Of a stretch of 64,000 nt of DNA, positions 1 to 64,000 are shown in pieces. This DNA is from Ruegeria sp. AD91A (GTDB taxonomy: Bacteria; Pseudomonadota; Alphaproteobacteria; Rhodobacterales; Rhodobacteraceae): positions 310,001 through 374,000 of the forward strand of contig NZ_CP031946.1 in assembly GCF_003443535.1 (NCBI RefSeq), read 5' to 3'. The notes beneath the pieces are model-generated. The model was not told the DNA's origin. It saw only the letters and a program-made list of their open reading frames with translations, and did not search any database. Within the stretch, counting starts at the first letter, position 1; each line of letters starts with the position of its first letter. The position numbers and the translations under genes were made by a program.

Positions 1-46
1 GTTGGACTTCTTCGAAGGTCAGAGGGCGGATGATGTAATCAGACAT
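1..46 (-). CDS. N-terminus of probable GNAT acetyltransferase (cut by window edge)
   Basis: Only the first 15 codons are present, reading MSDYIIRPLTFEEVQ on the minus strand from an ATG at 46. The short I-R-P-L-T-F-E-E-V stretch resembles the first strand and helix of GNAT-family N-acetyltransferases. No strong ribosome binding site precedes it. The assignment rests on a very short fragment and is tentative. Confidence 0.4.
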   Translation of the reverse strand, partial: MSDYIIRPLTFEEVQ

Positions 47-129
47 GGGTAATGATCCTATAGTGCGCAATGCATCCAGAATGGCGCAACGCTCCACAAA
101 GAACCAGCTTGTTTGGTGAGTTTGGTATC

Positions 130-204
130 TGGAGCGGGCGAGGCGATTCGAACGCCCGACCCTAACCTTGGCAAGGTTATGCTCTACCCCTGAGCTACGC
201 CCGC
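130..204 (-). tRNA. tRNA-Gly (GCC), copy 2 of tandem pair
   Basis: On the minus strand the sequence folds as a full cloverleaf of 75 nt including an encoded CCA: acceptor GCGGGCG/CGCCCGC, D-arm GCTC/GAGC, anticodon stem TAACC/GGTTA with loop TTGCCAA (anticodon GCC), and T-arm with GTTCGAATC. The discriminator base is T. It is identical to the copy at 238-312 and lies 33 bases downstream of it, so both probably come from one transcript. Confidence 0.97.
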
Positions 205-237
205 ATCAGATACATATGTGGTCCAAAGACCTCTCAA

Positions 238-312
238 TGGAGCGGGCGAGGCGATTCGAACGCCCGACCCTAACCTTGGCAAGGTTATGCTCTACCCCTG
301 AGCTACGCCCGC
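238..312 (-). tRNA. tRNA-Gly (GCC), copy 1 of tandem pair
   Basis: Same 75-nt cloverleaf as the neighbouring copy, with anticodon GCC and encoded CCA. It is the first gene of the pair in the direction of transcription and sits about 20 bases downstream of a good promoter-like sequence. Confidence 0.97.
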
Positions 313-331
313 GCCGTTGAGTGAGGAGGGA

Positions 332-359
332 TGTATAAATTCCCACGCGGGGCTGCAAG
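332..359 (-). promoter_or_regulatory. Probable promoter of the tRNA-Gly pair
   Basis: On the minus strand a -35-like CTTGCA (354-359) and a -10-like TATACA (332-337) are separated by 16 bases. The -10 ends 20 bases before the first tRNA nucleotide. The match to housekeeping sigma-70 promoters is good; no experiment supports it. Confidence 0.5.
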
Positions 360-462
360 CGGAAAAACACAAAAAAGAGGAAAAATCTTTCGACGGAACC
401 CGGCTTCCGGTTCGTTCAATCTCAAACGCAGATCAAAAAAGGACATGGGTGGAAGGGCTTTC

Positions 463-615
463 ATGATATCCGTTGCAGACATGAAGATAATGGCGCTGGC
501 CGCAATGATTTTGCTGGTCACCGCGATGCCAGAACCGGACAATCACGCACACAATCGGATCACGCCCGTTTTGTTGAAAGCGCCCTATGTGATGACGACG
601 GATCTGACGGGATAG
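463..615 (+). CDS. Possible 50-residue secreted or membrane peptide
   Basis: This is a small open frame with an ATG preceded at about 5 bases by GGAAGGG, a good ribosome binding site. The product begins with a hydrophobic stretch (MKIMALAAMILLVTAM) that could be a signal or membrane segment, then about 25 polar residues. It lies in an otherwise gene-free gap of 318 bases and converges on the MAPEG gene. No family is recognised and it may be a chance frame. Confidence 0.25.
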   Translation: MISVADMKIMALAAMILLVTAMPEPDNHAHNRITPVLLKAPYVMTTDLTG

Positions 616-630
616 CATCCGCCAGCCAAC

Positions 631-1014
631 CTATAGCGCCAGAATCAGGTTTGTGATGGCCGCAATCAGAATGGCCAGGAAAGTCAGGCTCATGCCAGCC
701 TGCCGCAGGATGACGATCTGGGGCGTGCGCCCAAATCCGTATGCGTGCAAAAGACGCCCGGCCAGCAACATCAAGCCCAGTCCATGCAAAATCAACCCAC
801 CCGCGCCCTGCAACTCTACCATAGCAATCAGCAAAAGGGCGATTGGGGCGTATTCGGCGCAATTTGAATGTGTCCTTATCGCCTTGATCATCAATTTGCT
901 GCCCCCATCCCCGACCGAGATTTTGTCGCTGCGGCGCTGCAGGATCACTTTGACGCTGAGTGCAACGTAAAGGATAGCAATCAGGGCCGCGTAGATCGGG
1001 GTGATAGCAAGCAT
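631..1014 (-). CDS. MAPEG family membrane protein
   Basis: The 127-residue product has about four hydrophobic helices, starting MLAITPIYAALIAILYVALS. The segment IRTHSNCAEYAPIALLLIAM matches the conserved core of the MAPEG family (membrane-associated proteins in eicosanoid and glutathione metabolism), where the N-x-x-E-x-x-P pattern is typical. The ATG at 1014 is chosen because GGAGA lies 7 bases upstream; an in-frame extension to 1170 would run through the pyc terminator. Substrate is unknown; bacterial members are usually glutathione-transferase-like or uncharacterised. Confidence 0.85.
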   Translation of the reverse strand: MLAITPIYAALIAILYVALSVKVILQRRSDKISVGDGGSKLMIKAIRTHSNCAEYAPIALLLIAMVELQGAGGLILHGLGLMLLAGRLLHAYGFGRTPQIVILRQAGMSLTFLAILIAAITNLILAL

Positions 1015-1040
1015 GGTGTTTCTCCGGTTCAGTATAGAAA

Positions 1041-1070
1041 AAGGGCCGCGTGGTTTCCCGCGCGGCCCTT
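1041..1070 (-). terminator. Terminator after pyruvate carboxylase
   Basis: A perfect 10-bp stem AAGGGCCGCG/CGCGGCCCTT encloses a 10-base loop, 24 bases past the pyc stop. On the minus strand the right arm runs into TTTC. The short T run makes it a modest intrinsic terminator. Confidence 0.7.
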
Positions 1071-1093
1071 TGAACTGTAACCGGTTCGTCAGC

Positions 1094-4000
1094 TTATTCC
1101 AGCTCGACCAGAAGGTCCTTTGCGTCAATCTGGCCGCCGGGCTGCACATGAACGGCCTTGACGGTCGCATCGCGCTCGGCGTGGATTCCCGTTTCCATCT
1201 TCATCGCCTCGATGGTCAGCAACATGTCGCCTTCCTTGATCTGTTGACCCGCAGTCACGGCGACGGTGGCCACAACACCCGGCATCGGCGCGCCGATATG
1301 ATCCGGGTTGCCAACCTCGGCCTTGGGGCGCGCTTGCGTGCTTGACGTAACCATCCGGTTCGGAACCCGGATCACGCGCGGCTGGCCGTTGAGTTCAAAG
1401 AACACTTTGACCTCGCCCTTTTCATCCGTTTCGCCAATGGCCTGACAGCGGATTTCCAGCGTCTTGCCGGGGTCGATTTCCGCCGTGATCTCTTCACCGG
1501 GCTCCATGCCGTAGAAGAAAGTGCGCGTAGGCAGGGTACGGACCGGGCCGTAAATCCGGTGACGTCCCATGTAGTCCAGGAACACCTTGGGATACATCAG
1601 GTATCCGTTCAGATCCTCGTCATCGACCTCTTTGCCTTCCAGTTGCTTGGACAGCTCTGCGCGGGTGGCCTCAAGATCAACCGCAGTCACGTCTTTGCCG
1701 GGGCGTTCGGTGTTGGGGGCTTCGTCCTTAAGCACCTTCTTGATGATGGTGTCCGGAAAACCGCCCGGAGGCTGACCCAGATTGCCGCGCATCATGTCCA
1801 CGACCGAGTCTGGGAAGGCCACGTCGGTATCGGGGTCCTCGACCTGTTCGCGGGTCATGTTCTGGCTGACCATCATCAGCGCCATGTCGCCAACGACCTT
1901 GGAAGACGGCGTTACCTTCACGATGTCACCGAACATCTGGTTCACGTCAGCATACATCTGCGCCACTTCGTGCCAGCGCTCTTCCAGACCCAGGCTGCGC
2001 GCCTGTGCCTTGAGGTTGGTGAACTGACCGCCGGGCATCTCGTGCAGATAAACTTCCGAGGCCGGAGCCTGCAGGCTCGACTCGAACGCCGCATACTGGC
2101 CTCGGACGACCTCGAAGTAATCGCTGATTTCACGGATCGCCTTGATGTCCAGACCGGTGTCGCGGTCTGTGTGGCGCAGCGCTTCGACCACCGTACCCAG
2201 CGTCGCCTGGCTGGTGTTGCCCGAGAAGCTGTCCATCGCGCAGTCAACAGCATCCACGCCCGCCTCGGACGCGGCCAGAATGGTCGCGCTGGCAATACCG
2301 GCAGTGTCATGTGTGTGGAAGTGTATCGGCAGCCCGACCTCTTCTTTCAGCGCGCGGATCAGGATCTTGGCCGCGGCGGGTTTCAGCAGGCCCGCCATGT
2401 CTTTCAGGCCCAGAATATGCGCGCCGGCGTCGCGCAGCTCTTTCGCCATGCCGACATAGTATTTCAGGTCGTACTTGGCACGGTCCGGGTCAAGAATATC
2501 GCCAGTGTAACAGACGGTACCTTCACAAATCTTACCGGTTTCGACGACCGCATCCATCGCCACGCGCATGTTCTCGACCCAGTTCAGCGAGTCGAAGACA
2601 CGGAACACGTCAATTCCTGTCGCCGCCTGACGCACGAACTCCTGCACCACGTTATCAGGGTAGTTCGTATACCCCACTCCGTTTGCGCCGCGTAGCAGCA
2701 TCTGGGTCATCAGGTTCGGCATCGCCTCGCGCAGGTCGCGCAGGCGCTGCCATGGACATTCCTGCAAGAAGCGGTAGGCGACGTCGAAGGTCGCACCGCC
2801 CCAGCACTCGACCGAGAACAGCTGCGGCAGGTTCGCCGCATAGGTCGGGGCAACTTTGATCATGTCGATTGACCGCATCCGGGTCGCCAACAGAGACTGG
2901 TGCCCGTCGCGCATGGTGGTGTCGGTGATCAGCAGTTGGCGCTGCGCTTTCATCCAGTCTGCCACCGCCTGCGGGCCCTTCTGCTCCAGCAGGTTGCGCG
3001 TACCCATCTGCGGTTCGGCTTTCAGCGCGGGCGGCTTGGCCTCTTTCAGATCGGCGCGCGGTTCGGGGCGGTCCTTGGTCTCGGGATGTCCGTTCACCGT
3101 GATGTCGGCTATATAGGTCAAAACCTTGGTGCCCCGGTCGCGCCGCTTCTTGAAGGTGAACAGCTCGGGCGTGGTGTCGATGAACTTGGTGGTGTATTCG
3201 TTCGACAGGAAGGTCGGGTGCTTGAGCAGGTTGATGACGAAATCGATATTGGTGCTGACACCACGAATACGGAATTCTCGCAAGGCACGGTCCATCCGGC
3301 TGATCGCTTTTTCGGGCGTCGGGGCCCAAGCGGTAACCTTGGTCAGCAGCGAGTCATAATACCGGGTGATCACACCACCCGCATAGGCCGTCCCGCCATC
3401 CAGGCGAATACCCATACCGGTGGCCGAGCGATACGCGGTGATGCGGCCATAGTCGGGAATGAAGTTGTTCTGCGGATCTTCCGTCGTGATGCGGGTCTGC
3501 AGCGCGTGGCCGTTCAAATGCACGTCTGCCTGGCTTGCAGCGCCGGTCGCCTCTGCCAGAGGTTTGCCCTCGGCGATCAGGATCTGCGCCTGCACAATGT
3601 CAATGCCGGTGACCTCTTCGGTGACGGTGTGTTCCACCTGCACACGAGGGTTTACTTCGATGAAATAGAATTTGCCGGTTTCCATATCCATCAGGAACTC
3701 GACGGTTCCGGCACATTCATAGTTCACATGAGCGCAGATCTTGCGGCCCAGTTCGCAGATTTCGGCGCGCTGTTCGTCGCTCAGATACGGGGCAGGGGCG
3801 CGTTCAACGACCTTTTGGTTCCGGCGCTGGACCGAGCAGTCGCGTTCATAGAGGTGATAGATTTCACCGTGTTTGTCACCCAGGATTTGCACCTCGACAT
3901 GGCGCGCTCGGATGATCATTTTCTCCAGATAGCCTTCGCCATTGCCGAAGGCGGCCTCTGCCTCGCGACGGCCTTCCAGGACTTTCTCTTCCAGTTCTTC

Positions 4001-4531
4001 TTCCGACTGGATCGGGCGCATGCCGCGTCCGCCGCCGCCCCAGGACGCCTTGAGCATCAGTGGGTAACCGATCTCGGCGGCCTCCTTGCGGATCGCGTCC
4101 ATGTCATCGCCCAGAACTTCGGTGGCAGGAATGACCGGAACACCTGCTTCGATGGCTACGCGTCGCGCGCTGGCCTTGTCGCCGAGCGCGCGCATGGTGT
4201 CCGCCTTTGGACCAATGAAGGTGATACCGTTCTTGACGCAGGCATCGACGAAATCCGGGTTCTCGGACAGCAGGCCATAGCCCGGGTGGATCGCGTCGGC
4301 ACCACATTGCTTGGCAACACGGATAATCTCGTCGATCGAAAGATACGCGGCGACCGGCCCCATGCCTTCACCGATCTGATACGCCTCGTCCGCCTTGAAC
4401 CGGTGCAGGCCCAGTTTGTCTTCTTCAGCGTAAACGGCGACGGTTCGTTTTCCCATTTCGTTTGCTGCGCGCATGACGCGGATGGCAATCTCGCCGCGGT
4501 TGGCGATCAGGATCTTGTTGAAGTCTGTCAT
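1094..4531 (-). CDS. pyc: Pyruvate carboxylase
   Basis: Biotin enzyme that carboxylates pyruvate to oxaloacetate with ATP and bicarbonate, an anaplerotic step in the cytoplasm. The 1145 residues match the single-chain alpha4 type. Order: biotin carboxylase with ATP-grasp fold from residue 1 to about 455 (MTDFNKILIANRGEIAIRV), carboxyltransferase TIM barrel from about 533 (ITDTTMRDGHQS), and a C-terminal biotinyl domain with EAMKME whose lysine is about residue 1111. All expected domains are intact. The gene is monocistronic or the first of its transcript, with a hairpin terminator behind it. Roseobacters use this enzyme in anaplerotic CO2 fixation. Confidence 0.97.
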   Translation of the reverse strand: MTDFNKILIANRGEIAIRVMRAANEMGKRTVAVYAEEDKLGLHRFKADEAYQIGEGMGPVAAYLSIDEIIRVAKQCGADAIHPGYGLLSENPDFVDACVKNGITFIGPKADTMRALGDKASARRVAIEAGVPVIPATEVLGDDMDAIRKEAAEIGYPLMLKASWGGGGRGMRPIQSEEELEEKVLEGRREAEAAFGNGEGYLEKMIIRARHVEVQILGDKHGEIYHLYERDCSVQRRNQKVVERAPAPYLSDEQRAEICELGRKICAHVNYECAGTVEFLMDMETGKFYFIEVNPRVQVEHTVTEEVTGIDIVQAQILIAEGKPLAEATGAASQADVHLNGHALQTRITTEDPQNNFIPDYGRITAYRSATGMGIRLDGGTAYAGGVITRYYDSLLTKVTAWAPTPEKAISRMDRALREFRIRGVSTNIDFVINLLKHPTFLSNEYTTKFIDTTPELFTFKKRRDRGTKVLTYIADITVNGHPETKDRPEPRADLKEAKPPALKAEPQMGTRNLLEQKGPQAVADWMKAQRQLLITDTTMRDGHQSLLATRMRSIDMIKVAPTYAANLPQLFSVECWGGATFDVAYRFLQECPWQRLRDLREAMPNLMTQMLLRGANGVGYTNYPDNVVQEFVRQAATGIDVFRVFDSLNWVENMRVAMDAVVETGKICEGTVCYTGDILDPDRAKYDLKYYVGMAKELRDAGAHILGLKDMAGLLKPAAAKILIRALKEEVGLPIHFHTHDTAGIASATILAASEAGVDAVDCAMDSFSGNTSQATLGTVVEALRHTDRDTGLDIKAIREISDYFEVVRGQYAAFESSLQAPASEVYLHEMPGGQFTNLKAQARSLGLEERWHEVAQMYADVNQMFGDIVKVTPSSKVVGDMALMMVSQNMTREQVEDPDTDVAFPDSVVDMMRGNLGQPPGGFPDTIIKKVLKDEAPNTERPGKDVTAVDLEATRAELSKQLEGKEVDDEDLNGYLMYPKVFLDYMGRHRIYGPVRTLPTRTFFYGMEPGEEITAEIDPGKTLEIRCQAIGETDEKGEVKVFFELNGQPRVIRVPNRMVTSSTQARPKAEVGNPDHIGAPMPGVVATVAVTAGQQIKEGDMLLTIEAMKMETGIHAERDATVKAVHVQPGGQIDAKDLLVELE

Positions 4532-4691
4532 GATAGGTCCCGGACTTTCGTGTATAGGCGTCTTATTGGGCGGAGAATACGCACACGTATATCCGTTCTT
4601 CTGGGTAGAACCGGCATGTTAACGCTCGCAAACGCCCTTTGGTCGCAGTGCCTTTATACTTATGCCGCGCCGCAGCATCAAATATTAAACG

Positions 4692-5813
4692 TTAACTCTC
4701 AATCTGACACAGGCTTGCCAATCCCATCTGACCCATATTAGCGTGCAGATCCTGTCTTAGGATATCGATGACATGTGCGGGCCCTTGTGCGCCAAGTGCG
4801 GCGAGTCCATACAAAAAAGCACGCCCGAGCATGACGAAATCCGCGCCAAGTGACATTGCCCTCAAGATATCCAGGCCGCCTTCGACGCCACTGTCGAAGA
4901 TCAGGGGCAGGCGGGTCGCATCCCGGATAGAGGGAAGAATCTCAATGCTGGCCGGGGCCGCGTCAAATTGACGACCGCCATGATTCGACACCCACAAGGC
5001 GTCGACACCAACCTGTTCTAACCTGCTCGTATCCTCCGGGCGCAGGACGCCTTTCAGGACAAGCGGCCCGTCCCAATGGTCGCGCAGCCATTTGACATAC
5101 TCCAGGTCTGGCGATGTTCGAAGCAGGTATCCGACATGTGCAGTCGGGGGCAGATCTCCGGGGTTTTCAATATACTTGTCCAGCGTTCGCATGTGCGGCA
5201 CACCGTTGCGCAGCATGCCCATCGCCCAGGCGGGTCTCTGGGCGATCTGCGCCAGCACGCGCGGGGTCAGCTTTGGCGGTTGCCGCAAGCCCGATCGTGT
5301 CTGCCTTTCCCTGCGCGATGCGACGGGAACATCCGCTGTGAGAACCAGGGTTTTGAACCCGGCCTTGCGGACCCGGTTCAGCAGGTCCTTTCGAATATCC
5401 GGATCTCGGGGCGGATAAAGTTGGAACCAGGCATTGTCCCCAAGATGCGGTGCCATGTCTTCGGGGCTTTGGCTGGCTACTGTCGACAGAGTGTAGGGAA
5501 TACCCGCCTTTGCGGCCGCGCTGGCAAGCAGCTGTTCCGCGCGAGGCCAGACCAGCCCGGACATTCCGATCGGTGCGATCCCGAATGGCAACGGATACGG
5601 AGCCTCAAGAAACGTCTTTGACGTATCAAAGTCCAGCTCACCGTGCAGGATCGAGGGGCAGAGGCGCACGTCATCCAGGGCTTGGCGGTTCCGGTGCAGT
5701 GTCGTTTCCATCCCGGTTCCACTGTCGATATACTCCCACACAAAATGCGGCAGGCGACGGCGCGCACGGTGTTTCAGATCCGGTATGCCGGGATAGGTGC
5801 TGTGCAAGTCCAT
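4692..5813 (-). CDS. FMN-dependent alpha-hydroxy-acid dehydrogenase (L-lactate dehydrogenase family)
   Basis: Oxidises a 2-hydroxy acid, probably L-lactate, to the 2-oxo acid with FMN and passes electrons to quinone or oxygen. The 373-residue protein has the family TIM barrel: FGIAPIGMSGLVWP near residue 78, the FMN lysine in LVLKG (about 254), and the catalytic SNHGGRQFD signature with His 278 and Arg 281, followed by the phosphate-binding DSGVEGG and GADFVMLGRAFLYG segments. It lies between the diguanylate cyclase gene (39 bases upstream) and pyc. Pairing with pyc would feed lactate-derived pyruvate to oxaloacetate, which is an inference. Mandelate or glycolate as substrate cannot be excluded. 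Confidence 0.88.
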   Translation of the reverse strand: MDLHSTYPGIPDLKHRARRRLPHFVWEYIDSGTGMETTLHRNRQALDDVRLCPSILHGELDFDTSKTFLEAPYPLPFGIAPIGMSGLVWPRAEQLLASAAAKAGIPYTLSTVASQSPEDMAPHLGDNAWFQLYPPRDPDIRKDLLNRVRKAGFKTLVLTADVPVASRRERQTRSGLRQPPKLTPRVLAQIAQRPAWAMGMLRNGVPHMRTLDKYIENPGDLPPTAHVGYLLRTSPDLEYVKWLRDHWDGPLVLKGVLRPEDTSRLEQVGVDALWVSNHGGRQFDAAPASIEILPSIRDATRLPLIFDSGVEGGLDILRAMSLGADFVMLGRAFLYGLAALGAQGPAHVIDILRQDLHANMGQMGLASLCQIES

Positions 5814-5852
5814 GCAGATTGATCCGACCTGCCAAGCGATTCGGCAAGTTTT

Positions 5853-7628
5853 TTAAGCTGCATCCTTAGATGGTTGCTGGCTTTCAGGTGACGTACGTTG
5901 GGCCTGGTTCTTGGTGCCACTTGAGACATGCACTTGGTTGCGGCCCTTGTCCTTGGCGACATAAAGCGCATCATCGGCCGCGCGCAGCAGGTCCTGCGGC
6001 ATGGTGCCGTGGGCCGGGTAATGTGCGACCCCAAGCGATATCGTAATGCGCGGCAATGCCTTCTCACCATACCGTACGGATACAGCCTCGACCGCCTGGC
6101 GCAGCTGTTCGGCGCGGGTCATGGCATCTTCGGGGCTGTTGTCAGGCAGGATCAGCATAAACTCCTCACCACCGATGCGGCAGGCGACTTCGTCCCGGTC
6201 GCACCCTTGCTCCAAGGCGGCGCCGACTGCGCGCAATACCATGTCGCCAGCATCATGCCCGTGAGTATCGTTGAACTTCTTGAAGTGATCCACGTCCACT
6301 GCGATCAGGCTTAGTGCAGCGCCCGTCTGCTGGCTGCGGCTGATGGACTTGCGCAGCATCTCGGTCATATGGCGGCGATTGAACAGCCCGGTCAGCGGGT
6401 CTCGTACCGATTGGTCATGAAGTTGATCCCGCATCCGGACATTGGCGATCGCCATACTGATCTGTTCGGCGCACAATTGGGCCAACTTGCGGCTCTTGTT
6501 GAAGCAGTCTTCGCGCCCCTCAAGTGCCCGCAGATGCAAGAGGCCAACGGTTTCGCCATGGGCCAGAATGGGAAAGCAGAAATAGGGCCGACCGTCATGC
6601 GGTTCGGCGTGTTCGCAGACAAAATCAATCTCGGATGCGCCGAACTCATAGGTCCGGCCGCGCCGCAAGCCCCAGCATCCTTCGGGATGAATGTGAGATT
6701 TATGAGTTCCACCGTTCCAGCTTGCGCAGCCATCCAGCACGTCGCGTGAGTTGGAGTAGACATACACACTGCCTTCGGCCTCTGGCAGGATATGGGTCAT
6801 GAAGCGAGACACCATGTCGAACAGTTCATCCAGCGACCGGCTTGATTGCAGCCATTCGTTCAATTCACCCAGCAGGCGGACCTCGCGGGCAAGGCGCATC
6901 TGTTCGTCCATCAGTTCCCGCTCTTTTATGGCCCGTTTGCGTAGATCGCGAACCTGTCGACGATTGGTGCGATGAACAATCAGGATAACTGTCGTCAGCG
7001 CCAGCAGGGCTATCCCGCTGAGCAGCGCCAGGGACAGGCGAACGCGGGTGATGAACAGGTTCCGCAGGTCCGTAATGTCAGAATAGAACTCGATGGCGCC
7101 CAGGAACGTCGCATCTTTGATGATCGGCGTGTAGACCTCGGCCACATGGCGGCTGCTCAGTTCCGTATCCCGGGAATCGCCGACAACAAAGGAATCAACT
7201 TCGGCAATCGGCTTCTCTTCGTGTTTGTAATAAAGACCCCCGGCGGCAACGATCGACTGGAAATAGGATTTCGTATTCACGAACCCGACGTCGCTTGCAC
7301 GGGTCGACCAGAACACTTGCCCCGAAGCATCAAACAGCTTGAAGCGGTAAATGTCCGTGGTTTCGGGCAGTAGCTCCAAAAACTCCTGGTCATGCTCGGT
7401 CAATGCGTGAAAACGGAATGTCTGGCCAAGATCGTTCAGATGGCTTTCGATCTGGCGGCTCATCCGCATCGCGTTTTTTCGCAGGTCTGCTTCCAGCATG
7501 CGATCAACCACTGGCGCCGGGGCGGCATAGATCCCCCAGCCCGCTGCTGTTGTCAGCGCGAGCAACATCAGGGCCACGCCCATCATTTTAAGCCTCGAGG
7601 ACTGACCTGTCAGTTCCGCCTGTTTCAT
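5853..7628 (-). CDS. Membrane sensor diguanylate cyclase with GAF and GGDEF domains
   Basis: Predicted to make cyclic di-GMP from two GTP. Using the ATG at 7628 (GGGAG 7 bases upstream; the upstream frame only offers a TTG) the protein has 591 residues: membrane helix about 15-35, a periplasmic sensor region of PDC/Cache length to about 190, a second helix about 198-220, a charged coil, a GAF domain about 246-396, and a GGDEF domain about 406-561 with an intact GGEEF signature. A canonical RxxD product-inhibition site is not in its usual register. Signal unknown. It shares orientation and a 39-base gap with the hydroxy-acid dehydrogenase, so the two may be cotranscribed. Confidence 0.92.
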   Translation of the reverse strand: MKQAELTGQSSRLKMMGVALMLLALTTAAGWGIYAAPAPVVDRMLEADLRKNAMRMSRQIESHLNDLGQTFRFHALTEHDQEFLELLPETTDIYRFKLFDASGQVFWSTRASDVGFVNTKSYFQSIVAAGGLYYKHEEKPIAEVDSFVVGDSRDTELSSRHVAEVYTPIIKDATFLGAIEFYSDITDLRNLFITRVRLSLALLSGIALLALTTVILIVHRTNRRQVRDLRKRAIKERELMDEQMRLAREVRLLGELNEWLQSSRSLDELFDMVSRFMTHILPEAEGSVYVYSNSRDVLDGCASWNGGTHKSHIHPEGCWGLRRGRTYEFGASEIDFVCEHAEPHDGRPYFCFPILAHGETVGLLHLRALEGREDCFNKSRKLAQLCAEQISMAIANVRMRDQLHDQSVRDPLTGLFNRRHMTEMLRKSISRSQQTGAALSLIAVDVDHFKKFNDTHGHDAGDMVLRAVGAALEQGCDRDEVACRIGGEEFMLILPDNSPEDAMTRAEQLRQAVEAVSVRYGEKALPRITISLGVAHYPAHGTMPQDLLRAADDALYVAKDKGRNQVHVSSGTKNQAQRTSPESQQPSKDAA

Positions 7629-7751
7629 ATGTCCGCTCCCACAACACTCTGACAAGCATCTCAGTCAGGATTTGACAGAGAGTTAACAGGGGCGCAGGGC
7701 GGTGGCGTCTTTGTTTAGAATTGAATGTAAAAAGAAGTGTGAAAAGTCTGC

Positions 7752-7766
7752 GAACAAGCCGTGAAC
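7752..7766. promoter_or_regulatory. Predicted LexA (SOS) box upstream of uvrD
   Basis: The sequence is GAAC-AAGCCGT-GAAC, an exact reverse-strand match to the alphaproteobacterial LexA site GTTC-N7-GTTC. It lies 41 bases upstream of the uvrD start codon in the divergent spacer with the diguanylate cyclase gene, where a repressor would be expected to act. Confidence 0.7.
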
Positions 7767-7807
7767 AAACCCTTTCCCTTCGCGCTTTTCCAGCGTAGTT
7801 TGGGGCC

Positions 7808-10414
7808 ATGAGCAGTTTTGACGAAATGGGCGCCTTCGAGGGCGCATCGCTGTCGGCGCGGGCAATGGCTGCGCGCCCTTCGCCCTATCTGGATGAGCTG
7901 AACCCGGCACAGCGCGATGCGGTCGAGCGGCTGGACGGTCCGGTTCTGATGCTGGCCGGGGCTGGCACCGGCAAGACCAAGGCGCTGACGGCCCGGATCG
8001 CACATCTTCTCAACACTGCGCGCGCGCGTCCGAATGAGATTCTGTCGGTCACATTCACCAACAAGGCCGCGCGCGAGATGAAAGAACGGGTTGGCCGCCT
8101 GCTGGGACAGCCCGCCGAGGGGATGCCATGGCTGGGTACGTTTCATTCGATCTGCGTCAAACTGCTGCGCCGCCATGCGGAACTGGTCGATCTTAAATCG
8201 AACTTCACCATTCTGGATAAGGACGACCAGATTCGCCTGCTCAAGCAATTGGTGCAGGCCGCCAATATCGACGACAAGCGCTGGCCCGCGCGGATGCTGG
8301 CCGGCATCATCGACGACTGGAAGAACCGCGCTCTGACACCTGACAAGGTGCCCACTGCCGATGCCGGGGCCTACAATAACAAGGGCGTCGAGCTTTACGC
8401 TCAATACCAGACCCGCTTGCGCGAACTGAATGCGGTGGATTTCGGCGATCTGCTTCTGCACATGGTTACGATCTTCCAGACCCATCAGGATGTTCTGGAG
8501 CAATACCAACGCTGGTTCCGTTATATCCTCGTGGATGAGTATCAGGACACCAACGTCGCCCAATATCTGTGGCTGCGCCTGCTGGCCGGGGGGCACAAGA
8601 ACATCTGTTGCGTCGGCGATGACGATCAGTCGATCTATGGCTGGCGCGGGGCCGAGGTGGGCAACATCCTGCGCTTCGAAAAGGACTTTCCCGGCGCGTA
8701 TGTAGTGCGACTGGAACAGAACTATCGCTCGACCCCGCATATTCTGGCGGCTGCGTCGAACGTCATTCGGGGCAATGAAAGCCGCTTGGGCAAGGAGCTT
8801 TGGACAGCTGCTGAAAACGGTGAAAAGGTCTGCCTTATCGGTCATTGGGACGGTGAGGAAGAGGCCCGCTGGATTGGAGAGCAGATCGAAGACCTTGTTA
8901 ATGGAAATTCTCCCATCGCTAAACGCAGGCAAAACTCTCGATCCGATCAGATGATGAGTGAAGTAGAGCGTCTCGACGAACTGGGTGCCCTAAAGGGGCT
9001 CAATAGTAGAGAGCAAGTACTGGAAAAGCTGAAGAAGCACGAAAGTTTTTTGGCGGAAGCAGGCAGGGAAAGTCTCATTTGGGAATTAACAATGAGGCAA
9101 CAAGAAGGGCGTTCTTTGGAAGCGGCCTTCCCAAGATTTTATCTCGATGAAATCGCCATCCTTGTCCGCGCCAGCCACCAGATGCGCGCCTTCGAAGACA
9201 GGTTTCTGACCATTGGTTTGCCCTACAAGGTGATCGGAGGCCCGCGATTCTACGAGCGGATGGAGATCCGCGATGCCATGGCCTATTTCCGGCTGGTGGT
9301 CAGCCCCGAGGATGATCTGGCCTTCGAGCGGATCGTGAACACCCCCAAGCGCGGCCTTGGCGACAAGGCGCAGCAAACCATCCAGATGACCGCGCGCGAA
9401 AATGGGGTGTCACTGGTCGACGGGGCTCGGATTGCCGTCGATAACGGGTTGATCAAGGGCAAGGGCGGCAAGGCGCTGCGCGAACTGATCGACGGTCTGG
9501 CGCGTTGGAATGCGATGACGCGTGGACCACGGATTGAAGTGGACGACGAGTCCGTGATCGATGACGTTTCACCCATGCGGTTCGGTGCGCCCGAACACAC
9601 GCATATCGAGCTGGCGCAGATCATCCTCGACGAATCCGGTTATACGGCCCATTGGCTGAACGACAAGACGCCCGAAGCGCCGGGGCGCCTTGAAAACCTA
9701 AAGGAACTGGTCAATCAGCTGGACAATTTCGAGAACCTGCAAGGGTTTCTGGAGCATGTCAGTCTGGTGATGGACAACGAGCAGGACAGCGACGGGGCCA
9801 AGGTCTCGATCATGACCCTTCACGCGGCCAAGGGGCTGGAGTTTCCCGCCGTTTTCCTGCCGGGATGGGAGGACGGGTTGTTCCCCTCGCAACGGTCAAT
9901 GGACGAATCCGGCCTCAAGGGGCTCGAGGAGGAACGTCGCCTGGCCTATGTTGGCATCACCCGTGCCGAGGAGGTGTGCACGATTTCTTTTGCCGCCAAC
10001 CGGCGGGTGTTCGGGCAGTGGCAGAACTCCATGCCATCCCGGTTCATCGACGAATTGCCGGAAGATCACGTTGAGGTGCTGACTCCTCCGGGTCTTTATG
10101 GTGGCGGTCAGCACACTGCGGGCATTGAAACGCGTGCGGTCGAAGCCAATGTCTACAACTCGCCGGGCTGGAGGCGGTTGCAGGCGCGGCAGGGGCAGCA
10201 TGGCATGTCGCAACCCAAAGAAAGCCGGAACACGGTCATCGACGCCACCGCAGTGGCCAGTTTCACACTGGGCGAACGGGTGTTCCACCAGAAATTCGGC
10301 TATGGTGCGGTGATCGGGATCGAGGGTGACAAGGTCGAGGTCGACTTCGACAAGGCCGGCACCAAGAAAGTGGTCTCGCGTTTTCTGAGCAACAAGGATG
10401 ACGTCCCGTTCTGA
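7808..10414 (+). CDS. uvrD: ATP-dependent DNA helicase UvrD/PcrA with extra internal segment
   Basis: Superfamily 1A 3'-5' helicase for nucleotide excision and mismatch repair. Walker A AGAGTGKT lies at residues 50-57, motif II VDEYQDTN near 244, DDDQSIYGWRGA and RLEQNYRST follow, and late motifs TLHAAKGLEF and RRLAYVGITRAEE are present. The C-terminus has a Tudor-like GERVFHQKFGYGAVIGIEGDKVEVDF segment typical of PcrA/UvrD. At 868 residues it is long: an extra stretch of roughly 65-80 residues (about 363-443, bases about 8895-9140) interrupts the usual junction before IAILVRASHQMRAFEDRF. A predicted SOS box precedes the gene. Stop converges with the DUF1330 gene 4 bases away. Confidence 0.95.
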   Translation: MSSFDEMGAFEGASLSARAMAARPSPYLDELNPAQRDAVERLDGPVLMLAGAGTGKTKALTARIAHLLNTARARPNEILSVTFTNKAAREMKERVGRLLGQPAEGMPWLGTFHSICVKLLRRHAELVDLKSNFTILDKDDQIRLLKQLVQAANIDDKRWPARMLAGIIDDWKNRALTPDKVPTADAGAYNNKGVELYAQYQTRLRELNAVDFGDLLLHMVTIFQTHQDVLEQYQRWFRYILVDEYQDTNVAQYLWLRLLAGGHKNICCVGDDDQSIYGWRGAEVGNILRFEKDFPGAYVVRLEQNYRSTPHILAAASNVIRGNESRLGKELWTAAENGEKVCLIGHWDGEEEARWIGEQIEDLVNGNSPIAKRRQNSRSDQMMSEVERLDELGALKGLNSREQVLEKLKKHESFLAEAGRESLIWELTMRQQEGRSLEAAFPRFYLDEIAILVRASHQMRAFEDRFLTIGLPYKVIGGPRFYERMEIRDAMAYFRLVVSPEDDLAFERIVNTPKRGLGDKAQQTIQMTARENGVSLVDGARIAVDNGLIKGKGGKALRELIDGLARWNAMTRGPRIEVDDESVIDDVSPMRFGAPEHTHIELAQIILDESGYTAHWLNDKTPEAPGRLENLKELVNQLDNFENLQGFLEHVSLVMDNEQDSDGAKVSIMTLHAAKGLEFPAVFLPGWEDGLFPSQRSMDESGLKGLEEERRLAYVGITRAEEVCTISFAANRRVFGQWQNSMPSRFIDELPEDHVEVLTPPGLYGGGQHTAGIETRAVEANVYNSPGWRRLQARQGQHGMSQPKESRNTVIDATAVASFTLGERVFHQKFGYGAVIGIEGDKVEVDFDKAGTKKVVSRFLSNKDDVPF

Positions 10415-10418
10415 GGCG

Positions 10419-10709
10419 TCATATCCCTTCGACCAGAATCAGATTGGTTGCGGCGGTGGCCTGCCGGATCTTCGCCAGTTCGATGTACTCCGGGTCGTCT
10501 TTCCAGGCTTTCGCCGCCGCAAGGTCCGGAAACTCCATCAATACAATCCCGCCGTCGGGCCAAACGCCTTCGATCCGTTCGACCGGTTTGGATGAGATTG
10601 TCAGCAAGCGGCCTCTGTGGTGGTCGAAAATCGGCATGAAGCCAGCCAGATAATCCTGATGCCCGTCCGGGTCGTGGATGTCGATCTGCGTGATGAAATA
10701 GGCTGCCAT
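10419..10709 (-). CDS. DUF1330 family protein
   Basis: A 96-residue protein of the dimeric alpha-beta barrel type: MAAYFITQIDIHDPDGHQDYLAG, then G-R-L-L, V-E-R-I-E-G-V-W-P-D-G-G-I-V-L-M-E-F-P-D-L-A-A-A, ending in I-L-V-E-G, which is the DUF1330 pattern. Function in the family is not established. AAGGACGTT precedes the ATG at 10709. It lies 54 bases beyond the terminator hairpin of the small-RNA array on the same strand, so readthrough could link the two. Confidence 0.88.
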   Translation of the reverse strand: MAAYFITQIDIHDPDGHQDYLAGFMPIFDHHRGRLLTISSKPVERIEGVWPDGGIVLMEFPDLAAAKAWKDDPEYIELAKIRQATAATNLILVEGI

Positions 10710-10763
10710 AACGTCCTTCGGATCAGAAATCAGGACGCTGTTTTACACCCCTGCTCGAAAAAT

Positions 10764-10845
10764 AAAAAAACGGCGGTTCCCAGGGAGGAGGAGGGGAACC
10801 GCCGTCTTGTCAACATCAGAGCAGGGAGGAGGAGAGCCCCGATGT
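10764..10845 (-). ncRNA. CcsR/cuckoo-type small RNA, unit 3 (last), with terminator
   Basis: Read on the minus strand, two hairpins carry a CCUCCUCCC loop. The first (10845-10813) has arms ACAUCGGGGC/GCUCUGAUGU, perfect only when two G-U wobbles are allowed on this strand. The second (10804-10771) has an 11-bp stem CGGCGGUUCCC/GGGAACCGCCG and runs directly into seven T residues, so it doubles as the intrinsic terminator of the array. Known relatives in Rhodobacter (CcsR) expose an anti-Shine-Dalgarno loop and act in stress responses. Confidence 0.75.
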
Positions 10846-10881
10846 ATTCGAGCCCGGGTTTGAGCCCGGTATGAGGAAGAC

Positions 10882-10957
10882 GCGGCGACGTCAGGGAGGA
10901 GGAAGACGTCGCCGCGCGCTTTCAACATCGAGGCAGGGAGGAGGAGAGCCCCGATGT
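10882..10957 (-). ncRNA. CcsR/cuckoo-type small RNA, unit 2
   Basis: Minus-strand hairpins 10957-10925 (ACAUCGGGGC/GCCUCGAUGU, one G-U wobble) and 10915-10882 (perfect 11-bp GCGGCGACGUC stem), 9 bases apart, both with CCUCCUCCC in the loop. The first closely matches the first hairpin of unit 3, and the second matches the second hairpin of unit 1. A 36-base spacer to unit 3 holds a small CCGGG/CCCGG hairpin that may be a processing site. Confidence 0.75.
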
Positions 10958-10991
10958 ATCAGGATCCGGCGGGTTGGGGCCGGTATAGGGT

Positions 10992-11060
10992 GCGGCAACG
11001 TCAGGGAGGAGGAAAGACGTTGCCGCTGATTACAGACCCTAAGGGAGGAGTAAGGGCCTG
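10992..11060 (-). ncRNA. CcsR/cuckoo-type small RNA, unit 1
   Basis: Minus-strand hairpins 11060-11033 (CAGGCCCU/AGGGUCUG with a G-U wobble; loop has CUCCUCCC) and 11026-10992 (perfect 11-bp GCGGCAACGUC stem; loop has CCUCCUCCC), 6 bases apart. The unit begins 21 bases after the stop codon of the DUF1127 gene, as in the ccaF1-CcsR locus of Rhodobacter sphaeroides, where the RNAs are cut from the ccaF1 transcript. A 34-base spacer with a CCGGC/GCCGG hairpin leads to unit 2. Confidence 0.75.
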
Positions 11061-11081
11061 ATCTCAGTATTCGTGGCGCGC

Positions 11082-11315
11082 TTATTGCGCGATGTGATCG
11101 TTGGCGGCCTGCATGGCCACCCGGCGGATCATGGACCGATGCAGGCCCAGATCGGCCAGTTCACGATCCGACAGCCCTGCCAGTTCATTGACGGTCTGGC
11201 GATACATACGATAGCGGGCAAAGCGCGTCTTAGCGTTCTCCACCAGGGCTGCGATTCCGAACGCCGGTGCACTCTTGGGTGCTGTATGTGTGCTTGCGAC
11301 TGCCATGCTCATCAT
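11082..11315 (-). CDS. ccaF1: DUF1127 protein, CcaF1-like
   Basis: A 77-residue basic protein ending in the DUF1127 signature: R-Y-R-M-Y-R-Q-T-V-N-E-L-A-G-L-S-D-R-E-L-A-D-L-G-L, then RSMI. In Rhodobacter sphaeroides the small DUF1127 protein CcaF1 binds RNA and affects maturation of the CcsR sRNAs encoded directly behind it; the same order is seen here, which supports the symbol. The ATG at 11315 is followed by a second ATG and another at 11306, so the exact start is uncertain. Upstream dyads at 11374-11423 may control transcription. Confidence 0.82.
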   Translation of the reverse strand: MMSMAVASTHTAPKSAPAFGIAALVENAKTRFARYRMYRQTVNELAGLSDRELADLGLHRSMIRRVAMQAANDHIAQ

Positions 11316-11373
11316 CCGTGTCTATTTGCTTTGCCGATAACGTTCGGCCCTTGCTTGAGATTGAAAATAGGCA

Positions 11374-11423
11374 AATGCTGCAATTGCACAATAGGTCACG
11401 TCGTCAATGCTGCTATGCAGCAA
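11374..11423. promoter_or_regulatory. Paired dyad operators upstream of the DUF1127 gene
   Basis: Two related 18-base sites, AATGCTGCAATTGCACAA (11374-11391) and AATGCTGCTATGCAGCAA (11406-11423), share 13 of 18 bases. The first contains the perfect palindrome TGCAATTGCA, the second TGCTGC-tat-GCAGCA. Their centres are about 31.5 bp apart, three helical turns, as expected for a tetrameric regulator such as a LysR-type protein. No cognate regulator gene is nearby. Confidence 0.45.
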
Positions 11424-11674
11424 GCGCATAGATTGGTTCAGTTTTTTGCTTCGACTGGAAATGCGCCTTGAAAAATTGGGCATTACCCTGGGTCACTGGT
11501 GATGGCGCAAACATGGCCTTCTGGCGGCTTGCCCTCTAATTGAGCGGTGTTGGCTGGAATTTGGGCGAATAAACAACTCGGGTAGCTCCCGTGAGAGAAG
11601 CGGCAAGGCGAAGCGTGGCGCTTCACCAGCCCCTGAAGCTCAGTTTGCCGGTTTCAGGTTGCGGCGCGTGCAGC
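11424..11674. other. Gene-free stretch with several small hairpins
   Basis: No credible coding frame is seen. Short inverted repeats stand close together, for example GAAGCG-TGG-CGCTTC near 11614-11628 and CCTGAA/TTCAGG near 11634-11660. They could belong to an unrecognised RNA. I looked for RNase P, 4.5S, 6S and tmRNA signatures and found none. Confidence 0.3.
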
Positions 11675-11709
11675 CGGAGATCCGCGGGAATTCATGGGCA
11701 GGTGTGGTT
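11675..11709 (+). promoter_or_regulatory. Candidate MraZ box cluster A
   Basis: Four GG-containing pentamers recur with 10-base period: CGGAG, CGGGA, TGGGC, TGGTT, at 11675, 11685, 11695 and 11705. MraZ binds TGGGN direct repeats separated by 5 bases; the central two fit best. The cluster is about 560 bases upstream of mraZ. Confidence 0.35.
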
Positions 11710-11819
11710 TCCGAGGGCACATGTCGCCGAAAACGCTCACGAACTTCGAACGATTCTGTGAGGCCGCAGCACAAAGACACGCAGTATTTCCACCCTTCAA
11801 GGCGGATTCCAAATTATTT

Positions 11820-11834
11820 CGGGAAATCATGGGA
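11820..11834 (+). promoter_or_regulatory. Candidate MraZ box cluster B
   Basis: CGGGA-AATCA-TGGGA gives two pentamers with the 5-base spacer expected for MraZ. It lies in the most AT-rich part of the leader, just before a TATATATAG run that could be part of a promoter. Confidence 0.4.
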
Positions 11835-11978
11835 AAAAATTTCACGCCTCAAATTATCTATATATAGAGGTCAGGTTGTCGTATTCTTCCACAAATGGTG
11901 TCATTACGTTCCGATTTCAGAGTGATACTGTGTCTTGATCGTGTTTCATGGGGTACGGTTCGCAAAATTCCTGTTGAT

Positions 11979-12003
11979 TTCCATGAATTCCCATGGCATC
12001 CCT
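11979..12003 (-). promoter_or_regulatory. Candidate MraZ box cluster C
   Basis: On the minus strand AGGGA-TGCCA-TGGGA-ATTCA-TGGAA gives three pentamers at exact 10-base period, the triple arrangement typical of MraZ autoregulatory sites. It lies just upstream of the proposed UpsM-like RNA, so it could repress the dcw leader promoter. Confidence 0.45.
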
Positions 12004-12004
12004 T

Positions 12005-12214
12005 ATGCATCCGATGAGGACGAGGCAGCAGGGGCACCAAACGACCCCGACCAAAAATAATCAGGTTTCATACAGGCATCTCGCTTTCATCAATCAAGAG
12101 ATCCGGCGCGCGGGCGAGCAGACATCCCCCCAGGTGGCGCGTGCAGCTGGACATCCCGCGAAGCGGGTCAATGCGGCGGGTTGATCAGTGGCAGCAGATC
12201 AACCCGCCGTTTTT
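12005..12214 (+). ncRNA. upsM: UpsM-like sRNA / extended 5' leader of the dcw cluster
   Basis: In Rhodobacter sphaeroides the dcw cluster has a long 5' leader whose first ~206 nt accumulate as the sRNA UpsM, ended by an intrinsic terminator ahead of mraZ. The same layout is seen here: a gene-free region, a small CCCGC-GAA-GCGGG hairpin (12155-12167), and a strong terminator 53 bases before the mraZ start. The 3' end is well defined; the 5' end is a guess from the known length. Base-level similarity to known UpsM was not tested. A 63-codon open frame (11993-12184) overlaps it but has no good ribosome binding site. Confidence 0.5.
12174..12214 (+). terminator. Strong intrinsic terminator in the mraZ leader
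   Basis: A perfect 13-bp stem CGGCGGGTTGATC (12174-12186) / GATCAACCCGCCG (12197-12209) with a 10-base loop is followed by TTTTT. It must be read through or bypassed for dcw expression unless a second promoter lies in the 53 bases before mraZ. Confidence 0.88.
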
Positions 12215-12267
12215 CATCCGGGGGAACGTGAATTTCAAGTGGGGCGCAAGCGAAAGGGACAGTCGTC

Positions 12268-12771
12268 TTGGCGCGCAGGTTTAGAGGTGAAAGCCACCAT
12301 AAGGTGGACACGAAGGGCAGGGTCTCGATCCCGGCCTCGTTTCGCCGTGTGCTTGAAGCGTCCGATCCCAACTGGCAGCCCGGAGACAATCCAGAGCTTG
12401 TGATCGTCTACGGCGATCATCGCCGCAAATTCCTTGAATGCTATACCATGCAGGCCATTGACGAGGTTGATGCCAAGATTGATGCCTTGCCGCGCGGGTC
12501 AATGCAGCGCCGAATGTTGCAGCGCATGTTCCATGGTCAGTCCTTTCCGACAAATGTGGATGAAACCGGGCGTCTGGTGTTGCCTGCCAAGCTGCGCAAC
12601 AAGATCGGCCTTGAAGGTGAGGCGTTCTTTATCGCCGCCGGTGATACATTTCAGATCTGGAAGCCCGAGACCTACGAAGTCGAGGAGCTGGCCAAAACCG
12701 AAGAATGGATTAACGATCTGCCAGAGGACTTCGATCCTATGCAGTTCCTTGATGGCACCGAGGATGCGTAA
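12268..12771 (+). CDS. mraZ: Transcriptional regulator MraZ
   Basis: First gene of the dcw cluster. MraZ is a ring-forming DNA-binding protein that represses its own promoter. The 167-residue product has the two SpoVT/AbrB-like half domains: [26 protein letters not shown] near the start and [20 protein letters not shown] near residues 94-112. The start is TTG, preceded at 9 bases by AAAGGGAC; MARRFRGE is the expected N-terminus. A long leader with a terminator and candidate MraZ boxes lies upstream. The stop overlaps or adjoins the rsmH start region. Confidence 0.95.
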
Positions 12772-12775
12772 CGGC

Positions 12776-13768
12776 ATGGCCGGCGCTGAGATCTCCTCCG
12801 ACAAACCTCACGTTCCCGTTCTGTTGCGCCCCCTGCTGGCCGCGGTCGCACCTGTGTCCGGCGTCTGGCTGGACGGCACCTTCGGCGCAGGCGGGTACAC
12901 CCGCGGATTGCTGGAGGCCGGGGCAGACAAGGTCATCGGTGTTGATCGTGATCCGCTGGCTTTTGATATGGCGTCAGAATGGGCGGGCGCCTATGGCGAC
13001 CGGCTGGTGATGCAGCCCGGTGTGTTTTCTCGTTTGGACGAATATGCGCAGGATCTGGATGGCATTGTGCTGGACCTTGGCGTTTCCTCAATGCAATTGG
13101 ATCAGGCCGACCGTGGATTTTCCTTCATGAAGGATGGCCCCTTGGACATGCGCATGAGCCAGGAGGGCGAAAGTGCCGCCGATCTGGTCAGCACCGCAAC
13201 CGAGGCGCAGCTGGCCGACATTCTGTTCCATTATGGTGAAGAACGCGCCAGCCGCAGGATTGCCAAGGCGATTGTCAAAGCGCGCGCGGATGAACCGATC
13301 ACCACGACCCTGCGTCTGGCCGAGATCATCGAATCCTGCCTGCCACGTCCGAAACCGGGGCAATCCCACCCGGCCACGCGCAGCTTTCAAGGGCTGCGGA
13401 TCGCCGTGAATGCAGAATATGAAGAACTGTTTCAGGGGTTGATGGCCGCTGAGCGCGCATTGAAGCCTGGCGGGCAACTGGCTGTTGTCACATTCCATTC
13501 CATCGAAGACCGGATGGTGAAACGGTTCTTTCAGTCCCGCGCAGGCAAGACGGGGCGTGCGAACCGCTATGCGCCGGAAATTGAACAGGAACAGCCCCAA
13601 TTCACGTTGAAAACCCGCAAGGCGGTGGGTCCTGACGAACAGGAATTGCGGGAAAACCCGCGTGCACGGTCAGCCAAACTGCGCGTGGCAATACGAACAG
13701 AGGCTCCGGCGGGGGAAATCGAATCGCGGGCCATCGGGATGCCGCAACTGGGGGGAAGGGCAAGATGA
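12776..13768 (+). CDS. rsmH: 16S rRNA m4C1402 methyltransferase RsmH (MraW)
   Basis: S-adenosylmethionine-dependent enzyme that N4-methylates C1402 of 16S rRNA. The 330 residues contain [15 protein letters not shown], the SAM-binding [17 protein letters not shown] and IGVDRDPLA segments, [11 protein letters not shown], and the late [15 protein letters not shown] motif. Starts are possible at ATG 12764 (overlapping mraZ by 8 bases) or ATG 12776; the latter gives the usual N-terminus. The stop shares ATGA with ftsL, implying translational coupling. Confidence 0.96.
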
Positions 13769-14133
13769 AGAGTGTTTTGTATGTGTTGACTGCTCTGTCC
13801 GTATTCGGCCTTGCCTTGTGGGCCTATCAGGAAAACTACCGAACCCAACAAGTGGTAAAGGAAACGCAGTCTTTGCAGCGCGAGATCGGAATGGCACAGG
13901 TGCGGCTGGCCGTTCTGGACGCGGAATGGGCCTATCTGAACCGCCCGGACAGGCTGCGCGAACTGGCCGACCTGAACTTTGAGCGCCTTGGCCTGCTGCC
14001 GTTGCGGGCCGAACAGTTCGGACGTGCGGATCAGATCGCCTATGCCGAAGACCCGGACCTGCCTGTGGTTGATCCGATTGAATTGCAGGCCATCACCGAT
14101 ATTCAGGCTTTGGGCGAGGTGCAGATTCCATGA
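13765..14133 (+). CDS. ftsL: Cell division protein FtsL
   Basis: Small bitopic divisome protein that forms a coiled coil with FtsB and links to FtsQ and FtsWI. The 122-residue product has one helix near residues 3-22 after a very short cytoplasmic end, then a heptad-like periplasmic stretch and the [11 protein letters not shown] element that is typical of FtsL. Position between rsmH and ftsI, with 4-base overlaps on both sides, supports the call despite low sequence conservation in this family. Confidence 0.9.
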
Positions 14134-15917
14134 CACGCACCCCTCTGCGCCCCCTGGCCCGAATCCTTGATGCCCGCGCCCGGGGCGAAAACCCCAAGGC
14201 AATCGAACGTGAGAACATCCGCAAGCGTCACGAAGAGATGAAAGATCGCGCCCGCGCCCGCGCCGAAGGGCGTTTGCTGGTGCTTGGTCTATTCTTCTTC
14301 TGCGCTTTTTCAGTCGTTGGTGTCCGCATGGGCATGTTGGCAACCTCAGAAGCACAAGAGCCTCTGGCCAGCGCGCCGGGGGCGGCGATTGCCATGCAGC
14401 GCGCCAACATCGTCGATCGCGAAGGGCGCATACTGGCCACCAATCTGGACACTTATTCCGTCTACGCGCAGCCCCCTCTGATGATCGACCCCGGGGCGGC
14501 CGCGGACCAGCTGGTCGCGATCTTTCCTGATCTGGACAAAGAGCGGCTGATCAAGGACTTCACCAGCAATCGCAAATTCCTGTGGATCAAGAAACGCATT
14601 TCGCCCGAGCAGAAGCAGGCCGTGCATGACATCGGCGATCCGGGCATCCTGTTCGGCCCGCGAGAAATGCGGCTTTACCCCAACGGGCGGCTGGCCGCTC
14701 ATATTCTGGGCGGGTCCGGTTTTGGGCGTGAAGGCGTCAGCGCCGCCGAAGTGATCGGCGTGGCCGGTGTGGAAAAGCAGTTCGACGACTATCTGCGCGA
14801 TCCGGCCAATGGCAACAAGCCTCTGCAACTGTCGCTGGACCTGACCATTCAGGCCGCAGTTGAACAGGTTCTCTTTGGCGGCATGAAGATCATGAATGCC
14901 AAGGGGGCCTCGGCCGTTCTGATGAACGCGCATACGGGCGAGGTCATTTCAGCTGCTTCGCTACCTTCTTTTGATCCGAATGACCGGCCGCGCCCGCCGA
15001 CCTCGGGCTTTGACCCCTCGGACAGCCCGCTGTTCAACCGTTATGTGCAAGGCGTGTACGAACTGGGGTCTGTTTTCAAGATTTTCACCGCCGCGCAGGC
15101 CGTTGAACTTGGATTGGTGAATTCGAACACCATCATCGATACGTCCGGGCCGATGAAGATCGGCCGCTTTCCCATCGGCGAATTCAACGGCAAGAACTAC
15201 GGCAAGATCAGCGTGGCGGATGTGATCGTCCACAGCTCGAACCGTGGCACGGGGCGTTTGGCTTTGCAAATCGGGGCCAAACGGCAGCAGGAATTTCTGG
15301 ACGCGCTTGGCATGTTCGATCCGACCCCTTTCGAGATTGTCGAGGCCAAGGGCGGCGTGCCGCTGAAGCCGAAGAAATGGGGCGAGCTCAGCACCGTGAC
15401 AATTTCCTATGGCCATGGCCTTTCGACCAGTCCGATGCATCTGGCCGCCGGATATGCGGCGATTGCTAATGGCGGGCATTACGTAAGTCCGACCATCCTG
15501 CGCCAGAACGGCTCGCAATACGGGCCTCGTGTCATGTCACAGGACACCGCGCGTCAGGCGCAGAAAATGCTGCGCAAGGTGGTAACGGACGGCACCGCCA
15601 GTTTCGCCGAGGTCAAGGGCTATGACGTGGCGGGCAAAACCGGTACGGCCGACAAGCCCAAACCGCGCGGCGGGTATTATGACGACAAGGTCATTGCCAC
15701 CTTTGCGACGATCTTCCCGGCCTACGACCCGCAATACGTTCTGATCGTCACGTTGGACGAGCCTTCGATCGTGGCCTACGGTGAAAAGCGTCGCACGGCC
15801 GGTTGGACTGCGGTGCCTGTTGCCGCCGAACTCATCGGTCGCGTCGCACCGTTGTTGGGGCTACGTCCCCGGCTTGAGCCTGAGGCGGGCGCTGCTATAA
15901 CGCTGACCTCAAACTAG
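14130..15917 (+). CDS. ftsI: Peptidoglycan transpeptidase FtsI (PBP3)
   Basis: Septal D,D-transpeptidase working with FtsW. The 595-residue class B penicillin-binding protein has a cytoplasmic N-terminus of about 50 residues, one membrane helix near 50-70, a PBP dimerisation domain and the catalytic domain with S314-V-F-K317, S369-S-N371 and K503-T-G-T. It overlaps ftsL by 4 bases and is followed by murE after 22 bases. All catalytic motifs are intact. Confidence 0.97.
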   Translation: MTRTPLRPLARILDARARGENPKAIERENIRKRHEEMKDRARARAEGRLLVLGLFFFCAFSVVGVRMGMLATSEAQEPLASAPGAAIAMQRANIVDREGRILATNLDTYSVYAQPPLMIDPGAAADQLVAIFPDLDKERLIKDFTSNRKFLWIKKRISPEQKQAVHDIGDPGILFGPREMRLYPNGRLAAHILGGSGFGREGVSAAEVIGVAGVEKQFDDYLRDPANGNKPLQLSLDLTIQAAVEQVLFGGMKIMNAKGASAVLMNAHTGEVISAASLPSFDPNDRPRPPTSGFDPSDSPLFNRYVQGVYELGSVFKIFTAAQAVELGLVNSNTIIDTSGPMKIGRFPIGEFNGKNYGKISVADVIVHSSNRGTGRLALQIGAKRQQEFLDALGMFDPTPFEIVEAKGGVPLKPKKWGELSTVTISYGHGLSTSPMHLAAGYAAIANGGHYVSPTILRQNGSQYGPRVMSQDTARQAQKMLRKVVTDGTASFAEVKGYDVAGKTGTADKPKPRGGYYDDKVIATFATIFPAYDPQYVLIVTLDEPSIVAYGEKRRTAGWTAVPVAAELIGRVAPLLGLRPRLEPEAGAAITLTSN

Positions 15918-15939
15918 GCTGTCCGGCAAGAGGTGGGTC

Positions 15940-17439
15940 ATGGGCACAAGGACGAAGAAACTCAGCCAGCTGGCCCTGACCGCAAGAGAGGGCGCGAACC
16001 CATATATCACTGGTCTGGCCGTTGACAGCCGCGAGGTGAAAGACGGTTTTCTGTTTGCCGCGCTGTCCGGTTCCCGCGTTCATGGCGGAGAGTTCATCCA
16101 GTTTGCCCTGCGCATGGGGGCCGCTGCGATCCTGACCGATGCCAGAGGGGCAGAGATCGCCGAGGCCGAGCTGGCAGCCTCAGACGCAGCGCTGGTCGTG
16201 GTGGAAGACCCGCGTCAGGCGCTGGCCGGTGCCGCGGCGCTGTGGTTCGGGGCGCAGCCGCAAACCATCGTGGCCGTCACGGGGACGAACGGCAAAACGT
16301 CTGTTTCCACCTTTGTCCAGCAGATCTGGACCGAGCTTGGCCATGCCGCCATCAACCTCGGCACCACCGGGGTCGAGGGCGCCTGGACAGCGCCGCTGGC
16401 CCATACCACGCCCGAACCGATCACCTTGCACCGCTGTCTGGCCGAGGCGGCTGAGAACGGCGTGACCCATGCCGCAATGGAGGCGTCGTCCCACGGCCTT
16501 GAACAGCGCCGTCTTGATGGCGTTCACCTGACCGCCGCCGGTTTCTCGAACTTCACGCAGGATCATCTGGATTACCACGAAACCTTCGAGGCTTATTTCA
16601 ACGCAAAGGCCGGTCTGTTCGACCGGGTTTTGCCGCAGGATGGAACAGCTGTCGTCAACCTGAGCGACCCTAAAGGGGCTCAGATCAGGCGGATTGCCGA
16701 GGCGCGTGGTCAGTCGGTGCTCACGGTCGGGCTGGGCGATGCCGATCTGTGCCTGATCAACCAACGGTTCGACGCGACGGGGCAAGACCTGCGCTTTGCG
16801 TGGCAGGGTCGTGCGTTCCAGACCCGCCTGAATCTGATCGGAGGATTTCAGGCCGAAAACATTCTGCTGGCCTGTGGGCTGGTCATCGCAGCCGGGGACG
16901 GCCCCGAACGCGTTTTTGAAACTCTGCCCCACCTGACAACGGTTCGCGGGCGGATGCAACTAGCCGCCACGCGTGACAATGGCGCGACGGTGTTCGTGGA
17001 CTATGCCCACACGCCTGACGCTGTCGCCACAGCACTCAAGGCGCTGCGCCCGCATGTGATGGGCCGTCTGATTGCCATTGTTGGCGCGGGCGGGGATCGC
17101 GACGCCACCAAGCGCCCGTTGATGGGCAAGGCGGCAGCCAACCACGCAGATGTGGTCTTTGTCACTGACGACAACCCGCGCAGCGAAGATCCGGCTGTGA
17201 TCCGTGCGGCCGTGATGGCAGGCGCTTCAGAGGCCGCCGGCGAAGTCAGCGTGACCGAAGTCGGCGACCGTGCCGAGGCCATATTGCGTGGAATTGATGC
17301 GCTGCAACCGGGCGACGCTCTGCTGATTGCCGGAAAGGGCCATGAATCCGGACAGATCGTGGGGGATCAGGTTCTGCCCTTCGACGATGTGGAACAGGCC
17401 AGCATTTCCGTGGCAGCACTGGACGGAAGGGTCGCATGA
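15940..17439 (+). CDS. murE: UDP-MurNAc-L-Ala-D-Glu:meso-diaminopimelate ligase MurE
   Basis: Adds the third stem-peptide residue. The 499-residue Mur ligase shows the ATP site VTGTNGKTS, the central HAAMEASSHGLEQ and GFSNFTQDHLDYH segments, and VFVDYAHTPDA. The DDNPRSEDP motif is the DNPR signature that binds meso-diaminopimelate, so m-DAP rather than lysine is the substrate. AGAGGTGGGTC precedes the ATG. It overlaps murF by 4 bases (ATGA). Confidence 0.97.
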   Translation: MGTRTKKLSQLALTAREGANPYITGLAVDSREVKDGFLFAALSGSRVHGGEFIQFALRMGAAAILTDARGAEIAEAELAASDAALVVVEDPRQALAGAAALWFGAQPQTIVAVTGTNGKTSVSTFVQQIWTELGHAAINLGTTGVEGAWTAPLAHTTPEPITLHRCLAEAAENGVTHAAMEASSHGLEQRRLDGVHLTAAGFSNFTQDHLDYHETFEAYFNAKAGLFDRVLPQDGTAVVNLSDPKGAQIRRIAEARGQSVLTVGLGDADLCLINQRFDATGQDLRFAWQGRAFQTRLNLIGGFQAENILLACGLVIAAGDGPERVFETLPHLTTVRGRMQLAATRDNGATVFVDYAHTPDAVATALKALRPHVMGRLIAIVGAGGDRDATKRPLMGKAAANHADVVFVTDDNPRSEDPAVIRAAVMAGASEAAGEVSVTEVGDRAEAILRGIDALQPGDALLIAGKGHESGQIVGDQVLPFDDVEQASISVAALDGRVA

Positions 17440-18830
17440 CGCTCTGGACAACATCCGATGCGGTTGAAGCGACCGGTGGGAAGGCCACGACCGACTGGGC
17501 GGCAAATGGTGTTTCCATCGACACCCGCACCCTTCAGCCCGGCGATCTGTTCGTGGCGCTGAAAGCGACGCGGGACGGGCATGATTTCGTAGCTCAGGCG
17601 TTGGAAAAAGGGGCAGGCGCCGCGCTGGTTTCCCGTGTTCCGGACGATGTACCCGTAGGTGCCCCCCTGCTGATCGTCCAAGACGTGCAGGCAGGTCTTG
17701 AAGCGTTGGGGCAGGCGGCACGGGCACGAACTGGTGCGCGCGTGGTGGGCGTGACGGGCAGTGTGGGTAAAACGTCGACCAAGGAAATGCTGGCGACAAT
17801 CCTGGAAGCGCAAGGGAAAACCCACGCCAGCGTCGCCAGTTACAACAACCACTGGGGCGTGCCACTGACCCTTGCGCGGATGCCGCACGACACCGAGTTT
17901 GCGGTGATCGAGATCGGCATGAATCATCCGGGTGAAATTGCCCCTCTCGCCAAACAGGCCCGCCCGCATGTGGCGCTGGTTACGACCGTGGCGGCGGTGC
18001 ATCTGGAAGCCTTCGAGTCGGTGGCCGACATTGCGCATGAAAAAGCGGCGATCTTCGAAGGGCTTGAACCCGGCGGGGCTGCAATCGTCAACGCAGATAT
18101 CGACCACGCGGACATCTTGCGCCAAACAGCGGTAGAGCAGGGAGCAGGGGTTGTCGATTTTGGCCGGAACGCAGCGGACTACCGGCTAACCGATGCTCGG
18201 GCAGAAGCCGACGCAGTGAATGCCGAAGCAAAGGTTGGTGATCACGTGATCCGGTTTGAGGTGAACTCTGCCGGTACGCATTTCGCCATGAACGCTCTTG
18301 GCGCACTGGCGGCCTGCGTCGAATTGGGAGTCGATCTGGATCAGGCCATCGCAGGCCTGAATGCGTGGTCGCCCGTCAAGGGGCGCGGGGTACGCGAAAG
18401 CTTGCCATTGTCAGGAGGTGGGCGGATCGAACTTTTGGATGACAGCTATAACGCAAACCCGACCTCGATGGAGGCTGCTCTGGATGTATTGGCCGCCTCT
18501 GGCGGTATCCGCCGCATTGCGTTTCTGGGTGACATGAAGGAACTGGGCGCCCAGGAAGAGGCCATGCATGCCGCCATGGCAGATATCAAGGCGATGGAGC
18601 AGGTGGACCAGGTCCATTGCATAGGGCCGTTGATGCAGGCGATGTACCACGCGCTGCCAGAAAAGAAACGTGGACTCTGGTTCGCAACAAGCGCCGAAAT
18701 GGCCGAACATCTGCCTGGGTTGATCCGGGATGGCGACACGGTGCTCGCCAAGGGTTCACTCAGCATGGCATTGGCCGTGATTGTTGACGGTCTGCGCAAA
18801 ATGGGGCAAGGGGGCGCGCTTGATGGGTGA
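17436..18830 (+). CDS. murF: UDP-MurNAc-tripeptide:D-Ala-D-Ala ligase MurF
   Basis: Adds D-Ala-D-Ala to complete UDP-MurNAc-pentapeptide. The 464 residues include an N-terminal UDP-binding domain with SIDTRTLQPGDLFVALK, the ATP loop VTGSVGKTSTKEML, the EIGMNHPGEI and LLDDSYNANPTSM motifs of MurF and a C-terminal Rossmann-like domain. Translationally coupled to murE; 36 bases separate it from mraY. Confidence 0.97.
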   Translation: MTLWTTSDAVEATGGKATTDWAANGVSIDTRTLQPGDLFVALKATRDGHDFVAQALEKGAGAALVSRVPDDVPVGAPLLIVQDVQAGLEALGQAARARTGARVVGVTGSVGKTSTKEMLATILEAQGKTHASVASYNNHWGVPLTLARMPHDTEFAVIEIGMNHPGEIAPLAKQARPHVALVTTVAAVHLEAFESVADIAHEKAAIFEGLEPGGAAIVNADIDHADILRQTAVEQGAGVVDFGRNAADYRLTDARAEADAVNAEAKVGDHVIRFEVNSAGTHFAMNALGALAACVELGVDLDQAIAGLNAWSPVKGRGVRESLPLSGGGRIELLDDSYNANPTSMEAALDVLAASGGIRRIAFLGDMKELGAQEEAMHAAMADIKAMEQVDQVHCIGPLMQAMYHALPEKKRGLWFATSAEMAEHLPGLIRDGDTVLAKGSLSMALAVIVDGLRKMGQGGALDG

Positions 18831-18866
18831 ACATGCCCGCGCGCCTCGTGTGAGAAAGGTATTGTC

Positions 18867-19949
18867 ATGCTGTACTGGTTGACCGCTCTGTCGGACGGAG
18901 GGGATTTCTGGAACCTCTTCCGGTATATCACCTTCCGCGCAGGCGGTGCCTTCATGACCGCGCTGATCTTTGGGTTCATCTTCGGAAAACCCCTGATCAA
19001 CGTGCTGCGCAAGAAACAGGGCAAGGGCCAGCCAATCCGTGACGACGGCCCCGAAGGGCATTTTTCCAAGGCAGGCACACCGACGATGGGCGGGTTGCTG
19101 ATTGTCGGCGCTCTGGTCACGTCAACCCTTGTCTGGGCGCGGTTGGACAACCCTTATGTCTGGATGGTTCTTTTTGTGACCTTGTCATATGCGGCAATCG
19201 GTTTCGCGGATGACTACGCCAAGGTTTCAAAACAGAACACCCAAGGGGTTTCGGGACGGATGCGTCTGGCTTTGGGCGTGATCATCGCCGTGCTGGCTTC
19301 GCTTTGGGCCACGTTGCACCATCCCGAAGCCTTGCAGAACCAGCTTGCGGTTCCAGTGCTCAAGGATACGCTGCTCAATCTGGGAATTTTTTACATCCCG
19401 TTTTCGATTGTCGTGATCGTGGGGGCTGCCAACGCGGTGAACCTGACCGATGGTCTGGACGGGCTGGCCATCATGCCGGCGATGATTGCGGCCTCGACTC
19501 TGGGCGTGATCGCCTATGCGGTGGGTCGGGTCGACTTTACCGAATATCTCGATGTGCATTACGTCCCGGGCACCGGTGAGATCTTCATCTTCACCTCTGC
19601 ACTATTCGGCGCGGGGCTTGGGTTCCTGTGGTACAACGCCCCCCCGGCGGCTGTGTTCATGGGCGACACCGGGTCGCTGGCCCTGGGCGGCGCATTGGGC
19701 GCCATTGCCGTGGCCACCAAGCACGAGCTGGTTCTGGCCGTGGTCGGTGGTCTGTTCGTGGTCGAAGCGCTGAGCGTGATCATTCAAGTCCTCTACTTCA
19801 AACGCACTGGCAAACGGGTCTTCCTGATGGCCCCGATCCATCACCACTACGAGAAAAAAGGCTGGGCCGAGCCGACCATCGTCATCCGCTTCTGGATCAT
19901 CTCGCTGATCCTGGCGATGATCGGTCTGGCGACGCTGAAGGTGCGGTGA
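18867..19949 (+). CDS. mraY: Phospho-MurNAc-pentapeptide translocase MraY
   Basis: Integral membrane transferase making lipid I from UDP-MurNAc-pentapeptide and undecaprenyl phosphate. The 360-residue protein has about ten helices and the family signatures [16 protein letters not shown] region ([16 protein letters not shown]), [36 protein letters not shown] and [12 protein letters not shown]. Typical length. Next frame starts one base after its stop. Confidence 0.97.
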
Positions 19950-19950
19950 A

Positions 19951-20418
19951 GTGATCAATTTTCTTGAATACCTACGACCACACATTGAATGGGCTGCCAA
20001 TTCAATTCAATCACTTGTTGCCGCATTGGTTCTGGCGTGGGGTGTTTGGTACGTGGCTGAGTTGTTTGCAACGGAGAGTAACGCGAAGAGGTGGTTAGCC
20101 TTTTTCTCGGCAATAGCGGTGATTTTACCGTTCATTTATTGTTTGTTGTGCAATGCACTCCTGATTTCGCTTCGAGGGCTGAAATATATTTCACAGGATC
20201 AAGGCTTCAAAGCTGTTGAGAAGTTGGGTTGGGGTCTGCAGTTGCGGATAATAGCCATAGCCTTAGGAATCGCATTGATCTTGTTGCCCTTTACGGTTGT
20301 AACACTCTTTGACGGATACAGGGCCGCGTTGTCGATTTCTTGGGGTATCCTGATTGTCTACACGATCGTTGCTGCTCTGTTAGTATTGTTGTGGAGCAAA
20401 AAAGGAACGAAGGTTTGA
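19951..20418 (+). CDS. Unrecognised four-helix membrane protein inserted between mraY and murD
   Basis: I do not recognise this 155-residue protein. It starts with GTG one base after the mraY stop, and its stop overlaps the murD start (TTGA), so it is fully embedded in the operon and probably translated. Four hydrophobic segments are visible near residues 18-39, 47-72, 96-122 and 126-149; the C-terminus (WSKKGTKV) is basic and likely cytoplasmic. GC is about 46% (hand count, 195 of 420 bases, 19981-20400), well below neighbouring genes, and codon use differs, which suggests recent acquisition. Most dcw clusters have murD directly after mraY. It could be an immunity, accessory or selfish gene; no function is claimed. 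Confidence 0.75.
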
Positions 20419-21815
20419 TCCCGGTCAAAGGCTTTTCAGGACAGAAAGTGGCCGTTTTGGGGCTGGGGCGGTCCGGTCTGGCAACCGCGCGCGCGTTGCG
20501 TGCGGGCGGGGCGGAACCGGTGTGCTGGGATGACAACCCGGCCACCCGTGAAACCGCCGAAGAAGAAGGCTTCACCTGCACCGACCTGCGCAAGCATGGA
20601 GCGTTTGACGACATCGCCTCGCTGATCGTTTCACCGGGCATTCCGCATCTCTATCCCGAACCGAACCCTGTGGTGGCCGCAGCCCTGGAAGCCGGTGTGC
20701 CCGTCGACAATGATATCGGTCTGTTCTTCCGCTCTTTCGCAGGGCCGGAATGGCATAACTATGACACCCCGCCTCGGGTGATTGCGGTGACGGGCTCGAA
20801 CGGCAAATCGACGACTGCCGCTTTGATCCATCATATCCTGACCGAGGCCGGTCGCGAGGGGCAGTTGGCGGGCAACATAGGTCGCGGTGTTCTGGATATC
20901 GATCCGGGCGGTGATGGTTCGGTCGTGGTGCTGGAGCTTTCTAGCTATCAGACCGAGCTGGCCCGCGCTCTGACCCCCGATGTGGCGGTATTCACCAATC
21001 TGTCGCCCGATCATCTGGACCGACATGGTGGTATGGGTGGCTATTTCGCGGCCAAGCGGCGTCTCTTTGCCGAAGGCGGCCCCGACCGCGCGATCATCAG
21101 TGTCGACGAAACCGAAGGCGCGTTTCTGGCGGGGCAACTGGCCGAAGGCCCTGCGGATGACCGGGTGATCCGTGTCTCGGTCGCGCGGAAACTGACCGGG
21201 CCGGGCTGGCAGGTTTTTGCGCGCAAAGGGTTCCTGTCGGAATACCGCAAGGGGCGGCAGGCGGGGTCTATCGACCTCCGCGCGATCAAGGGTTTGCCTG
21301 GTGCGCATAATCACCAGAATGCTTGCGCGGCCTACGCGGCCTGCCGGTCGCTGGGCCTTGCTCCCCGCGTGATCGAAGACGCGCTGCATTCCTATCCGGG
21401 TCTGCCGCATCGCAGCCAGATCATCGCCGAGGCGGATGGGGTCACCTATGTCAACGACTCCAAGGCGACCAATGTCGACAGCGCCCTGAAAGCGCTTATG
21501 GCGTTCAAAAAGATCCGATGGATTTGCGGCGGTCTTGAGAAAGAGGGCGGCATATCAGCCCTGAACACGGCGACGGGCGAGGTCATCAAGGCGTATGTGA
21601 TCGGACGCGAAGCGGCTGGTTTTGCGATGCAGCTCGAGACGGATACGCAGGTCTGTACGACGATGTCTGAAGCCGTTGAGCAGGCCATGGCGGATGCCCG
21701 ACCTGGCGAGACAGTCCTACTGGCACCGGCTGCTGCCAGTTTCGACCAGTATGACAACTTCGAACAGCGCGGAGAGGATTTTGCAACGCAGGTCAGGCTC
21801 AGGCTGACAGAATAG
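20415..21815 (+). CDS. murD: UDP-MurNAc-L-Ala:D-Glu ligase MurD
   Basis: Adds D-glutamate to UDP-MurNAc-L-Ala. The 466-residue protein starts at TTG 20415, giving the expected [22 protein letters not shown]-terminus, with AAAGGAACGAAGG just upstream; the frame remains open further upstream but without family similarity. ATP loop [35 protein letters not shown] and YVNDSKATN are present. The start codon overlaps the stop of the foreign-looking membrane gene, so MurD translation may now depend on that gene. Confidence 0.96.
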
Positions 21816-21914
21816 CCATTTGCAATAGACCGCCGGCTGGGCCAAGCTTGGATGCTATCAGCTTGACGCGGCACCACTATTGGTTTTGCTTGCCTACAGA
21901 CTCAACACGAGGTT

Positions 21915-22295
21915 ATGACTATGCCATTTCGTAGACTTTCTCTGATCCTGCCTGCCATTCTTGTTGCGGGGGCCTGCACCAATACGGGTGCCAACTATCA
22001 GCCTATCGTGGACGGCCCGGTCGGTCCGAACTACAACGTGGACCTGCAGCAATGCCAACAACTGGCGGCATCGCAGGGCAGCGTTGATGGCTCTACCGCA
22101 GGGAACGCAGCAATTGGCGCAGTGGGTGCCGCGGCCGTTACTGGGATCGTTCAGGACAGCAGCGACAATCTTGGTCGCGCGGCTGTGGCAGGTGCCCTGG
22201 TTGGCGCTGGCGCAGATGTCATCAATAAAAACCAGAACAAAGAAGTCGTGGTGCGCAACTGCATGCGTGGGCGCGGGTATAACGTCGTAGGCTAA
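21915..22295 (+). CDS. Glycine-zipper lipoprotein
   Basis: A 126-residue secreted protein with a signal peptide ending in the lipobox V-A-G-A-C (Cys 21). The middle is rich in alanine and glycine (STAGNAAIGAVGAAAVTG, AAVAGALVGAGADVI), a glycine-zipper pattern seen in outer-membrane lipoproteins of the SlyB/Rcp type. It ends in ...VVRNCMRGRGYNVVG, common in Rhodobacterales members. GAGG lies 5 bases before the ATG. Its stop overlaps that of the convergent flavoprotein gene. Confidence 0.82.
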   Translation: MTMPFRRLSLILPAILVAGACTNTGANYQPIVDGPVGPNYNVDLQQCQQLAASQGSVDGSTAGNAAIGAVGAAAVTGIVQDSSDNLGRAAVAGALVGAGADVINKNQNKEVVVRNCMRGRGYNVVG

Positions 22296-23473
22296 TGCCC
22301 GGCGGCAATTGCAATACCTGCGGCATGGCCTGATGACCATGCCCACTGGAAATTGTAGCCGCCCAACCACCCGGTGACATCCACCGCTTCACCAATCGCA
22401 TAGAGGCCGGGGACATCCCTGGCCTCCATCGTTTTCGAGGACAAGTCATCCGTGTTGATCCCGCCCAAGGTGACTTCGGCGGTGCGATACCCTTCGGTTC
22501 CCGACGGCACCAGTTGCCATGCAGACAAGGCCGAGGTCAGCTCGGCCAGTTTCGCGTCTGACTGATCCGCCAGCTTCCCGGACATCGGAATGATCCGGCA
22601 CAGGTAGTCGACCAGCCGGGCCGGCAGATGCCGCGCCAATTCAGTGGTCAGCGCCTTGCGGCCTGCGCTTTGCCGCTGTGCGCGCAACAGATCAAGCAGG
22701 GGCAGATCGGGGATCAGGTTCACCTGGATGGCCTCACCTTCGCGCCAGTATGACGACAATTGCAAAACTGACGGTCCGCTGAGGCCGCGATGGGTGAACA
22801 GCAGCGCCTCGTCAAAGCTGGTTCGATCATTCGACAGTCGCACGGGCAGGGAAACGCCGGACAGGTCCCTGAACCGCCCATCCGAGAAGGTAAATGGCAC
22901 CAATGCAGCGCGTGTTTCGGTCATACGCAGACCGAATTGCCCGGCAATGTCATAGGCCAGCCCGGTCGCGCCCATCTTGGGGATCGATTTTCCGCCCGTT
23001 GCCAGCACCAGATTGGTGCAGGTCAGGTGCTGCCGCTGTCCTTCACGTTCAACCTCCAGTGCAAAGCCGCTTTCGGTCTTGCGCAGATCACGCAGAGAGG
23101 TTTGAACCCACAGCTCTGCTCCTGCACCGCTCAATTCATCCAGCAACATCCGGATGATCTGTTTCGAAGAGCCATCGCAGAATAGCTGGCCCAGGGTTTT
23201 TTCATGCCAGGCGATGTTGTGACGTCCGACCAGATCGATTAATTCCCACTGCGTGTATTTTGCAAGGGCGGATTTGCAGAAATGCGGGTTCTGCGACAGA
23301 AAATTGCCCGGCCCCGCATAGATGTTGGTGAAATTGCAGCGCCCACCGCCCGAGATGCGGATTTTCTCGCCGGGTGCCTTGGCGTGATCAATCACCAGCA
23401 CGCGCCCACCGCAATGGGCCGCACACATCATGCCGGCAGCCCCGGCTCCAAGGATGATCGTGTCGTAGGTCAT
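22292..23473 (-). CDS. BaiN/HI0933-type FAD-dependent oxidoreductase
   Basis: Flavoprotein of 393 residues with an N-terminal Rossmann motif (ILGAGAAGMMCAAHC), the family hallmark GEKIRISGGGRCNFTN near residues 35-50, LVLATGGKSIPKMGATG in the middle, and the C-terminal GLYAIGEAVDVTGWLGGYNFQWAWSSG FAD contact. Members are annotated BaiN, RdsA or YhiN and have no settled physiological role. It is the only minus-strand gene inside the dcw region and overlaps the lipoprotein stop by 4 bases, so it splits the cluster into two transcription units. Confidence 0.92.
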   Translation of the reverse strand: MTYDTIILGAGAAGMMCAAHCGGRVLVIDHAKAPGEKIRISGGGRCNFTNIYAGPGNFLSQNPHFCKSALAKYTQWELIDLVGRHNIAWHEKTLGQLFCDGSSKQIIRMLLDELSGAGAELWVQTSLRDLRKTESGFALEVEREGQRQHLTCTNLVLATGGKSIPKMGATGLAYDIAGQFGLRMTETRAALVPFTFSDGRFRDLSGVSLPVRLSNDRTSFDEALLFTHRGLSGPSVLQLSSYWREGEAIQVNLIPDLPLLDLLRAQRQSAGRKALTTELARHLPARLVDYLCRIIPMSGKLADQSDAKLAELTSALSAWQLVPSGTEGYRTAEVTLGGINTDDLSSKTMEARDVPGLYAIGEAVDVTGWLGGYNFQWAWSSGHAAGIAIAAGH

Positions 23474-23664
23474 GTGCTGCGCATGGCGTGGATTAATCGG
23501 GATGGCAAGGCCTCATGCCGAAGTAGTGCATGAGACGCACTACCCGCGCATTCCCAGATTTGAGGTCGACCGACATGGCGATTGCCAGATGTTCAGCGCG
23601 CTGTCATGCTGCGGCTTTAACGCAAACAGGCTTTGACAAAACAAGCTGGCAAAAGGAATTTCCA

Positions 23665-24000
23665 ATGCAGTTTCCCGAATTTATTTCGTCATTTCCAAAA
23701 CTGGATGTGCCTTTTCCTGAAGACGTGGTGCAAACGGCCGTCATTCGATCAGATGCAGGGCTGGTCGCTTTCTTCACTTTCCTCAAGGACATGGAGCTTC
23801 CCCTGCATTCGCATGGTGCCCAATGGGGGACAGTAGTCGAGGGGGAAATTGAACTCACTATCGGTGGCCAGACCCGCACGTACCGCCCCGGCGACAGCTA
23901 CTCGATCCCAAGCGGTGTGGAGCACGGAGGGATCATCAAGGCGGGGTCTCGTGTCATCGATGTGTTTGAAGAGCCCGACCGATATCCGATCAAAGGTTAG
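23665..24000 (+). CDS. Small cupin-domain protein
   Basis: A 111-residue single-domain cupin. Motif 1 is L-P-L-H-S-H-G-A-Q-W-G-T-V-V-E-G and motif 2 is Y-R-P-G-D-S-Y-S-I-P-S-G-V-E-H-G, with the metal-binding histidines in place. The ATG at 23665 has AAAAGGAA 7 bases upstream; an upstream in-frame start at 23530 would overlap the promoter region of the divergent flavoprotein. Ligand and reaction are unknown. Confidence 0.85.
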   Translation: MQFPEFISSFPKLDVPFPEDVVQTAVIRSDAGLVAFFTFLKDMELPLHSHGAQWGTVVEGEIELTIGGQTRTYRPGDSYSIPSGVEHGGIIKAGSRVIDVFEEPDRYPIKG

Positions 24001-24229
24001 CGCAATGAGCAACGCCTTGTAGGTTTAATCACACGCCGCTCCACCAAGTGGCGCGGCTAACACTGCAATTTCCTAGGTCAGCCAGATGCAGAAGGGGGAC
24101 ACCTTGGGCATGGCAGGTTGATTTCTGCCTTATTGCTTCATTCTGCTAGCCCAAAAACAAAAATCCCTGTAATGTCACAAGCAGACCCCGAAAACGGGGC
24201 GTTGACGAGGCAGAGAGTGGCGGTATCTC
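24001..24229. other. Spacer before ftsW with two hairpins
   Basis: No gene is seen. A GCCGC-t-CCAC/GTGG-c-GCGGC hairpin near 24033-24055 may end the cupin transcript but lacks a T run. A CCCCG-AAAA-CGGGG hairpin (24186-24199) lies 31 bases before ftsW. Because the upstream flavoprotein gene is reversed, ftsW-murG-murC need a promoter in or near this spacer; I cannot place it confidently. Confidence 0.4.
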
Positions 24230-25393
24230 ATGACTGAGATGGTGTATGGCGCGGTCCAGGACCAGCGCGGCGAACCGATTCTACCGAAATGGTGGCGTAC
24301 AATCGATCGCTGGACGATGTCCTGCGTTCTGATCCTGTTTGCCATCGGTCTGTTGCTGGGGCTGGCTTCTTCGCCACCGCTGGCCGGGCGAAACGGGTTC
24401 GATCCGTTCCATTATGTCGAACGTCAGGCCATCTTCGGCGGATTGGCGCTGATTGCGATGCTGCTGACCTCGATGATGTCGCCGACGCTGGTGCGGCGGC
24501 TGGCAGTGCTGGGCTTCCTGGGGGCATTCGTGGCGCTGGTTTTCCTACCCGTGTTCGGAACTGATTTTGGCAAGGGCGCGGTGCGCTGGTACTCGCTGGG
24601 GTTTGCCTCGCTTCAGCCGTCCGAGTTTCTTAAACCCGGCTTCATCGTCGTCGCTGCATGGCTGCTGGCTGCCTCACAAGAGATAAACGGCCCGCCGGGG
24701 CGGATCTGGTCGTTTGCCCTTTGCATGGCGATAGTCGGCATGCTGGTGATGCAGCCTGATTTCGGCCAGGCCTGCCTGATCCTGTTCGGCTGGGGGGTGA
24801 TGTACTTTGTCGCCGGGGCGCCGATGCTGCTGCTGGTCGGAATGGCCGGGTTTGTTGTCCTGGGTGGTATGTTTGCCTATTCTAATTCTGAACATTTTGC
24901 CCGTCGTATCGATGGCTTCCTGAATCAAGAGGTCGATCCGACCACGCAGTTGGGCTATGCCACCAACGCCATTCGTGAAGGTGGTTTGTTCGGTGTCGGG
25001 GTGGGTGAGGGGCAGGTGAAATGGTCTCTGCCGGACGCGCATACCGATTTCATCATTGCCGTCGCGGCCGAGGAATACGGCCTGATCCTGGTACTCATCA
25101 TCATCGCGCTTTATTCGTTGATCGTGGTACGCTCGCTGCTGCGCCTGATGCGGGAACGCGACATGTTCATCCGTCTGGCGGGCACCGGTCTGGCGTGCAT
25201 GTTCGGCGTGCAGGCGATGATCAACATGGGTGTTGCGGTACGTCTGCTGCCCGCGAAGGGTATGACGCTGCCTTTTGTCAGCTATGGCGGCTCATCGCTG
25301 ATTGCAGGCGGTATTGCGGTCGGCATGCTGCTGGCCTTTACCCGAAACCGCCCACAGGGCGAACTTGGCGATATTCTACGCGGACGAGGATAA
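24230..25393 (+). CDS. ftsW: Peptidoglycan glycosyltransferase FtsW
   Basis: SEDS-family polymerase of septal peptidoglycan, partner of FtsI. The 387-residue protein has about ten helices and family motifs: [29 protein letters not shown], the large periplasmic loop with [18 protein letters not shown], and the late [18 protein letters not shown]. The stop overlaps the murG start by one base (TAATG). Confidence 0.97.
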
Positions 25394-26490
25394 TGGGGAC
25401 TCCATACCTGTTGATTGCGGCTGGTGGGACCGGGGGGCACATGTTCCCCGCTCAGGCGCTGGCCGAGGCGATGCTGAACAAGGGCTGGCGAGTGCGCCTG
25501 TCTACCGACCCGCGCGGCGCCCGCTATACCGGAGGTTTCCCGCATTCGACCGAGATTGTCGAGGCGTCTTCATCCACTTTCGCGCGTGGCGGCCTGGTGG
25601 CCAAGGCTATGGCCGGTCCCAAGATCGCGGGCGGCGTCGCCAGCACGATGTTCCAGATGATGCGGGACAAGCCCGATGTTGTTGTGGGCTTCGGCGGGTA
25701 TCCTTCGATCCCGGCGCTGAGCGCAGCGACCATGCTTAAAATCCCCCGCATGATCCACGAACAGAACGGAGTGTTGGGGCGTGTGAACCAGTTGTTCGCC
25801 ACCCGCGTCGCGCAGGTGGCCTGCGGTGTCTGGCCCACGGACCTGCCCGAAGGCGCACATGGCATCCACACTGGCAACCCGGTCCGGGCTGCCGTTCTGG
25901 ACCGCGCCGCAGCCGGTTACATTCCGCCCGGTGATTACCCGATGTCGGTCCTTGTCATGGGCGGGTCGCAAGGCGCCCGCATCCTCAGCGATGTTGTGCC
26001 CGGAGCCATCGCCGAACTGCCCGAAGACATCCGCAATCACATCCGCGTCTCGCATCAGGCGCGGGACGAGGACGGCGAGCGCGTCACAGCCTTCTACAAC
26101 GACCACGGCATTCGCGCCGATGTGCAGCCCTTCTTCGATGATGTCCCCCGTCGCATGTCGGATGCCCAGCTGGTGATCTCACGTTCGGGCGCGTCCAGCG
26201 TTGCCGATATCTCGGTCATCGGGCGCCCGTCGATCCTGATCCCCTTTGCCGCAGCCGCCGGAGATCATCAGACGGCCAACGCACGTGGGTTGGTACAGGC
26301 GGGCGGGGCCATCATGATCCCGGAAAAGGCACTTGACGTTCCTGCGTTGACACAGCAAATCACCACGGTTCTCACGAACCCTGAAGCCGCACAGAAAATG
26401 GCCCACGCCGCCTTGTCTGTCGGGGCACCCGACGCCACCGAGCGTCTGGCTGCCCTCGTCGAGCAATTGGCGCAGAAGGAGACCACATGA
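25393..26490 (+). CDS. murG: Lipid II synthase MurG
   Basis: GlcNAc transferase converting lipid I to lipid II at the inner membrane face. The 365-residue GT28 enzyme starts [25 protein letters not shown] with the donor-side glycine loop, has GFGGYPS and [12 protein letters not shown] in the N-domain, and [16 protein letters not shown] plus [12 protein letters not shown] in the C-domain. The ATG overlaps the ftsW stop by one base. It overlaps murC by 4 bases. Confidence 0.97.
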
Positions 26491-27896
26491 ACCCAGCAAC
26501 CAAACTTCCGCAGGACGTGGGGCCGATTCACTTTGTGGGGATCGGCGGGATCGGGATGTCAGGTATCGCCGAGGTGCTGCTCAATCTGGGTTACCGGGTG
26601 CAGGGCTCGGACCTCAAGGCATCGAAAATCACCGACCGGCTGGCAAGTCTGGGGGCCGAGATCTTTGTCGGTCAACGTGCTGAGAACCTTGAAAATGCTG
26701 CGGTTGTAGTTGTTTCGACCGCGATCAAACCGGGCAATCCGGAACTGGACGAAGCCCGGGCGCAGGGCCTGCCTGTTGTCCGCAGGGCTGACATGTTGGC
26801 CGAACTGATGCGCTTGCGCTCGAATATTGCCATCGCGGGGACTCATGGCAAGACGACCACGACCACCATGATGGCAGAACTGATGGTGGCGGGGGATTTC
26901 GACCCGACTGTGATCAATGGCGGCATCATCCATGCCTATGGCTCGAATGCCCGTATGGGACAGGGCGAATGGATGGTCGTCGAAGCGGATGAATCCGACG
27001 GCTCGTTCAACCGCCTGCCCGCGACCATCGCCATCGTCACCAATATCGACCCCGAGCATATGGAGCATTGGGGCGATTTCGACAAATTGCGCGACGGCTT
27101 CCATGAATTCGTATCGAACCTGCCTTTCTATGGCCTGGCCGTCTGTTGCACGGATCACGCCGAGGTTCAGACGCTTGTCGGGCGTATCACCGACCGTCGA
27201 GTGCGCACTTATGGCTTCAACGCGCAGGCCGACGTGCGGGCCGAGAACCTGACCTACAAAGTCGGCGTTGCGCATTTTGATATCCATCTGCAATACGAAG
27301 ACAAGGTGATCGAAGGCTGCACCCTGCCGATGCCCGGAGACCATAATGTCTCGAACGCGCTGTCCGCCGTGGCCGTTGCCCGCCATCTGGGCATGAAAGC
27401 CTCGGAAATCCGCGAAGCGCTGGCCAATTTTGGTGGCGTCAACCGCCGCTTCACCAAGGTCGGAGAAGTCGACGGCGTCACCATCATCGACGACTACGGC
27501 CACCACCCGGTCGAAATTGCGGCTGTTCTGAAAGCCGCGCGTCAGGCGACCGAAGGCCGCGTGATCGCTGTGCACCAACCGCATCGCTATTCGCGCCTGT
27601 CCAACCTGTTCGACGATTTCTGCACCTGTTTCAACGACGCCGATGTCGTGGCCATTGCCGACATTTTTGCCGCCGGCGAAGACCCGATCGAAGGCGCATC
27701 GCGTGATGATCTGGTACAGGGCCTGATCCGTCACGGTCACCGTCACGCCCGCGCGCTGCTGGACGAAAACGATCTTGAACGACTTGTGCTGGAACAGGCC
27801 CGTCCTGGCGATATGGTGGTCTGTCTCGGGGCCGGCACGATCAGCGCCTGGGCCAATGCTCTGCCCGAGAGATTGCAACGAAAACAAGCTGTTTGA
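26487..27896 (+). CDS. murC: UDP-MurNAc:L-alanine ligase MurC
   Basis: Adds the first stem-peptide residue. The 469-residue Mur ligase shows [24 protein letters not shown] at the UDP site, [13 protein letters not shown] for [14 protein letters not shown] and [10 protein letters not shown] in the central domain and HQPHRYSRL in the C-domain. Coupled to murG through ATGA. A 76-base gap then leads to the DUF2484 pair. Confidence 0.97.
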
Positions 27897-27972
27897 CGTC
27901 CCTTCTGTTTGGCGCACAACCTGAAAGTGTGGTAACCTGCCCGCAACTGTCGCATATCCTCGGAGGGGACAA

Positions 27973-28221
27973 GTGGACTATTCGATGATCCTTGCCGCCC
28001 TCTGGGTGATCTGTGCCACGATCGTGGCGTTCTTACCGATGCGCCTGCAGTTCCCGCCGGGTGTGACCCTGCTGATCTGTGCTCCGGTTCTGATCGTCTG
28101 GCTGGGTTATGACCACGGTTGGTTCTGGTCCGTTTTTGCCTTTGGCGGTTTCGTTTCGATGTTCCGCAACCCCATCCGGTTCTATTGGCGGAAATGGGTG
28201 CGAGGGGAGGTTATGGAGTGA
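27973..28221 (+). CDS. DUF2484 family small membrane protein, first copy
   Basis: An 82-residue protein with about three hydrophobic helices; it opens MDYSMILAALWVICATIVAFLPM and ends in FRNPIRFYWRKW, the DUF2484 pattern. GGAGGGGAC precedes a GTG start. DUF2484 genes sit between murC and murB in Rhodobacterales, and no function is established. It overlaps the second copy by 4 bases (GTGA). Confidence 0.82.
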   Translation: MDYSMILAALWVICATIVAFLPMRLQFPPGVTLLICAPVLIVWLGYDHGWFWSVFAFGGFVSMFRNPIRFYWRKWVRGEVME

Positions 28222-28484
28222 ACTGGTCCATCGCCCTTGCCGGTCTGTGGGGCGTTTCCGCGAATCTGCTGGCAATGATCCCCAGCAAAGACAACCACTG
28301 GACGCGCGCCTATATCCTGATCGCCGTGGGCATTCCGATTCTGGGGTATGTCACCTATCAAAACGGACCGTGGATCGGCTTGCTGGTGCTGGCCATGGGG
28401 ATGTCCGTGCTGCGCTGGCCTGTCATTTATCTGACCCGTTGGACAAAGACGAAGATGCAGGGCATGAAGGCGGCTGACGAATAA
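28218..28484 (+). CDS. DUF2484 family small membrane protein, second copy
   Basis: An 88-residue paralogue of the previous gene with the same opening pattern (IALAGLWGVSANLLAMIPSKDNHW) and a basic end (RWPVIYLTRWTKTKM). The GTG start lies in the stop codon of the first copy, so the two are coupled and probably work as a pair. Role unknown; the position suggests envelope assembly. Confidence 0.8.
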   Translation: MNWSIALAGLWGVSANLLAMIPSKDNHWTRAYILIAVGIPILGYVTYQNGPWIGLLVLAMGMSVLRWPVIYLTRWTKTKMQGMKAADE

Positions 28485-28508
28485 CCGGCCAGTTTCAGGA
28501 GGTCCGCC

Positions 28509-28802
28509 ATGGCGTCGGTCGCTACATTTGCCTATCTGCCAATTCTGTCTTTTCTGCTTGGTGCCGCGGCCGGTTTCACCGCGGGCCGCTGGCTGGGCCT
28601 GCGCGGCTTGTTATGGCTGATCGGTCTGGCCTCGGCCGTCGGCTTGGCGTTGATCGTCGTGCTGGCCGGAATTGGCACTGGTGAAGAAGAACAGGCGTTC
28701 GGCCCGCTGGTCTGGCTGACCGCCGGCGTTCTTCCCTTTCTGTTCGCCACGATCATGGGGGGTGTGGGCGGACGCAGCCTGGCGGTGCGCGTAGACATAT
28801 GA
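28509..28802 (+). CDS. Small hydrophobic protein upstream of murB
   Basis: A 97-residue protein with three probable helices (about 8-28, 33-56, 66-86), no recognised family. GGAGGT stands 5 bases before the ATG, an unusually strong ribosome binding site, and the stop region overlaps the murB ATG by 4 bases. Conservation elsewhere was not testable. Confidence 0.7.
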
Positions 28803-29725
28803 CAACGCTTCCCGCTCCCAAAGGTCGCCTGTCTCGGGCGCGTCCTCTCTCTGACCTCACGTGGCTTCGTGTTGGCGGTCCGGCTGATTACCTGTTCCAG
28901 CCTGCCGATGTCGAAGACCTGCAAGCGTTCCTGCGGGAACTGCCCGCAGAAACCCCGATCTTTCCGATCGGTGTCGGTTCGAACCTGATTGTTCGGGATG
29001 GGGGTCTACGGGCCGTTGTGGTCCGGTTGGGGCGCGGATTCAATACGATCTCGGTTGACGGCAATACGGTTACGGCAGGGGCTGCGGCGCTGGATGCGCA
29101 TGTGGCACGCAAGGCGGCGGACGCCGGTGTCGACCTGACCTTTCTGCGCACCATTCCGGGATCCGTCGGCGGTGCGGTGCGCATGAATGCAGGGTGTTAT
29201 GGCAGTTACACGGCGGATGTGTTGCGTAAGGCCATCATTGTCACCCGGCAAGGGGACCTTGTGGACCTGACACCCGAAGACTTGAATTTTCGCTATCGCC
29301 AGACGGACCTGCCGGAAGGTGCAGTGCTGATTTCGGCTGTGTTCGAGGCCCCTTCAGGCAATCCCGAAGATCTCCATACCCGTATGGAGGCGCAGTTGAA
29401 AAAACGCGACGAAACCCAGCCCACCAAGGATCGCAGCGCGGGGTCGACCTTTCGCAATCCGGCCGGGTTTTCCTCGACCGGGCAGGCGGATGATGTGCAT
29501 GATCTCAAGGCGTGGAAGGTGATCGATGACGCGGGCATGCGCGGCGCGACGCTTGGCGGTGCGCAGATGAGCCCGAAACACTCGAATTTCCTGATCAACA
29601 CCGGCTCGGCCACCGCTGCCGACCTCGAAGGCCTTGGCGAAGAGGTGCGAAAAAAGGTTTACGAAACAAGCGGCATCACGCTAGAGTGGGAAATCATGCG
29701 GGTCGGAGATCCGCTGAAAGAATAA
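28799..29725 (+). CDS. murB: UDP-N-acetylenolpyruvoylglucosamine reductase MurB
   Basis: FAD enzyme that reduces UDP-GlcNAc-enolpyruvate to UDP-MurNAc with NADPH. The 308-residue protein has [50 protein letters not shown] and a late [14 protein letters not shown] segment carrying the catalytic Ser, as in type II MurB proteins. Coupled to the upstream small membrane protein. Confidence 0.97.
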
Positions 29726-29788
29726 AGCCCGGACCGTCAGACCAAAACAGGCAAATTCAGGCGACGGATCAAAGGCATAAACGCAGTA

Positions 29789-29809
29789 CGGACCACCATA
29801 TAAGGTCCG
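29789..29809 (+). other. Hairpin between murB and ddl
   Basis: CGGACC and GGTCCG frame a 9-base loop, ACCATATAA, 24 bases before the ddl start. It could be a small operator or a leader hairpin; it lacks a T run. Confidence 0.3.
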
Positions 29810-29833
29810 GGGACATTGAGGCGCACGTTGGGT

Positions 29834-30751
29834 ATGTCGAGCAGGACAAACCCCAAAGTGGCGGTATTGATGGGTGGCCCCTCGGCGGAACGCGAGGTGT
29901 CTCTCAGCTCTGGGCGCGAATGCGCAGCCGCCCTTGTGGGAGAAGACTTTGAGGTGGTCGAACTGGACGCAGGTCCCGACCTCTGCGCGCGCCTTGCGAA
30001 CATCAAGCCAGATGTGGTTTTCAATGCCCTGCACGGCCGCTGGGGTGAAGATGGCTGTGTGCAGGGCCTGCTGGAATGGATGCGCATTCCCTACACACAT
30101 TCCGGCGTGTTGGCCTCGGCCCTGGCAATGGACAAGCAACGCAGCAAGGACGTCTATCAGGCCGAAGGTCTGCCTGTCGTTCCAAGTGTGATCGTTCCAA
30201 GGCTTGAGGTGATCGAAGCCCACGTGATGGAGCCGCCCTATGTGGCCAAGCCAAACAACGAAGGCTCCAGCGTTGGGATTTACATCGTCCACGAAAATGC
30301 CAATGGCCCGCCGCAGCTGTCCGAAGACATGCCCGATCAGATCATGGTCGAGAAATATGTTGCGGGGCGTGAACTGACCGTAACGGTGATGGGCGACCGC
30401 GCCCTGACCGTGACCGAGATCATGACCGATGGTGGTTGGTATGACTATGATGCCAAGTACAAACCGGGCGGATCATGGCACGTTCTGCCTGCCGATGTGC
30501 CACCGGACATCTTTGATCGCTGCATGGATTACGCCCTGCGCGCGCATGTTGCCTTGGGGTGCAGGGGCGTCAGCCGCACCGATTTCCGCTGGGATGACGG
30601 CATGGGCGCCGATGGGCTGTTCCTGCTTGAGACCAACACCCAGCCCGGCATGACGCCGACATCTCTGGCCCCGGAACAGGCCGCCCACCTGGACATGACA
30701 TTCGGCCAGCTTTGCGCCTGGATGGTGGAGGACGCCTCATGCGACCGCTGA
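29834..30751 (+). CDS. ddl: D-alanine--D-alanine ligase
   Basis: ATP-grasp enzyme making D-Ala-D-Ala for MurF. The 305-residue protein opens [27 protein letters not shown], has [43 protein letters not shown] and the metal-site [15 protein letters not shown]. The ATG at 29834 is preferred over an upstream TTG at 29816 because it gives the usual N-terminus. Its end overlaps the ftsQ start by 13 bases. Confidence 0.95.
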
Positions 30752-31746
30752 CCGCCAGACGCGCGTTGGAAATCCATCGAACCAAACCCGTTGCAGGCCC
30801 GGATGCGGATTTTGCATCGGCAGACACTGAACAGCGCGATGGTCAACCGCTTCTGCGTCTGCGTGGCGCGCGGGTGTTTTTCCGCGCGGCCCGTCGCAGC
30901 GACCCGGCGCCGTCGCGCCTCAGCTACCGGCTCCAGCGCTGGATGCTGACACCTGGCATTCGCCTTGGTGTCAAGGTCGGCCTGCCGATCTGCGCCATTG
31001 CTGCAACTGTCGGCATCTTCTTTGCCTCGCAGGACCGTCGCGACGCACTTGCCGCTTATATCGCCGATGTGCGCACTTCGATTCAGGAGCGCCCCGAATT
31101 CATGGTCAACCTGATGGCCATCGATGGGGCGGGAACCGGCCTGTCCGAGGACATCCGCGCAATTGTGCCGCTGGATTTCCCGATCAGTTCCTGGGATCTG
31201 GATGTGGAACAGATCCGCGACACGATCACCGGGCTGGACCCGGTAAAATCCGCAACCGTCAGAATCCGCCCCGGAGGCATCCTGCAAGTCAATGTCGTCG
31301 AGCGTCAGCCAGTAATTGTCTGGCGAACGCATGGCGGGCTCGAGCTTCTCGATGAGACAGGCGCGCATGTCAAGGAAGCCACTTCTCGCAAGGACCACGC
31401 TGATCTGCCGCTGATCGCGGGGGCGGGCGCCAGCGATCATGTGGGTGAAGCGCTGGAGCTTCTTCAGACCTCGCGCAGCCTGGGCAATCGCGTGCGCGGT
31501 CTGGTGCGCGTGGGAGAGCGGCGCTGGGATCTGGTGCTGGACCGTGGTCAGCGCATCATGCTGCCGACCGAACGTCCTGTGCGCGCGCTGGAACGCGTGC
31601 TTGCCGTGAACGAGGTGCAGGACCTTCTGGAACGTGACGTGGCCGTGGTCGACATGCGCCTCGGGCAGCGTCCAACCATCCGAATGACCAAAGCCGCCAG
31701 CGACGACTGGTGGAACACAAAAGTGACAGTGAGTAACGGGCAGTAA
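30739..31746 (+). CDS. ftsQ: Cell division protein FtsQ
   Basis: Bitopic divisome protein. The 335-residue product has a long basic cytoplasmic N-terminus of about 75 residues, one helix near 78-97 ([17 protein letters not shown]), a POTRA domain, and the beta domain with the conserved [11 protein letters not shown] and LLDETGAHV stretches. ATG 30739 lies inside the end of ddl. Stop is 5 bases before ftsA. Confidence 0.94.
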
Positions 31747-31751
31747 CGACC

Positions 31752-33089
31752 ATGATGACCGATCTTTATCAGTCCCAACGCGCCATGCGTCAGATGCGGC
31801 GGCAGGCTTTGCAACGCGGTGTGATTGCGATTCTGGATGTGGGCAGTTCGAAAATCGCCTGCCTAGTGCTGCGCTTTGACGGAACTGGTCGGCTGAGCGA
31901 GGACAACACCATCGGCTCCATGGCGGGTCAGACGGGCTTTCGCGTCATCGGCGCCGCGACCACCCGGTCGCGGGGTGTCCAGTTCGGCGAAGTTACCGCC
32001 ATGCAGGAAACCGAACGTGCCATCCGAACCGCGCTTCAGGCCGCACAGAAGATGGCCGATATCCGCGTCGACCATGTGATCGCATGTTTCTCGGGCGCGA
32101 ACCCGCGCTCTTACGGGTTGGATGCACAAGTCGACCTAGACGGTCAGATCGTGACCGAGGCCGAAGTGGGTCGCGTTCTGAACGCCTGCGACGTGCCGGA
32201 TTATGGCGACGGGCGCGAAGTGCTGCACGCTCAACCGGTGAATTTCGCGCTCGACAACCGCTCGGGCCTGATCGACCCGCGCGGGCAGATGGGCCAGAGC
32301 CTTGCAGTCGACATGCATATGCTGACCGTGGATTCGACAGCGATCCAGAATATCGTGCGCTGTATCAAGCGCTGCGATCTTGAACTCGCAGGTATTGCCA
32401 ACTCGGCCTATGTTTCGGGCATCTCGGCGCTGGTTGAAGACGAGCAGGAACTGGGCGCGGCCTGTATCGACATGGGTGGCGGCACCACGAGCGTATCGAT
32501 CTTCATGAAGAAGCACATGATTTATGCCGATTGCGTGCGCATGGGTGGCGATCACGTGACCGCCGATATCTCGATGGGTCTGGGTGTGCCTGCCGCCGTG
32601 GCGGAACGGATAAAGACATTCAATGGTGGCGTTCATGCCACCGGGGCCGACGACAGGGATATGATTGATATCGGTGGTGACACCGGTGACTGGGAACACG
32701 ACCGCCGCACCGTCAGCCGTGCCGAGCTGATCGGTATCATGCGCCCGCGTGTCGAGGAAATTCTTGAAGAGGTTCGCGTGCGGCTGGACGCCGCCGGGTT
32801 TGAACACATGCCAAGCCAGCAGATCGTGCTGACCGGCGGTGGCAGCCAGATCATGGGGCTGGACGGGCTTGCCACCCGCATTCTGGGCCAGCGCGTGCGC
32901 CTGGGCCGCCCCTTGCGCGTGCATGGCCTGCCGCAGTCAGCCACCGGGCCCGGGTTCTCGTCCGCTGTCGGCCTCAGTCTGTTTGCGGCCCATCCTCAGG
33001 ACGAATGGTGGGATTTTGAAATCCCGGTCGACACCTACGCCGCGCGCCCGTTCAAGCGCGCCGTGCGGTGGTTCCGTGACAATTGGTAA
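31752..33089 (+). CDS. ftsA: Cell division protein FtsA
   Basis: Actin-like ATPase that tethers FtsZ to the membrane. The 445-residue protein shows phosphate-1 VIAILDVGSSKIACLV, the 1C subdomain, phosphate-2 AACIDMGGGTTSVSIF and adenosine-site VLTGGGSQIMGLDGLA. The C-terminus AVRWFRDNW is a good amphipathic membrane-targeting helix. An N-terminal extension of about 20 basic residues precedes the fold. Its last 14 bases overlap the next gene. Confidence 0.97.
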   Translation: MMTDLYQSQRAMRQMRRQALQRGVIAILDVGSSKIACLVLRFDGTGRLSEDNTIGSMAGQTGFRVIGAATTRSRGVQFGEVTAMQETERAIRTALQAAQKMADIRVDHVIACFSGANPRSYGLDAQVDLDGQIVTEAEVGRVLNACDVPDYGDGREVLHAQPVNFALDNRSGLIDPRGQMGQSLAVDMHMLTVDSTAIQNIVRCIKRCDLELAGIANSAYVSGISALVEDEQELGAACIDMGGGTTSVSIFMKKHMIYADCVRMGGDHVTADISMGLGVPAAVAERIKTFNGGVHATGADDRDMIDIGGDTGDWEHDRRTVSRAELIGIMRPRVEEILEEVRVRLDAAGFEHMPSQQIVLTGGGSQIMGLDGLATRILGQRVRLGRPLRVHGLPQSATGPGFSSAVGLSLFAAHPQDEWWDFEIPVDTYAARPFKRAVRWFRDNW

Positions 33090-33495
33090 GCACCTGCGCG
33101 GGTGTGCACTGGGCGCGGCCTTGCTGCCCGGCGCGGTCTCGGCCCAGACCATAATTACGCCCGAGGCGTTTCTAGATGCGGCTGTCGGCAAAACCCTCAC
33201 GTTCTACGAAATTCGCAGCGGCGGTCTGGTCGGAACAGAACAGTTCCTGAACCGAAGTGTCTCGGTCTGGCGCGAAGAGGGGCAGGGCTGTGTCTACGGG
33301 CAGATCACAACGCCTAACGGTCAGATATGCTTTCTTTACGACAATGACCCGGACGGCATTCCGGTCTGTTGGTGGCCATTTTTGCACGAAGGCCGGCTGA
33401 TGGTGCGACTTGCCTCTTTCGCCGAGGGGGAAATACAGGAAGTGCGCACCATGACCGAGCGCGGCCTGAACTGCCCAGGTGCTCCGCTCAGCTAA
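33076..33495 (+). CDS. Secreted hypothetical protein overlapping the ftsA end
   Basis: A 139-residue protein with a GTG start 14 bases before the ftsA stop. A signal peptide with cleavage after AVSA (residue 23) is clear. The mature part has four cysteines, at GCVYG, QICFL, PVCWW and LNCPG, which could form two disulphides, and opens ITPEAFLDAAVGKTLTFYEI. I do not recognise the family. The overlap suggests translational coupling to FtsA, so a periplasmic role tied to division is possible but unproven. Confidence 0.75.
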   Translation: MTIGKHLRGCALGAALLPGAVSAQTIITPEAFLDAAVGKTLTFYEIRSGGLVGTEQFLNRSVSVWREEGQGCVYGQITTPNGQICFLYDNDPDGIPVCWWPFLHEGRLMVRLASFAEGEIQEVRTMTERGLNCPGAPLS

Positions 33496-33843
33496 AGAAA
33501 CCGGTTGCAGCAATTCAATTTATCCCTCAAGATATCCTCAAGGCCCGGCAGAGGCCTCGCGGCAGGACCTGAGCAGTTTTCCGCAATGTAAATGACAATG
33601 GATCAGAGCGCGATGAACGAATGAGTCCTCGCGTTCATGTCGGTTGTCTTGTGATGGTCGCCGTTGTTTCCGCTATATCTGGCATGTCCTGCGAAATGCC
33701 GCCGGTTTCTGCCTTATTTCCTCCATATTTTGTGGGAAAACGCGATTTTTGACGTGACCTTTTGGCATCAGGCCGCTAGAATCGGACAAGGATAGGTAAG
33801 AAAAACACCGCTTTGGCGGGACATAAATACAGGCGGACAGAGC
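33496..33843. other. Gene-free spacer upstream of ftsZ
   Basis: No coding frame is credible. The last 120 bases are AT-richer and contain a TAGAAT (33777-33782) that could be a -10 element, 62 bases before the ftsZ start, but its -35 partner is poor. A TTGACG at 33749 is too far from it (22 bases). This is where ftsZ-specific transcription would be expected. Confidence 0.35.
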
Positions 33844-35448
33844 ATGACATTGAATCTTTCGATGCCCGGGCACGACGAACTGAAGCCTCGGATTACAGTA
33901 TTTGGCGTTGGCGGTGCAGGCGGGAACGCTGTCAATAACATGATTGAGAAACAGTTGGACGGCGTTGATTTTGTGGTCGCCAACACCGACGCGCAGGCGC
34001 TGCAACAAAGTCAGTCCTCGGCACGTGTGCAATTGGGTGTTAAAGTCACCGAAGGTCTGGGGGCAGGGGCCCGTCCGACCGTCGGTGCTGCCGCCGCCGA
34101 AGAAAGCATCGAACAGATCGTTGACCACCTTGCCGGCGCGCATATGTGCTTCATCACCGCTGGTATGGGCGGCGGTACCGGCACGGGCGCTGCTCCGATC
34201 ATTGCGCAGGCCGCTCGTGAGCTGGGTGTTCTGACCGTCGGTGTTGTCACTAAACCCTTCCAGTTCGAAGGCGCCAAGCGGATGCGTCAGGCCGAAGACG
34301 GCGTTGAGGCATTGCAGCAGGTTGTCGACACGCTGATCATCATCCCGAACCAGAACCTGTTCCGTCTGGCCAATGAAAAGACCACCTTCACCGAGGCGTT
34401 TTCGATGGCCGATGACGTTCTGTATCAGGGCGTCAAGGGTGTGACCGACCTGATGGTGCGCCCTGGCCTGATCAACCTCGACTTTGCGGACGTTCGTGCG
34501 GTGATGGACGAGATGGGCAAGGCAATGATGGGCACCGGCGAAGCAACCGGCGAAGACCGCGCCGTCCAGGCGGCGGAAAAGGCCATTGCAAACCCGCTGC
34601 TGGACGAAATCAGCCTCAAGGGTGCCAAGGGCGTGCTGATCAACATCACCGGTTCACACGACCTGACCCTGTTCGAGCTCGACGAAGCCGCCAACCGCAT
34701 CCGCGAGGAAGTGGACCCAGAGGCCAATATCATCGTTGGCTCGACGTTGGATACGGCCATGGAGGGCGGAATGCGTGTATCGGTTGTTGCAACCGGTATC
34801 GACGCCAGCGAAAAAACGACGGAAGTCCCTGTGGCTCGCCGCTCGATGTCAGAACCACTGACCCGCACGGTTTCGGCCGAAGATCATTTTCAGGAAGAAG
34901 CACCGGTTGCTGCGGAGGTGGCAGAGCCTGCCCCGCAGCGGGAAGAAAACCGCGAGCCTTCGCTGTTTGAAACCGCTGAAGAACCGGCGCAACCGCAATT
35001 CCAGCCGCGCGACGAGCGTGAAGATGACAGCCTGCCGCCGCCGGCCTACCAGCCGCGTGTTGCCGAATTCGAGCCGCAACCCGAGCATATTGAGCCAGCG
35101 CCCGAGGCATTTGTGGCACCGCGCGGACATGCCGCCGGCACCCCGTCGCCCGAAGCACTGCAGCGTTTGCAGGCTGCTGTTCAGAAGGTTCCGTCAGCGC
35201 CGCAGCACCCAGCGGCGCCCCGACAATCCGATCCGGTTTCGCAGTCGGAACCCGAGGAGCGCTCGCGTTTTGGCTTCAATCGTCTGATCGATCGGATGAC
35301 TGGCCATGCGTCTGATACGCCGGCACAATCGCCCCGGCAGCAACCCGTTTTGCGGCAGTCCGAGGCTACGGCGCCAATTCAGGAAGAGGTTGATCCGGAT
35401 CAGGAGCGTATCGAAATTCCGGCCTTCCTGCGCCGTCAAGCCAACTGA
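33844..35448 (+). CDS. ftsZ: Cell division protein FtsZ
   Basis: Tubulin-like GTPase of the Z-ring. The 534-residue protein has [17 protein letters not shown] at the nucleotide site, GGGTGTG at 109-115, [11 protein letters not shown] in the T7 loop region, and a conserved C-terminal peptide EIPAFLRRQ for FtsA binding. The linker between about 325 and 515 is long, acidic and proline-rich, as in alphaproteobacteria. Followed by a clear terminator. Confidence 0.98.
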
Positions 35449-35470
35449 TCGCGGTAACAAAATCCACTCA

Positions 35471-35500
35471 AGGGGCTGCCATTTGGCAGCCCTTAATCTT
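35471..35500 (+). terminator. Intrinsic terminator after ftsZ
   Basis: AGGGGCTGCC-ATTT-GGCAGCCCTT is a near-perfect stem with a four-base loop, followed by TTAATCTTTT, 22 bases past the ftsZ stop. Confidence 0.88.
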
Positions 35501-35612
35501 TTATTAACAGCATCTTGCAGGCATGTAAGCAGGGTTTTGCCGATCTGTCACATACATGTTTCAATCGGTTGCAAAGAGTGAGTTGAGCCTTGACGCGGGC
35601 TTCCTTAACTGA

Positions 35613-35643
35613 GTGTCCAACACAGTCCAAGCAGGCTGGACAC
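35613..35643 (+). other. Leader hairpin upstream of lpxC
   Basis: GTGTCCA (35613-35619) pairs exactly with TGGACAC (35637-35643) across a 17-base loop. It ends about 10 bases before the GAGG ribosome binding site of lpxC, and a TTGACG -35-like element lies at 35590. It may influence lpxC expression; this is inference. Confidence 0.35.
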
Positions 35644-35661
35644 CACTCACCGAGGCCCATT

Positions 35662-36582
35662 TTGCAACATACGCTCAAATCTCCGGTCACGTTTACAGGC
35701 GTCGGGCTGCACAGTGGCAAGCCGGCGACCATGGTTCTGAAACCGGCGGCAGTTGGTCACGGGATCTGGTTCAAGCGGACGGATATTCAACTGGGCGATG
35801 CGATGATCCCGGCGCTCTACCATGTGGTCGAACGGACCCCGCTTTGTACGCGACTGGTGAATGATGCGGGTGTTTCGGTTTCCACGGTCGAACATATCAT
35901 GGCTGCTCTGGCTGGTTGTGGCGTGCACAACGCGCTTATCGAGATCGACGGTCCCGAAGTTCCGATCATGGACGGCTCCTCGATTGAATTTGTGCGTGGC
36001 ATCATGGCCAGGGGCGTGCGCCGTCAGGCCAGCCCGGTATTGGCCTATGAGGTATTGAAGACTGTCACCGCATCACGCGAAGGTGCCAGCGCCAGCATTG
36101 CACCCGCTGACGGGCTGATCATCGACTTCCACATCGATTTCGAAGACAGTGCCATCGGCAGCCAGAGCAAGACGCTGGACATGCGCAACGGTTCGTTCGC
36201 GCGCGAACTCAGCGATTGTCGCACGTTCTGCCGTCGCACAGATGTCGAGGCGATGCGCGAAAACGGGTTGGCTTTGGGTGGCACGCTTGAAAACGCCGTG
36301 GTCGTTCAGGGCGTCGAAGTTCTGACACCGGGCGGTTTCCGCCGCGTGGACGAGGCCGTGCGCCACAAGATGCTGGATGCGCTGGGTGATCTCTATCTGG
36401 CTGGTGGGCCGATTTTGGGTCACTTCACCGGAAACAAGTCGGGTCATTCGCTGACCAACACACTGCTGCGCAATCTGTTTGAAACGCCGGGTGCGGTGCG
36501 CCCGGTACTGTGTACGCCGGAACAGGCCGCGCGCCTGCCGGGGCAGGGGTTGGTCGTGCACGAAATTCCCGAAGTGGCCTGA
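35662..36582 (+). CDS. lpxC: UDP-3-O-acyl-N-acetylglucosamine deacetylase LpxC
   Basis: Zinc enzyme for the committed step of lipid A synthesis. The TTG at 35662 with GAGG 6 bases upstream gives MQHTLKSPVTFTGVGLHSGKP and 306 residues, the usual length; the frame extends upstream to 35590 without similarity. Zinc-binding TVEHIMAAL and the LDALGDLYLAG / LGHFTGNKSGHSLTN region are present. Own promoter likely because a terminator follows ftsZ. Confidence 0.96.
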   Translation: MQHTLKSPVTFTGVGLHSGKPATMVLKPAAVGHGIWFKRTDIQLGDAMIPALYHVVERTPLCTRLVNDAGVSVSTVEHIMAALAGCGVHNALIEIDGPEVPIMDGSSIEFVRGIMARGVRRQASPVLAYEVLKTVTASREGASASIAPADGLIIDFHIDFEDSAIGSQSKTLDMRNGSFARELSDCRTFCRRTDVEAMRENGLALGGTLENAVVVQGVEVLTPGGFRRVDEAVRHKMLDALGDLYLAGGPILGHFTGNKSGHSLTNTLLRNLFETPGAVRPVLCTPEQAARLPGQGLVVHEIPEVA

Positions 36583-36708
36583 TCAGACCAACTCTGACGA
36601 CATTTGCGCCAGAAGTCGCATAAGGCGTTTTGCACCGGAATTTTATGTGCTAGACCATGGCTCAAATCGGGGCAAACCCCATTAAGCAAGACGACAAGGA
36701 TGGGCGGT

Positions 36709-37572
36709 ATGGTTGGCAGCAAAGCGGCAGTCAGATTCGCGGGTGCGATTCTTCTGGCAGCAGTTTTGACGGCATGCGGCAACGGCGGCGGCCTATTTAG
36801 TCGCAAGGGCGCTGACCGTGATCAGAACCTGGAAGGGTTTACGCCGGAACAGATATATACCCGTGGTGAATACGAACTGTCGCAGAATCGGTCGGACGAT
36901 GCGGCGTGGTATTTTTCGGAAGTCGAACGTCTGTATCCGTATTCCGACTGGGCCAAGCGTGCGCTGATCATGCAGGCGTTTTCGTTCCATTCGGACCAGA
37001 ATTACGAAGAAAGCCGCGCGGCGGCTCAACGCTATATCGACTTCTATCCGACGGATGAAGATGCGGCTTATGCGCAGTATCTGCTGGCACTCAGCTATTA
37101 TGACCAGATTGACGAAGTCGGGCGGGATCAGGGCCTGACCTTCCAGGCGCTGCAATCTTTGCGGACCGTGATCGAGGTTTATCCAGACAGCGAATACGCC
37201 ACATCTGCGGTTCTGAAATTCGATCTGGCTTTCGACCATCTGGCGGGCAAGGAAATGGAGATCGGGCGCTATTACCTGCGTCAGGATCACTATATCGCAG
37301 CCATCAACCGGTTCCGTGTTGTGGTCGAAGACTTTCAGACCACCTCCCATACCGCCGAAGCGTTGTATCGTCTGGTCGAGGCCTATCTGTCGCTTGGCCT
37401 GCTGGACGAAGCGCAGACTGCCGGCGCCATTCTTGGCTACAACTACCAATCCACGGAATGGTATGACGATGCGTATAAGCTGTTGACATCTCGCGGGCTT
37501 GATCTCAAGAGCCGTGGCAACAATTGGCTTAGCACGGTCTATCGTCAGACCATCAAAGGTGAATGGTTGTAA
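36709..37572 (+). CDS. bamD: Outer-membrane assembly lipoprotein BamD
   Basis: TPR lipoprotein of the BAM complex. The ATG at 36709 with AAGGA 8 bases upstream yields a 287-residue precursor; ATG 36700 is an alternative. The signal peptide ends in the lipobox L-T-A-C (Cys 23). Five TPR-like repeats follow: YTRGEYELSQNRSDDAAWYF, ESRAAAQRYIDFYPTDEDA, LQSLRTVIEVYPDSEYA and AINRFRVVVEDFQTTSHTAEAL are typical. Lies between lpxC and recN, as in many alphaproteobacteria. Confidence 0.95.
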   Translation: MVGSKAAVRFAGAILLAAVLTACGNGGGLFSRKGADRDQNLEGFTPEQIYTRGEYELSQNRSDDAAWYFSEVERLYPYSDWAKRALIMQAFSFHSDQNYEESRAAAQRYIDFYPTDEDAAYAQYLLALSYYDQIDEVGRDQGLTFQALQSLRTVIEVYPDSEYATSAVLKFDLAFDHLAGKEMEIGRYYLRQDHYIAAINRFRVVVEDFQTTSHTAEALYRLVEAYLSLGLLDEAQTAGAILGYNYQSTEWYDDAYKLLTSRGLDLKSRGNNWLSTVYRQTIKGEWL

Positions 37573-37608
37573 TCGCGATGGCCTCGGGTCCGGGACGCTG
37601 AAGACCTC

Positions 37609-39258
37609 ATGCTGCGCACCCTAGATATCCGCGACATGCTGATCATCGACCGGCTGGAACTCTGCTTTCAGCCGGGCCTGAACGCCTTGACCGGCGAAAC
37701 CGGTGCGGGCAAATCGATTTTGTTGGATTCACTGGGTTTCGTACTTGGCTGGCGTGGTCGGGCTGAACTGGTGCGGCAGGGTGCCGCGCAGGGCGAGGTC
37801 GTTGCCGAGTTCGAACTTTCTGCCGATCATCCCGCACATGCGGTATTGGCCGAAGCTGGCCTGCCGGGTGGCGAAGAACTGATCCTGCGCCGGGTAAATA
37901 CTGCCGAGGGGCGCAAGACCGCCTGGGTCAATGATCGCCGGTGCTCGGGTGAGGTGCTGCGGGCGCTGTCCGAGACCCTGATCGAACTGCATGGTCAGCA
38001 TGATGATCGTGGTTTGTTGAACCCACGTGGTCATCGGGCGATGCTGGACGAATTTGCCCAGGTCTCGGAGCCGCTGTCAAACGTGCGAACGGCCTGGGCC
38101 GCGATGTCCCGTACCCGAAGAATGCTGGCCGAGACCGAGGCCGCTCTGGCTGCCGTCCGCAGCGAGGAAGAATTCCTGCGCCACGCGGTCGCCGAGCTTG
38201 ACCAGCTTGATCCACAACCCGGTGAGGATGCCGAACTGGATTCCCGTCGCCGCATGATGCAAGGGGCCGAGCGGATTCGCGACGATGTTGCGCGTGCTTT
38301 TGCCCTGTTGTCCGGGGACGGGGCGGAAGGGGCCATGTCCGACGCCATCCGCTGGCTGGAAGGCGTCTCGGACAACGCGGCCGGCCAGCTGGAAGAACCG
38401 ATTGCAGCGCTCGGGCGCGCAATGATCGAGTTGGGCGAGGCGCAGGACGGTGTGAATGCCTGCCTTCAGGCGCTGGACTTCAATCCGGCAGAATTGGAAC
38501 AGGCCGAAGAACGCCTGTTTGCCATCCGTGCGCAGGCCCGAAAGCATGACGTGGCCCCGGATGATCTGGGTTCGTTTGCCGACACACTGCGTGACCGGTT
38601 GAACCGGTTGGAGGCAGGAGATGCCGACCTGGCCGACAGACGTGCGGCCGTGAACGCGGCGCAACAGGCCTATGATGCTGCCGCAGCCGAACTAAGCGCC
38701 GCGCGCAAGGCCGCCGCCGGGCAGCTTGACGCGGCCGTCATGGCGGAACTGGCCCCGCTCAAGATGGAACGTGCTGTGTTCCAGACCGAAATCACCCCGG
38801 CTGAACCCGGCCCCGAGGGCACCGACGCGGTGGCTTTCACCGTGGCCACCAACCCCGGTGCACCGGCGGGGCCGTTGAACAAGATCGCTTCGGGGGGTGA
38901 GCTCAGCCGCTTCCTGCTGGCCCTCAAGGTCTGCCTGTCTGGCGACGACAGCGCCCGGACGATGATCTTTGACGAGATTGATCGCGGTGTCGGTGGGGCA
39001 ACCGCCGACGCGGTCGGACGCAGGCTGGCGTCATTGGCGCAGGGCGGGCAGGTTCTGGTTGTCACACACTCTCCGCAAGTTGCCGCACGGGCAGCGCATC
39101 ACTGGCGGGTGCAGAAACAGGTCGCGAATGGGCAAACCCTGTCCACGGTTGTCCCCCTGGCCGAATCGGATCGGGTGGACGAAATCGCCCGCATGGTGGC
39201 GGGCGATACCATTACCGAAGAAGCTCGTGCCGCAGCACGGGCTCTGTTGCAGGCCTGA
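37609..39258 (+). CDS. recN: DNA repair protein RecN
   Basis: SMC-like ATPase for double-strand-break repair. The 549-residue protein has Walker A TGETGAGKS at 28-36, ELHGQHDDRGLL after the first domain, two alanine/glutamate-rich coiled-coil arms around 150-340, the ABC signature IASGGELSRFLLALK and Walker B MIFDEIDRGVGG. No GTTC-N7-GTTC SOS box is evident in the 36 bases before it, so it may be transcribed with bamD. Confidence 0.96.
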   Translation: MLRTLDIRDMLIIDRLELCFQPGLNALTGETGAGKSILLDSLGFVLGWRGRAELVRQGAAQGEVVAEFELSADHPAHAVLAEAGLPGGEELILRRVNTAEGRKTAWVNDRRCSGEVLRALSETLIELHGQHDDRGLLNPRGHRAMLDEFAQVSEPLSNVRTAWAAMSRTRRMLAETEAALAAVRSEEEFLRHAVAELDQLDPQPGEDAELDSRRRMMQGAERIRDDVARAFALLSGDGAEGAMSDAIRWLEGVSDNAAGQLEEPIAALGRAMIELGEAQDGVNACLQALDFNPAELEQAEERLFAIRAQARKHDVAPDDLGSFADTLRDRLNRLEAGDADLADRRAAVNAAQQAYDAAAAELSAARKAAAGQLDAAVMAELAPLKMERAVFQTEITPAEPGPEGTDAVAFTVATNPGAPAGPLNKIASGGELSRFLLALKVCLSGDDSARTMIFDEIDRGVGGATADAVGRRLASLAQGGQVLVVTHSPQVAARAAHHWRVQKQVANGQTLSTVVPLAESDRVDEIARMVAGDTITEEARAAARALLQA

Positions 39259-39358
39259 TGGGGCGGTGGCGTGATTTGGTGCTCACACTGTCGCTATCTC
39301 ACTTTTATATGGACGCCCCGTGGCTTACTAAGGGTTAAGTGATGATCCCTGAGGGCCA

Positions 39359-41044
39359 ATGACCCAATCGACCCGCACCGTTCTGCGCAACCAGTTCAAT
39401 CAGGCTCTGGCCGCGATCAAGGATGCGTGGCGGGTGATGCTGCGCCGGGGGCCAAGCCAGATCCAGTTCTGGTTCATCGCACTGGCCATCGGGATCGCAG
39501 CGGGTTTCATGGCGCTCGGCTTCCGTAAGGCCATCCGTGCGTTGCAGGCCTATCTTTACGACACCGATGACATACTGCTGCTGCACAGCCACGCCGAGAA
39601 ACTGCCTTGGTTCATGGTTCTGATCATTCCCATCATCGGCGGTTTGATCGTCGGCGTGATCCTGAACTGGTTCACCAATGACGGGCGCGTGAGGTCGGTT
39701 GCCGATGTGATTGAAGGTTCGGCCATCACTGACGGGCGGGTCGAGGTCAAGGCCGGCATCGCGTCGTTTTTTGCCTCGCTGATCACTCTCAGTTCGGGCG
39801 GGTCAACGGGGCGCGAGGGCCCGGTGGTGCATATGGCCGGGGTCATCTCCACATGGGTCAGCAACCGAATTCACGCGGATGGGATCACGGGCCGTGACCT
39901 GCTGGGTTGCGCCGTTGCTGCGGCCGTGTCGGCCAGCTTCAACGCCCCCATCGCCGGGGCATTGTTCGCGCTCGAGGTCGTGCTGCGCCATTTCGCCGTT
40001 CACGCCTTTGCACCAATCGTCATCGCCTCGGTCGCGGGAACGGTGATCAACCGGCTGGAATATGGCGACGTGACCGAGTTCACTCTCGAGACGCCGGGAT
40101 CGCTGCAATTTTATGTCGAGCTTCCGGCCTTCCTGATCCTGGGCCTGATCTGCGGATTTGTCGCGTTGCTGCTGATGCGGTCGATCTTCTTTGCCGAGGA
40201 TATCGGCAGCCATATCCAGAACCGTCTGTCAATTCCGGGCTGGCTGCGCCCTGCGGTGTCCGGGGCGATGCTGGGGCTGATGGCAATCTGGTTTCCGCAT
40301 ATCATCGGCGTTGGGTATGAAACCACCATCCGCGCTTTGACCGGTGATCTGGTGCTGACAACGGCAATCCTGTTTGCGGTGACTAAAACGGTTGCGGTTG
40401 CCATCACGATGGGGGGGCGCATGGGTGGCGGTGTTTTCTCGCCTTCTCTGATGGTTGGCGCGCTGACCGGGCTGGCCTTCGGGCTGATCGCGACCGGGTT
40501 GTTGCCGGACGTTTCGGGCACGCACACGCTTTATGCCTTTGCCGGTATGGGGGCCGTGGCTGCGGCGGTGCTTGGGGCGCCTATCTCGACCACTCTGATC
40601 GTCTTTGAGCTGACCGGCGACTGGCAGATCGGCCTTGCGGTTATGGTCAGTGTGTCAATGTCCACGGCGCTGGCCTCACGCCTGGTGGACCGGTCTTTCT
40701 TCCTGACCCAGCTGGAACGACGTGATGTCCACCTGGCCGCGGGACCGCAGGCGTATCTGCTGGCAATGCTCCGTGCCGGGGCAGTGATGCGTCCGCTTGG
40801 GGATCAACGGTCGATCACGAAGGAAGAGGCACAGGGGCTGATCGAACAGGGCATGTGCATTCAGGCCAGCGCCACGCTGGAAGCCGCCATGCCTTACTTC
40901 GATCGTGACGACATCCCCTGCATTCCGGTTATCATTCTGGAAAAAGACGGATCCGAGACACCCGTTGGCGCGCTCTATTACGTCGACGCTCTCAAGGCAT
41001 ATAACAGGGCGCTTGCGGCAACGGCCGCTGAAGAGCATTCCTGA
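39359..41044 (+). CDS. ClC-family chloride channel or transporter with C-terminal CBS-like region
   Basis: The 561-residue membrane protein has the ClC fold: SGGSTGREGPVVHMAG (gating Glu in GREGP near residue 150), APIAGALFALEVVLRHF, GGRMGGGVFSPSLMVGA and GAPISTTLIVFELTGDW. About 110 residues after the last helix (from about 445) resemble a degenerate CBS pair. The position equal to the internal proton glutamate of E. coli ClcA appears to be valine (ALFALEVV), which argues for a channel or a ClcB-like transporter rather than the classical 2Cl/H exchanger. Convergent with the next gene, 3 bases apart. Confidence 0.9.
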   Translation: MTQSTRTVLRNQFNQALAAIKDAWRVMLRRGPSQIQFWFIALAIGIAAGFMALGFRKAIRALQAYLYDTDDILLLHSHAEKLPWFMVLIIPIIGGLIVGVILNWFTNDGRVRSVADVIEGSAITDGRVEVKAGIASFFASLITLSSGGSTGREGPVVHMAGVISTWVSNRIHADGITGRDLLGCAVAAAVSASFNAPIAGALFALEVVLRHFAVHAFAPIVIASVAGTVINRLEYGDVTEFTLETPGSLQFYVELPAFLILGLICGFVALLLMRSIFFAEDIGSHIQNRLSIPGWLRPAVSGAMLGLMAIWFPHIIGVGYETTIRALTGDLVLTTAILFAVTKTVAVAITMGGRMGGGVFSPSLMVGALTGLAFGLIATGLLPDVSGTHTLYAFAGMGAVAAAVLGAPISTTLIVFELTGDWQIGLAVMVSVSMSTALASRLVDRSFFLTQLERRDVHLAAGPQAYLLAMLRAGAVMRPLGDQRSITKEEAQGLIEQGMCIQASATLEAAMPYFDRDDIPCIPVIILEKDGSETPVGALYYVDALKAYNRALAATAAEEHS

Positions 41045-41047
41045 GTT

Positions 41048-42415
41048 TCACTCACCATACACGCTGGCTGCGTCACCCAGATAATTGTCCCACGCAAACC
41101 AGTACGAAATATGCCCGGCGACCCGAGGCAAACGCGCGCCCTCAGGCCCGATCAAAGCCTCTTCCGTGACGGTCCAACCGTTCCCTGCGCTATCCTGCAA
41201 CCCGCTTTGCGTTGCCCGGAACTCATGAAATTTTCGTTCATAAGCACGCACACTACGCTCTTTGGGATCGCCAATCAGAACCAAAGGTGTCTGGCCGATC
41301 GCATCGTTGATCACCGGTTTGCCCTTGAACGCATCCAGAGGCCAGGCGCGGGCGGCGCCAAACTGGCGCACGGCAAAGATGTAATCCTTCTGCCGATTCC
41401 GGGACCGATCCACAACAGCCGGGAACATCAGCTCGCTCGAGGCGAAATAGTCGCGATAAACAACGCCCGATCCGTAGTTGCGCCGATGCCCGGTGTTCAG
41501 CGACAGAACACGGGTTTTGGGATGCGAGGTCTTCCAGCTGGCCCATGTCGTGATCACCACCGGGCGCTGTTTCAACGTGATGCCGCTGTTCACCAAAGGC
41601 CCCACAACAGGCTTGCCGGTATACTGGTTCCACAGCGAATGCGTTTCGCGGTCAAACATCAGCTTGTTCGATCGATAGAGGAAACCTGACGACCCGAAAA
41701 CGAACGGCTTTCGCCGCCCCGCCACTTGGGTTTCGAACAGGATGCCCGACCCGCAGAGCGTGCAATAGGCCAGCGCCACGGGCACGCCTCCGATCACCTC
41801 GTTGAACATCTCGTGCCATCCCATGATCCGCAGAGGATAGGCGCGCTCATCGCCGTTGATGGCGACGCCAAACACCAGATCATCACCCTTCAGATACCCC
41901 GCATTAGAAGCAGAGATTAGGGTGGGATTGTCCAGGGACGGAATACCATCCTTGGACACGCCGCCCCAGGCGATCTCTTCCAGGCGGATCTTCATCCTGT
42001 CACGTTGCAGATACTCAGACCGCAGAAACAGATCGAAATTCGGGTCGATCCCCAACAGAACCTCGCGCTTGAACGGGATCAGTGAAGGATGAGGGACAAT
42101 TTGTGGGTTTCGTTCCTGCCACAGCATCCACTCGAACCAGTCATTGCCATAGCGCTGCCCGGTCACAGCCTGCATCACCTCGACGATCTCGTCCCGCCGC
42201 CTGTCGGCATAGCGTATCGCGGTCAGCAACCCGGCCACAACATCCGGCTGGCCGCGATCTTTCAGGTACGCCATCTGTGCTTCAAACGCGGTCCGACGCC
42301 CGTTCAGCGTGCTGCGCAATGCCTCCAGAACCGGATCCTGCTGCGCCCAAAGCGCTCCGGGTGCAATTGCTCCAGCCCCGATCATCCCGGCTAAACCGCG
42401 TCTTGAAATCTGCAT
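41048..42415 (-). CDS. DUF3179 domain protein with twin-arginine-like signal
   Basis: A 455-residue exported protein. The ATG at 42415 has CCGGAGG 6 bases upstream and gives MQISRRGLAGMIGAGAIAPGALWAQ, a short twin-arginine-type signal. The body is DUF3179: GDERAYPLRIMGWHEMFNEVIGG, VALAYCTLCGSGILF, and FGSSGFLYRSNKLMFDRET. Family function is not known; the C-T-L-C-G-S pair of cysteines is its hallmark and may bind metal. A longer in-frame start at 42622 lacks support. Confidence 0.88.
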   Translation of the reverse strand: MQISRRGLAGMIGAGAIAPGALWAQQDPVLEALRSTLNGRRTAFEAQMAYLKDRGQPDVVAGLLTAIRYADRRRDEIVEVMQAVTGQRYGNDWFEWMLWQERNPQIVPHPSLIPFKREVLLGIDPNFDLFLRSEYLQRDRMKIRLEEIAWGGVSKDGIPSLDNPTLISASNAGYLKGDDLVFGVAINGDERAYPLRIMGWHEMFNEVIGGVPVALAYCTLCGSGILFETQVAGRRKPFVFGSSGFLYRSNKLMFDRETHSLWNQYTGKPVVGPLVNSGITLKQRPVVITTWASWKTSHPKTRVLSLNTGHRRNYGSGVVYRDYFASSELMFPAVVDRSRNRQKDYIFAVRQFGAARAWPLDAFKGKPVINDAIGQTPLVLIGDPKERSVRAYERKFHEFRATQSGLQDSAGNGWTVTEEALIGPEGARLPRVAGHISYWFAWDNYLGDAASVYGE

Positions 42416-42730
42416 GGAAGCCTCCGGTGGATATCCGGAAGAAGTGTGCCGCAAATGCCGCTCACGTGCATGCCACAGCTGCGTGAGGTGGGCTTCGAAG
42501 CAAGATTTCTTGCGAAGCTGAAATAAGAACCGGCTGGATGAACAATGAGTCGTTTCCGGAAATACTCCGGCCGGCTTAGCTTTTCCGCGACCAAGGTTGC
42601 GCCATTTTTGCAAGCCAAACACCAGCCGGACTTTTCGCCCAACGCGTCATTCGCTGCTGTGCTGGATTGATTTTCGTTGACGCGAAGATTGCGAACAGGC
42701 GAGGTTTAAGGGTCAATTCGGATCATCTGA
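42416..42730. other. Divergent spacer between DUF3179 and TAXI genes
   Basis: No gene is seen. A bulged hairpin GCTTCG-aag-CAAGA / TCTTG-CGAAGC lies near 42490-42516. It should contain promoters for both flanking genes, but none stands out. Confidence 0.3.
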
Positions 42731-44095
42731 ATGCGAGAATTCATGCGCCTACTCATCTTTGTTCTTCTTCCAATTCTGTTTGTCGGGATGATTGCGTTTC
42801 TGATTCTTGGATTGAAACCACCCAGCAGCATACGGCTAGCGACCGGGGTGAGCGGCGGGGGGTATTGGCAGATCGGCCAGCTTTACAAGGCAGAGCTGGC
42901 GCGAGACGGCATTCACATTGATTTGGTTGAAACCGCAGGTTCTGTAGAGAACATAAAGAAGCTTGTTTCCGGTGAAGTCGATGTAGCGATTGTTCAAGGT
43001 GGTCTGAATCTTCCTCGGGAAAGTGGATTGCAATCGTTGGGGGCCATTTTTCTTGAACCAATGGTGGTGTTTCGAGGAAAGCTCAGCCCAATTGGTGGCA
43101 ATGCGGGGGAATGGGAGGGCATCCGACTTGCCGCTGGGGCAGAAGGGTCCGGAAGCCGTGCGGCTGCCATCGCCCTGATAGAAGCGGCGGGGCATAGGGA
43201 TACCGGCATTACGCTTGTGGATGCAGGAGGACCTGATGCTATCGATGCGCTCTATTCCGGCAAAGCCGATGCTGCGTTGTTTGTTGCACCACTGGATGCG
43301 CCATATCTCATGGATGCGATTTTTGACCCTAACATAGAATTCGTCCCCATGGCGTTGGTCGACGCGCTTGCATTGAAACTCCGGGGGGCAAGTTCGGTTA
43401 CCGTGCCCGCTGGGTCAATCACTCTCGACCCTCCAAGACCGCCCGAGGACGTAAAGATCTTAGCTTTGAGGGCATCAATGATTGCCGGGCCTGATCTGCA
43501 CCCGGCAGTCGCAGATCGGTTGGTTACCGCAGCGAAGATCATTCATGGTCAGCCCGGCATATTGCAGAGTTCAAGGGAATACCCGAAAACGGAGTCTCCG
43601 CCCGCTCCACTAAACGAAGTTGCTGAAGAGCTGATAAACACCGGGCCAAATTTTCTACATGCCGTTTTGCCCTATTGGATTGCTGCTCAGTTTGGCCGGG
43701 TTCTTTTATTGCTGTTGCCTTTACTTTTTCTCGCTCCGCTTTTGCGGCTCGTTCCATCCGGGTATGTGTGGTTCCAGAAACGCCGTGTCTGGCGTTTCTA
43801 TCAGAAAATCGCAGCGCTGGAGGAAGAATTGGGGCAGGCTCGGACGCTGGGCGACGTAGACGCAGTGGCGGACAGCATTGAGGAACTGGATACCAGCGTT
43901 GCTAACCTCAACCTACCGCTTGCCTACCGTCAGGTCGCGTATGACGCGCGATTGCATATCGATTTGATTCGACAAGAGATTGCGCGCCGCAGAGCTGCCA
44001 ATGGGTCACCGGCGGTCGACAGGATGTCAAATGAGGGCTTTAAATCTGCTCCACCTTCACCGACTCGACGGGATAAAATGCCAGATGGTCCTTGA
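42731..44095 (+). CDS. Membrane-anchored TAXI-family solute-binding protein (orphan)
   Basis: The 454-residue protein begins with a hydrophobic anchor (about 5-27), then a periplasmic TAXI (TRAP-associated extracytoplasmic immunogenic) binding domain: RLATGVSGGGYWQIGQLYKAEL, GEVDVAIVQGG, AEGSGSRAAA and YSGKADAALFVA. A second helix lies near 316-341 and a charged, helical cytoplasmic tail of about 100 residues follows. No TRAP permease gene is nearby, so it may sense rather than transport a ligand. GC is about 54% in bases 42961-43140. The last 56 bases run antisense into the DUF427 gene. Starts at 42731 or 42743 are both possible. Confidence 0.82.
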   Translation: MREFMRLLIFVLLPILFVGMIAFLILGLKPPSSIRLATGVSGGGYWQIGQLYKAELARDGIHIDLVETAGSVENIKKLVSGEVDVAIVQGGLNLPRESGLQSLGAIFLEPMVVFRGKLSPIGGNAGEWEGIRLAAGAEGSGSRAAAIALIEAAGHRDTGITLVDAGGPDAIDALYSGKADAALFVAPLDAPYLMDAIFDPNIEFVPMALVDALALKLRGASSVTVPAGSITLDPPRPPEDVKILALRASMIAGPDLHPAVADRLVTAAKIIHGQPGILQSSREYPKTESPPAPLNEVAEELINTGPNFLHAVLPYWIAAQFGRVLLLLLPLLFLAPLLRLVPSGYVWFQKRRVWRFYQKIAALEEELGQARTLGDVDAVADSIEELDTSVANLNLPLAYRQVAYDARLHIDLIRQEIARRRAANGSPAVDRMSNEGFKSAPPSPTRRDKMPDGP

Positions 44096-44381
44096 TCTCG
44101 GCCACTGCCTGGGCCGGGTTTTCATAGCTCCAGACCGCATTGGCGGTCACGGATGACTTGTTGACGATGGAAAAATGCGTCGCGTCGCCCTTGCCAGAGC
44201 AGTGCGTTACCTTGTCGGTCCGGTCCAGAAATGCCATCGCAATATCACCGCGCGGGAAATAGATCACCGGATCCTTGTCGTCTTCATGCAGTTCCAGCGC
44301 GTTGTTCGTTTCGCCCAGAATCGCACCGCCCGAGCGGACACACCATTTGCCCGGCGCTTTCCGGATCGTGATCTCAGCCAT
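44040..44381 (-). CDS. DUF427 family protein
   Basis: A 113-residue protein of the DUF427 fold: MAEITIRKAPGKWCVRSGGAILGE, P-V-I-Y-F-P-R-G-D-I-A-M-A-F-L, S-G-K-G-D-A-T-H-F-S-I, and AVWSYENPAQAVAEIKDHLAFYP are the family landmarks. Function is not established. It overlaps the tail of the TAXI gene tail-to-tail by 56 bases. Confidence 0.9.
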   Translation of the reverse strand: MAEITIRKAPGKWCVRSGGAILGETNNALELHEDDKDPVIYFPRGDIAMAFLDRTDKVTHCSGKGDATHFSIVNKSSVTANAVWSYENPAQAVAEIKDHLAFYPVESVKVEQI

Positions 44382-44444
44382 TCCATTTCCTTCCGTCGTC
44401 GTATTTGGGCCTCTCCTCTGCCCGTTCTGTGTAACAGACCGGTG

Positions 44445-46235
44445 TCAGATTGGGGCAGTTGCGGCATCCAACCACAGTTGCGCGTCTTGTCCCAGCCTTG
44501 GGCGGACTTTTTCCGCAACGTCGCGGTGATAGGCATTCAGCCAGTCGCGTTCGTCCGCCGCCAACATTTCGACCATGATCAGCCTGCGGTCAATCGGCAC
44601 AAAGGTCAGAGTACGCCAGTTCAGCATTGCGCGTTCGGCGTCGCTGGAGGGCAGGGCAGGCGCCTCTTCGACCACCACAAGGTTCTCGATTCGAATGCCA
44701 AAGGCATCCTCGCGGTAATATCCGGGTTCGTTTGACAGGATCATGCCGGGTTGCAGCGGTACATGGCTGACTTTCGACAAGCGCTGCGGCCCTTCGTGCA
44801 CGCTCAGATAGGCTCCGACCCCATGCCCGACCCCATGATTGAAATCCTGCCCCGCCGACCACAGCGGCGCGCGGGCCACGCATTCGATATCCCGCCCTGC
44901 AAGGCCCGCAGGCCAGCGCAGCATCGACATGCCAATCATGCCCTTCAGAACACGGGTAAAGCAGGTTTTCTCCTCTGTTCCGACGTCACCAATGGCAATG
45001 GTTCGGGTGATGTCGGTGGTGCCGTCCAGATATTGCCCGCCACTGTCCAGCACCAGAATATGACCGTTTTCCAACTGGCTGTCGGTCTCTTCGGTCACAC
45101 GATAATGCATGATCGCGCCGTTCGGACCCGTGCCTGCAATGGTATCGAACGAGATGTCCTGAAGCGCATTGTCCTTACGCCGGTTTTCTTCCAGCCGGGT
45201 GACAACCTGTGTTTCGGTCACGCTGCCCGGGGCCTTTTCGTCCAGCCAGCGCAACGTTTCGATGACCGCCACTGCATCGCGCAAATGCGCCTCGGCGCTG
45301 CCCGCGATTTCAGGTGCATTCTTGCAGGCTTTGGGCAGGGCACAGGGGTCGCCGCCATCCGTCATCGCATCGCCTAACGCATCCGCCACGATCTGAGGCA
45401 CCGAAGCGTTATCCACTTGCACCGGCCCGGCCAGAGCCGCAACCGCATTCAGAAAATCTTCCGGCGCGCGCAAGGTCACCAGTGTGTCCAGATGATCCCT
45501 TACCCCGGCCAGTTTCGCGGCCGCCATGAACAGATCGACCTGACCTCCTGCATGCAGTATGGCAAAACCGTGGGCCACCGGATTGTAGGCAATATCCGAC
45601 CCACGGATATTCAACAGCCACATGATCGAATCCGGCAAGGTGATCACCGCTGCCGTGTGTCCGGCCCGCCGTAGGTCGCCGGCCAGACGGGCGATCTTGC
45701 TGTCCGCACCTTCCCCGGCAAACTCAATCGGATGCGCCTTGACCGGGTTCATCGGTGGGGCCGGCTGATCTGCCCAGACCCGGTCCACAAGGTTCTCGCA
45801 TCTCACCAGATCGATGCCCGATCCTTCCAGATCGCTTACTGTGCCTGAAATTTGCCCCGCCGCATGCAGCCACGGATCAAAGCCGATCCTTCCCCCGTTT
45901 GGCAACCGCTCTTTCAGCCAGGCGCTCAGGCTCACCTCTGGCCAGGGGACCGGAGTGAAATCCTCTGCAACCTGTGCCTTGACCTGGGTGCGATACCGCC
46001 CGTCGACAAAAACTCCGGCCACGTCGCGCAGGGCGGCGCAGAACCCGGCCGAGCCCGTGAACCCGGTCAGCCAGGCCAGACGCTCATCGTGTGCCGCGAC
46101 ATATTCGCCCTGATGCGCATCCGCACGGGGGATCAGAAATCCGTCCAGCCCTTCTTGCACCATCTGTTCGCGCAAGGCGGCCAGCCGCGGGGGCCCCTGT
46201 TCAGGGCGGGCGGTCACTTTGAAGGATTGGAACAT
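44445..46235 (-). CDS. pepP: Xaa-Pro aminopeptidase (M24B, PepP type)
   Basis: Metallo-aminopeptidase that removes residues before proline. ATG 46235 with GAGG 5 bases upstream gives 596 residues; another ATG 12 bases earlier has no ribosome binding site. Two creatinase-like N-terminal domains precede the pita-bread domain with metal ligands in LDSGGQYLDGTTDITRT, HGVGHGVGAYLSVHEG, SNEPGYYRE and IRIENLVVVEE. The length fits the long three-domain aminopeptidase P1 group. Confidence 0.93.
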   Translation of the reverse strand: MFQSFKVTARPEQGPPRLAALREQMVQEGLDGFLIPRADAHQGEYVAAHDERLAWLTGFTGSAGFCAALRDVAGVFVDGRYRTQVKAQVAEDFTPVPWPEVSLSAWLKERLPNGGRIGFDPWLHAAGQISGTVSDLEGSGIDLVRCENLVDRVWADQPAPPMNPVKAHPIEFAGEGADSKIARLAGDLRRAGHTAAVITLPDSIMWLLNIRGSDIAYNPVAHGFAILHAGGQVDLFMAAAKLAGVRDHLDTLVTLRAPEDFLNAVAALAGPVQVDNASVPQIVADALGDAMTDGGDPCALPKACKNAPEIAGSAEAHLRDAVAVIETLRWLDEKAPGSVTETQVVTRLEENRRKDNALQDISFDTIAGTGPNGAIMHYRVTEETDSQLENGHILVLDSGGQYLDGTTDITRTIAIGDVGTEEKTCFTRVLKGMIGMSMLRWPAGLAGRDIECVARAPLWSAGQDFNHGVGHGVGAYLSVHEGPQRLSKVSHVPLQPGMILSNEPGYYREDAFGIRIENLVVVEEAPALPSSDAERAMLNWRTLTFVPIDRRLIMVEMLAADERDWLNAYHRDVAEKVRPRLGQDAQLWLDAATAPI

Positions 46236-46340
46236 GGGCGGCCTCATTCACAGCTTTTGGGCGTGACCCTGAGGCGCATTTCAAAAAAAGTCCAGACGGG
46301 ATCACCCCGCTTGAAAAGGCCGATGTTCAGCAAAGCCAAA

Positions 46341-46375
46341 CACCCCATCATTGGGAAAATACCCCCGCTGGACGC
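46341..46375 (-). repeat. Rhodobacterales intergenic repeat, diverged copy after pepP/before cobT end
   Basis: On the minus strand, GCGTCCAGCGGGGGTATTTT followed by CCCAATGATGG resembles the copy downstream of cobS. It sits 11 bases past the cobT stop in the same orientation relative to that gene. Confidence 0.5.
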
Positions 46376-46385
46376 AAAGTCAGAT

Positions 46386-48263
46386 TCAGCTGACCTTTCT
46401 CATCCCCATTACCCGCGCCCGCGCCCGCGGGTCACTGTCGAAAAGGGCTGCCAGTTGTTCGGTCATTGCACCGGCCAGTTGTTCAACATCGGTAATCGTA
46501 ACGGCCCGGTCGTAATACCGGGTCACGTCGTGGCCGATCCCGATAGCCAATAATTCGACCATCTTGCGCTTCTCAACCATAGCGATCACGTCGCGCAGGT
46601 GTTTTTCCAGAGAGTTGGCCGGGTTCACGCTCAGCGTAGAGTCATCGACTGGTGCGCCGTCTGAGATCACCATCAGGATCTTGCGTTGCTCGCGCCGTGC
46701 AAGCATCCGCCGGTGCGCCCATTCCAGCGCCTCGCCGTCGATGTTTTCCTTCAGCAGGCCTTCTTTCATCATCAGCCCCAGATTGGGCCGCGCGCGACGC
46801 CAGGGGGCATCGGCCCCTTTATAGATGATGTGACGCAGATCGTTCAGACGCCCGGGTTGTTGCGGGCGGCCATCATTCAGCCACGCCTCACGTGCCTGAC
46901 CGCCTTTCCACGCCCGCGTGGTAAAGCCCAGAATCTCGACCTTCACATTGCACCGCTCCAGCGTCCGCGCCAGTACATCGGCACAGATGGCGGCGATCGA
47001 AATCGGCCGTCCCCGCATAGACCCCGAATTATCCAGCAAAAGCGTGACAACCGTGTCGCGGAACTCTGTGTCTTTTTCGACCTTGAAGCTCAGCGGTGTG
47101 GTTGGGTTCGCCACAACGCGTGCCAATCGGCCCGCGTCCAGAATACCTTCCTCGCGGTCGAATTCCCAGCTGCGGTTCTGCTGCGCTTGCAGGCGGCGTT
47201 GCAGTTTGTTGGCCAGACGCGATACCGCCCCCTTCAACGGTTCCAACTGCTGATCCAGATAGGCCCGCAGGCGTTCCAGCTCGGCAGGTTCCGCCAGGTC
47301 TTCGGCGGCGATCTCTTCGTCATGGGTGTCCAGATAGACCTTGTAATCCGGGTCTGCCTCGGATGCAGGCGGCGGGGCAGGTGGCTCCAGCGGCGCTTCG
47401 CCATCCGGCATCTCAGCCTCGTCGCCCATCTCGTCCTCGGCCATTTCATCCATCGAGACCTGGGCCTGAGACTGATCCTGCTGCTCCTCCTGAGTTTGCT
47501 CAGGGGTCGCATCCGCGTCCTGATCGTCCTGATCGTCCTGGCCGGTACTGTCGGGATCGGGCTGGTCCTCGGCGTCTTCCTCGGCCTGGTCTTCCTGCTC
47601 GTCGTCCAGCTCATCTGGGTCATCCCCAAGCTGGTCGCCATATCCCAGATCCTTGATCACCTGACGGGCGAATTTGGCGAATTCCGCCTGATCCGAGAGG
47701 ATTTCGTCCAGATTTTCCAGCGTTCCACCAGCTTGCTCTTCGATGAACCCACGCCACAGGTTCATGATATTTTCAGCGGCAGGGGGTAGATCACGACCGG
47801 TGGCCAGATGCCGGATCAGGTACCCTGCCGCAACCGACAGAGGAGCATCGGCGGGTTGTTTGCACTGATCATACCCCCGCCGGATCGCTTCGTGCCCGAT
47901 CTTCACATCAATGTTGCTGGCGGTGCCCGGCATATCCCGCGCGCCCATCGCTTCGCAGCGGGCGGTCTCCATCGCCTCGTACAGATCCCGCGCCATATCG
48001 CCCGGGGGCGCATAGCGCGCATGGGTCGCGTCGTCATGATACTTGCGCTGCAACGCCAAGGCATCCGCCGTGCCGCGCGCCAACAGCACTTCTTCACGCG
48101 TCATCCGGCGCGAGACCTGTGGCAGCCGCATCGACTCGCCCGACATGCCCGAAGGGTCGACGGTATAAGTCACCGACAGCTCGGGATCATCGGCCATGAC
48201 CTTGGTGGCTTCGGCCAGGGCCTTCTTGAACGGATCAGCAGGGTTGTCGTTCTTCTGTGCCAT
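46386..48263 (-). CDS. cobT: Cobaltochelatase subunit CobT
   Basis: Subunit of the ATP-dependent CobNST chelatase that inserts cobalt into hydrogenobyrinic acid a,c-diamide in aerobic B12 synthesis. The 625-residue protein has a helical N-domain, a very acidic low-complexity linker from about 210 to 300 (runs of D, E and Q), and a C-terminal von Willebrand A domain with the MIDAS motif DNSGSMRG near 412. cobS lies 121 bases upstream on the same strand; cobN is outside the window. Confidence 0.96.
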
Positions 48264-48320
48264 GTCCTTAAGACCTCATCAAAATGACCTGCCCGGCGTT
48301 GAAAACTGTAACGGATCCGA

Positions 48321-48376
48321 CTTCATCTGGCCCAAAATATCCCCGCCGGAGGCATTGCGCCCGGAACGGGCGCAAT
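48321..48376 (-). repeat. Rhodobacterales intergenic repeat with hairpin after cobS
   Basis: Minus strand: a perfect 10-bp hairpin ATTGCGCCCG-TTC-CGGGCGCAAT (48376-48354), then GCCTCCGGCGGGGATATTTT and ...CAGATGAAG. This hairpin plus GC-rich motif is, to my knowledge, frequent between genes in Roseobacter-group genomes. It lies 8 bases past the cobS stop and may act as a terminator or mRNA stabiliser. Confidence 0.6.
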
Positions 48377-48384
48377 TTGGGTGC

Positions 48385-49371
48385 TTACCCCAAGCTTGCA
48401 CTCGCGGCACTCTCAGGCAACTCCTCATCGAAGCAGCGCTGATAGAACTCGGCCACGGTCTGACGCTCCAACTCATCGCACTTGTTCAGGAAGGACAGGC
48501 GGAACGCATAGCCCACATTGCGGAAGATCTCGGCGTTTTGGGCCCAGTTGATGACGGTCCGCGGGCTCATGACGGTGGACAGATCGCCATTCATGAAGGC
48601 GGTTCGGGTCAGGTCGGCGACGGTGACCATCTGGCTGACGGTCTTGCGGCCCTCTGCGGTGTTGTAATGCGGCGCCTTCGACAGAACGATCATCGTCTCT
48701 GCATCATGGCTCAGGTAGTTCAGGGTCGACACCAGCGACCAGCGGTCCATCTGCGCCTGGTTGATCTGCTGCGTGCCGTGATACAGACCCGTCGTGTCGC
48801 CCAGACCGACCGTGTTGGCAGTGGCAAACAGGCGGAAATTCGGGTTCGGCGTGATGATCTCGTTCTGGTCCAGCAGGGTCAGCTTGCCGTCATGCTCCAG
48901 CACGCGCTGAATCACGAACATCACGTCGGCGCGGCCCGCATCATATTCGTCGAACACGATGGCGACCGGGTTGCGCAGCGCCCAGGGCAGGATGCCTTCG
49001 TGGAACTCAGTCACCTGCATGCCGTCGCGCAGTTTGATCGCATCCTTGCCGATCAGGTCGATCCGGCTGATATGGCTGTCCAGATTCACACGTACGGCAG
49101 GCCAGTTCAGACGGGCGGCCACCTGTTCAATGTGGGTCGATTTGCCGGTGCCGTGATACCCTTGGATCATGACACGACGGTTATGGGAAAAGCCCGCCAG
49201 AATCGCCAGCGTGGTTTCCGGATCGAACTTGTAGGTATGGTCGATGGCCGGCACTCGGTCGCTGCGCTCGGCAAAACCTTTGACCGCCATGTCGCTGTCA
49301 ATGCCGAACACGTCACGGACCGAGATATCCTCGGTAGGTTTTGCGTTGATATCGATCGATCCGTCAGCCAT
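48385..49371 (-). CDS. cobS: Cobaltochelatase subunit CobS
   Basis: AAA+ ATPase partner of CobT. The ATG at 49371 has AAGGACAAGG upstream and gives 328 residues, [25 protein letters not shown]; in-frame sequence further upstream to 49449 is unrelated. Walker [10 protein letters not shown] at 71-79, Walker B AIVFDEYD near 137-144, and [12 protein letters not shown] sensor region. Same strand as cobT and likely cotranscribed. Confidence 0.96.
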
Positions 49372-49599
49372 GCGCCTTGTCCTTATCCTTTGCCCCGCCT
49401 TGCCGGGTTTGAACCCGTGTGTGGTGCAACATATTGCGGGCAAGGGCAAGGGAAAGAGGCGCGTGTGCGAACTTAGGCGGGTGTTTCTTTGAAACTGGCC
49501 TTATTGACACCGGGCTACCTTACGCTCCGATATTCGCGGCTCGCTACGCAGATCTCAGATGGTGCAATTTCCCACGTGAGGCGTAGGTCATCCAATTTC

Positions 49600-49630
49600 T
49601 GAATTGCTCAAATTGCAATTTGAGAATTCA
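49600..49630. promoter_or_regulatory. Long palindrome upstream of the Hint-domain gene
   Basis: CTCAAATTGCAATTTGAG (49607-49624) is a perfect 18-bp palindrome. Flanking TGAATT (49600-49605) and AATTCA (49625-49630) extend the dyad to 31 bases with one unpaired G. It lies 70 bases before the Hint gene in the 328-base spacer 49372-49699, which otherwise shows no gene. It looks like an operator or a cruciform-forming site. No regulator gene is adjacent. Confidence 0.55.
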
Positions 49631-49699
49631 TCGAGTTAAACTATTTCATTGTCTGCGCATAAGTAGCTTTCGGCTTGGTGTTAAACGGTAGAGGTTCGA

Positions 49700-50620
49700 A
49701 TGTCGCTAACAATTCAGGGTCCCTCTTCGATTGCCATCCCAAGTGGATCGTCTTCCGTTATGCAGCAATACACGGCCACCAAAGCAGGCGCTTCGTGGAA
49801 TGTGATTGTTTCAGGGACAGGAGGACTGGCCCCAAGTGATTATTCCGTTTCGATTTCACCGAACGGCGTTTTGACTGTCGATCTGACCTCTGGTGTTGTT
49901 ATTCCTCCAAACACGCAACTGACCGTCGAGGTATTCGCGTCGACAGGTCCCGGTAACGGTAACAATGACTCTCTCATCGTGACCGTCGCTCTTCCGGCCG
50001 GAACAGTACCGTGTTTCGTGAAGGGTACGCTGATCGAAACTGAAAAGGGCTATCGCGCTGTTGAGGAACTATCAGTTGGGGATAAAGTGCGTGCTTCCAG
50101 TGGGGAAATTCTTCCAGTTAAGTGGATCGGAAAAAGGACTCTGAAGGCGGAAGATTTGAAACGTAACCCGCAATTGAGGCCCGTTTGCATCGAAAAAGGA
50201 GCGATAGGAAAAAACTTGCCTAGCCGTGATTTGTACGTTTCCCCGCAACACAGAATTGTTCTGGAAGGGTGGCGCGCAGAATTGTTGTTTGGAGAGGCAA
50301 AAATCTTCACCGCAGCAGTTCATCTGATCAACGACAAAACCATTCATCGGGTTCGATCCAATGAGTGCGTCACTTACTACCATATTGCCTGCAGTCGCCA
50401 CGCCATACTGATGTCGAACGGATTGCCAACCGAAAGCTTGTTTCTGGGTGATATGGCGCTGAAGTCTTTTCGCCGTGAGGACGTTGAAGAACTGCTCGCA
50501 CTGTTCCCCGAATTGCGTGACGGCACTGCAGAGTCGCAACAGACTCGCTTAAGTTGTTTGAAGCGCCGGGAAGCAATCGCATTGCGAAGCTCATACCCGG
50601 ACAAAAATCCGAATAGTTGA
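49700..50620 (+). CDS. Hint (hedgehog/intein-like) domain protein
   Basis: The 306-residue protein has an N-terminal beta-rich region of about 100 residues (serine/threonine-rich, cadherin-like spacing), then a Hint_2-type domain: V-P-C105-F-V-K-G-T-L-I-E-T, VEELSVGDKVRASSGEILPVKWIGKRT, LYVSPQHRIVL (181-187) and YYHIACSRHAILMSNGLPTESL (226-247). Hint domains cleave or splice their own chain at the cysteine; in Rhodobacterales they often cap secreted or calcium-binding proteins. No signal peptide is visible. GC is about 49% (118 of 240 bases, 50041-50280), unlike the flanking cob genes, suggesting transfer. Confidence 0.85.
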   Translation: MSLTIQGPSSIAIPSGSSSVMQQYTATKAGASWNVIVSGTGGLAPSDYSVSISPNGVLTVDLTSGVVIPPNTQLTVEVFASTGPGNGNNDSLIVTVALPAGTVPCFVKGTLIETEKGYRAVEELSVGDKVRASSGEILPVKWIGKRTLKAEDLKRNPQLRPVCIEKGAIGKNLPSRDLYVSPQHRIVLEGWRAELLFGEAKIFTAAVHLINDKTIHRVRSNECVTYYHIACSRHAILMSNGLPTESLFLGDMALKSFRREDVEELLALFPELRDGTAESQQTRLSCLKRREAIALRSSYPDKNPNS

Positions 50621-50765
50621 AATTCGAACTGACTCTGGTCTGATCCTTTGTCTCAGCAAGTTCCTTCAAATGTGTTTTCTCGGATCGATTGCCATGGGCT
50701 ACTTCAGGACGCAGCGCCATTTTCATGGCCTTGCGCGTTTCTGCCTTGCATCGACCGTCGCTTGC

Positions 50766-51320
50766 CTACAGCGAAAACCAAAGCTGGTCTTTGCGAAAGC
50801 CGCCTTTCACGAGGCGATCCGCGTTCAACACATCCGGAAACTCGTCTACCCAATCCCGAAACCTGTCATTTGTGACGATGCGTGCCTTGCTGTCCCGCGC
50901 CGCCTGCAAAATCAGCGGGTCCGCTGGCGTGCCTTTGGGGGCGACCATGACCTGCTTGGCGCGCAAGCCCAGGGCGCGGCTCAGCGTCCGGTCGTTCATA
51001 TAGTGACCTTCGACCTTGTACCCGACATTCGCATCGAACATGACGCCCGGTTTGAACCCGGCTTGCTTCAAAGTCTCAAGGACCTTCTTCAACGTGCCCA
51101 GATCCGGGGTGCCTTCTTTCCAGTGCATGACGTTCGACCCGTCCACGATGATCCATGTATTGGCCCTGCGCCACCTGAACCAGGCCCTTACGAAAAGGAT
51201 TGCGCTGGCCATCACGCAAATCAACGCCAAAAGGAACAGCCAATCGGCATCAGTCGGAATGAAACTGGCAGCGATGAGCCCGCATAGCGAGACGAGCAAC
51301 AGGAAAATGGTCGTGCGCAA
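50766..51320 (-). CDS. Membrane-tethered NYN/PIN-like (Zc3h12a-type) nuclease
   Basis: With a TTG start at 51320 (AGGGA 10 bases upstream) the product has 184 residues: two helices near 3-20 and 26-45, a basic turn (RWRRAN) and a C-terminal NYN domain. WIIVDGSNVMHW, FDANVGY, APKGTPADPLIL and RIVTNDRFRDW carry the acidic residues expected at a PIN-like metal site, so RNase activity facing the cytoplasm is predicted. The frame stays open to TTG 51437, so a longer N-terminus is possible. It sits in the patch between cobS and the J-domain gene. Confidence 0.78.
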   Translation of the reverse strand: MRTTIFLLLVSLCGLIAASFIPTDADWLFLLALICVMASAILFVRAWFRWRRANTWIIVDGSNVMHWKEGTPDLGTLKKVLETLKQAGFKPGVMFDANVGYKVEGHYMNDRTLSRALGLRAKQVMVAPKGTPADPLILQAARDSKARIVTNDRFRDWVDEFPDVLNADRLVKGGFRKDQLWFSL

Positions 51321-51487
51321 TGTAGCTGATCCCTGAAAATACCTGCCCGAATCCTCCACCACTTTCACGGGGATTGAAACAGATTTCCGCACCGAAATAG
51401 CGCAGTTGTTCCAGGTTGTGTCATCCGCGGCACCCAACCATTCAGGTTAAGCGTGCCGCGGAGGTAAAGCAGGGAAAGCTGTGACCG

Positions 51488-52111
51488 TTACTTGAAGTTC
51501 CGGCTGTCCTTGATCTGATCCCAGGCCCAGACGACCTCTTGCAATTGTTCTTCCTGCGAGCGGTCGCCACCGTTCATGTCCGGGTGCAGCACTTTGATCA
51601 GTTTCTTGTATGCCTTGCGGACTTCAGCCTTGGTCCAGCCGTCATTTGCCTCGAGAATCTCGATCGCACGGCGTTCGGTCGGCGGCAGGCGGCGTCCGCC
51701 ACCCGTGTTGCGGCCCTTGTTCTGCGTGCTGTTGGCGCCGAGCACCTGATGCGGATCCTCGATCCCCAAACGGGCCCAGGCGCGCGCTTCGGGGTCGCCC
51801 ATCGGCTTGGTCTCGCGCTCCCACACTTTGTCTTTTGATCGCTGCGCGTTCAATTCGGCCTCGGTGGTGCCGTCAAAGAAGTTCCATTTTTGGTTATACT
51901 CCCGCACGTGCTGTTGACAGAACCAAAAGAAATCATCCAGGACATCAGGTGCCTTCGGCGCGCGGAACTTACCCGGCTCTTCACATCCCTCGTGATCACA
52001 AACCCGGACAGAGGTTTCGGACGCACCTGACATGCCTCGACGACCCCGCGGATTCTTCTTCTTGGCGCTGGAAACGGACATATCGAATCCGAAGGGGTCT
52101 GATTTCGCCAT
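51488..52111 (-). CDS. J-domain (DnaJ-like) protein
   Basis: A 207-residue protein with the J domain at the C-terminus (about 145-205): WTKAEVRKAYKKLIKVLHPDMNGGD contains the HPD tripeptide needed to stimulate Hsp70. The N-terminal part has a C-x4-C pair (VCDHEGCEEPGKF) and FFWFCQQHVREYN, possibly a zinc-binding module. Divergent from bolA. This cobS - J-protein - bolA order is common in Rhodobacteraceae. Confidence 0.9.
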   Translation of the reverse strand: MAKSDPFGFDMSVSSAKKKNPRGRRGMSGASETSVRVCDHEGCEEPGKFRAPKAPDVLDDFFWFCQQHVREYNQKWNFFDGTTEAELNAQRSKDKVWERETKPMGDPEARAWARLGIEDPHQVLGANSTQNKGRNTGGGRRLPPTERRAIEILEANDGWTKAEVRKAYKKLIKVLHPDMNGGDRSQEEQLQEVVWAWDQIKDSRNFK

Positions 52112-52218
52112 GCTCTAATCCTCAAGAACGCGTCTTTTCGACTCGGAGGCAGCAGTTTAATCTAAGCAGCCGAAAGTAGAAGAGGGGTGCGGCAATATTT
52201 TTGCCGCTGAGCGAAAAA

Positions 52219-52473
52219 ATGAGTGTGACAGACGAAATCCGAACCCGCCTGCAAGCCGCCTTTGATCCGCGCGAGCTTGAAGTGATCGACGACAGCGAAA
52301 GCCACAGGGGCCATGCGGGCTATCAGGAAGGCGGCGAAAGTCACTTCAACGTCCGCATCCGTGCCAGCGCATTTGAAGGTAAATCCCGCGTCGCCCGCCA
52401 CCGTGCCGTACACAAGGCGCTGGGCGACATCGTGCCGCGCATCCACGCGCTGGCTCTGGATATTGGTGACTGA
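52219..52473 (+). CDS. bolA: BolA family protein
   Basis: An 84-residue BolA: MSVTDEIRTRLQAAF, then the pattern D-D-S-E-S-H-R-G-H-A-G, E-S-H-F-N-V-R-I, and RVARHRAVHKALGDIVPRIHALAL with the helix-turn-helix-like class II fold. BolA proteins pair with monothiol glutaredoxins in iron-sulphur trafficking. The ATG at 52219 is chosen for the standard N-terminus. Convergent with cysK, 13 bases apart. Confidence 0.93.
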   Translation: MSVTDEIRTRLQAAFDPRELEVIDDSESHRGHAGYQEGGESHFNVRIRASAFEGKSRVARHRAVHKALGDIVPRIHALALDIGD

Positions 52474-52486
52474 TGATCTTTGCGTG

Positions 52487-53563
52487 TCAGTCCGCCTTCA
52501 TCTGTGCGGACGGCGTCGATGCCGAGATGGAATATTCTTCCTCCGTCATGCCCTCTTCGATTCCCTCGAATAGCGGGGTCGACAAGTAACGCTCGCCGGT
52601 GTCCGGCAGCATGACCAGCATAACGGACCCTTCCGGCGCGGATTCCGCCAACTTCATGGCCACCGCAAAGGTTGACCCGCCTGAAACCCCTGTGAAAATC
52701 CCTTCCTCCGAGGCAAGCCGGCGAGACCATTCTATCCCTTCTGGCCCGGGAATGGGGATCAGCTCATCATAGTAGGAATTGTCGATGGCTTCCTGCAGGA
52801 CCCACGGGATGAAATCCGGTGTCCAGCCTTGAATCGGATGGGGTTCGAAACTGGGATGGCTTTCGGTCGGCTGGTTATCATCGTTTCGGGTGTTGACGTA
52901 ACCCGATGACACGATGGCTGCGTTGGCCGGTTCGGTCAGTATGATTTTTGTTTCGGGACGCTCTTTCCGCAATATACGTGAAACACCCGAAACGGTGCCG
53001 CCGGTCCCATAGCCCGTCACCCAATAATCCAGTCGTTGCCCTTCGAAATCGGCAAGAATTTCCCGCGCCGTCGTGTTTTCGTGAATATCGGCATTGGCAG
53101 AAGTTTCAAACTGGCTGGCAAGGAACCATCCGTTTTCCTCGGCCAGTTCCTTGGCTTTGGTATACATGCCGAACCCTTTTTGCGCCTTTGGCGTCAGAAC
53201 AACCTTCGCGCCCAGGAACCGCATCAGCTTTCGCCGCTCGACCGAGAAGCTCTCGGCCATCGTCACGACCAGAGGGTATCCCTTGGCCGCGCATACCATG
53301 GCCAGCCCGATCCCGGTGTTGCCAGAGGTCGCTTCGACAACGGTTTGTCCGGGTTTCAGCCGCCCGTCCCGTTCTGCTGCCTCGATGATATTCAACGCCA
53401 GCCTGTCCTTGACCGAGCCTGCCGGGTTGAAGGCCTCGAACTTTACATAGACGGTCACATGCTCTGGCGCGATCCGGTTGACCCGAATGCACGGCGTGTC
53501 ACCGACCGTGTCGAGAATGCTGTCATACAGGCGTGCCCGCCCTTGTGTCTGCCGAATAGCCAT
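52487..53563 (-). CDS. cysK: Cysteine synthase (O-acetylserine sulfhydrylase family)
   Basis: PLP enzyme forming cysteine from O-acetylserine and sulphide. The 358-residue protein has the PLP lysine K52 in NPAGSVKDR, the substrate loop EATSGNTGIGLA, phosphate-binding GYGTGGTVSGVSR, and GVSGGSTFA near the C-terminus. An approximately 30-residue C-terminal tail (LFEGIEEGMTEEEYSISAST) extends beyond the fold. GGAGGG precedes the ATG by 8 bases. Confidence 0.93.
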   Translation of the reverse strand: MAIRQTQGRARLYDSILDTVGDTPCIRVNRIAPEHVTVYVKFEAFNPAGSVKDRLALNIIEAAERDGRLKPGQTVVEATSGNTGIGLAMVCAAKGYPLVVTMAESFSVERRKLMRFLGAKVVLTPKAQKGFGMYTKAKELAEENGWFLASQFETSANADIHENTTAREILADFEGQRLDYWVTGYGTGGTVSGVSRILRKERPETKIILTEPANAAIVSSGYVNTRNDDNQPTESHPSFEPHPIQGWTPDFIPWVLQEAIDNSYYDELIPIPGPEGIEWSRRLASEEGIFTGVSGGSTFAVAMKLAESAPEGSVMLVMLPDTGERYLSTPLFEGIEEGMTEEEYSISASTPSAQMKAD

Positions 53564-53759
53564 TTCGATGTCCCTCCAGAATATCCGGCTAACATGCCAC
53601 AGATTCCCTGAGGGTATAGCCCTTATTGCTTGCCAATATGGTTATGAAGACACGGGCCGTACCCGGATCGACTTGACGAACGTCAGGGCAAAAACGGACG
53701 TTCTGCACAAGGCCACAGGCCGATTGCATTCGGTCCGGCGGCCGTACCAGTCACCAAGA

Positions 53760-54179
53760 CTATGTTTTCGACGTGCCGCTTGCATCAGGTGCGTCATCAG
53801 TCCGCTTCAACGACAAAGGAGGCTCGTCCGCCTCTGCTGCAATTGGTTTCGGTGCCTGCACCTCGTCGGGGCCCGGGATCGGCTGGGCCAGTGGGGTGTC
53901 ATCCATCTCAGGTGCTGCACCGACCCACGAGGCATCGACTTCTTCTTCCACCACGCGGCGAAACACCAGCACATTGCGCCAGTTCGTGGTCGATCCGGTC
54001 AGACCCGAGCGTTCCTCGCTGGGCAGCAGCTCGGCCCGCTGGTATTCCCAGCCATCCTGACCCATCTGATTCAGCAGTTGCTCGACCGAGACGGCAAAGC
54101 GGCCCTCAGCCGTTTTCACGCCTTTGGCTTTGACACCTTTTTGCGGGGCGGGGATGACCTTGTATTCGTAGCGCTTCAT
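53760..54179 (-). CDS. DUF4177 domain protein
   Basis: The 139-residue protein opens with the DUF4177 pattern MKRYEYKVIPAP and QLLNQMGQDGWEYQRAELLPS; V-L-V-F-R-R follows. The last 60 residues are acidic, proline-rich and probably disordered. No function is established for the family. Confidence 0.85.
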   Translation of the reverse strand: MKRYEYKVIPAPQKGVKAKGVKTAEGRFAVSVEQLLNQMGQDGWEYQRAELLPSEERSGLTGSTTNWRNVLVFRRVVEEEVDASWVGAAPEMDDTPLAQPIPGPDEVQAPKPIAAEADEPPLSLKRTDDAPDASGTSKT

Positions 54180-54259
54180 CTACTGTTCCTAAATGCGTTT
54201 CCGCGCCAACTTAACACGCTGCCCCCCGGGTGAAAGGGCCGTTGCCCATCTGGCGGAAT

Positions 54260-55516
54260 TCAGCTCGGTCCATTCGCTTCAGCCTGTGTTGCCTTGGTCA
54301 CAACCGACAGGCACAGTTCCGTCGCCAGCGCCATGTCCTGCACTGAAATCCACTCCAACGGGCCGTGGACGCATTGCATCCCGGTGAAGATGTTGGGGCA
54401 GGGGGTGCCGAATTCGGTCAGGCGCGATCCGTCCGTGCCGCCCCTGATCGGTATGGAAAGCGGTTCAATCCCCAACTCGCGACACGCATCCCGCGCCAGC
54501 TCGACCGGGGTCATGTTGTTTTCCAGCCAATAACGCATGTTGCGGTACTGGTGGCTGATGTCGCAGGTGATGGATGCGCGCGATTCCGTGGCCTGCACGG
54601 CGGCGCAGACCTGACGCACGATGTCCCGTTGCACCTCCAGCCCGTCCATCTCGAAATCACGCAGGATCAGCTTGATCTCCATCTCGGATGATCCGCCGTT
54701 CATGTCCGTGACATGGATGAAGCCTTCGCGCCCGTCTGTGGTTTCGGGCGTCATGGTGGCCTGAGGCAATGTCTGCACGATCTTCGCCGCCAGATGCGTG
54801 GCATTCACCATCTTTTCCTTGGCCAGCCCGGGATGGATCGAAACGCCCTCGATCCTGATCACGGCGCGGTCGGCCGAGAAACTTTCGTACTCGATCTCAC
54901 CCGCTTGCTGCCCGTCCAGCGTATAGGCAAAATCCACTCCCAGATCCTTGGGCAATTGCTCCGTGACACCCCGGCCGATCTCTTCATCCGGAGTAAACGC
55001 GATGCGGATCGGGCCATGTGGGATGTCCTGATTTTCGATCAAGTGCCGTGCCATGGTCATCAGAATCGACACACCGGCCTTGTCATCCGCACCCAGCAGA
55101 GTCGTGCCCGATGCGGTGATCAGGTCATGGCCGATCTTTTCGGCCAGATAGGGGTTTTCGTCCGGGGAAAGAACCAGTTCCGGGTTGTCGGGGAAGGTGA
55201 TATCGCCACCGTTATACCCCTTGATCACCCGCGGCTTGACGCCGGTCGCGTTAAACTGAGGAGCCGTATCGACATGAGCCAAAAAACCCACGGTCGGACC
55301 CGGTGCTGTTCCGGGAATGGTCGCGACAACCACACTGTCGCCTGTCATCTTCACATCCTGCGCGCCGATCCCGGTCAGTTCATCGCGCAACAGGTTCAGC
55401 ATGTTGAACTGGATCTCAGTGCTCGGTGTCGATGGGGATGTCTCGTCACTTTGACTGTCGATGGCGGCATAACGCACCAGCCGGTCTTCAAGTTCCTGAT
55501 CAAATCTGTCTTGCAT
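54260..55516 (-). CDS. pepT: Peptidase T (tripeptide aminopeptidase)
   Basis: M20B zinc peptidase removing N-terminal residues from tripeptides. The 418 residues include the zinc ligands in FLAHVDTAPQ, LLGADDKAG, AFTPDEEIGRG, TLDGQQAGEIEYESFSAD, SIHPG and the late IRGGTDGSRLT / CPNIFTG segments. AGAGGTG precedes the ATG. A hairpin at 55564-55582 separates it from gatB upstream. Confidence 0.95.
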   Translation of the reverse strand: MQDRFDQELEDRLVRYAAIDSQSDETSPSTPSTEIQFNMLNLLRDELTGIGAQDVKMTGDSVVVATIPGTAPGPTVGFLAHVDTAPQFNATGVKPRVIKGYNGGDITFPDNPELVLSPDENPYLAEKIGHDLITASGTTLLGADDKAGVSILMTMARHLIENQDIPHGPIRIAFTPDEEIGRGVTEQLPKDLGVDFAYTLDGQQAGEIEYESFSADRAVIRIEGVSIHPGLAKEKMVNATHLAAKIVQTLPQATMTPETTDGREGFIHVTDMNGGSSEMEIKLILRDFEMDGLEVQRDIVRQVCAAVQATESRASITCDISHQYRNMRYWLENNMTPVELARDACRELGIEPLSIPIRGGTDGSRLTEFGTPCPNIFTGMQCVHGPLEWISVQDMALATELCLSVVTKATQAEANGPS

Positions 55517-55563
55517 AATGGCGCACCTCTCTGGAACGGAAGAAAGAGCGCAAACAGGGGGAA

Positions 55564-55582
55564 GTCAAGCCGAAGGCTTGAC
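55564..55582 (-). other. Hairpin between gatB and pepT
   Basis: GTCAAGCC-GAA-GGCTTGAC is a perfect 8-bp stem with a triloop, 82 bases past the gatB stop and 48 before the pepT start. There is no T run on either strand, so it is not a classical intrinsic terminator. Confidence 0.4.
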
Positions 55583-55663
55583 CTCAAAACACAAGAAATC
55601 GCGATGTTTTCCATTGCACAAACCCGCCAAAGATTGCTGGCAGGCTTGTACAAAATGAAAGGT

Positions 55664-57175
55664 TTACGACCCCAGCTTCTTGCTGACCAGTTCGTTGACG
55701 GCTTTCGGGTTGGCCTTGCCGCCGGTCGCTTTCATGACCTGGCCCACGAACCAGCCCGCAAGCTTCGGGTTCACCTTGGCCTTCTCGACCTGTGCCGGGT
55801 TGGCGGCGATAATCTCGTCCAAAGTGGCTTCGATGGCACCGGTGTCGGTCACCTGTTTCATGCCACGATCTTCAACGATCTGCGCCGGATCACCGCCTTC
55901 TGTGTAAACGATTTCGAACAGATCCTTGGCAATCTTGCCCGAGATCGCATCCGACGAGATCAGGTCGATAATCCCCCCCAATTGTGCTGGTGACACGGGT
56001 GAATCGGTGATGTCGTGGTCTTCTTTCTTCAGCCGACCGAACAGTTCGTTGATGACCCAGTTCGCAGCCAGTTTGCCATTGCGGCCCTTTGCGACCTCTT
56101 CAAAATAGGCGGCGGATTCCACCTCGGCGGTCAGAACCGAAGCATCGTAATCGGTCAGGCCATATTCGCTGATGAAGCGCGCCTTTTTGTCGTCGGGCAA
56201 TTCCGGCAGTTTGGCGGCGATATCATCAACCCAAGTCTGTTCGATCTCCAGCGGCAGCAAGTCAGGGTCGGGGAAGTAACGGTAATCATGCGCTTCTTCC
56301 TTTGACCGCATGGAACGGGTTTCGCCCTTGTCCGGGTCATACAGACGCGTTTCCTGCTCGACGGTGCCTCCTCCTTCGACGATGGCGATCTGTCGGCGGG
56401 CTTCGACCTCGATCGCCTGCTGGATAAAGCGCATCGAATTCATGTTCTTGATCTCGCAACGTGTGCCGAGATGCGAAAAGTCCTGTGTTTCCTGATACTT
56501 CTCATACGCACCGGGCAAACAGATCGAGACGTTCACGTCGGCGCGCAGGTTGCCGTTTTGCATGTTCCCGTCGCAGGTGCCCAGATACCGCATGATCTGG
56601 CGCAGCTTGGCGATATAGGCAGCGGCTTCTTCGGGGCCGCGAATATCGGGACGCGAAACGATCTCCATCAGGCAAACGCCCGTCCGGTTCAGGTCGACGA
56701 AAGACATATGCGGGTCCATGTCGTGTATCGATTTGCCCGCATCCTGTTCCATGTGGATACGCTCGATCCGCACCATTCGTGCGGTGCCGTCCCCCATCTC
56801 GACCAGCACTTCGCCTTCACCCACAATCGGATGATAAAGCTGGGAGATCTGATATCCTTGCGGCAGGTCGGGGTAGAAGTAGTTCTTGCGGTCAAAGGCT
56901 GATTTCAGGTTGATATTCGCCTTCAGGCCCAGCCCGGTGCGCACCGCCTGTTCCACGCAGTATTCGTTGATCACCGGCAGCATCCCCGGCATCGCCGCGT
57001 CCACAAAGGCCACGTTTGAATTCGGTTCGGCCCCGAATTGGGTGGATGCACCCGAAAACAGTTTGGCATTGGATGAGACCTGAGCATGCACCTCCATCCC
57101 GATTACCAGTTCCCAATCGTGCTTGGCCCCGGCAATGGTTTTGGGTTTGGGCATTTCGTATGTCAGATCGAGCAT
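55664..57175 (-). CDS. gatB: Aspartyl/glutamyl-tRNA amidotransferase subunit B
   Basis: Kinase/transamidase subunit that converts misacylated Glu-tRNA(Gln) and Asp-tRNA(Asn). ATG 57175 with GAGG upstream gives 503 residues. Family landmarks: [93 protein letters not shown], and the C-terminal YqeY-like domain ending [10 protein letters not shown]. gatA and gatC are not in the window. Confidence 0.97.
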
Positions 57176-57256
57176 GGCGCGCCTCATTTCCGCAGAAGTC
57201 TAAGCCTGCGTATTAGGCCCGGCAGGGCCAAGGGGCAAGGGGGAATCCTGTCGTGT

Positions 57257-58516
57257 TCAGTTCTGGGAAAACTGCAGACCCGATGGTGTAAATGTCACAT
57301 CCATACCGCTGCGCAGTTCTTCCCGAAACAGATCCGAGATCGCGCGCAAGGCATCGCGCTGACCGCGCGCAGCAAATCGTTCGGGTGAGTTGATGCGGAC
57401 AGAGTTGTTGAACCCGTTGGCCGCGTGCGCCCAGATCAAGGGGTGCAATTCTGTCAGATGATCTCGGATTAGCCAATTTGCCGTGTCGCGCATCTGAGAC
57501 CGGACAAGGTCAGCCTGATCGTTCAGACCCTGGCCGTTCTGGACGGTGATCGCACAGTAAGATGATAGCATGTTAATCATCTGCTGATCGGGCCGCAGGC
57601 GCACGATATCGCGCAGACCTTCAAGAAAATACTCTATATCAACGCGGGCACAGGCCTCGTCGTCCAGTGCGAGGGCGTCAAACTGAACCCATGTGTATCC
57701 GCCCGCGCCCCAGATATCCTGTGTTCTGGCGGCCGTGCGCAAGGCTTGCAGCTCCAGCTCTTCGTAACTGCCGAACCAGCGGGGCAGAAGGTGGCTGCCC
57801 ATGGCTCGCATGTGGCGCTGATTGTGTGGATCCAGAGTGATCAGGCGTTCATATTCGTCAGACACCCGCGCGTTGGATTTGCGTTGACCAGCCAGTAATG
57901 CACACCGGGCCGCTGCAATCAGGGGGCTGTCGGGGGCGTTTTTCCTGCACTTAGGCAGGATCGCTGCGGCGCGGTCAAAATGAGCGGCGCAGCGTGACCG
58001 GTGCAAGGGTGGCAGCGTCGTGTCCGAGGCCGTGCCGCGCCAAGCCCATGCCAGATCGATATGGGCAAGGGCTACGACGGTGGCGATCATTGGATCATCG
58101 GGGTTGTCCGCCATCTCGCCTTCAAGTTCCGAGATGCCGCCCAACAGGTCGTAATCCGAGATGGCCTTGCCATCCGAAAGCGCATGTTCAGCAGCCAGGA
58201 CCACGTCAGATCTGGCGCCGAACGCCAACAGATCGGCAACCGGCATACCATCTGAAACAGCGGCGCGATCCTGATCAGCCACGCGCATCTTTTCCGACAA
58301 TTCCGTCCAGCGGTCCTGCCGGGTCAGGTAACGGCCATGTTCGATTGTGGAATGTCCGATCAGATCGTCGCTGCCGGTTTTTGCGACAGGAATATTGAGC
58401 TGGCCCTGCTCGGGCAAGGCTGCCGCCAGCGCGGATTTTGTCGCGCACAGGTCTGCTGAAGTATTTGTAGGACTGGCTGTGGATGGGGCGAACAGTGCCC
58501 TTAGCGACCGAAACAT
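57257..58516 (-). CDS. Hypothetical protein, helical, unrecognised
   Basis: With the ATG at 58516 the protein has 419 residues and no signal peptide or membrane segment. Composition is rich in Ala, Leu and Asp, and the middle (about 140-260) has repeating helix-like segments around MADNPDDPMIATVVALAHIDLAWAW and DEYERLITLDPHNQRHMRAMGSHLL, which resemble TPR spacing. I do not recognise the family. It lies between gatB and a small membrane protein and is likely a separate unit. Confidence 0.7.
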   Translation of the reverse strand: MFRSLRALFAPSTASPTNTSADLCATKSALAAALPEQGQLNIPVAKTGSDDLIGHSTIEHGRYLTRQDRWTELSEKMRVADQDRAAVSDGMPVADLLAFGARSDVVLAAEHALSDGKAISDYDLLGGISELEGEMADNPDDPMIATVVALAHIDLAWAWRGTASDTTLPPLHRSRCAAHFDRAAAILPKCRKNAPDSPLIAAARCALLAGQRKSNARVSDEYERLITLDPHNQRHMRAMGSHLLPRWFGSYEELELQALRTAARTQDIWGAGGYTWVQFDALALDDEACARVDIEYFLEGLRDIVRLRPDQQMINMLSSYCAITVQNGQGLNDQADLVRSQMRDTANWLIRDHLTELHPLIWAHAANGFNNSVRINSPERFAARGQRDALRAISDLFREELRSGMDVTFTPSGLQFSQN

Positions 58517-58645
58517 GGCGAAACTCAAAACTGAAAAAACTGATAACTGACACCGAAGTCTGGCGGGATATCGGGTTCAAATCAAGTATATTGCCGAATA
58601 GTTTTCCTTTTTAGTGTCCAATTCACCCTTCAAAGGTCCAGTGTT

Positions 58646-59074
58646 TCAGAAAACGGTGAAATGATGCCGTTCTACGCGAATTCCGGCTTGGTTTAGAAGG
58701 GTTTCCAAATCCCGATGCGCCGGACGCGACTCATCCGGCAGACGGATTCGTTTACCGGAATGCAGAACAATCGACACACGAACGGAGAAATCCCAACGGG
58801 TGTCAAAGCGGAAATGGTCGATGTCGCGCAATGCGATCTCTCCCTGTCGATTTCCCGTGAACCAGCTTATTGCATCCTGATCCACGTGCATGCCCGCGCC
58901 GGTGTTCTGAACCAAGTCCCAAAGTGCGGGCAAGGTGGCCAACGAAAGCAGCCCGGCGATCCACCAGGCCGTGTCAAACAGGACAACCAATGCCAGCAAC
59001 GCCACGTAAACACTGGCCAGGATGGCCAGCGTTTTTAAGTTCCGGTTGCTACGGGCGAAGCTGTAAGGCGTCAT
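58646..59074 (-). CDS. Small membrane protein coupled to pepN
   Basis: A 142-residue protein with two helices (about 14-34 and 38-58) followed by a soluble beta-rich domain resembling a bacterial PH-like fold (GEIALRDIDHFRFDT, FSVRVSIVLHSGKRIRLP). No named family is certain. Its ATG overlaps the pepN stop (ATGA), so it is translated after pepN. Confidence 0.75.
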   Translation of the reverse strand: MTPYSFARSNRNLKTLAILASVYVALLALVVLFDTAWWIAGLLSLATLPALWDLVQNTGAGMHVDQDAISWFTGNRQGEIALRDIDHFRFDTRWDFSVRVSIVLHSGKRIRLPDESRPAHRDLETLLNQAGIRVERHHFTVF

Positions 59075-61623
59075 GCGCCGAGGATGCGGGACACCATTTC
59101 GGTTGTGTCCCGCGACAGGTTCGGTGTTTCCGCAATGCGGGAAAGCTGCGCACGCATCAGGGCCTGACGATCTTCATCATACCGTTTCCAGGTCTGGAAC
59201 GCAGAGCACATTCGAGCAGTGGTCTGTGGGTTCACCGGGTCCAGACGGATCAGCCAATCTGCCAGCAGGGCATACCCGGCACCATCCGGCTGGTGGAACC
59301 CTGCGTGGTTCATCGCCAGGGCGCCCATGACGGCGCGGAACCTGTTCGGGTTTTTCCAGTTGAAATCTGAATTCCTGGTCAGAGTCGCGGCTGTTGTGGC
59401 TGCCGCCTCTGGTGCCGCCATTGCGATCTGCAAGCCAAACCACTTGTCCATCACCAGTCGGTCGTGCCGCCACTGGTCGTGGAAGGCAGCCAACTGAGCC
59501 TCACCTTTGCGGGCGCGAAGAAGGCAAGACAATGCAGTCAGTTGCAATGTCATGTTGTCTGCCTTGTCATACGCCTCAGCCGCCATCGCCCCGCCGTCCA
59601 GACGAGAGGTCAGTGCCAGCGCGGCGCTGCCAAGTGCCCGTTTGCCGGACTGTTCGGCGTCTGGGCTGTAGGGACCGTCCACCAAAGCCTCACTATCCAG
59701 GCGGGGCAGCAAATCCTGTACGTTCTGGGCAGTTGCCTGTCGCAGCGTTTCCACCGCGGCCCAGATCGCCATAGGGTCGGGCGTTTGACCGCGGTCATGC
59801 AGGGCTGCTGCCAATTCCGACTGTGTCGGCAATCCCAGCATCAACGCACGATAGGCCGGGTCAAGTTCGTCATTGCGCAGCACGGCCAACACTCCGTCAA
59901 GGTAATCGGTATCCGGTGCCGCATCCTCCAGGATCATCCGCATCAGGGTGTCCTGTGCCAGATCTCGTCCAGCCTGCCATCGGTTGAACGGGTCCGTGTC
60001 ATGCGCCAGAAGAAACGCGCGCTCCGCGTTCGATTGGTCATGCTCCAGGATAACAGGTGCCGAGAAATCGCGCAGGATCGAGGCCGTGGGTTTCGCCGTT
60101 AGGCCGGTGAACTCAAAGCTCTGTTCGGCCTGTGCAAGTTCCAGCACTTCGGTCGCGTGAACCTCATCGCCGTTGGGTCCAAGCAAGCCAATTGCGACGG
60201 GGATGACCTGCGGCAGTTTCTCATCCTGTCCCGGCGTGGGGTCGGTTCGCTGTTTCAGCGTGAGAGTATACGTGCCGTCGGCCCAGTCTTCCTCGACCCT
60301 GACGCGCGGAGTGCCCGACTGGCTGTACCAACGTTTGAATTGTGTCAGATCACGCCCGGTGGTGTCTTCGAAAACCTTCAGCCAATCCTCGATCGTGCAG
60401 GCCTGACCGTCATGGCGTTCAAAATAGAGGTCTAGCGCCTTGGCATAGGCCGCATCCCCGACCAACCGTTTCAGCATGCCGATGACCTCGGCACCCTTCT
60501 CATAGACGGTAGCGGTGTAGAAGTTGTTGATCTCCTGAAAGCTTTCTGGGCGCACAGGATGCGACAACGGACCGTTGTCCTCGGGGAACTGCCGGGCACG
60601 CAGGTCTATGGCATCGTGGATGCGTTTCACCGGGGCCGAGCGCATGTCGGAGGTAAATTGCGCATCCCGGAATACTGTCAGACCTTCCTTGAGGCACAGC
60701 TGGAACCAGTCGCGGCAGGTGATGCGGTTGCCGGTCCAGTTGTGGAAATACTCATGCGCGATGATCGCCTCGATTCGTTCGAAATTGGCGTCGGTCGAAG
60801 TTTCGGGACTGGCGAGAACGGCGGACGAGTTGAAGATGTTCAGCCCCTTGTTCTCCATCGCGCCCATGTTGAAGTCATCGACGGCGACGATGTTGAACAC
60901 GTCCAGATCGTATTCGCGGCCATAGACGTCTTCGTCCCATTTCATCGATCTTTTCAGAGCCTCCATGCCAAAGGCGCACTTGCCCTCGTCACCCGGGCGA
61001 ACCCAGAGGTTCAGCTCAACGTTTCGGCCCGAATTGGTGGTGAACTGACCGGGATGTGCGATCAGGTCACCGGCGACCAGCGCGAACAGATAGGCAGGTT
61101 TGGGCCATGGATCGACCCATTCGGCCCAGCCTTCATCCTTGCCCGACGGGTTGCCGTTCGACAGCAAAACCGGCAAGTCACCATTAATGCGCACGGTGAA
61201 CGTGGACATCACGTCCGGCCGGTCAGGATAAAAAGTTATCTTCCGGAAACCTTCCGCCTCACACTGTGTGCAGTACATCCCGTTCGACATGTACAGACCC
61301 TCCAGCGCGGTGTTGTTGCCGGGGTCGATTTCCACCTCGGATTCCCACAGGAACGGCGCGTCGGGGACATCCGCGGTTAGTCCTTTGTCGGTCACGTCTG
61401 GCTCGACGTCGGCACCGTCAATGGCGGCGTGGATCAAGTTCAGTTCTTCCCCGTGCAGAAAGAATGTGCGGTCAGTGGCGTCGGGATTGGGCCGGAACGC
61501 AATGCGCGAGGTGACGCGCGTGGCGTGCGCGGCCAGATCAAAGGTCAGGTGCACGCTGTCCACCAGGTAGCCAAACGGTGTGTAGTCTTTCAGGTAGATC
61601 GTGGTGGGGGCAGCGTCGCGCAT
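59071..61623 (-). CDS. pepN: Aminopeptidase N (M1 family)
   Basis: Zinc aminopeptidase of broad specificity. ATG 61623, with GAGG 6 bases upstream, gives 850 residues; an in-frame extension to 61698 has no support. GAMEN motif (NMGAMENKGLNIF), HEYFHNWTGNRI zinc site with the downstream glutamate in LKEGLTV, and the DUF3458-like C-terminal ARM repeats typical of the E. coli-type enzyme. The stop overlaps the next small membrane gene. Confidence 0.96.
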   Translation of the reverse strand: MRDAAPTTIYLKDYTPFGYLVDSVHLTFDLAAHATRVTSRIAFRPNPDATDRTFFLHGEELNLIHAAIDGADVEPDVTDKGLTADVPDAPFLWESEVEIDPGNNTALEGLYMSNGMYCTQCEAEGFRKITFYPDRPDVMSTFTVRINGDLPVLLSNGNPSGKDEGWAEWVDPWPKPAYLFALVAGDLIAHPGQFTTNSGRNVELNLWVRPGDEGKCAFGMEALKRSMKWDEDVYGREYDLDVFNIVAVDDFNMGAMENKGLNIFNSSAVLASPETSTDANFERIEAIIAHEYFHNWTGNRITCRDWFQLCLKEGLTVFRDAQFTSDMRSAPVKRIHDAIDLRARQFPEDNGPLSHPVRPESFQEINNFYTATVYEKGAEVIGMLKRLVGDAAYAKALDLYFERHDGQACTIEDWLKVFEDTTGRDLTQFKRWYSQSGTPRVRVEEDWADGTYTLTLKQRTDPTPGQDEKLPQVIPVAIGLLGPNGDEVHATEVLELAQAEQSFEFTGLTAKPTASILRDFSAPVILEHDQSNAERAFLLAHDTDPFNRWQAGRDLAQDTLMRMILEDAAPDTDYLDGVLAVLRNDELDPAYRALMLGLPTQSELAAALHDRGQTPDPMAIWAAVETLRQATAQNVQDLLPRLDSEALVDGPYSPDAEQSGKRALGSAALALTSRLDGGAMAAEAYDKADNMTLQLTALSCLLRARKGEAQLAAFHDQWRHDRLVMDKWFGLQIAMAAPEAAATTAATLTRNSDFNWKNPNRFRAVMGALAMNHAGFHQPDGAGYALLADWLIRLDPVNPQTTARMCSAFQTWKRYDEDRQALMRAQLSRIAETPNLSRDTTEMVSRILGA

Positions 61624-61719
61624 CTTGGGCCTCGTATCTGTTCGGGACTTGCGCGACGTTAGGGGCTTCGTTCGGGCGCTGCAACCGGCCCCCGCCATTG
61701 CCTTGTGGTTTTTGAAACA

Positions 61720-61779
61720 GCTTCAAGCTGAAGCGAATGCCCCAAATGACGGGATGAAAGTTGCCTATCGGAAACTTTC
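61720..61779. promoter_or_regulatory. Two dyads between pepN and malate synthase
   Basis: GCTTCA-AGC-TGAAGC (61720-61734) and GAAAGTT-N10-AACTTTC (61756-61762 and 61773-61779) lie in the divergent spacer, the latter 52 bases before the glcB start. They are plausible operator sites; no known consensus is claimed. Confidence 0.4.
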
Positions 61780-61830
61780 CGCCTAAGTCACGATGCATAC
61801 AACGGCGCACAATCGCAGGAGAGCAGGAAA

Positions 61831-63966
61831 ATGACGGACAGACAGACCCTGAGCGGACTGCAAATCGATCCGGTTTTGGCTGAGTTCATCGAGACGCAGG
61901 CGCTGCCGGGCACGGGCGTCTCTTCGCAGAAGTTCTGGGCTGGCATGGCGCGGATGGTGAGCGAACTGGGACCGAAAAACCGTGAGTTGCTGGCCAAACG
62001 GGCCGAGATCCAAAGCCGCATCGATGGGTGGCATATGTCCCGAAAGGGGCAGAACACCAATGCCGCTGAATATGCGGCTTTCCTGAAAGAGATCGGGTAT
62101 CTGGTTGAAGAAGGCGACGAGTTCCAGATTGAAACGGCCAATGTCGACCCCGAGATCGCCCTGACCCCAGGTCCGCAACTGGTTGTGCCGATTACCAACG
62201 CACGCTTTGCCCTGAACGCGGCCAACGCGCGCTGGGGCAGCCTGTATGATGCGCTTTACGGAACGGATGCAATGGGTGATCTGCCGGCAAGCGGTGGCTA
62301 CGATGCGGCGCGCGGCGCGCGGGTGGTCGCATGGGCCAAGGCGTTTCTGGATGATGCTGTGCCTCTGGCGTCGGGATCATGGGCGGATGTCACCGAATTG
62401 GGTATCACCGACGTTGCGTTGACCCCTGCGCTGCGCGATCCTGCTCAATTTGCCGGGTTTGGCGGCGCGGCGGACAAGCCCGACTTTGTGCTTCTGAAAA
62501 ACAAAGGTCTGCACATCCAGATCATGATCGACCCCACAAGCAACATAGGCGCGACCGATCCCGCAGGCATTGCAGATGTCCGGTTGGAATCCGCGCTTTC
62601 CACTATCATGGATTGTGAAGACTCGGTCGCCTGCGTCGATGCTGCCGACAAGGTTGTGGCCTATGGCAACTGGCTGGGCCTCATGAATGGCGACCTGACC
62701 GAAGAGGTCACCAAGGGCGGCACCACGTTCACTCGGAAGCTGGCAGAGGACCTGAGCTTTACCACTCCGTCGGGTGATCAGGCCAGGCTGAAAGGCCGGT
62801 CCTTGATGCTTGTGCGCAACGTTGGTCACCTGATGACCAACCCGGCCGTGCTTGACGCAGAAGGGCGCGAGATCGGCGAAGGTTTGATGGATGCACTGTG
62901 TACCACCCTGATCGCCATGCACGACCTGAAGCAAGACGGGGGCAATTCTGTCGAAGGTTCTGTCTATGTGGTGAAGCCCAAGATGCACGGGCCCGAGGAA
63001 GTCGCGCTCTCGGTCGAGATATTCGACATGGTCGAAGACATTCTGGGCCTGCCGCGCAATACCGTGAAACTGGGCATCATGGATGAGGAACGCCGCACCT
63101 CGGTCAACCTCAAAGAGTGCATTCGCGCTGCAAAATCACGGGTTGCCTTTATCAACACGGGTTTTCTGGACCGGACCGGCGATGAAATACATACCTCGAT
63201 GGAGGCGGGTCCGATGCTGCCCAAGGGCGACATCAAGAATACGCCATGGATTGCGGCCTACGAAGATCGCAATGTCGATATTGGTCTGGCCTGTGGTTTG
63301 AAGGGCAGGGCGCAGATCGGCAAGGGTATGTGGGCCATGCCGGATCGCATGGGCGATATGCTTGAGGCCAAGATCGGCCACCCGATGGCCGGAGCGACAT
63401 GTGCCTGGGTGCCGTCGCCCACGGCCGCGATCCTGCATGCAACGCATTACCACAAGGTCGATGTGCTGGCCCGTCAGGACGAGCTGGCGGCAGGGGGTGC
63501 GCGTGGCACGTTGAAGGATCTCTTGACCATCCCTTTGCTGGCTGGACGCAACCTGAGTGACGAAGAAATCACGCGTGAACTTGAAAACAATGCGCAGGGT
63601 ATTCTGGGCTATGTCGTGCGTTGGGTCGATCAGGGCGTGGGCTGTTCCAAGGTCCCTGACATCAACGATGTCGGCCTGATGGAAGACCGCGCGACCTGCC
63701 GGATTTCGTCGCAGGCGCTGGCCAACTGGCTGCATCACAGCATCGTGGATGAAGCCCAGGTAATGGCTGCTCTGCAGAAGATGGCCGCCGTTGTGGATCG
63801 CCAGAACGAAAACGATCCGGGTTACACCCCGATGGCTCCGGGATTTGACGGCATCGCCTTTCAGGCGGCATGCGATCTGGTGTTCAAGGGTCGGGTTCAG
63901 CCCTCGGGCTATACCGAGCCGGTCCTGCATGCGCGCCGGCTGGAGTTGAAAGCCAGCCAAAGATAA
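61831..63966 (+). CDS. glcB: Malate synthase G
   Basis: Condenses glyoxylate with acetyl-CoA to malate. The 711-residue single-chain type G enzyme has [59 protein letters not shown], and [23 protein letters not shown] in the TIM barrel, and a C-terminal plug with [24 protein letters not shown] precedes the ATG. Isocitrate lyase is not in the window; roseobacters may use it with the glyoxylate shunt or glycolate oxidation. Confidence 0.97.
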
Positions 63967-64000
63967 TCCCAATCAAGGCTCTCAGGCGGGTCGTTTGAGG

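Follow-up and report, generated by a model that had tools for sequence, protein, structure and literature searches.

The question raised by this locus is whether the run of hairpins behind a DUF1127 gene in the 64,000-nucleotide stretch of Ruegeria sp. AD91A DNA analysed here (the window) encodes three tandem RNAs of the CcsR/cuckoo class, as an earlier note made from the letters alone had proposed, and what would control them. Analysis of the minus strand between 11315 and 10764, exactly the coordinates given in that note, revealed a DUF1127 gene followed by six hairpins with CUCCUCCC in the loop. We regard it as highly probable that the locus is an operon of the ccaF1-CcsR (CIN1) type with three units, which would be stress-induced, activated by a LysR-type regulator and cut into RNAs that block Shine-Dalgarno sequences. 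The features are as follows.

11405..11419, minus strand: predicted LysR-type site 1, TGCATAGCAGCATTG, agreeing at 13 of 15 positions with the reverse complement of the quoted VtlR motif
11375..11388, minus strand: predicted LysR-type site 2, TGCAATTGCAGCAT (TGCA-N6-GCAT), overlapping the -35 region and resembling the nfeR1 LsrB site
11364..11391, minus strand: candidate promoter TTG-N17-CCTATTTT (RpoH-like), a pattern found in 45/45 genus loci
11082..11315, minus strand: DUF1127 gene, ccaF1-like (PF06568, 59.6 bits), with a tblastn match in all 45 genus loci read
10992..11060, minus strand: CcsR-like unit 1, made up of hairpins A (11060-11033) and B (11026-10992); its RF02791 score of 45.1 bits misses the gathering score
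10966..10986, minus strand: spacer 1, AUACCGG and hairpin CCGGC/GCCGG, its five pairs standard in all cells of 42 sequences
10881..10957, minus strand: CcsR-like unit 2, made up of hairpins A (10957-10925) and B (10916-10881); its RF02791 score of 37.1 bits misses the gathering score
10854..10872, minus strand: spacer 2, AUACCGG and hairpin CCGGG/CCCGG, its five pairs preserved in 41-42 of the 42 sequences
10764..10845, minus strand: CcsR-like unit 3, made up of hairpins A (10845-10813) and B (10805-10764), the latter followed by T7 as terminator; its RF02791 score of 35.9 bits misses the gathering score

The motif CTCCTCCC was found six times in the window, always on the minus strand (11050, 11011, 10943, 10901, 10831 and 10790), and five of the six copies had the form CCTCCTCCC. 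The 4.4-Mb genome contains it at 53 places. Six of these lie within 268 nt at this locus, which excludes chance; the other 47 are scattered and formed no second array, and a fold test of them used criteria so loose that it had no discriminating power. A minimum free energy fold of the minus strand from 11090 to 10741 placed all six motifs in open hairpin loops, bearing out the six anti-Shine-Dalgarno loops of the earlier note. Short gaps of 6, 8 and 7 nt alternate with long ones of 34 and 35 nt, giving three pairs of hairpins; the pairwise order reported earlier was retained, and its values (6, 9 and 8; 34-36) were off by at most 1 nt, depending on how the stem ends are defined.

The DUF1127 gene, likewise expected from that note and recovered by Pfam, is short and lies directly upstream, the first loop motif being 34 nt downstream of its last sense codon. 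This is the position described for the cuckoo/CcsR class at the CIN1 locus. Translation of the gene may start at the ATG at 11306 (74 aa), because some relatives have no earlier ATG. The loops carry the conserved CCUCCUCCC-type motif on variable stems, as in the description of the cuckoo class (PMC4504443), and, where that class has 2-4 hairpins per RNA unit, the six hairpins of the window fall into three pairs when grouped by spacing. The last hairpin with T7 has the form of a Rho-independent terminator. A DUF1330 gene (PF07045; 10419-10709, minus strand) lies just downstream of this terminator on the same strand as the operon and was detected in only part of the genus loci. Elsewhere in the window two tandem tRNA genes were found on the minus strand (133-204 and 241-312) with an equal Rfam score of 65.4 bits.

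In Rhodobacter sphaeroides, ccaF1 (DUF1127, 71 aa) is reported to be co-transcribed with four units, CcsR1-4, and the association of a DUF1127 gene with such RNAs is known as the CIN1 locus and the RNA class as cuckoo RNA (PMC10253847, PMC8625941, PMC7866481, PMC4504443). Descriptions of the R. sphaeroides operon include an RpoHI/RpoHII promoter (PMC10253847) and a terminator; its RNAs are cut by RNase E with the aid of CcaF1 (PMC10253847, PMC8625941, PMC7866481), and they are reported to modulate C1 metabolism (PMC10253847). A covariance search of the window, as suggested by the earlier note, with the Rfam model for CcsR1 (RF02791) matched each of the three pairs (45.1, 37.1 and 35.9 bits; E-values 3e-9 to 2e-6), but no unit reached the gathering score of 65.3 bits. 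The gathering score of ar14 (RF02344, 58.8 bits) was not reached in the window either, the best match scoring 50.6 bits. Weak CcsR1 matches elsewhere in the genome (E 0.07 and worse) were taken as chance, because 12 of 14 control genomes also gave matches at E <= 10.

The same model was applied to Cereibacter johrii, which we take to be a close relative of R. sphaeroides. Its eight motifs form four pairs in the same layout as the window; unit 1 passes the gathering score at 106.2 bits and units 2-4 score 39.4, 43.6 and 46.6 bits. In Rhodobacter sp. SW2 three of four units reached the gathering score. The window locus fails the curated Rfam threshold but belongs to the class by its architecture. 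Judged from its sequence, it belongs to the cuckoo/CcsR class (ccaF1-CcsR, CIN1) as an ordinary member with three units instead of four, and the three tandem units of the earlier note are supported by the loop motif, the pairs, the DUF1127 gene, the terminator, the covariation described below and the C. johrii layout.

The two-motif pattern was present in 54/54 genomes of the genus and in 246/295 genomes of the family, the latter being a draw in which nearly every genome came from a different genus. From the 54 genus genomes with the pattern, 45 loci were read, the window included (L042 and L065 are other loci). Three units were found in 35 of these and four in ten, counting three loci with degenerate copies; uvrD was a neighbour in 44/45 and mraZ in 41/45, as far as the fetched stretches reach. 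A DUF1127 gene lay directly upstream in 27 of 30 family loci. A scan of named relatives gave 47 loci, of which 17, picked by eye for cuckoo arrays, were used; these had been found with a CcsR1-like pattern and count C. johrii twice (L157 and L175). Relatives with the layout of the window include C. johrii, C. changlensis, Luteovulum azotoformans and Rhodobacter sp. SW2.

Several other arrangements were seen. The longest array among the loci read (L019/L133; genome G165, contig C1, about 334949-336120) is linked to a DUF1127 gene, contains 26 CTCCTCCC motifs and is largely a three-hairpin tandem repeat of roughly 140 bp. At L026 and L037, cuckoo motifs lie on both sides of the DUF1127 gene, or two DUF1127-hairpin modules follow each other in series. 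Three congeners (G329, G334 and G336; L130, L131 and L132), and also G335, carry a further two-motif site of near-identical sequence on a different contig, perhaps on mobile DNA.

Upstream of the gene, and beyond what the earlier note had described, the 45 genus loci share a conserved block about 100 nt 5′ of the gene, which consists of TGCATRGCNGCATTG, about 13 nt, TTGTGCA-N3-GCAGCA and then TATNTT. A 53-aa frame on the minus strand (11483-11322) runs across this block and had tblastn matches in 44/44 other genus loci, a protein-level conservation in relatives that is misleading; it was rejected as a gene, as its conserved part is the promoter DNA element in the alignment and an indel breaks the frame in at least one relative. 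Transcription is predicted to start near 11357, an estimate made from the -10 element of the putative promoter, which would place site 1 at about -62 to -48.

The block resembles sites of a LysR-type regulator. VtlR of Brucella melitensis is reported to bind CAATGCAGCCATGCA and to activate DUF1127 genes and the sRNA AbcR2 (PMC12595884). Its homologue in Sinorhizobium meliloti, LsrB, is reported to bind TGCA-N6-GCAT at -72 to -57, upstream of the core promoter, and to activate NfeR1. This cuckoo-class RNA carries three CCUCCUCCC motifs and is reported to silence the mRNAs of ABC transporters (PMC10746234). The sequence of the window promoter contains a box of the VtlR/LsrB type, and TGCATRGCNGCATTG was exact in 41/45 genus loci, the window included. 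No more than three mismatches to the quoted VtlR motif were found in 45/45 genus loci and in 38 of 44 other DUF1127 loci (21/27 family draws and 17/17 named), 15 of the 44 matching at 14/15 positions. The background was 53 of 432,470 positions with no more than three mismatches, on both strands of the same DNA and with the promoter sites included. The box was missing in six of the 44 other loci, one of which has its upstream DNA cut short.

The tandem of TGCA-N5-GCAT followed by TGCA-N6-GCA had one match in the whole genome, at this locus. The strict tandem was found in 39/45 genus loci and 21/44 elsewhere and was absent from Cereibacter, so that as a family rule it appears weaker than the single box. 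The only other exact TGCATRGCNGCATTG in the genome lies at C1:1698944-1698958 (L182); no DUF1127-like frame was seen near it, and the site could precede an unannotated RNA.

PhaR, whose site is CTGC-N3-GCAG, is an example of another TGC-rich regulator to which the upstream box might belong instead of a LysR protein of the LsrB/VtlR kind. CTGCATAGCAG is present in the window, and elsewhere in the genome a phasin-like gene (L184) has a comparable TGC-rich site upstream, phasin being a reading of the protein only. In several relatives the palindrome is no longer intact (CTGCATAGCGGC; CCGCATAGCAG), whereas GCATRGC.GCATTG is kept, and both the activation of DUF1127 genes by VtlR in Brucella (PMC12595884) and that of a cuckoo-class RNA by LsrB in S. 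meliloti (PMC10746234), as reported, speak for the LysR type. Control by another TGC-rich regulator such as PhaR is rather unlikely.

LsrB has been called unique to Rhizobiales in a comparison that included R. sphaeroides (PMC11975290). A search for LysR genes beside trxB in 30 trxB loci of the class matched none with a first text pattern and five with a looser one, four of which were read as LysR and lie directly behind trxB. In two of these loci (L197 and L202) the LysR gene is followed by a suhB-like RNA scoring 34.3 and 32.3 bits, against a gathering threshold of 41 bits; the order trxB-LysR-suhB-like is the arrangement reported for vtlR-abcR (PMC7486931). The L202 protein used as a query gave one match at E <= 1e-40 in each of 38/41 family genomes, the three misses being genomes of 74-86% completeness (36/36 among the good genomes). 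In the window genome the match had an E-value of 1.4e-71 and 42% identity over 295 aa; the part presumed to bind DNA includes a near-identical stretch. Its gene (C1:1184802-1185680) is not adjacent to trxB (C1:4150).

This protein is a putative orthologue of VtlR/LsrB, the identity of the query itself resting on its neighbourhood. Despite the claim that LsrB is confined to Rhizobiales, 38/41 family genomes thus appear to encode a VtlR/LsrB-like protein. On balance we lean towards a wider reading, in which a redox LysR regulator of the LsrB/VtlR kind, so far overlooked, would have the DUF1127-CcsR operon as its core target across Rhodobacteraceae. If so, a circuit running from LsrB to an anti-Shine-Dalgarno RNA to solute-binding-protein mRNAs would be common to rhizobia and Rhodobacteraceae, the conserved LysR-type site would tie CcsR control to the LsrB/VtlR circuit of rhizobia and Brucella, and the number of RNA units, from one pair up to the 26-hairpin array, would tune its strength. 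Among the titles and abstracts listed, none linked LsrB/VtlR with CcsR; the spacer hairpins or promoter motifs may already be described in the key CcsR/cuckoo RNA papers.

The two spacers between pairs were expected to start with AUACCGG and to hold a small GC hairpin. Each does hold a hairpin of 5 bp (CCGGC/GCCGG in spacer 1 and CCGGG/CCCGG in spacer 2), but AUACCGG lies 5 and 8 nt inside the spacer (10986 and 10872) and not at its start. AUACCGG was present in 96/99 long spacers of the 45 genus loci. Within the genus no two-sided change was found in either spacer hairpin in the 42-sequence alignments. The structural support comes from the wider family, where 91 long spacers from other loci were compared with shuffles (16 named loci were used, leaving out L175, the second contig of C. 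johrii; the spacers of L035 and L155 contain a degenerate extra hairpin). No more than five of 100 shuffles were as stable in 57 of the 91, where about five such spacers are expected, with a mean z of -2.3, and the stem sequences differ widely. The other 34 were not significant against shuffles, including the second and third spacers of C. johrii and L. azotoformans. The spacer hairpins are real, and the conserved one is a candidate cut-site marker for CcsR maturation.

These spacers also bear on whether the locus is instead one long uncut RNA with six loops, acting as a multivalent sponge for Shine-Dalgarno sequences or for the DUF1127 protein, with the pairs as a trace of duplication. Very long arrays do exist, the 26 motifs of L019 being spaced 42-51 nt without a long spacer; L020 also has no long spacer, and minimum free energy folding closes the whole region. 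Against this, short and long spacing alternated in 15 of the 18 multi-hairpin loci tested from the 30 family loci, the spacer hairpins recur as described, and the same arrangement is reported to be cut by RNase E in R. sphaeroides. We therefore regard an uncut sponge as improbable and processing into three RNAs as the better account of the locus.

Covariation in relatives, the absence of which the earlier note had named as counting against its reading, was present in unit 1. Forty-two species of the genus (the window and 41 others) were aligned over unit 1, the first spacer and the A hairpin after it. Pairing was seen in 99.7% of cells and two-sided changes in 10/33 pairs, 89 cells in all, a value reached by 0/500 shuffles; with partners slid out of register, no more than seven cells had two-sided changes. 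Relatedness among the sequences can by itself lift such values above shuffles, and the slid control favours a structure taken from the alignment under test. A measure counting further pair types did no better than shuffles, 170/500 of which reached it. The last spacer and unit had two-sided changes in 4/25 pairs. The alignments (A1 and A2) leave out three of the 44 other genus loci (L044, L060 and L116), which have degenerate motif copies. That the hairpins are just a complex terminator or mRNA stabiliser of the DUF1127 gene, acting on nothing in trans, is very improbable: the last hairpin and its T-run do look like a terminator, but the stems have changed by compensatory mutation around a constant 8-base loop motif, something a plain terminator would not require, and the CcsR RNAs of R. 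sphaeroides have a reported effect on C1 metabolism (PMC10253847).

For RNAs that act in trans on Shine-Dalgarno sequences, the loop motif points to possible targets, as it is the exact complement of GGGAGGAG. Elsewhere in the genome GGGAGGAG was found at 47 sites, 33 of them with a start codon 3-10 nt downstream; this is expected because GGGAGGAG is itself a good Shine-Dalgarno sequence, so only the gene classes are informative. The target set comprised 21 genes with an ATG 3-10 nt after GGGAGGAG and at least 140 open codons. The controls were genes with AAGGAGA (the first 30 of 70 sites, 23 of which had at least 60 codons), many of them ribosomal or housekeeping genes with expression unmatched to the targets. 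Solute-binding-protein Pfams were matched by 6/21 target-set genes and 0/23 controls (Fisher P = 0.008), only four of the six exceeding the Pfam curated cut-off (P = 0.044); one of the 23 controls was an ABC permease. As the length limits differ (140 and 60 codons), the comparison was also made at 140 codons, which left 14 controls and gave P = 0.033 for six and 0.11 for four, and the class compared was chosen after the gene names had been seen.

Other genes of the target set encode a PQQ alcohol dehydrogenase, three molybdenum-dehydrogenase-type subunits and an acetyl-CoA synthetase. The PQQ gene was found in six of the 31 genus genomes searched, its own included; GGGAGGAG was kept in four of these six (three of the five others) and GGGAGGAA was found in two. 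These matches are suggestive of solute-binding-protein and carbon-oxidation genes as CcsR targets, which would fit the reported role of CcsR in C1 metabolism, and the exact loop complements make the solute-binding proteins, the PQQ alcohol dehydrogenase and the molybdenum dehydrogenase subunits testable candidates.

Taken as a three-unit ccaF1-CcsR operon, the locus would work as follows. A single stress-induced transcript, running from about 11357 to the terminator at 10764, would encode the small DUF1127 protein and three two-hairpin RNAs. An RpoH-type sigma factor and an LsrB/VtlR-like LysR regulator bound at the two tandem sites would probably act together to activate it. RNase E, assisted by the DUF1127 protein, would most likely cut the A/U-richer stretches beside the spacer hairpins and release three RNAs of about 70-80 nt. 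The two CUCCUCCC loops of each RNA would then pair with GGGAGGAG Shine-Dalgarno sequences and block translation, probably of mRNAs for some uptake solute-binding proteins and of carbon-oxidation genes.

The locus itself is expected in Rhodobacteraceae and the operon type is already known; what merits further attention is the conserved spacer hairpin and the predicted control of the LsrB/VtlR kind. Comparison with the ccaF1-CcsR1-4 operon of R. sphaeroides was made through C. johrii as a stand-in, which has both the layout and the LysR-type box. As in that operon, tandem two-hairpin RNAs with CCUCCUCCC loops, set apart by long spacers, follow a DUF1127 gene in the window. The window locus differs in having three units and not four, in its AUACCGG-type spacers, whereas those of C. 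johrii are GC-rich and only the first folds significantly, and in the CcsR1 score of the first unit (45.1 compared to 106.2 bits). The alpha-r14/NfeR1 RNA of rhizobia (RF02344) also has CCUCCUCCC motifs in hairpins, and it is reported to be activated by LsrB and to silence mRNAs of ABC-transporter periplasmic components (PMC10746234); unlike the window units, which score below the RF02344 gathering score, it is one three-hairpin RNA with its own promoter and is Hfq-independent. AbcR1 and AbcR2 of Rhizobiales, reported to be anti-Shine-Dalgarno RNAs acting on transporter mRNAs, are a different RNA family (partly suhB-like) located beside vtlR/lsrB and not behind a DUF1127 gene; what they have in common with the window locus is the VtlR-type box, a LysR regulator (here putative) and RNAs of the anti-Shine-Dalgarno kind that would act on transporter mRNAs.
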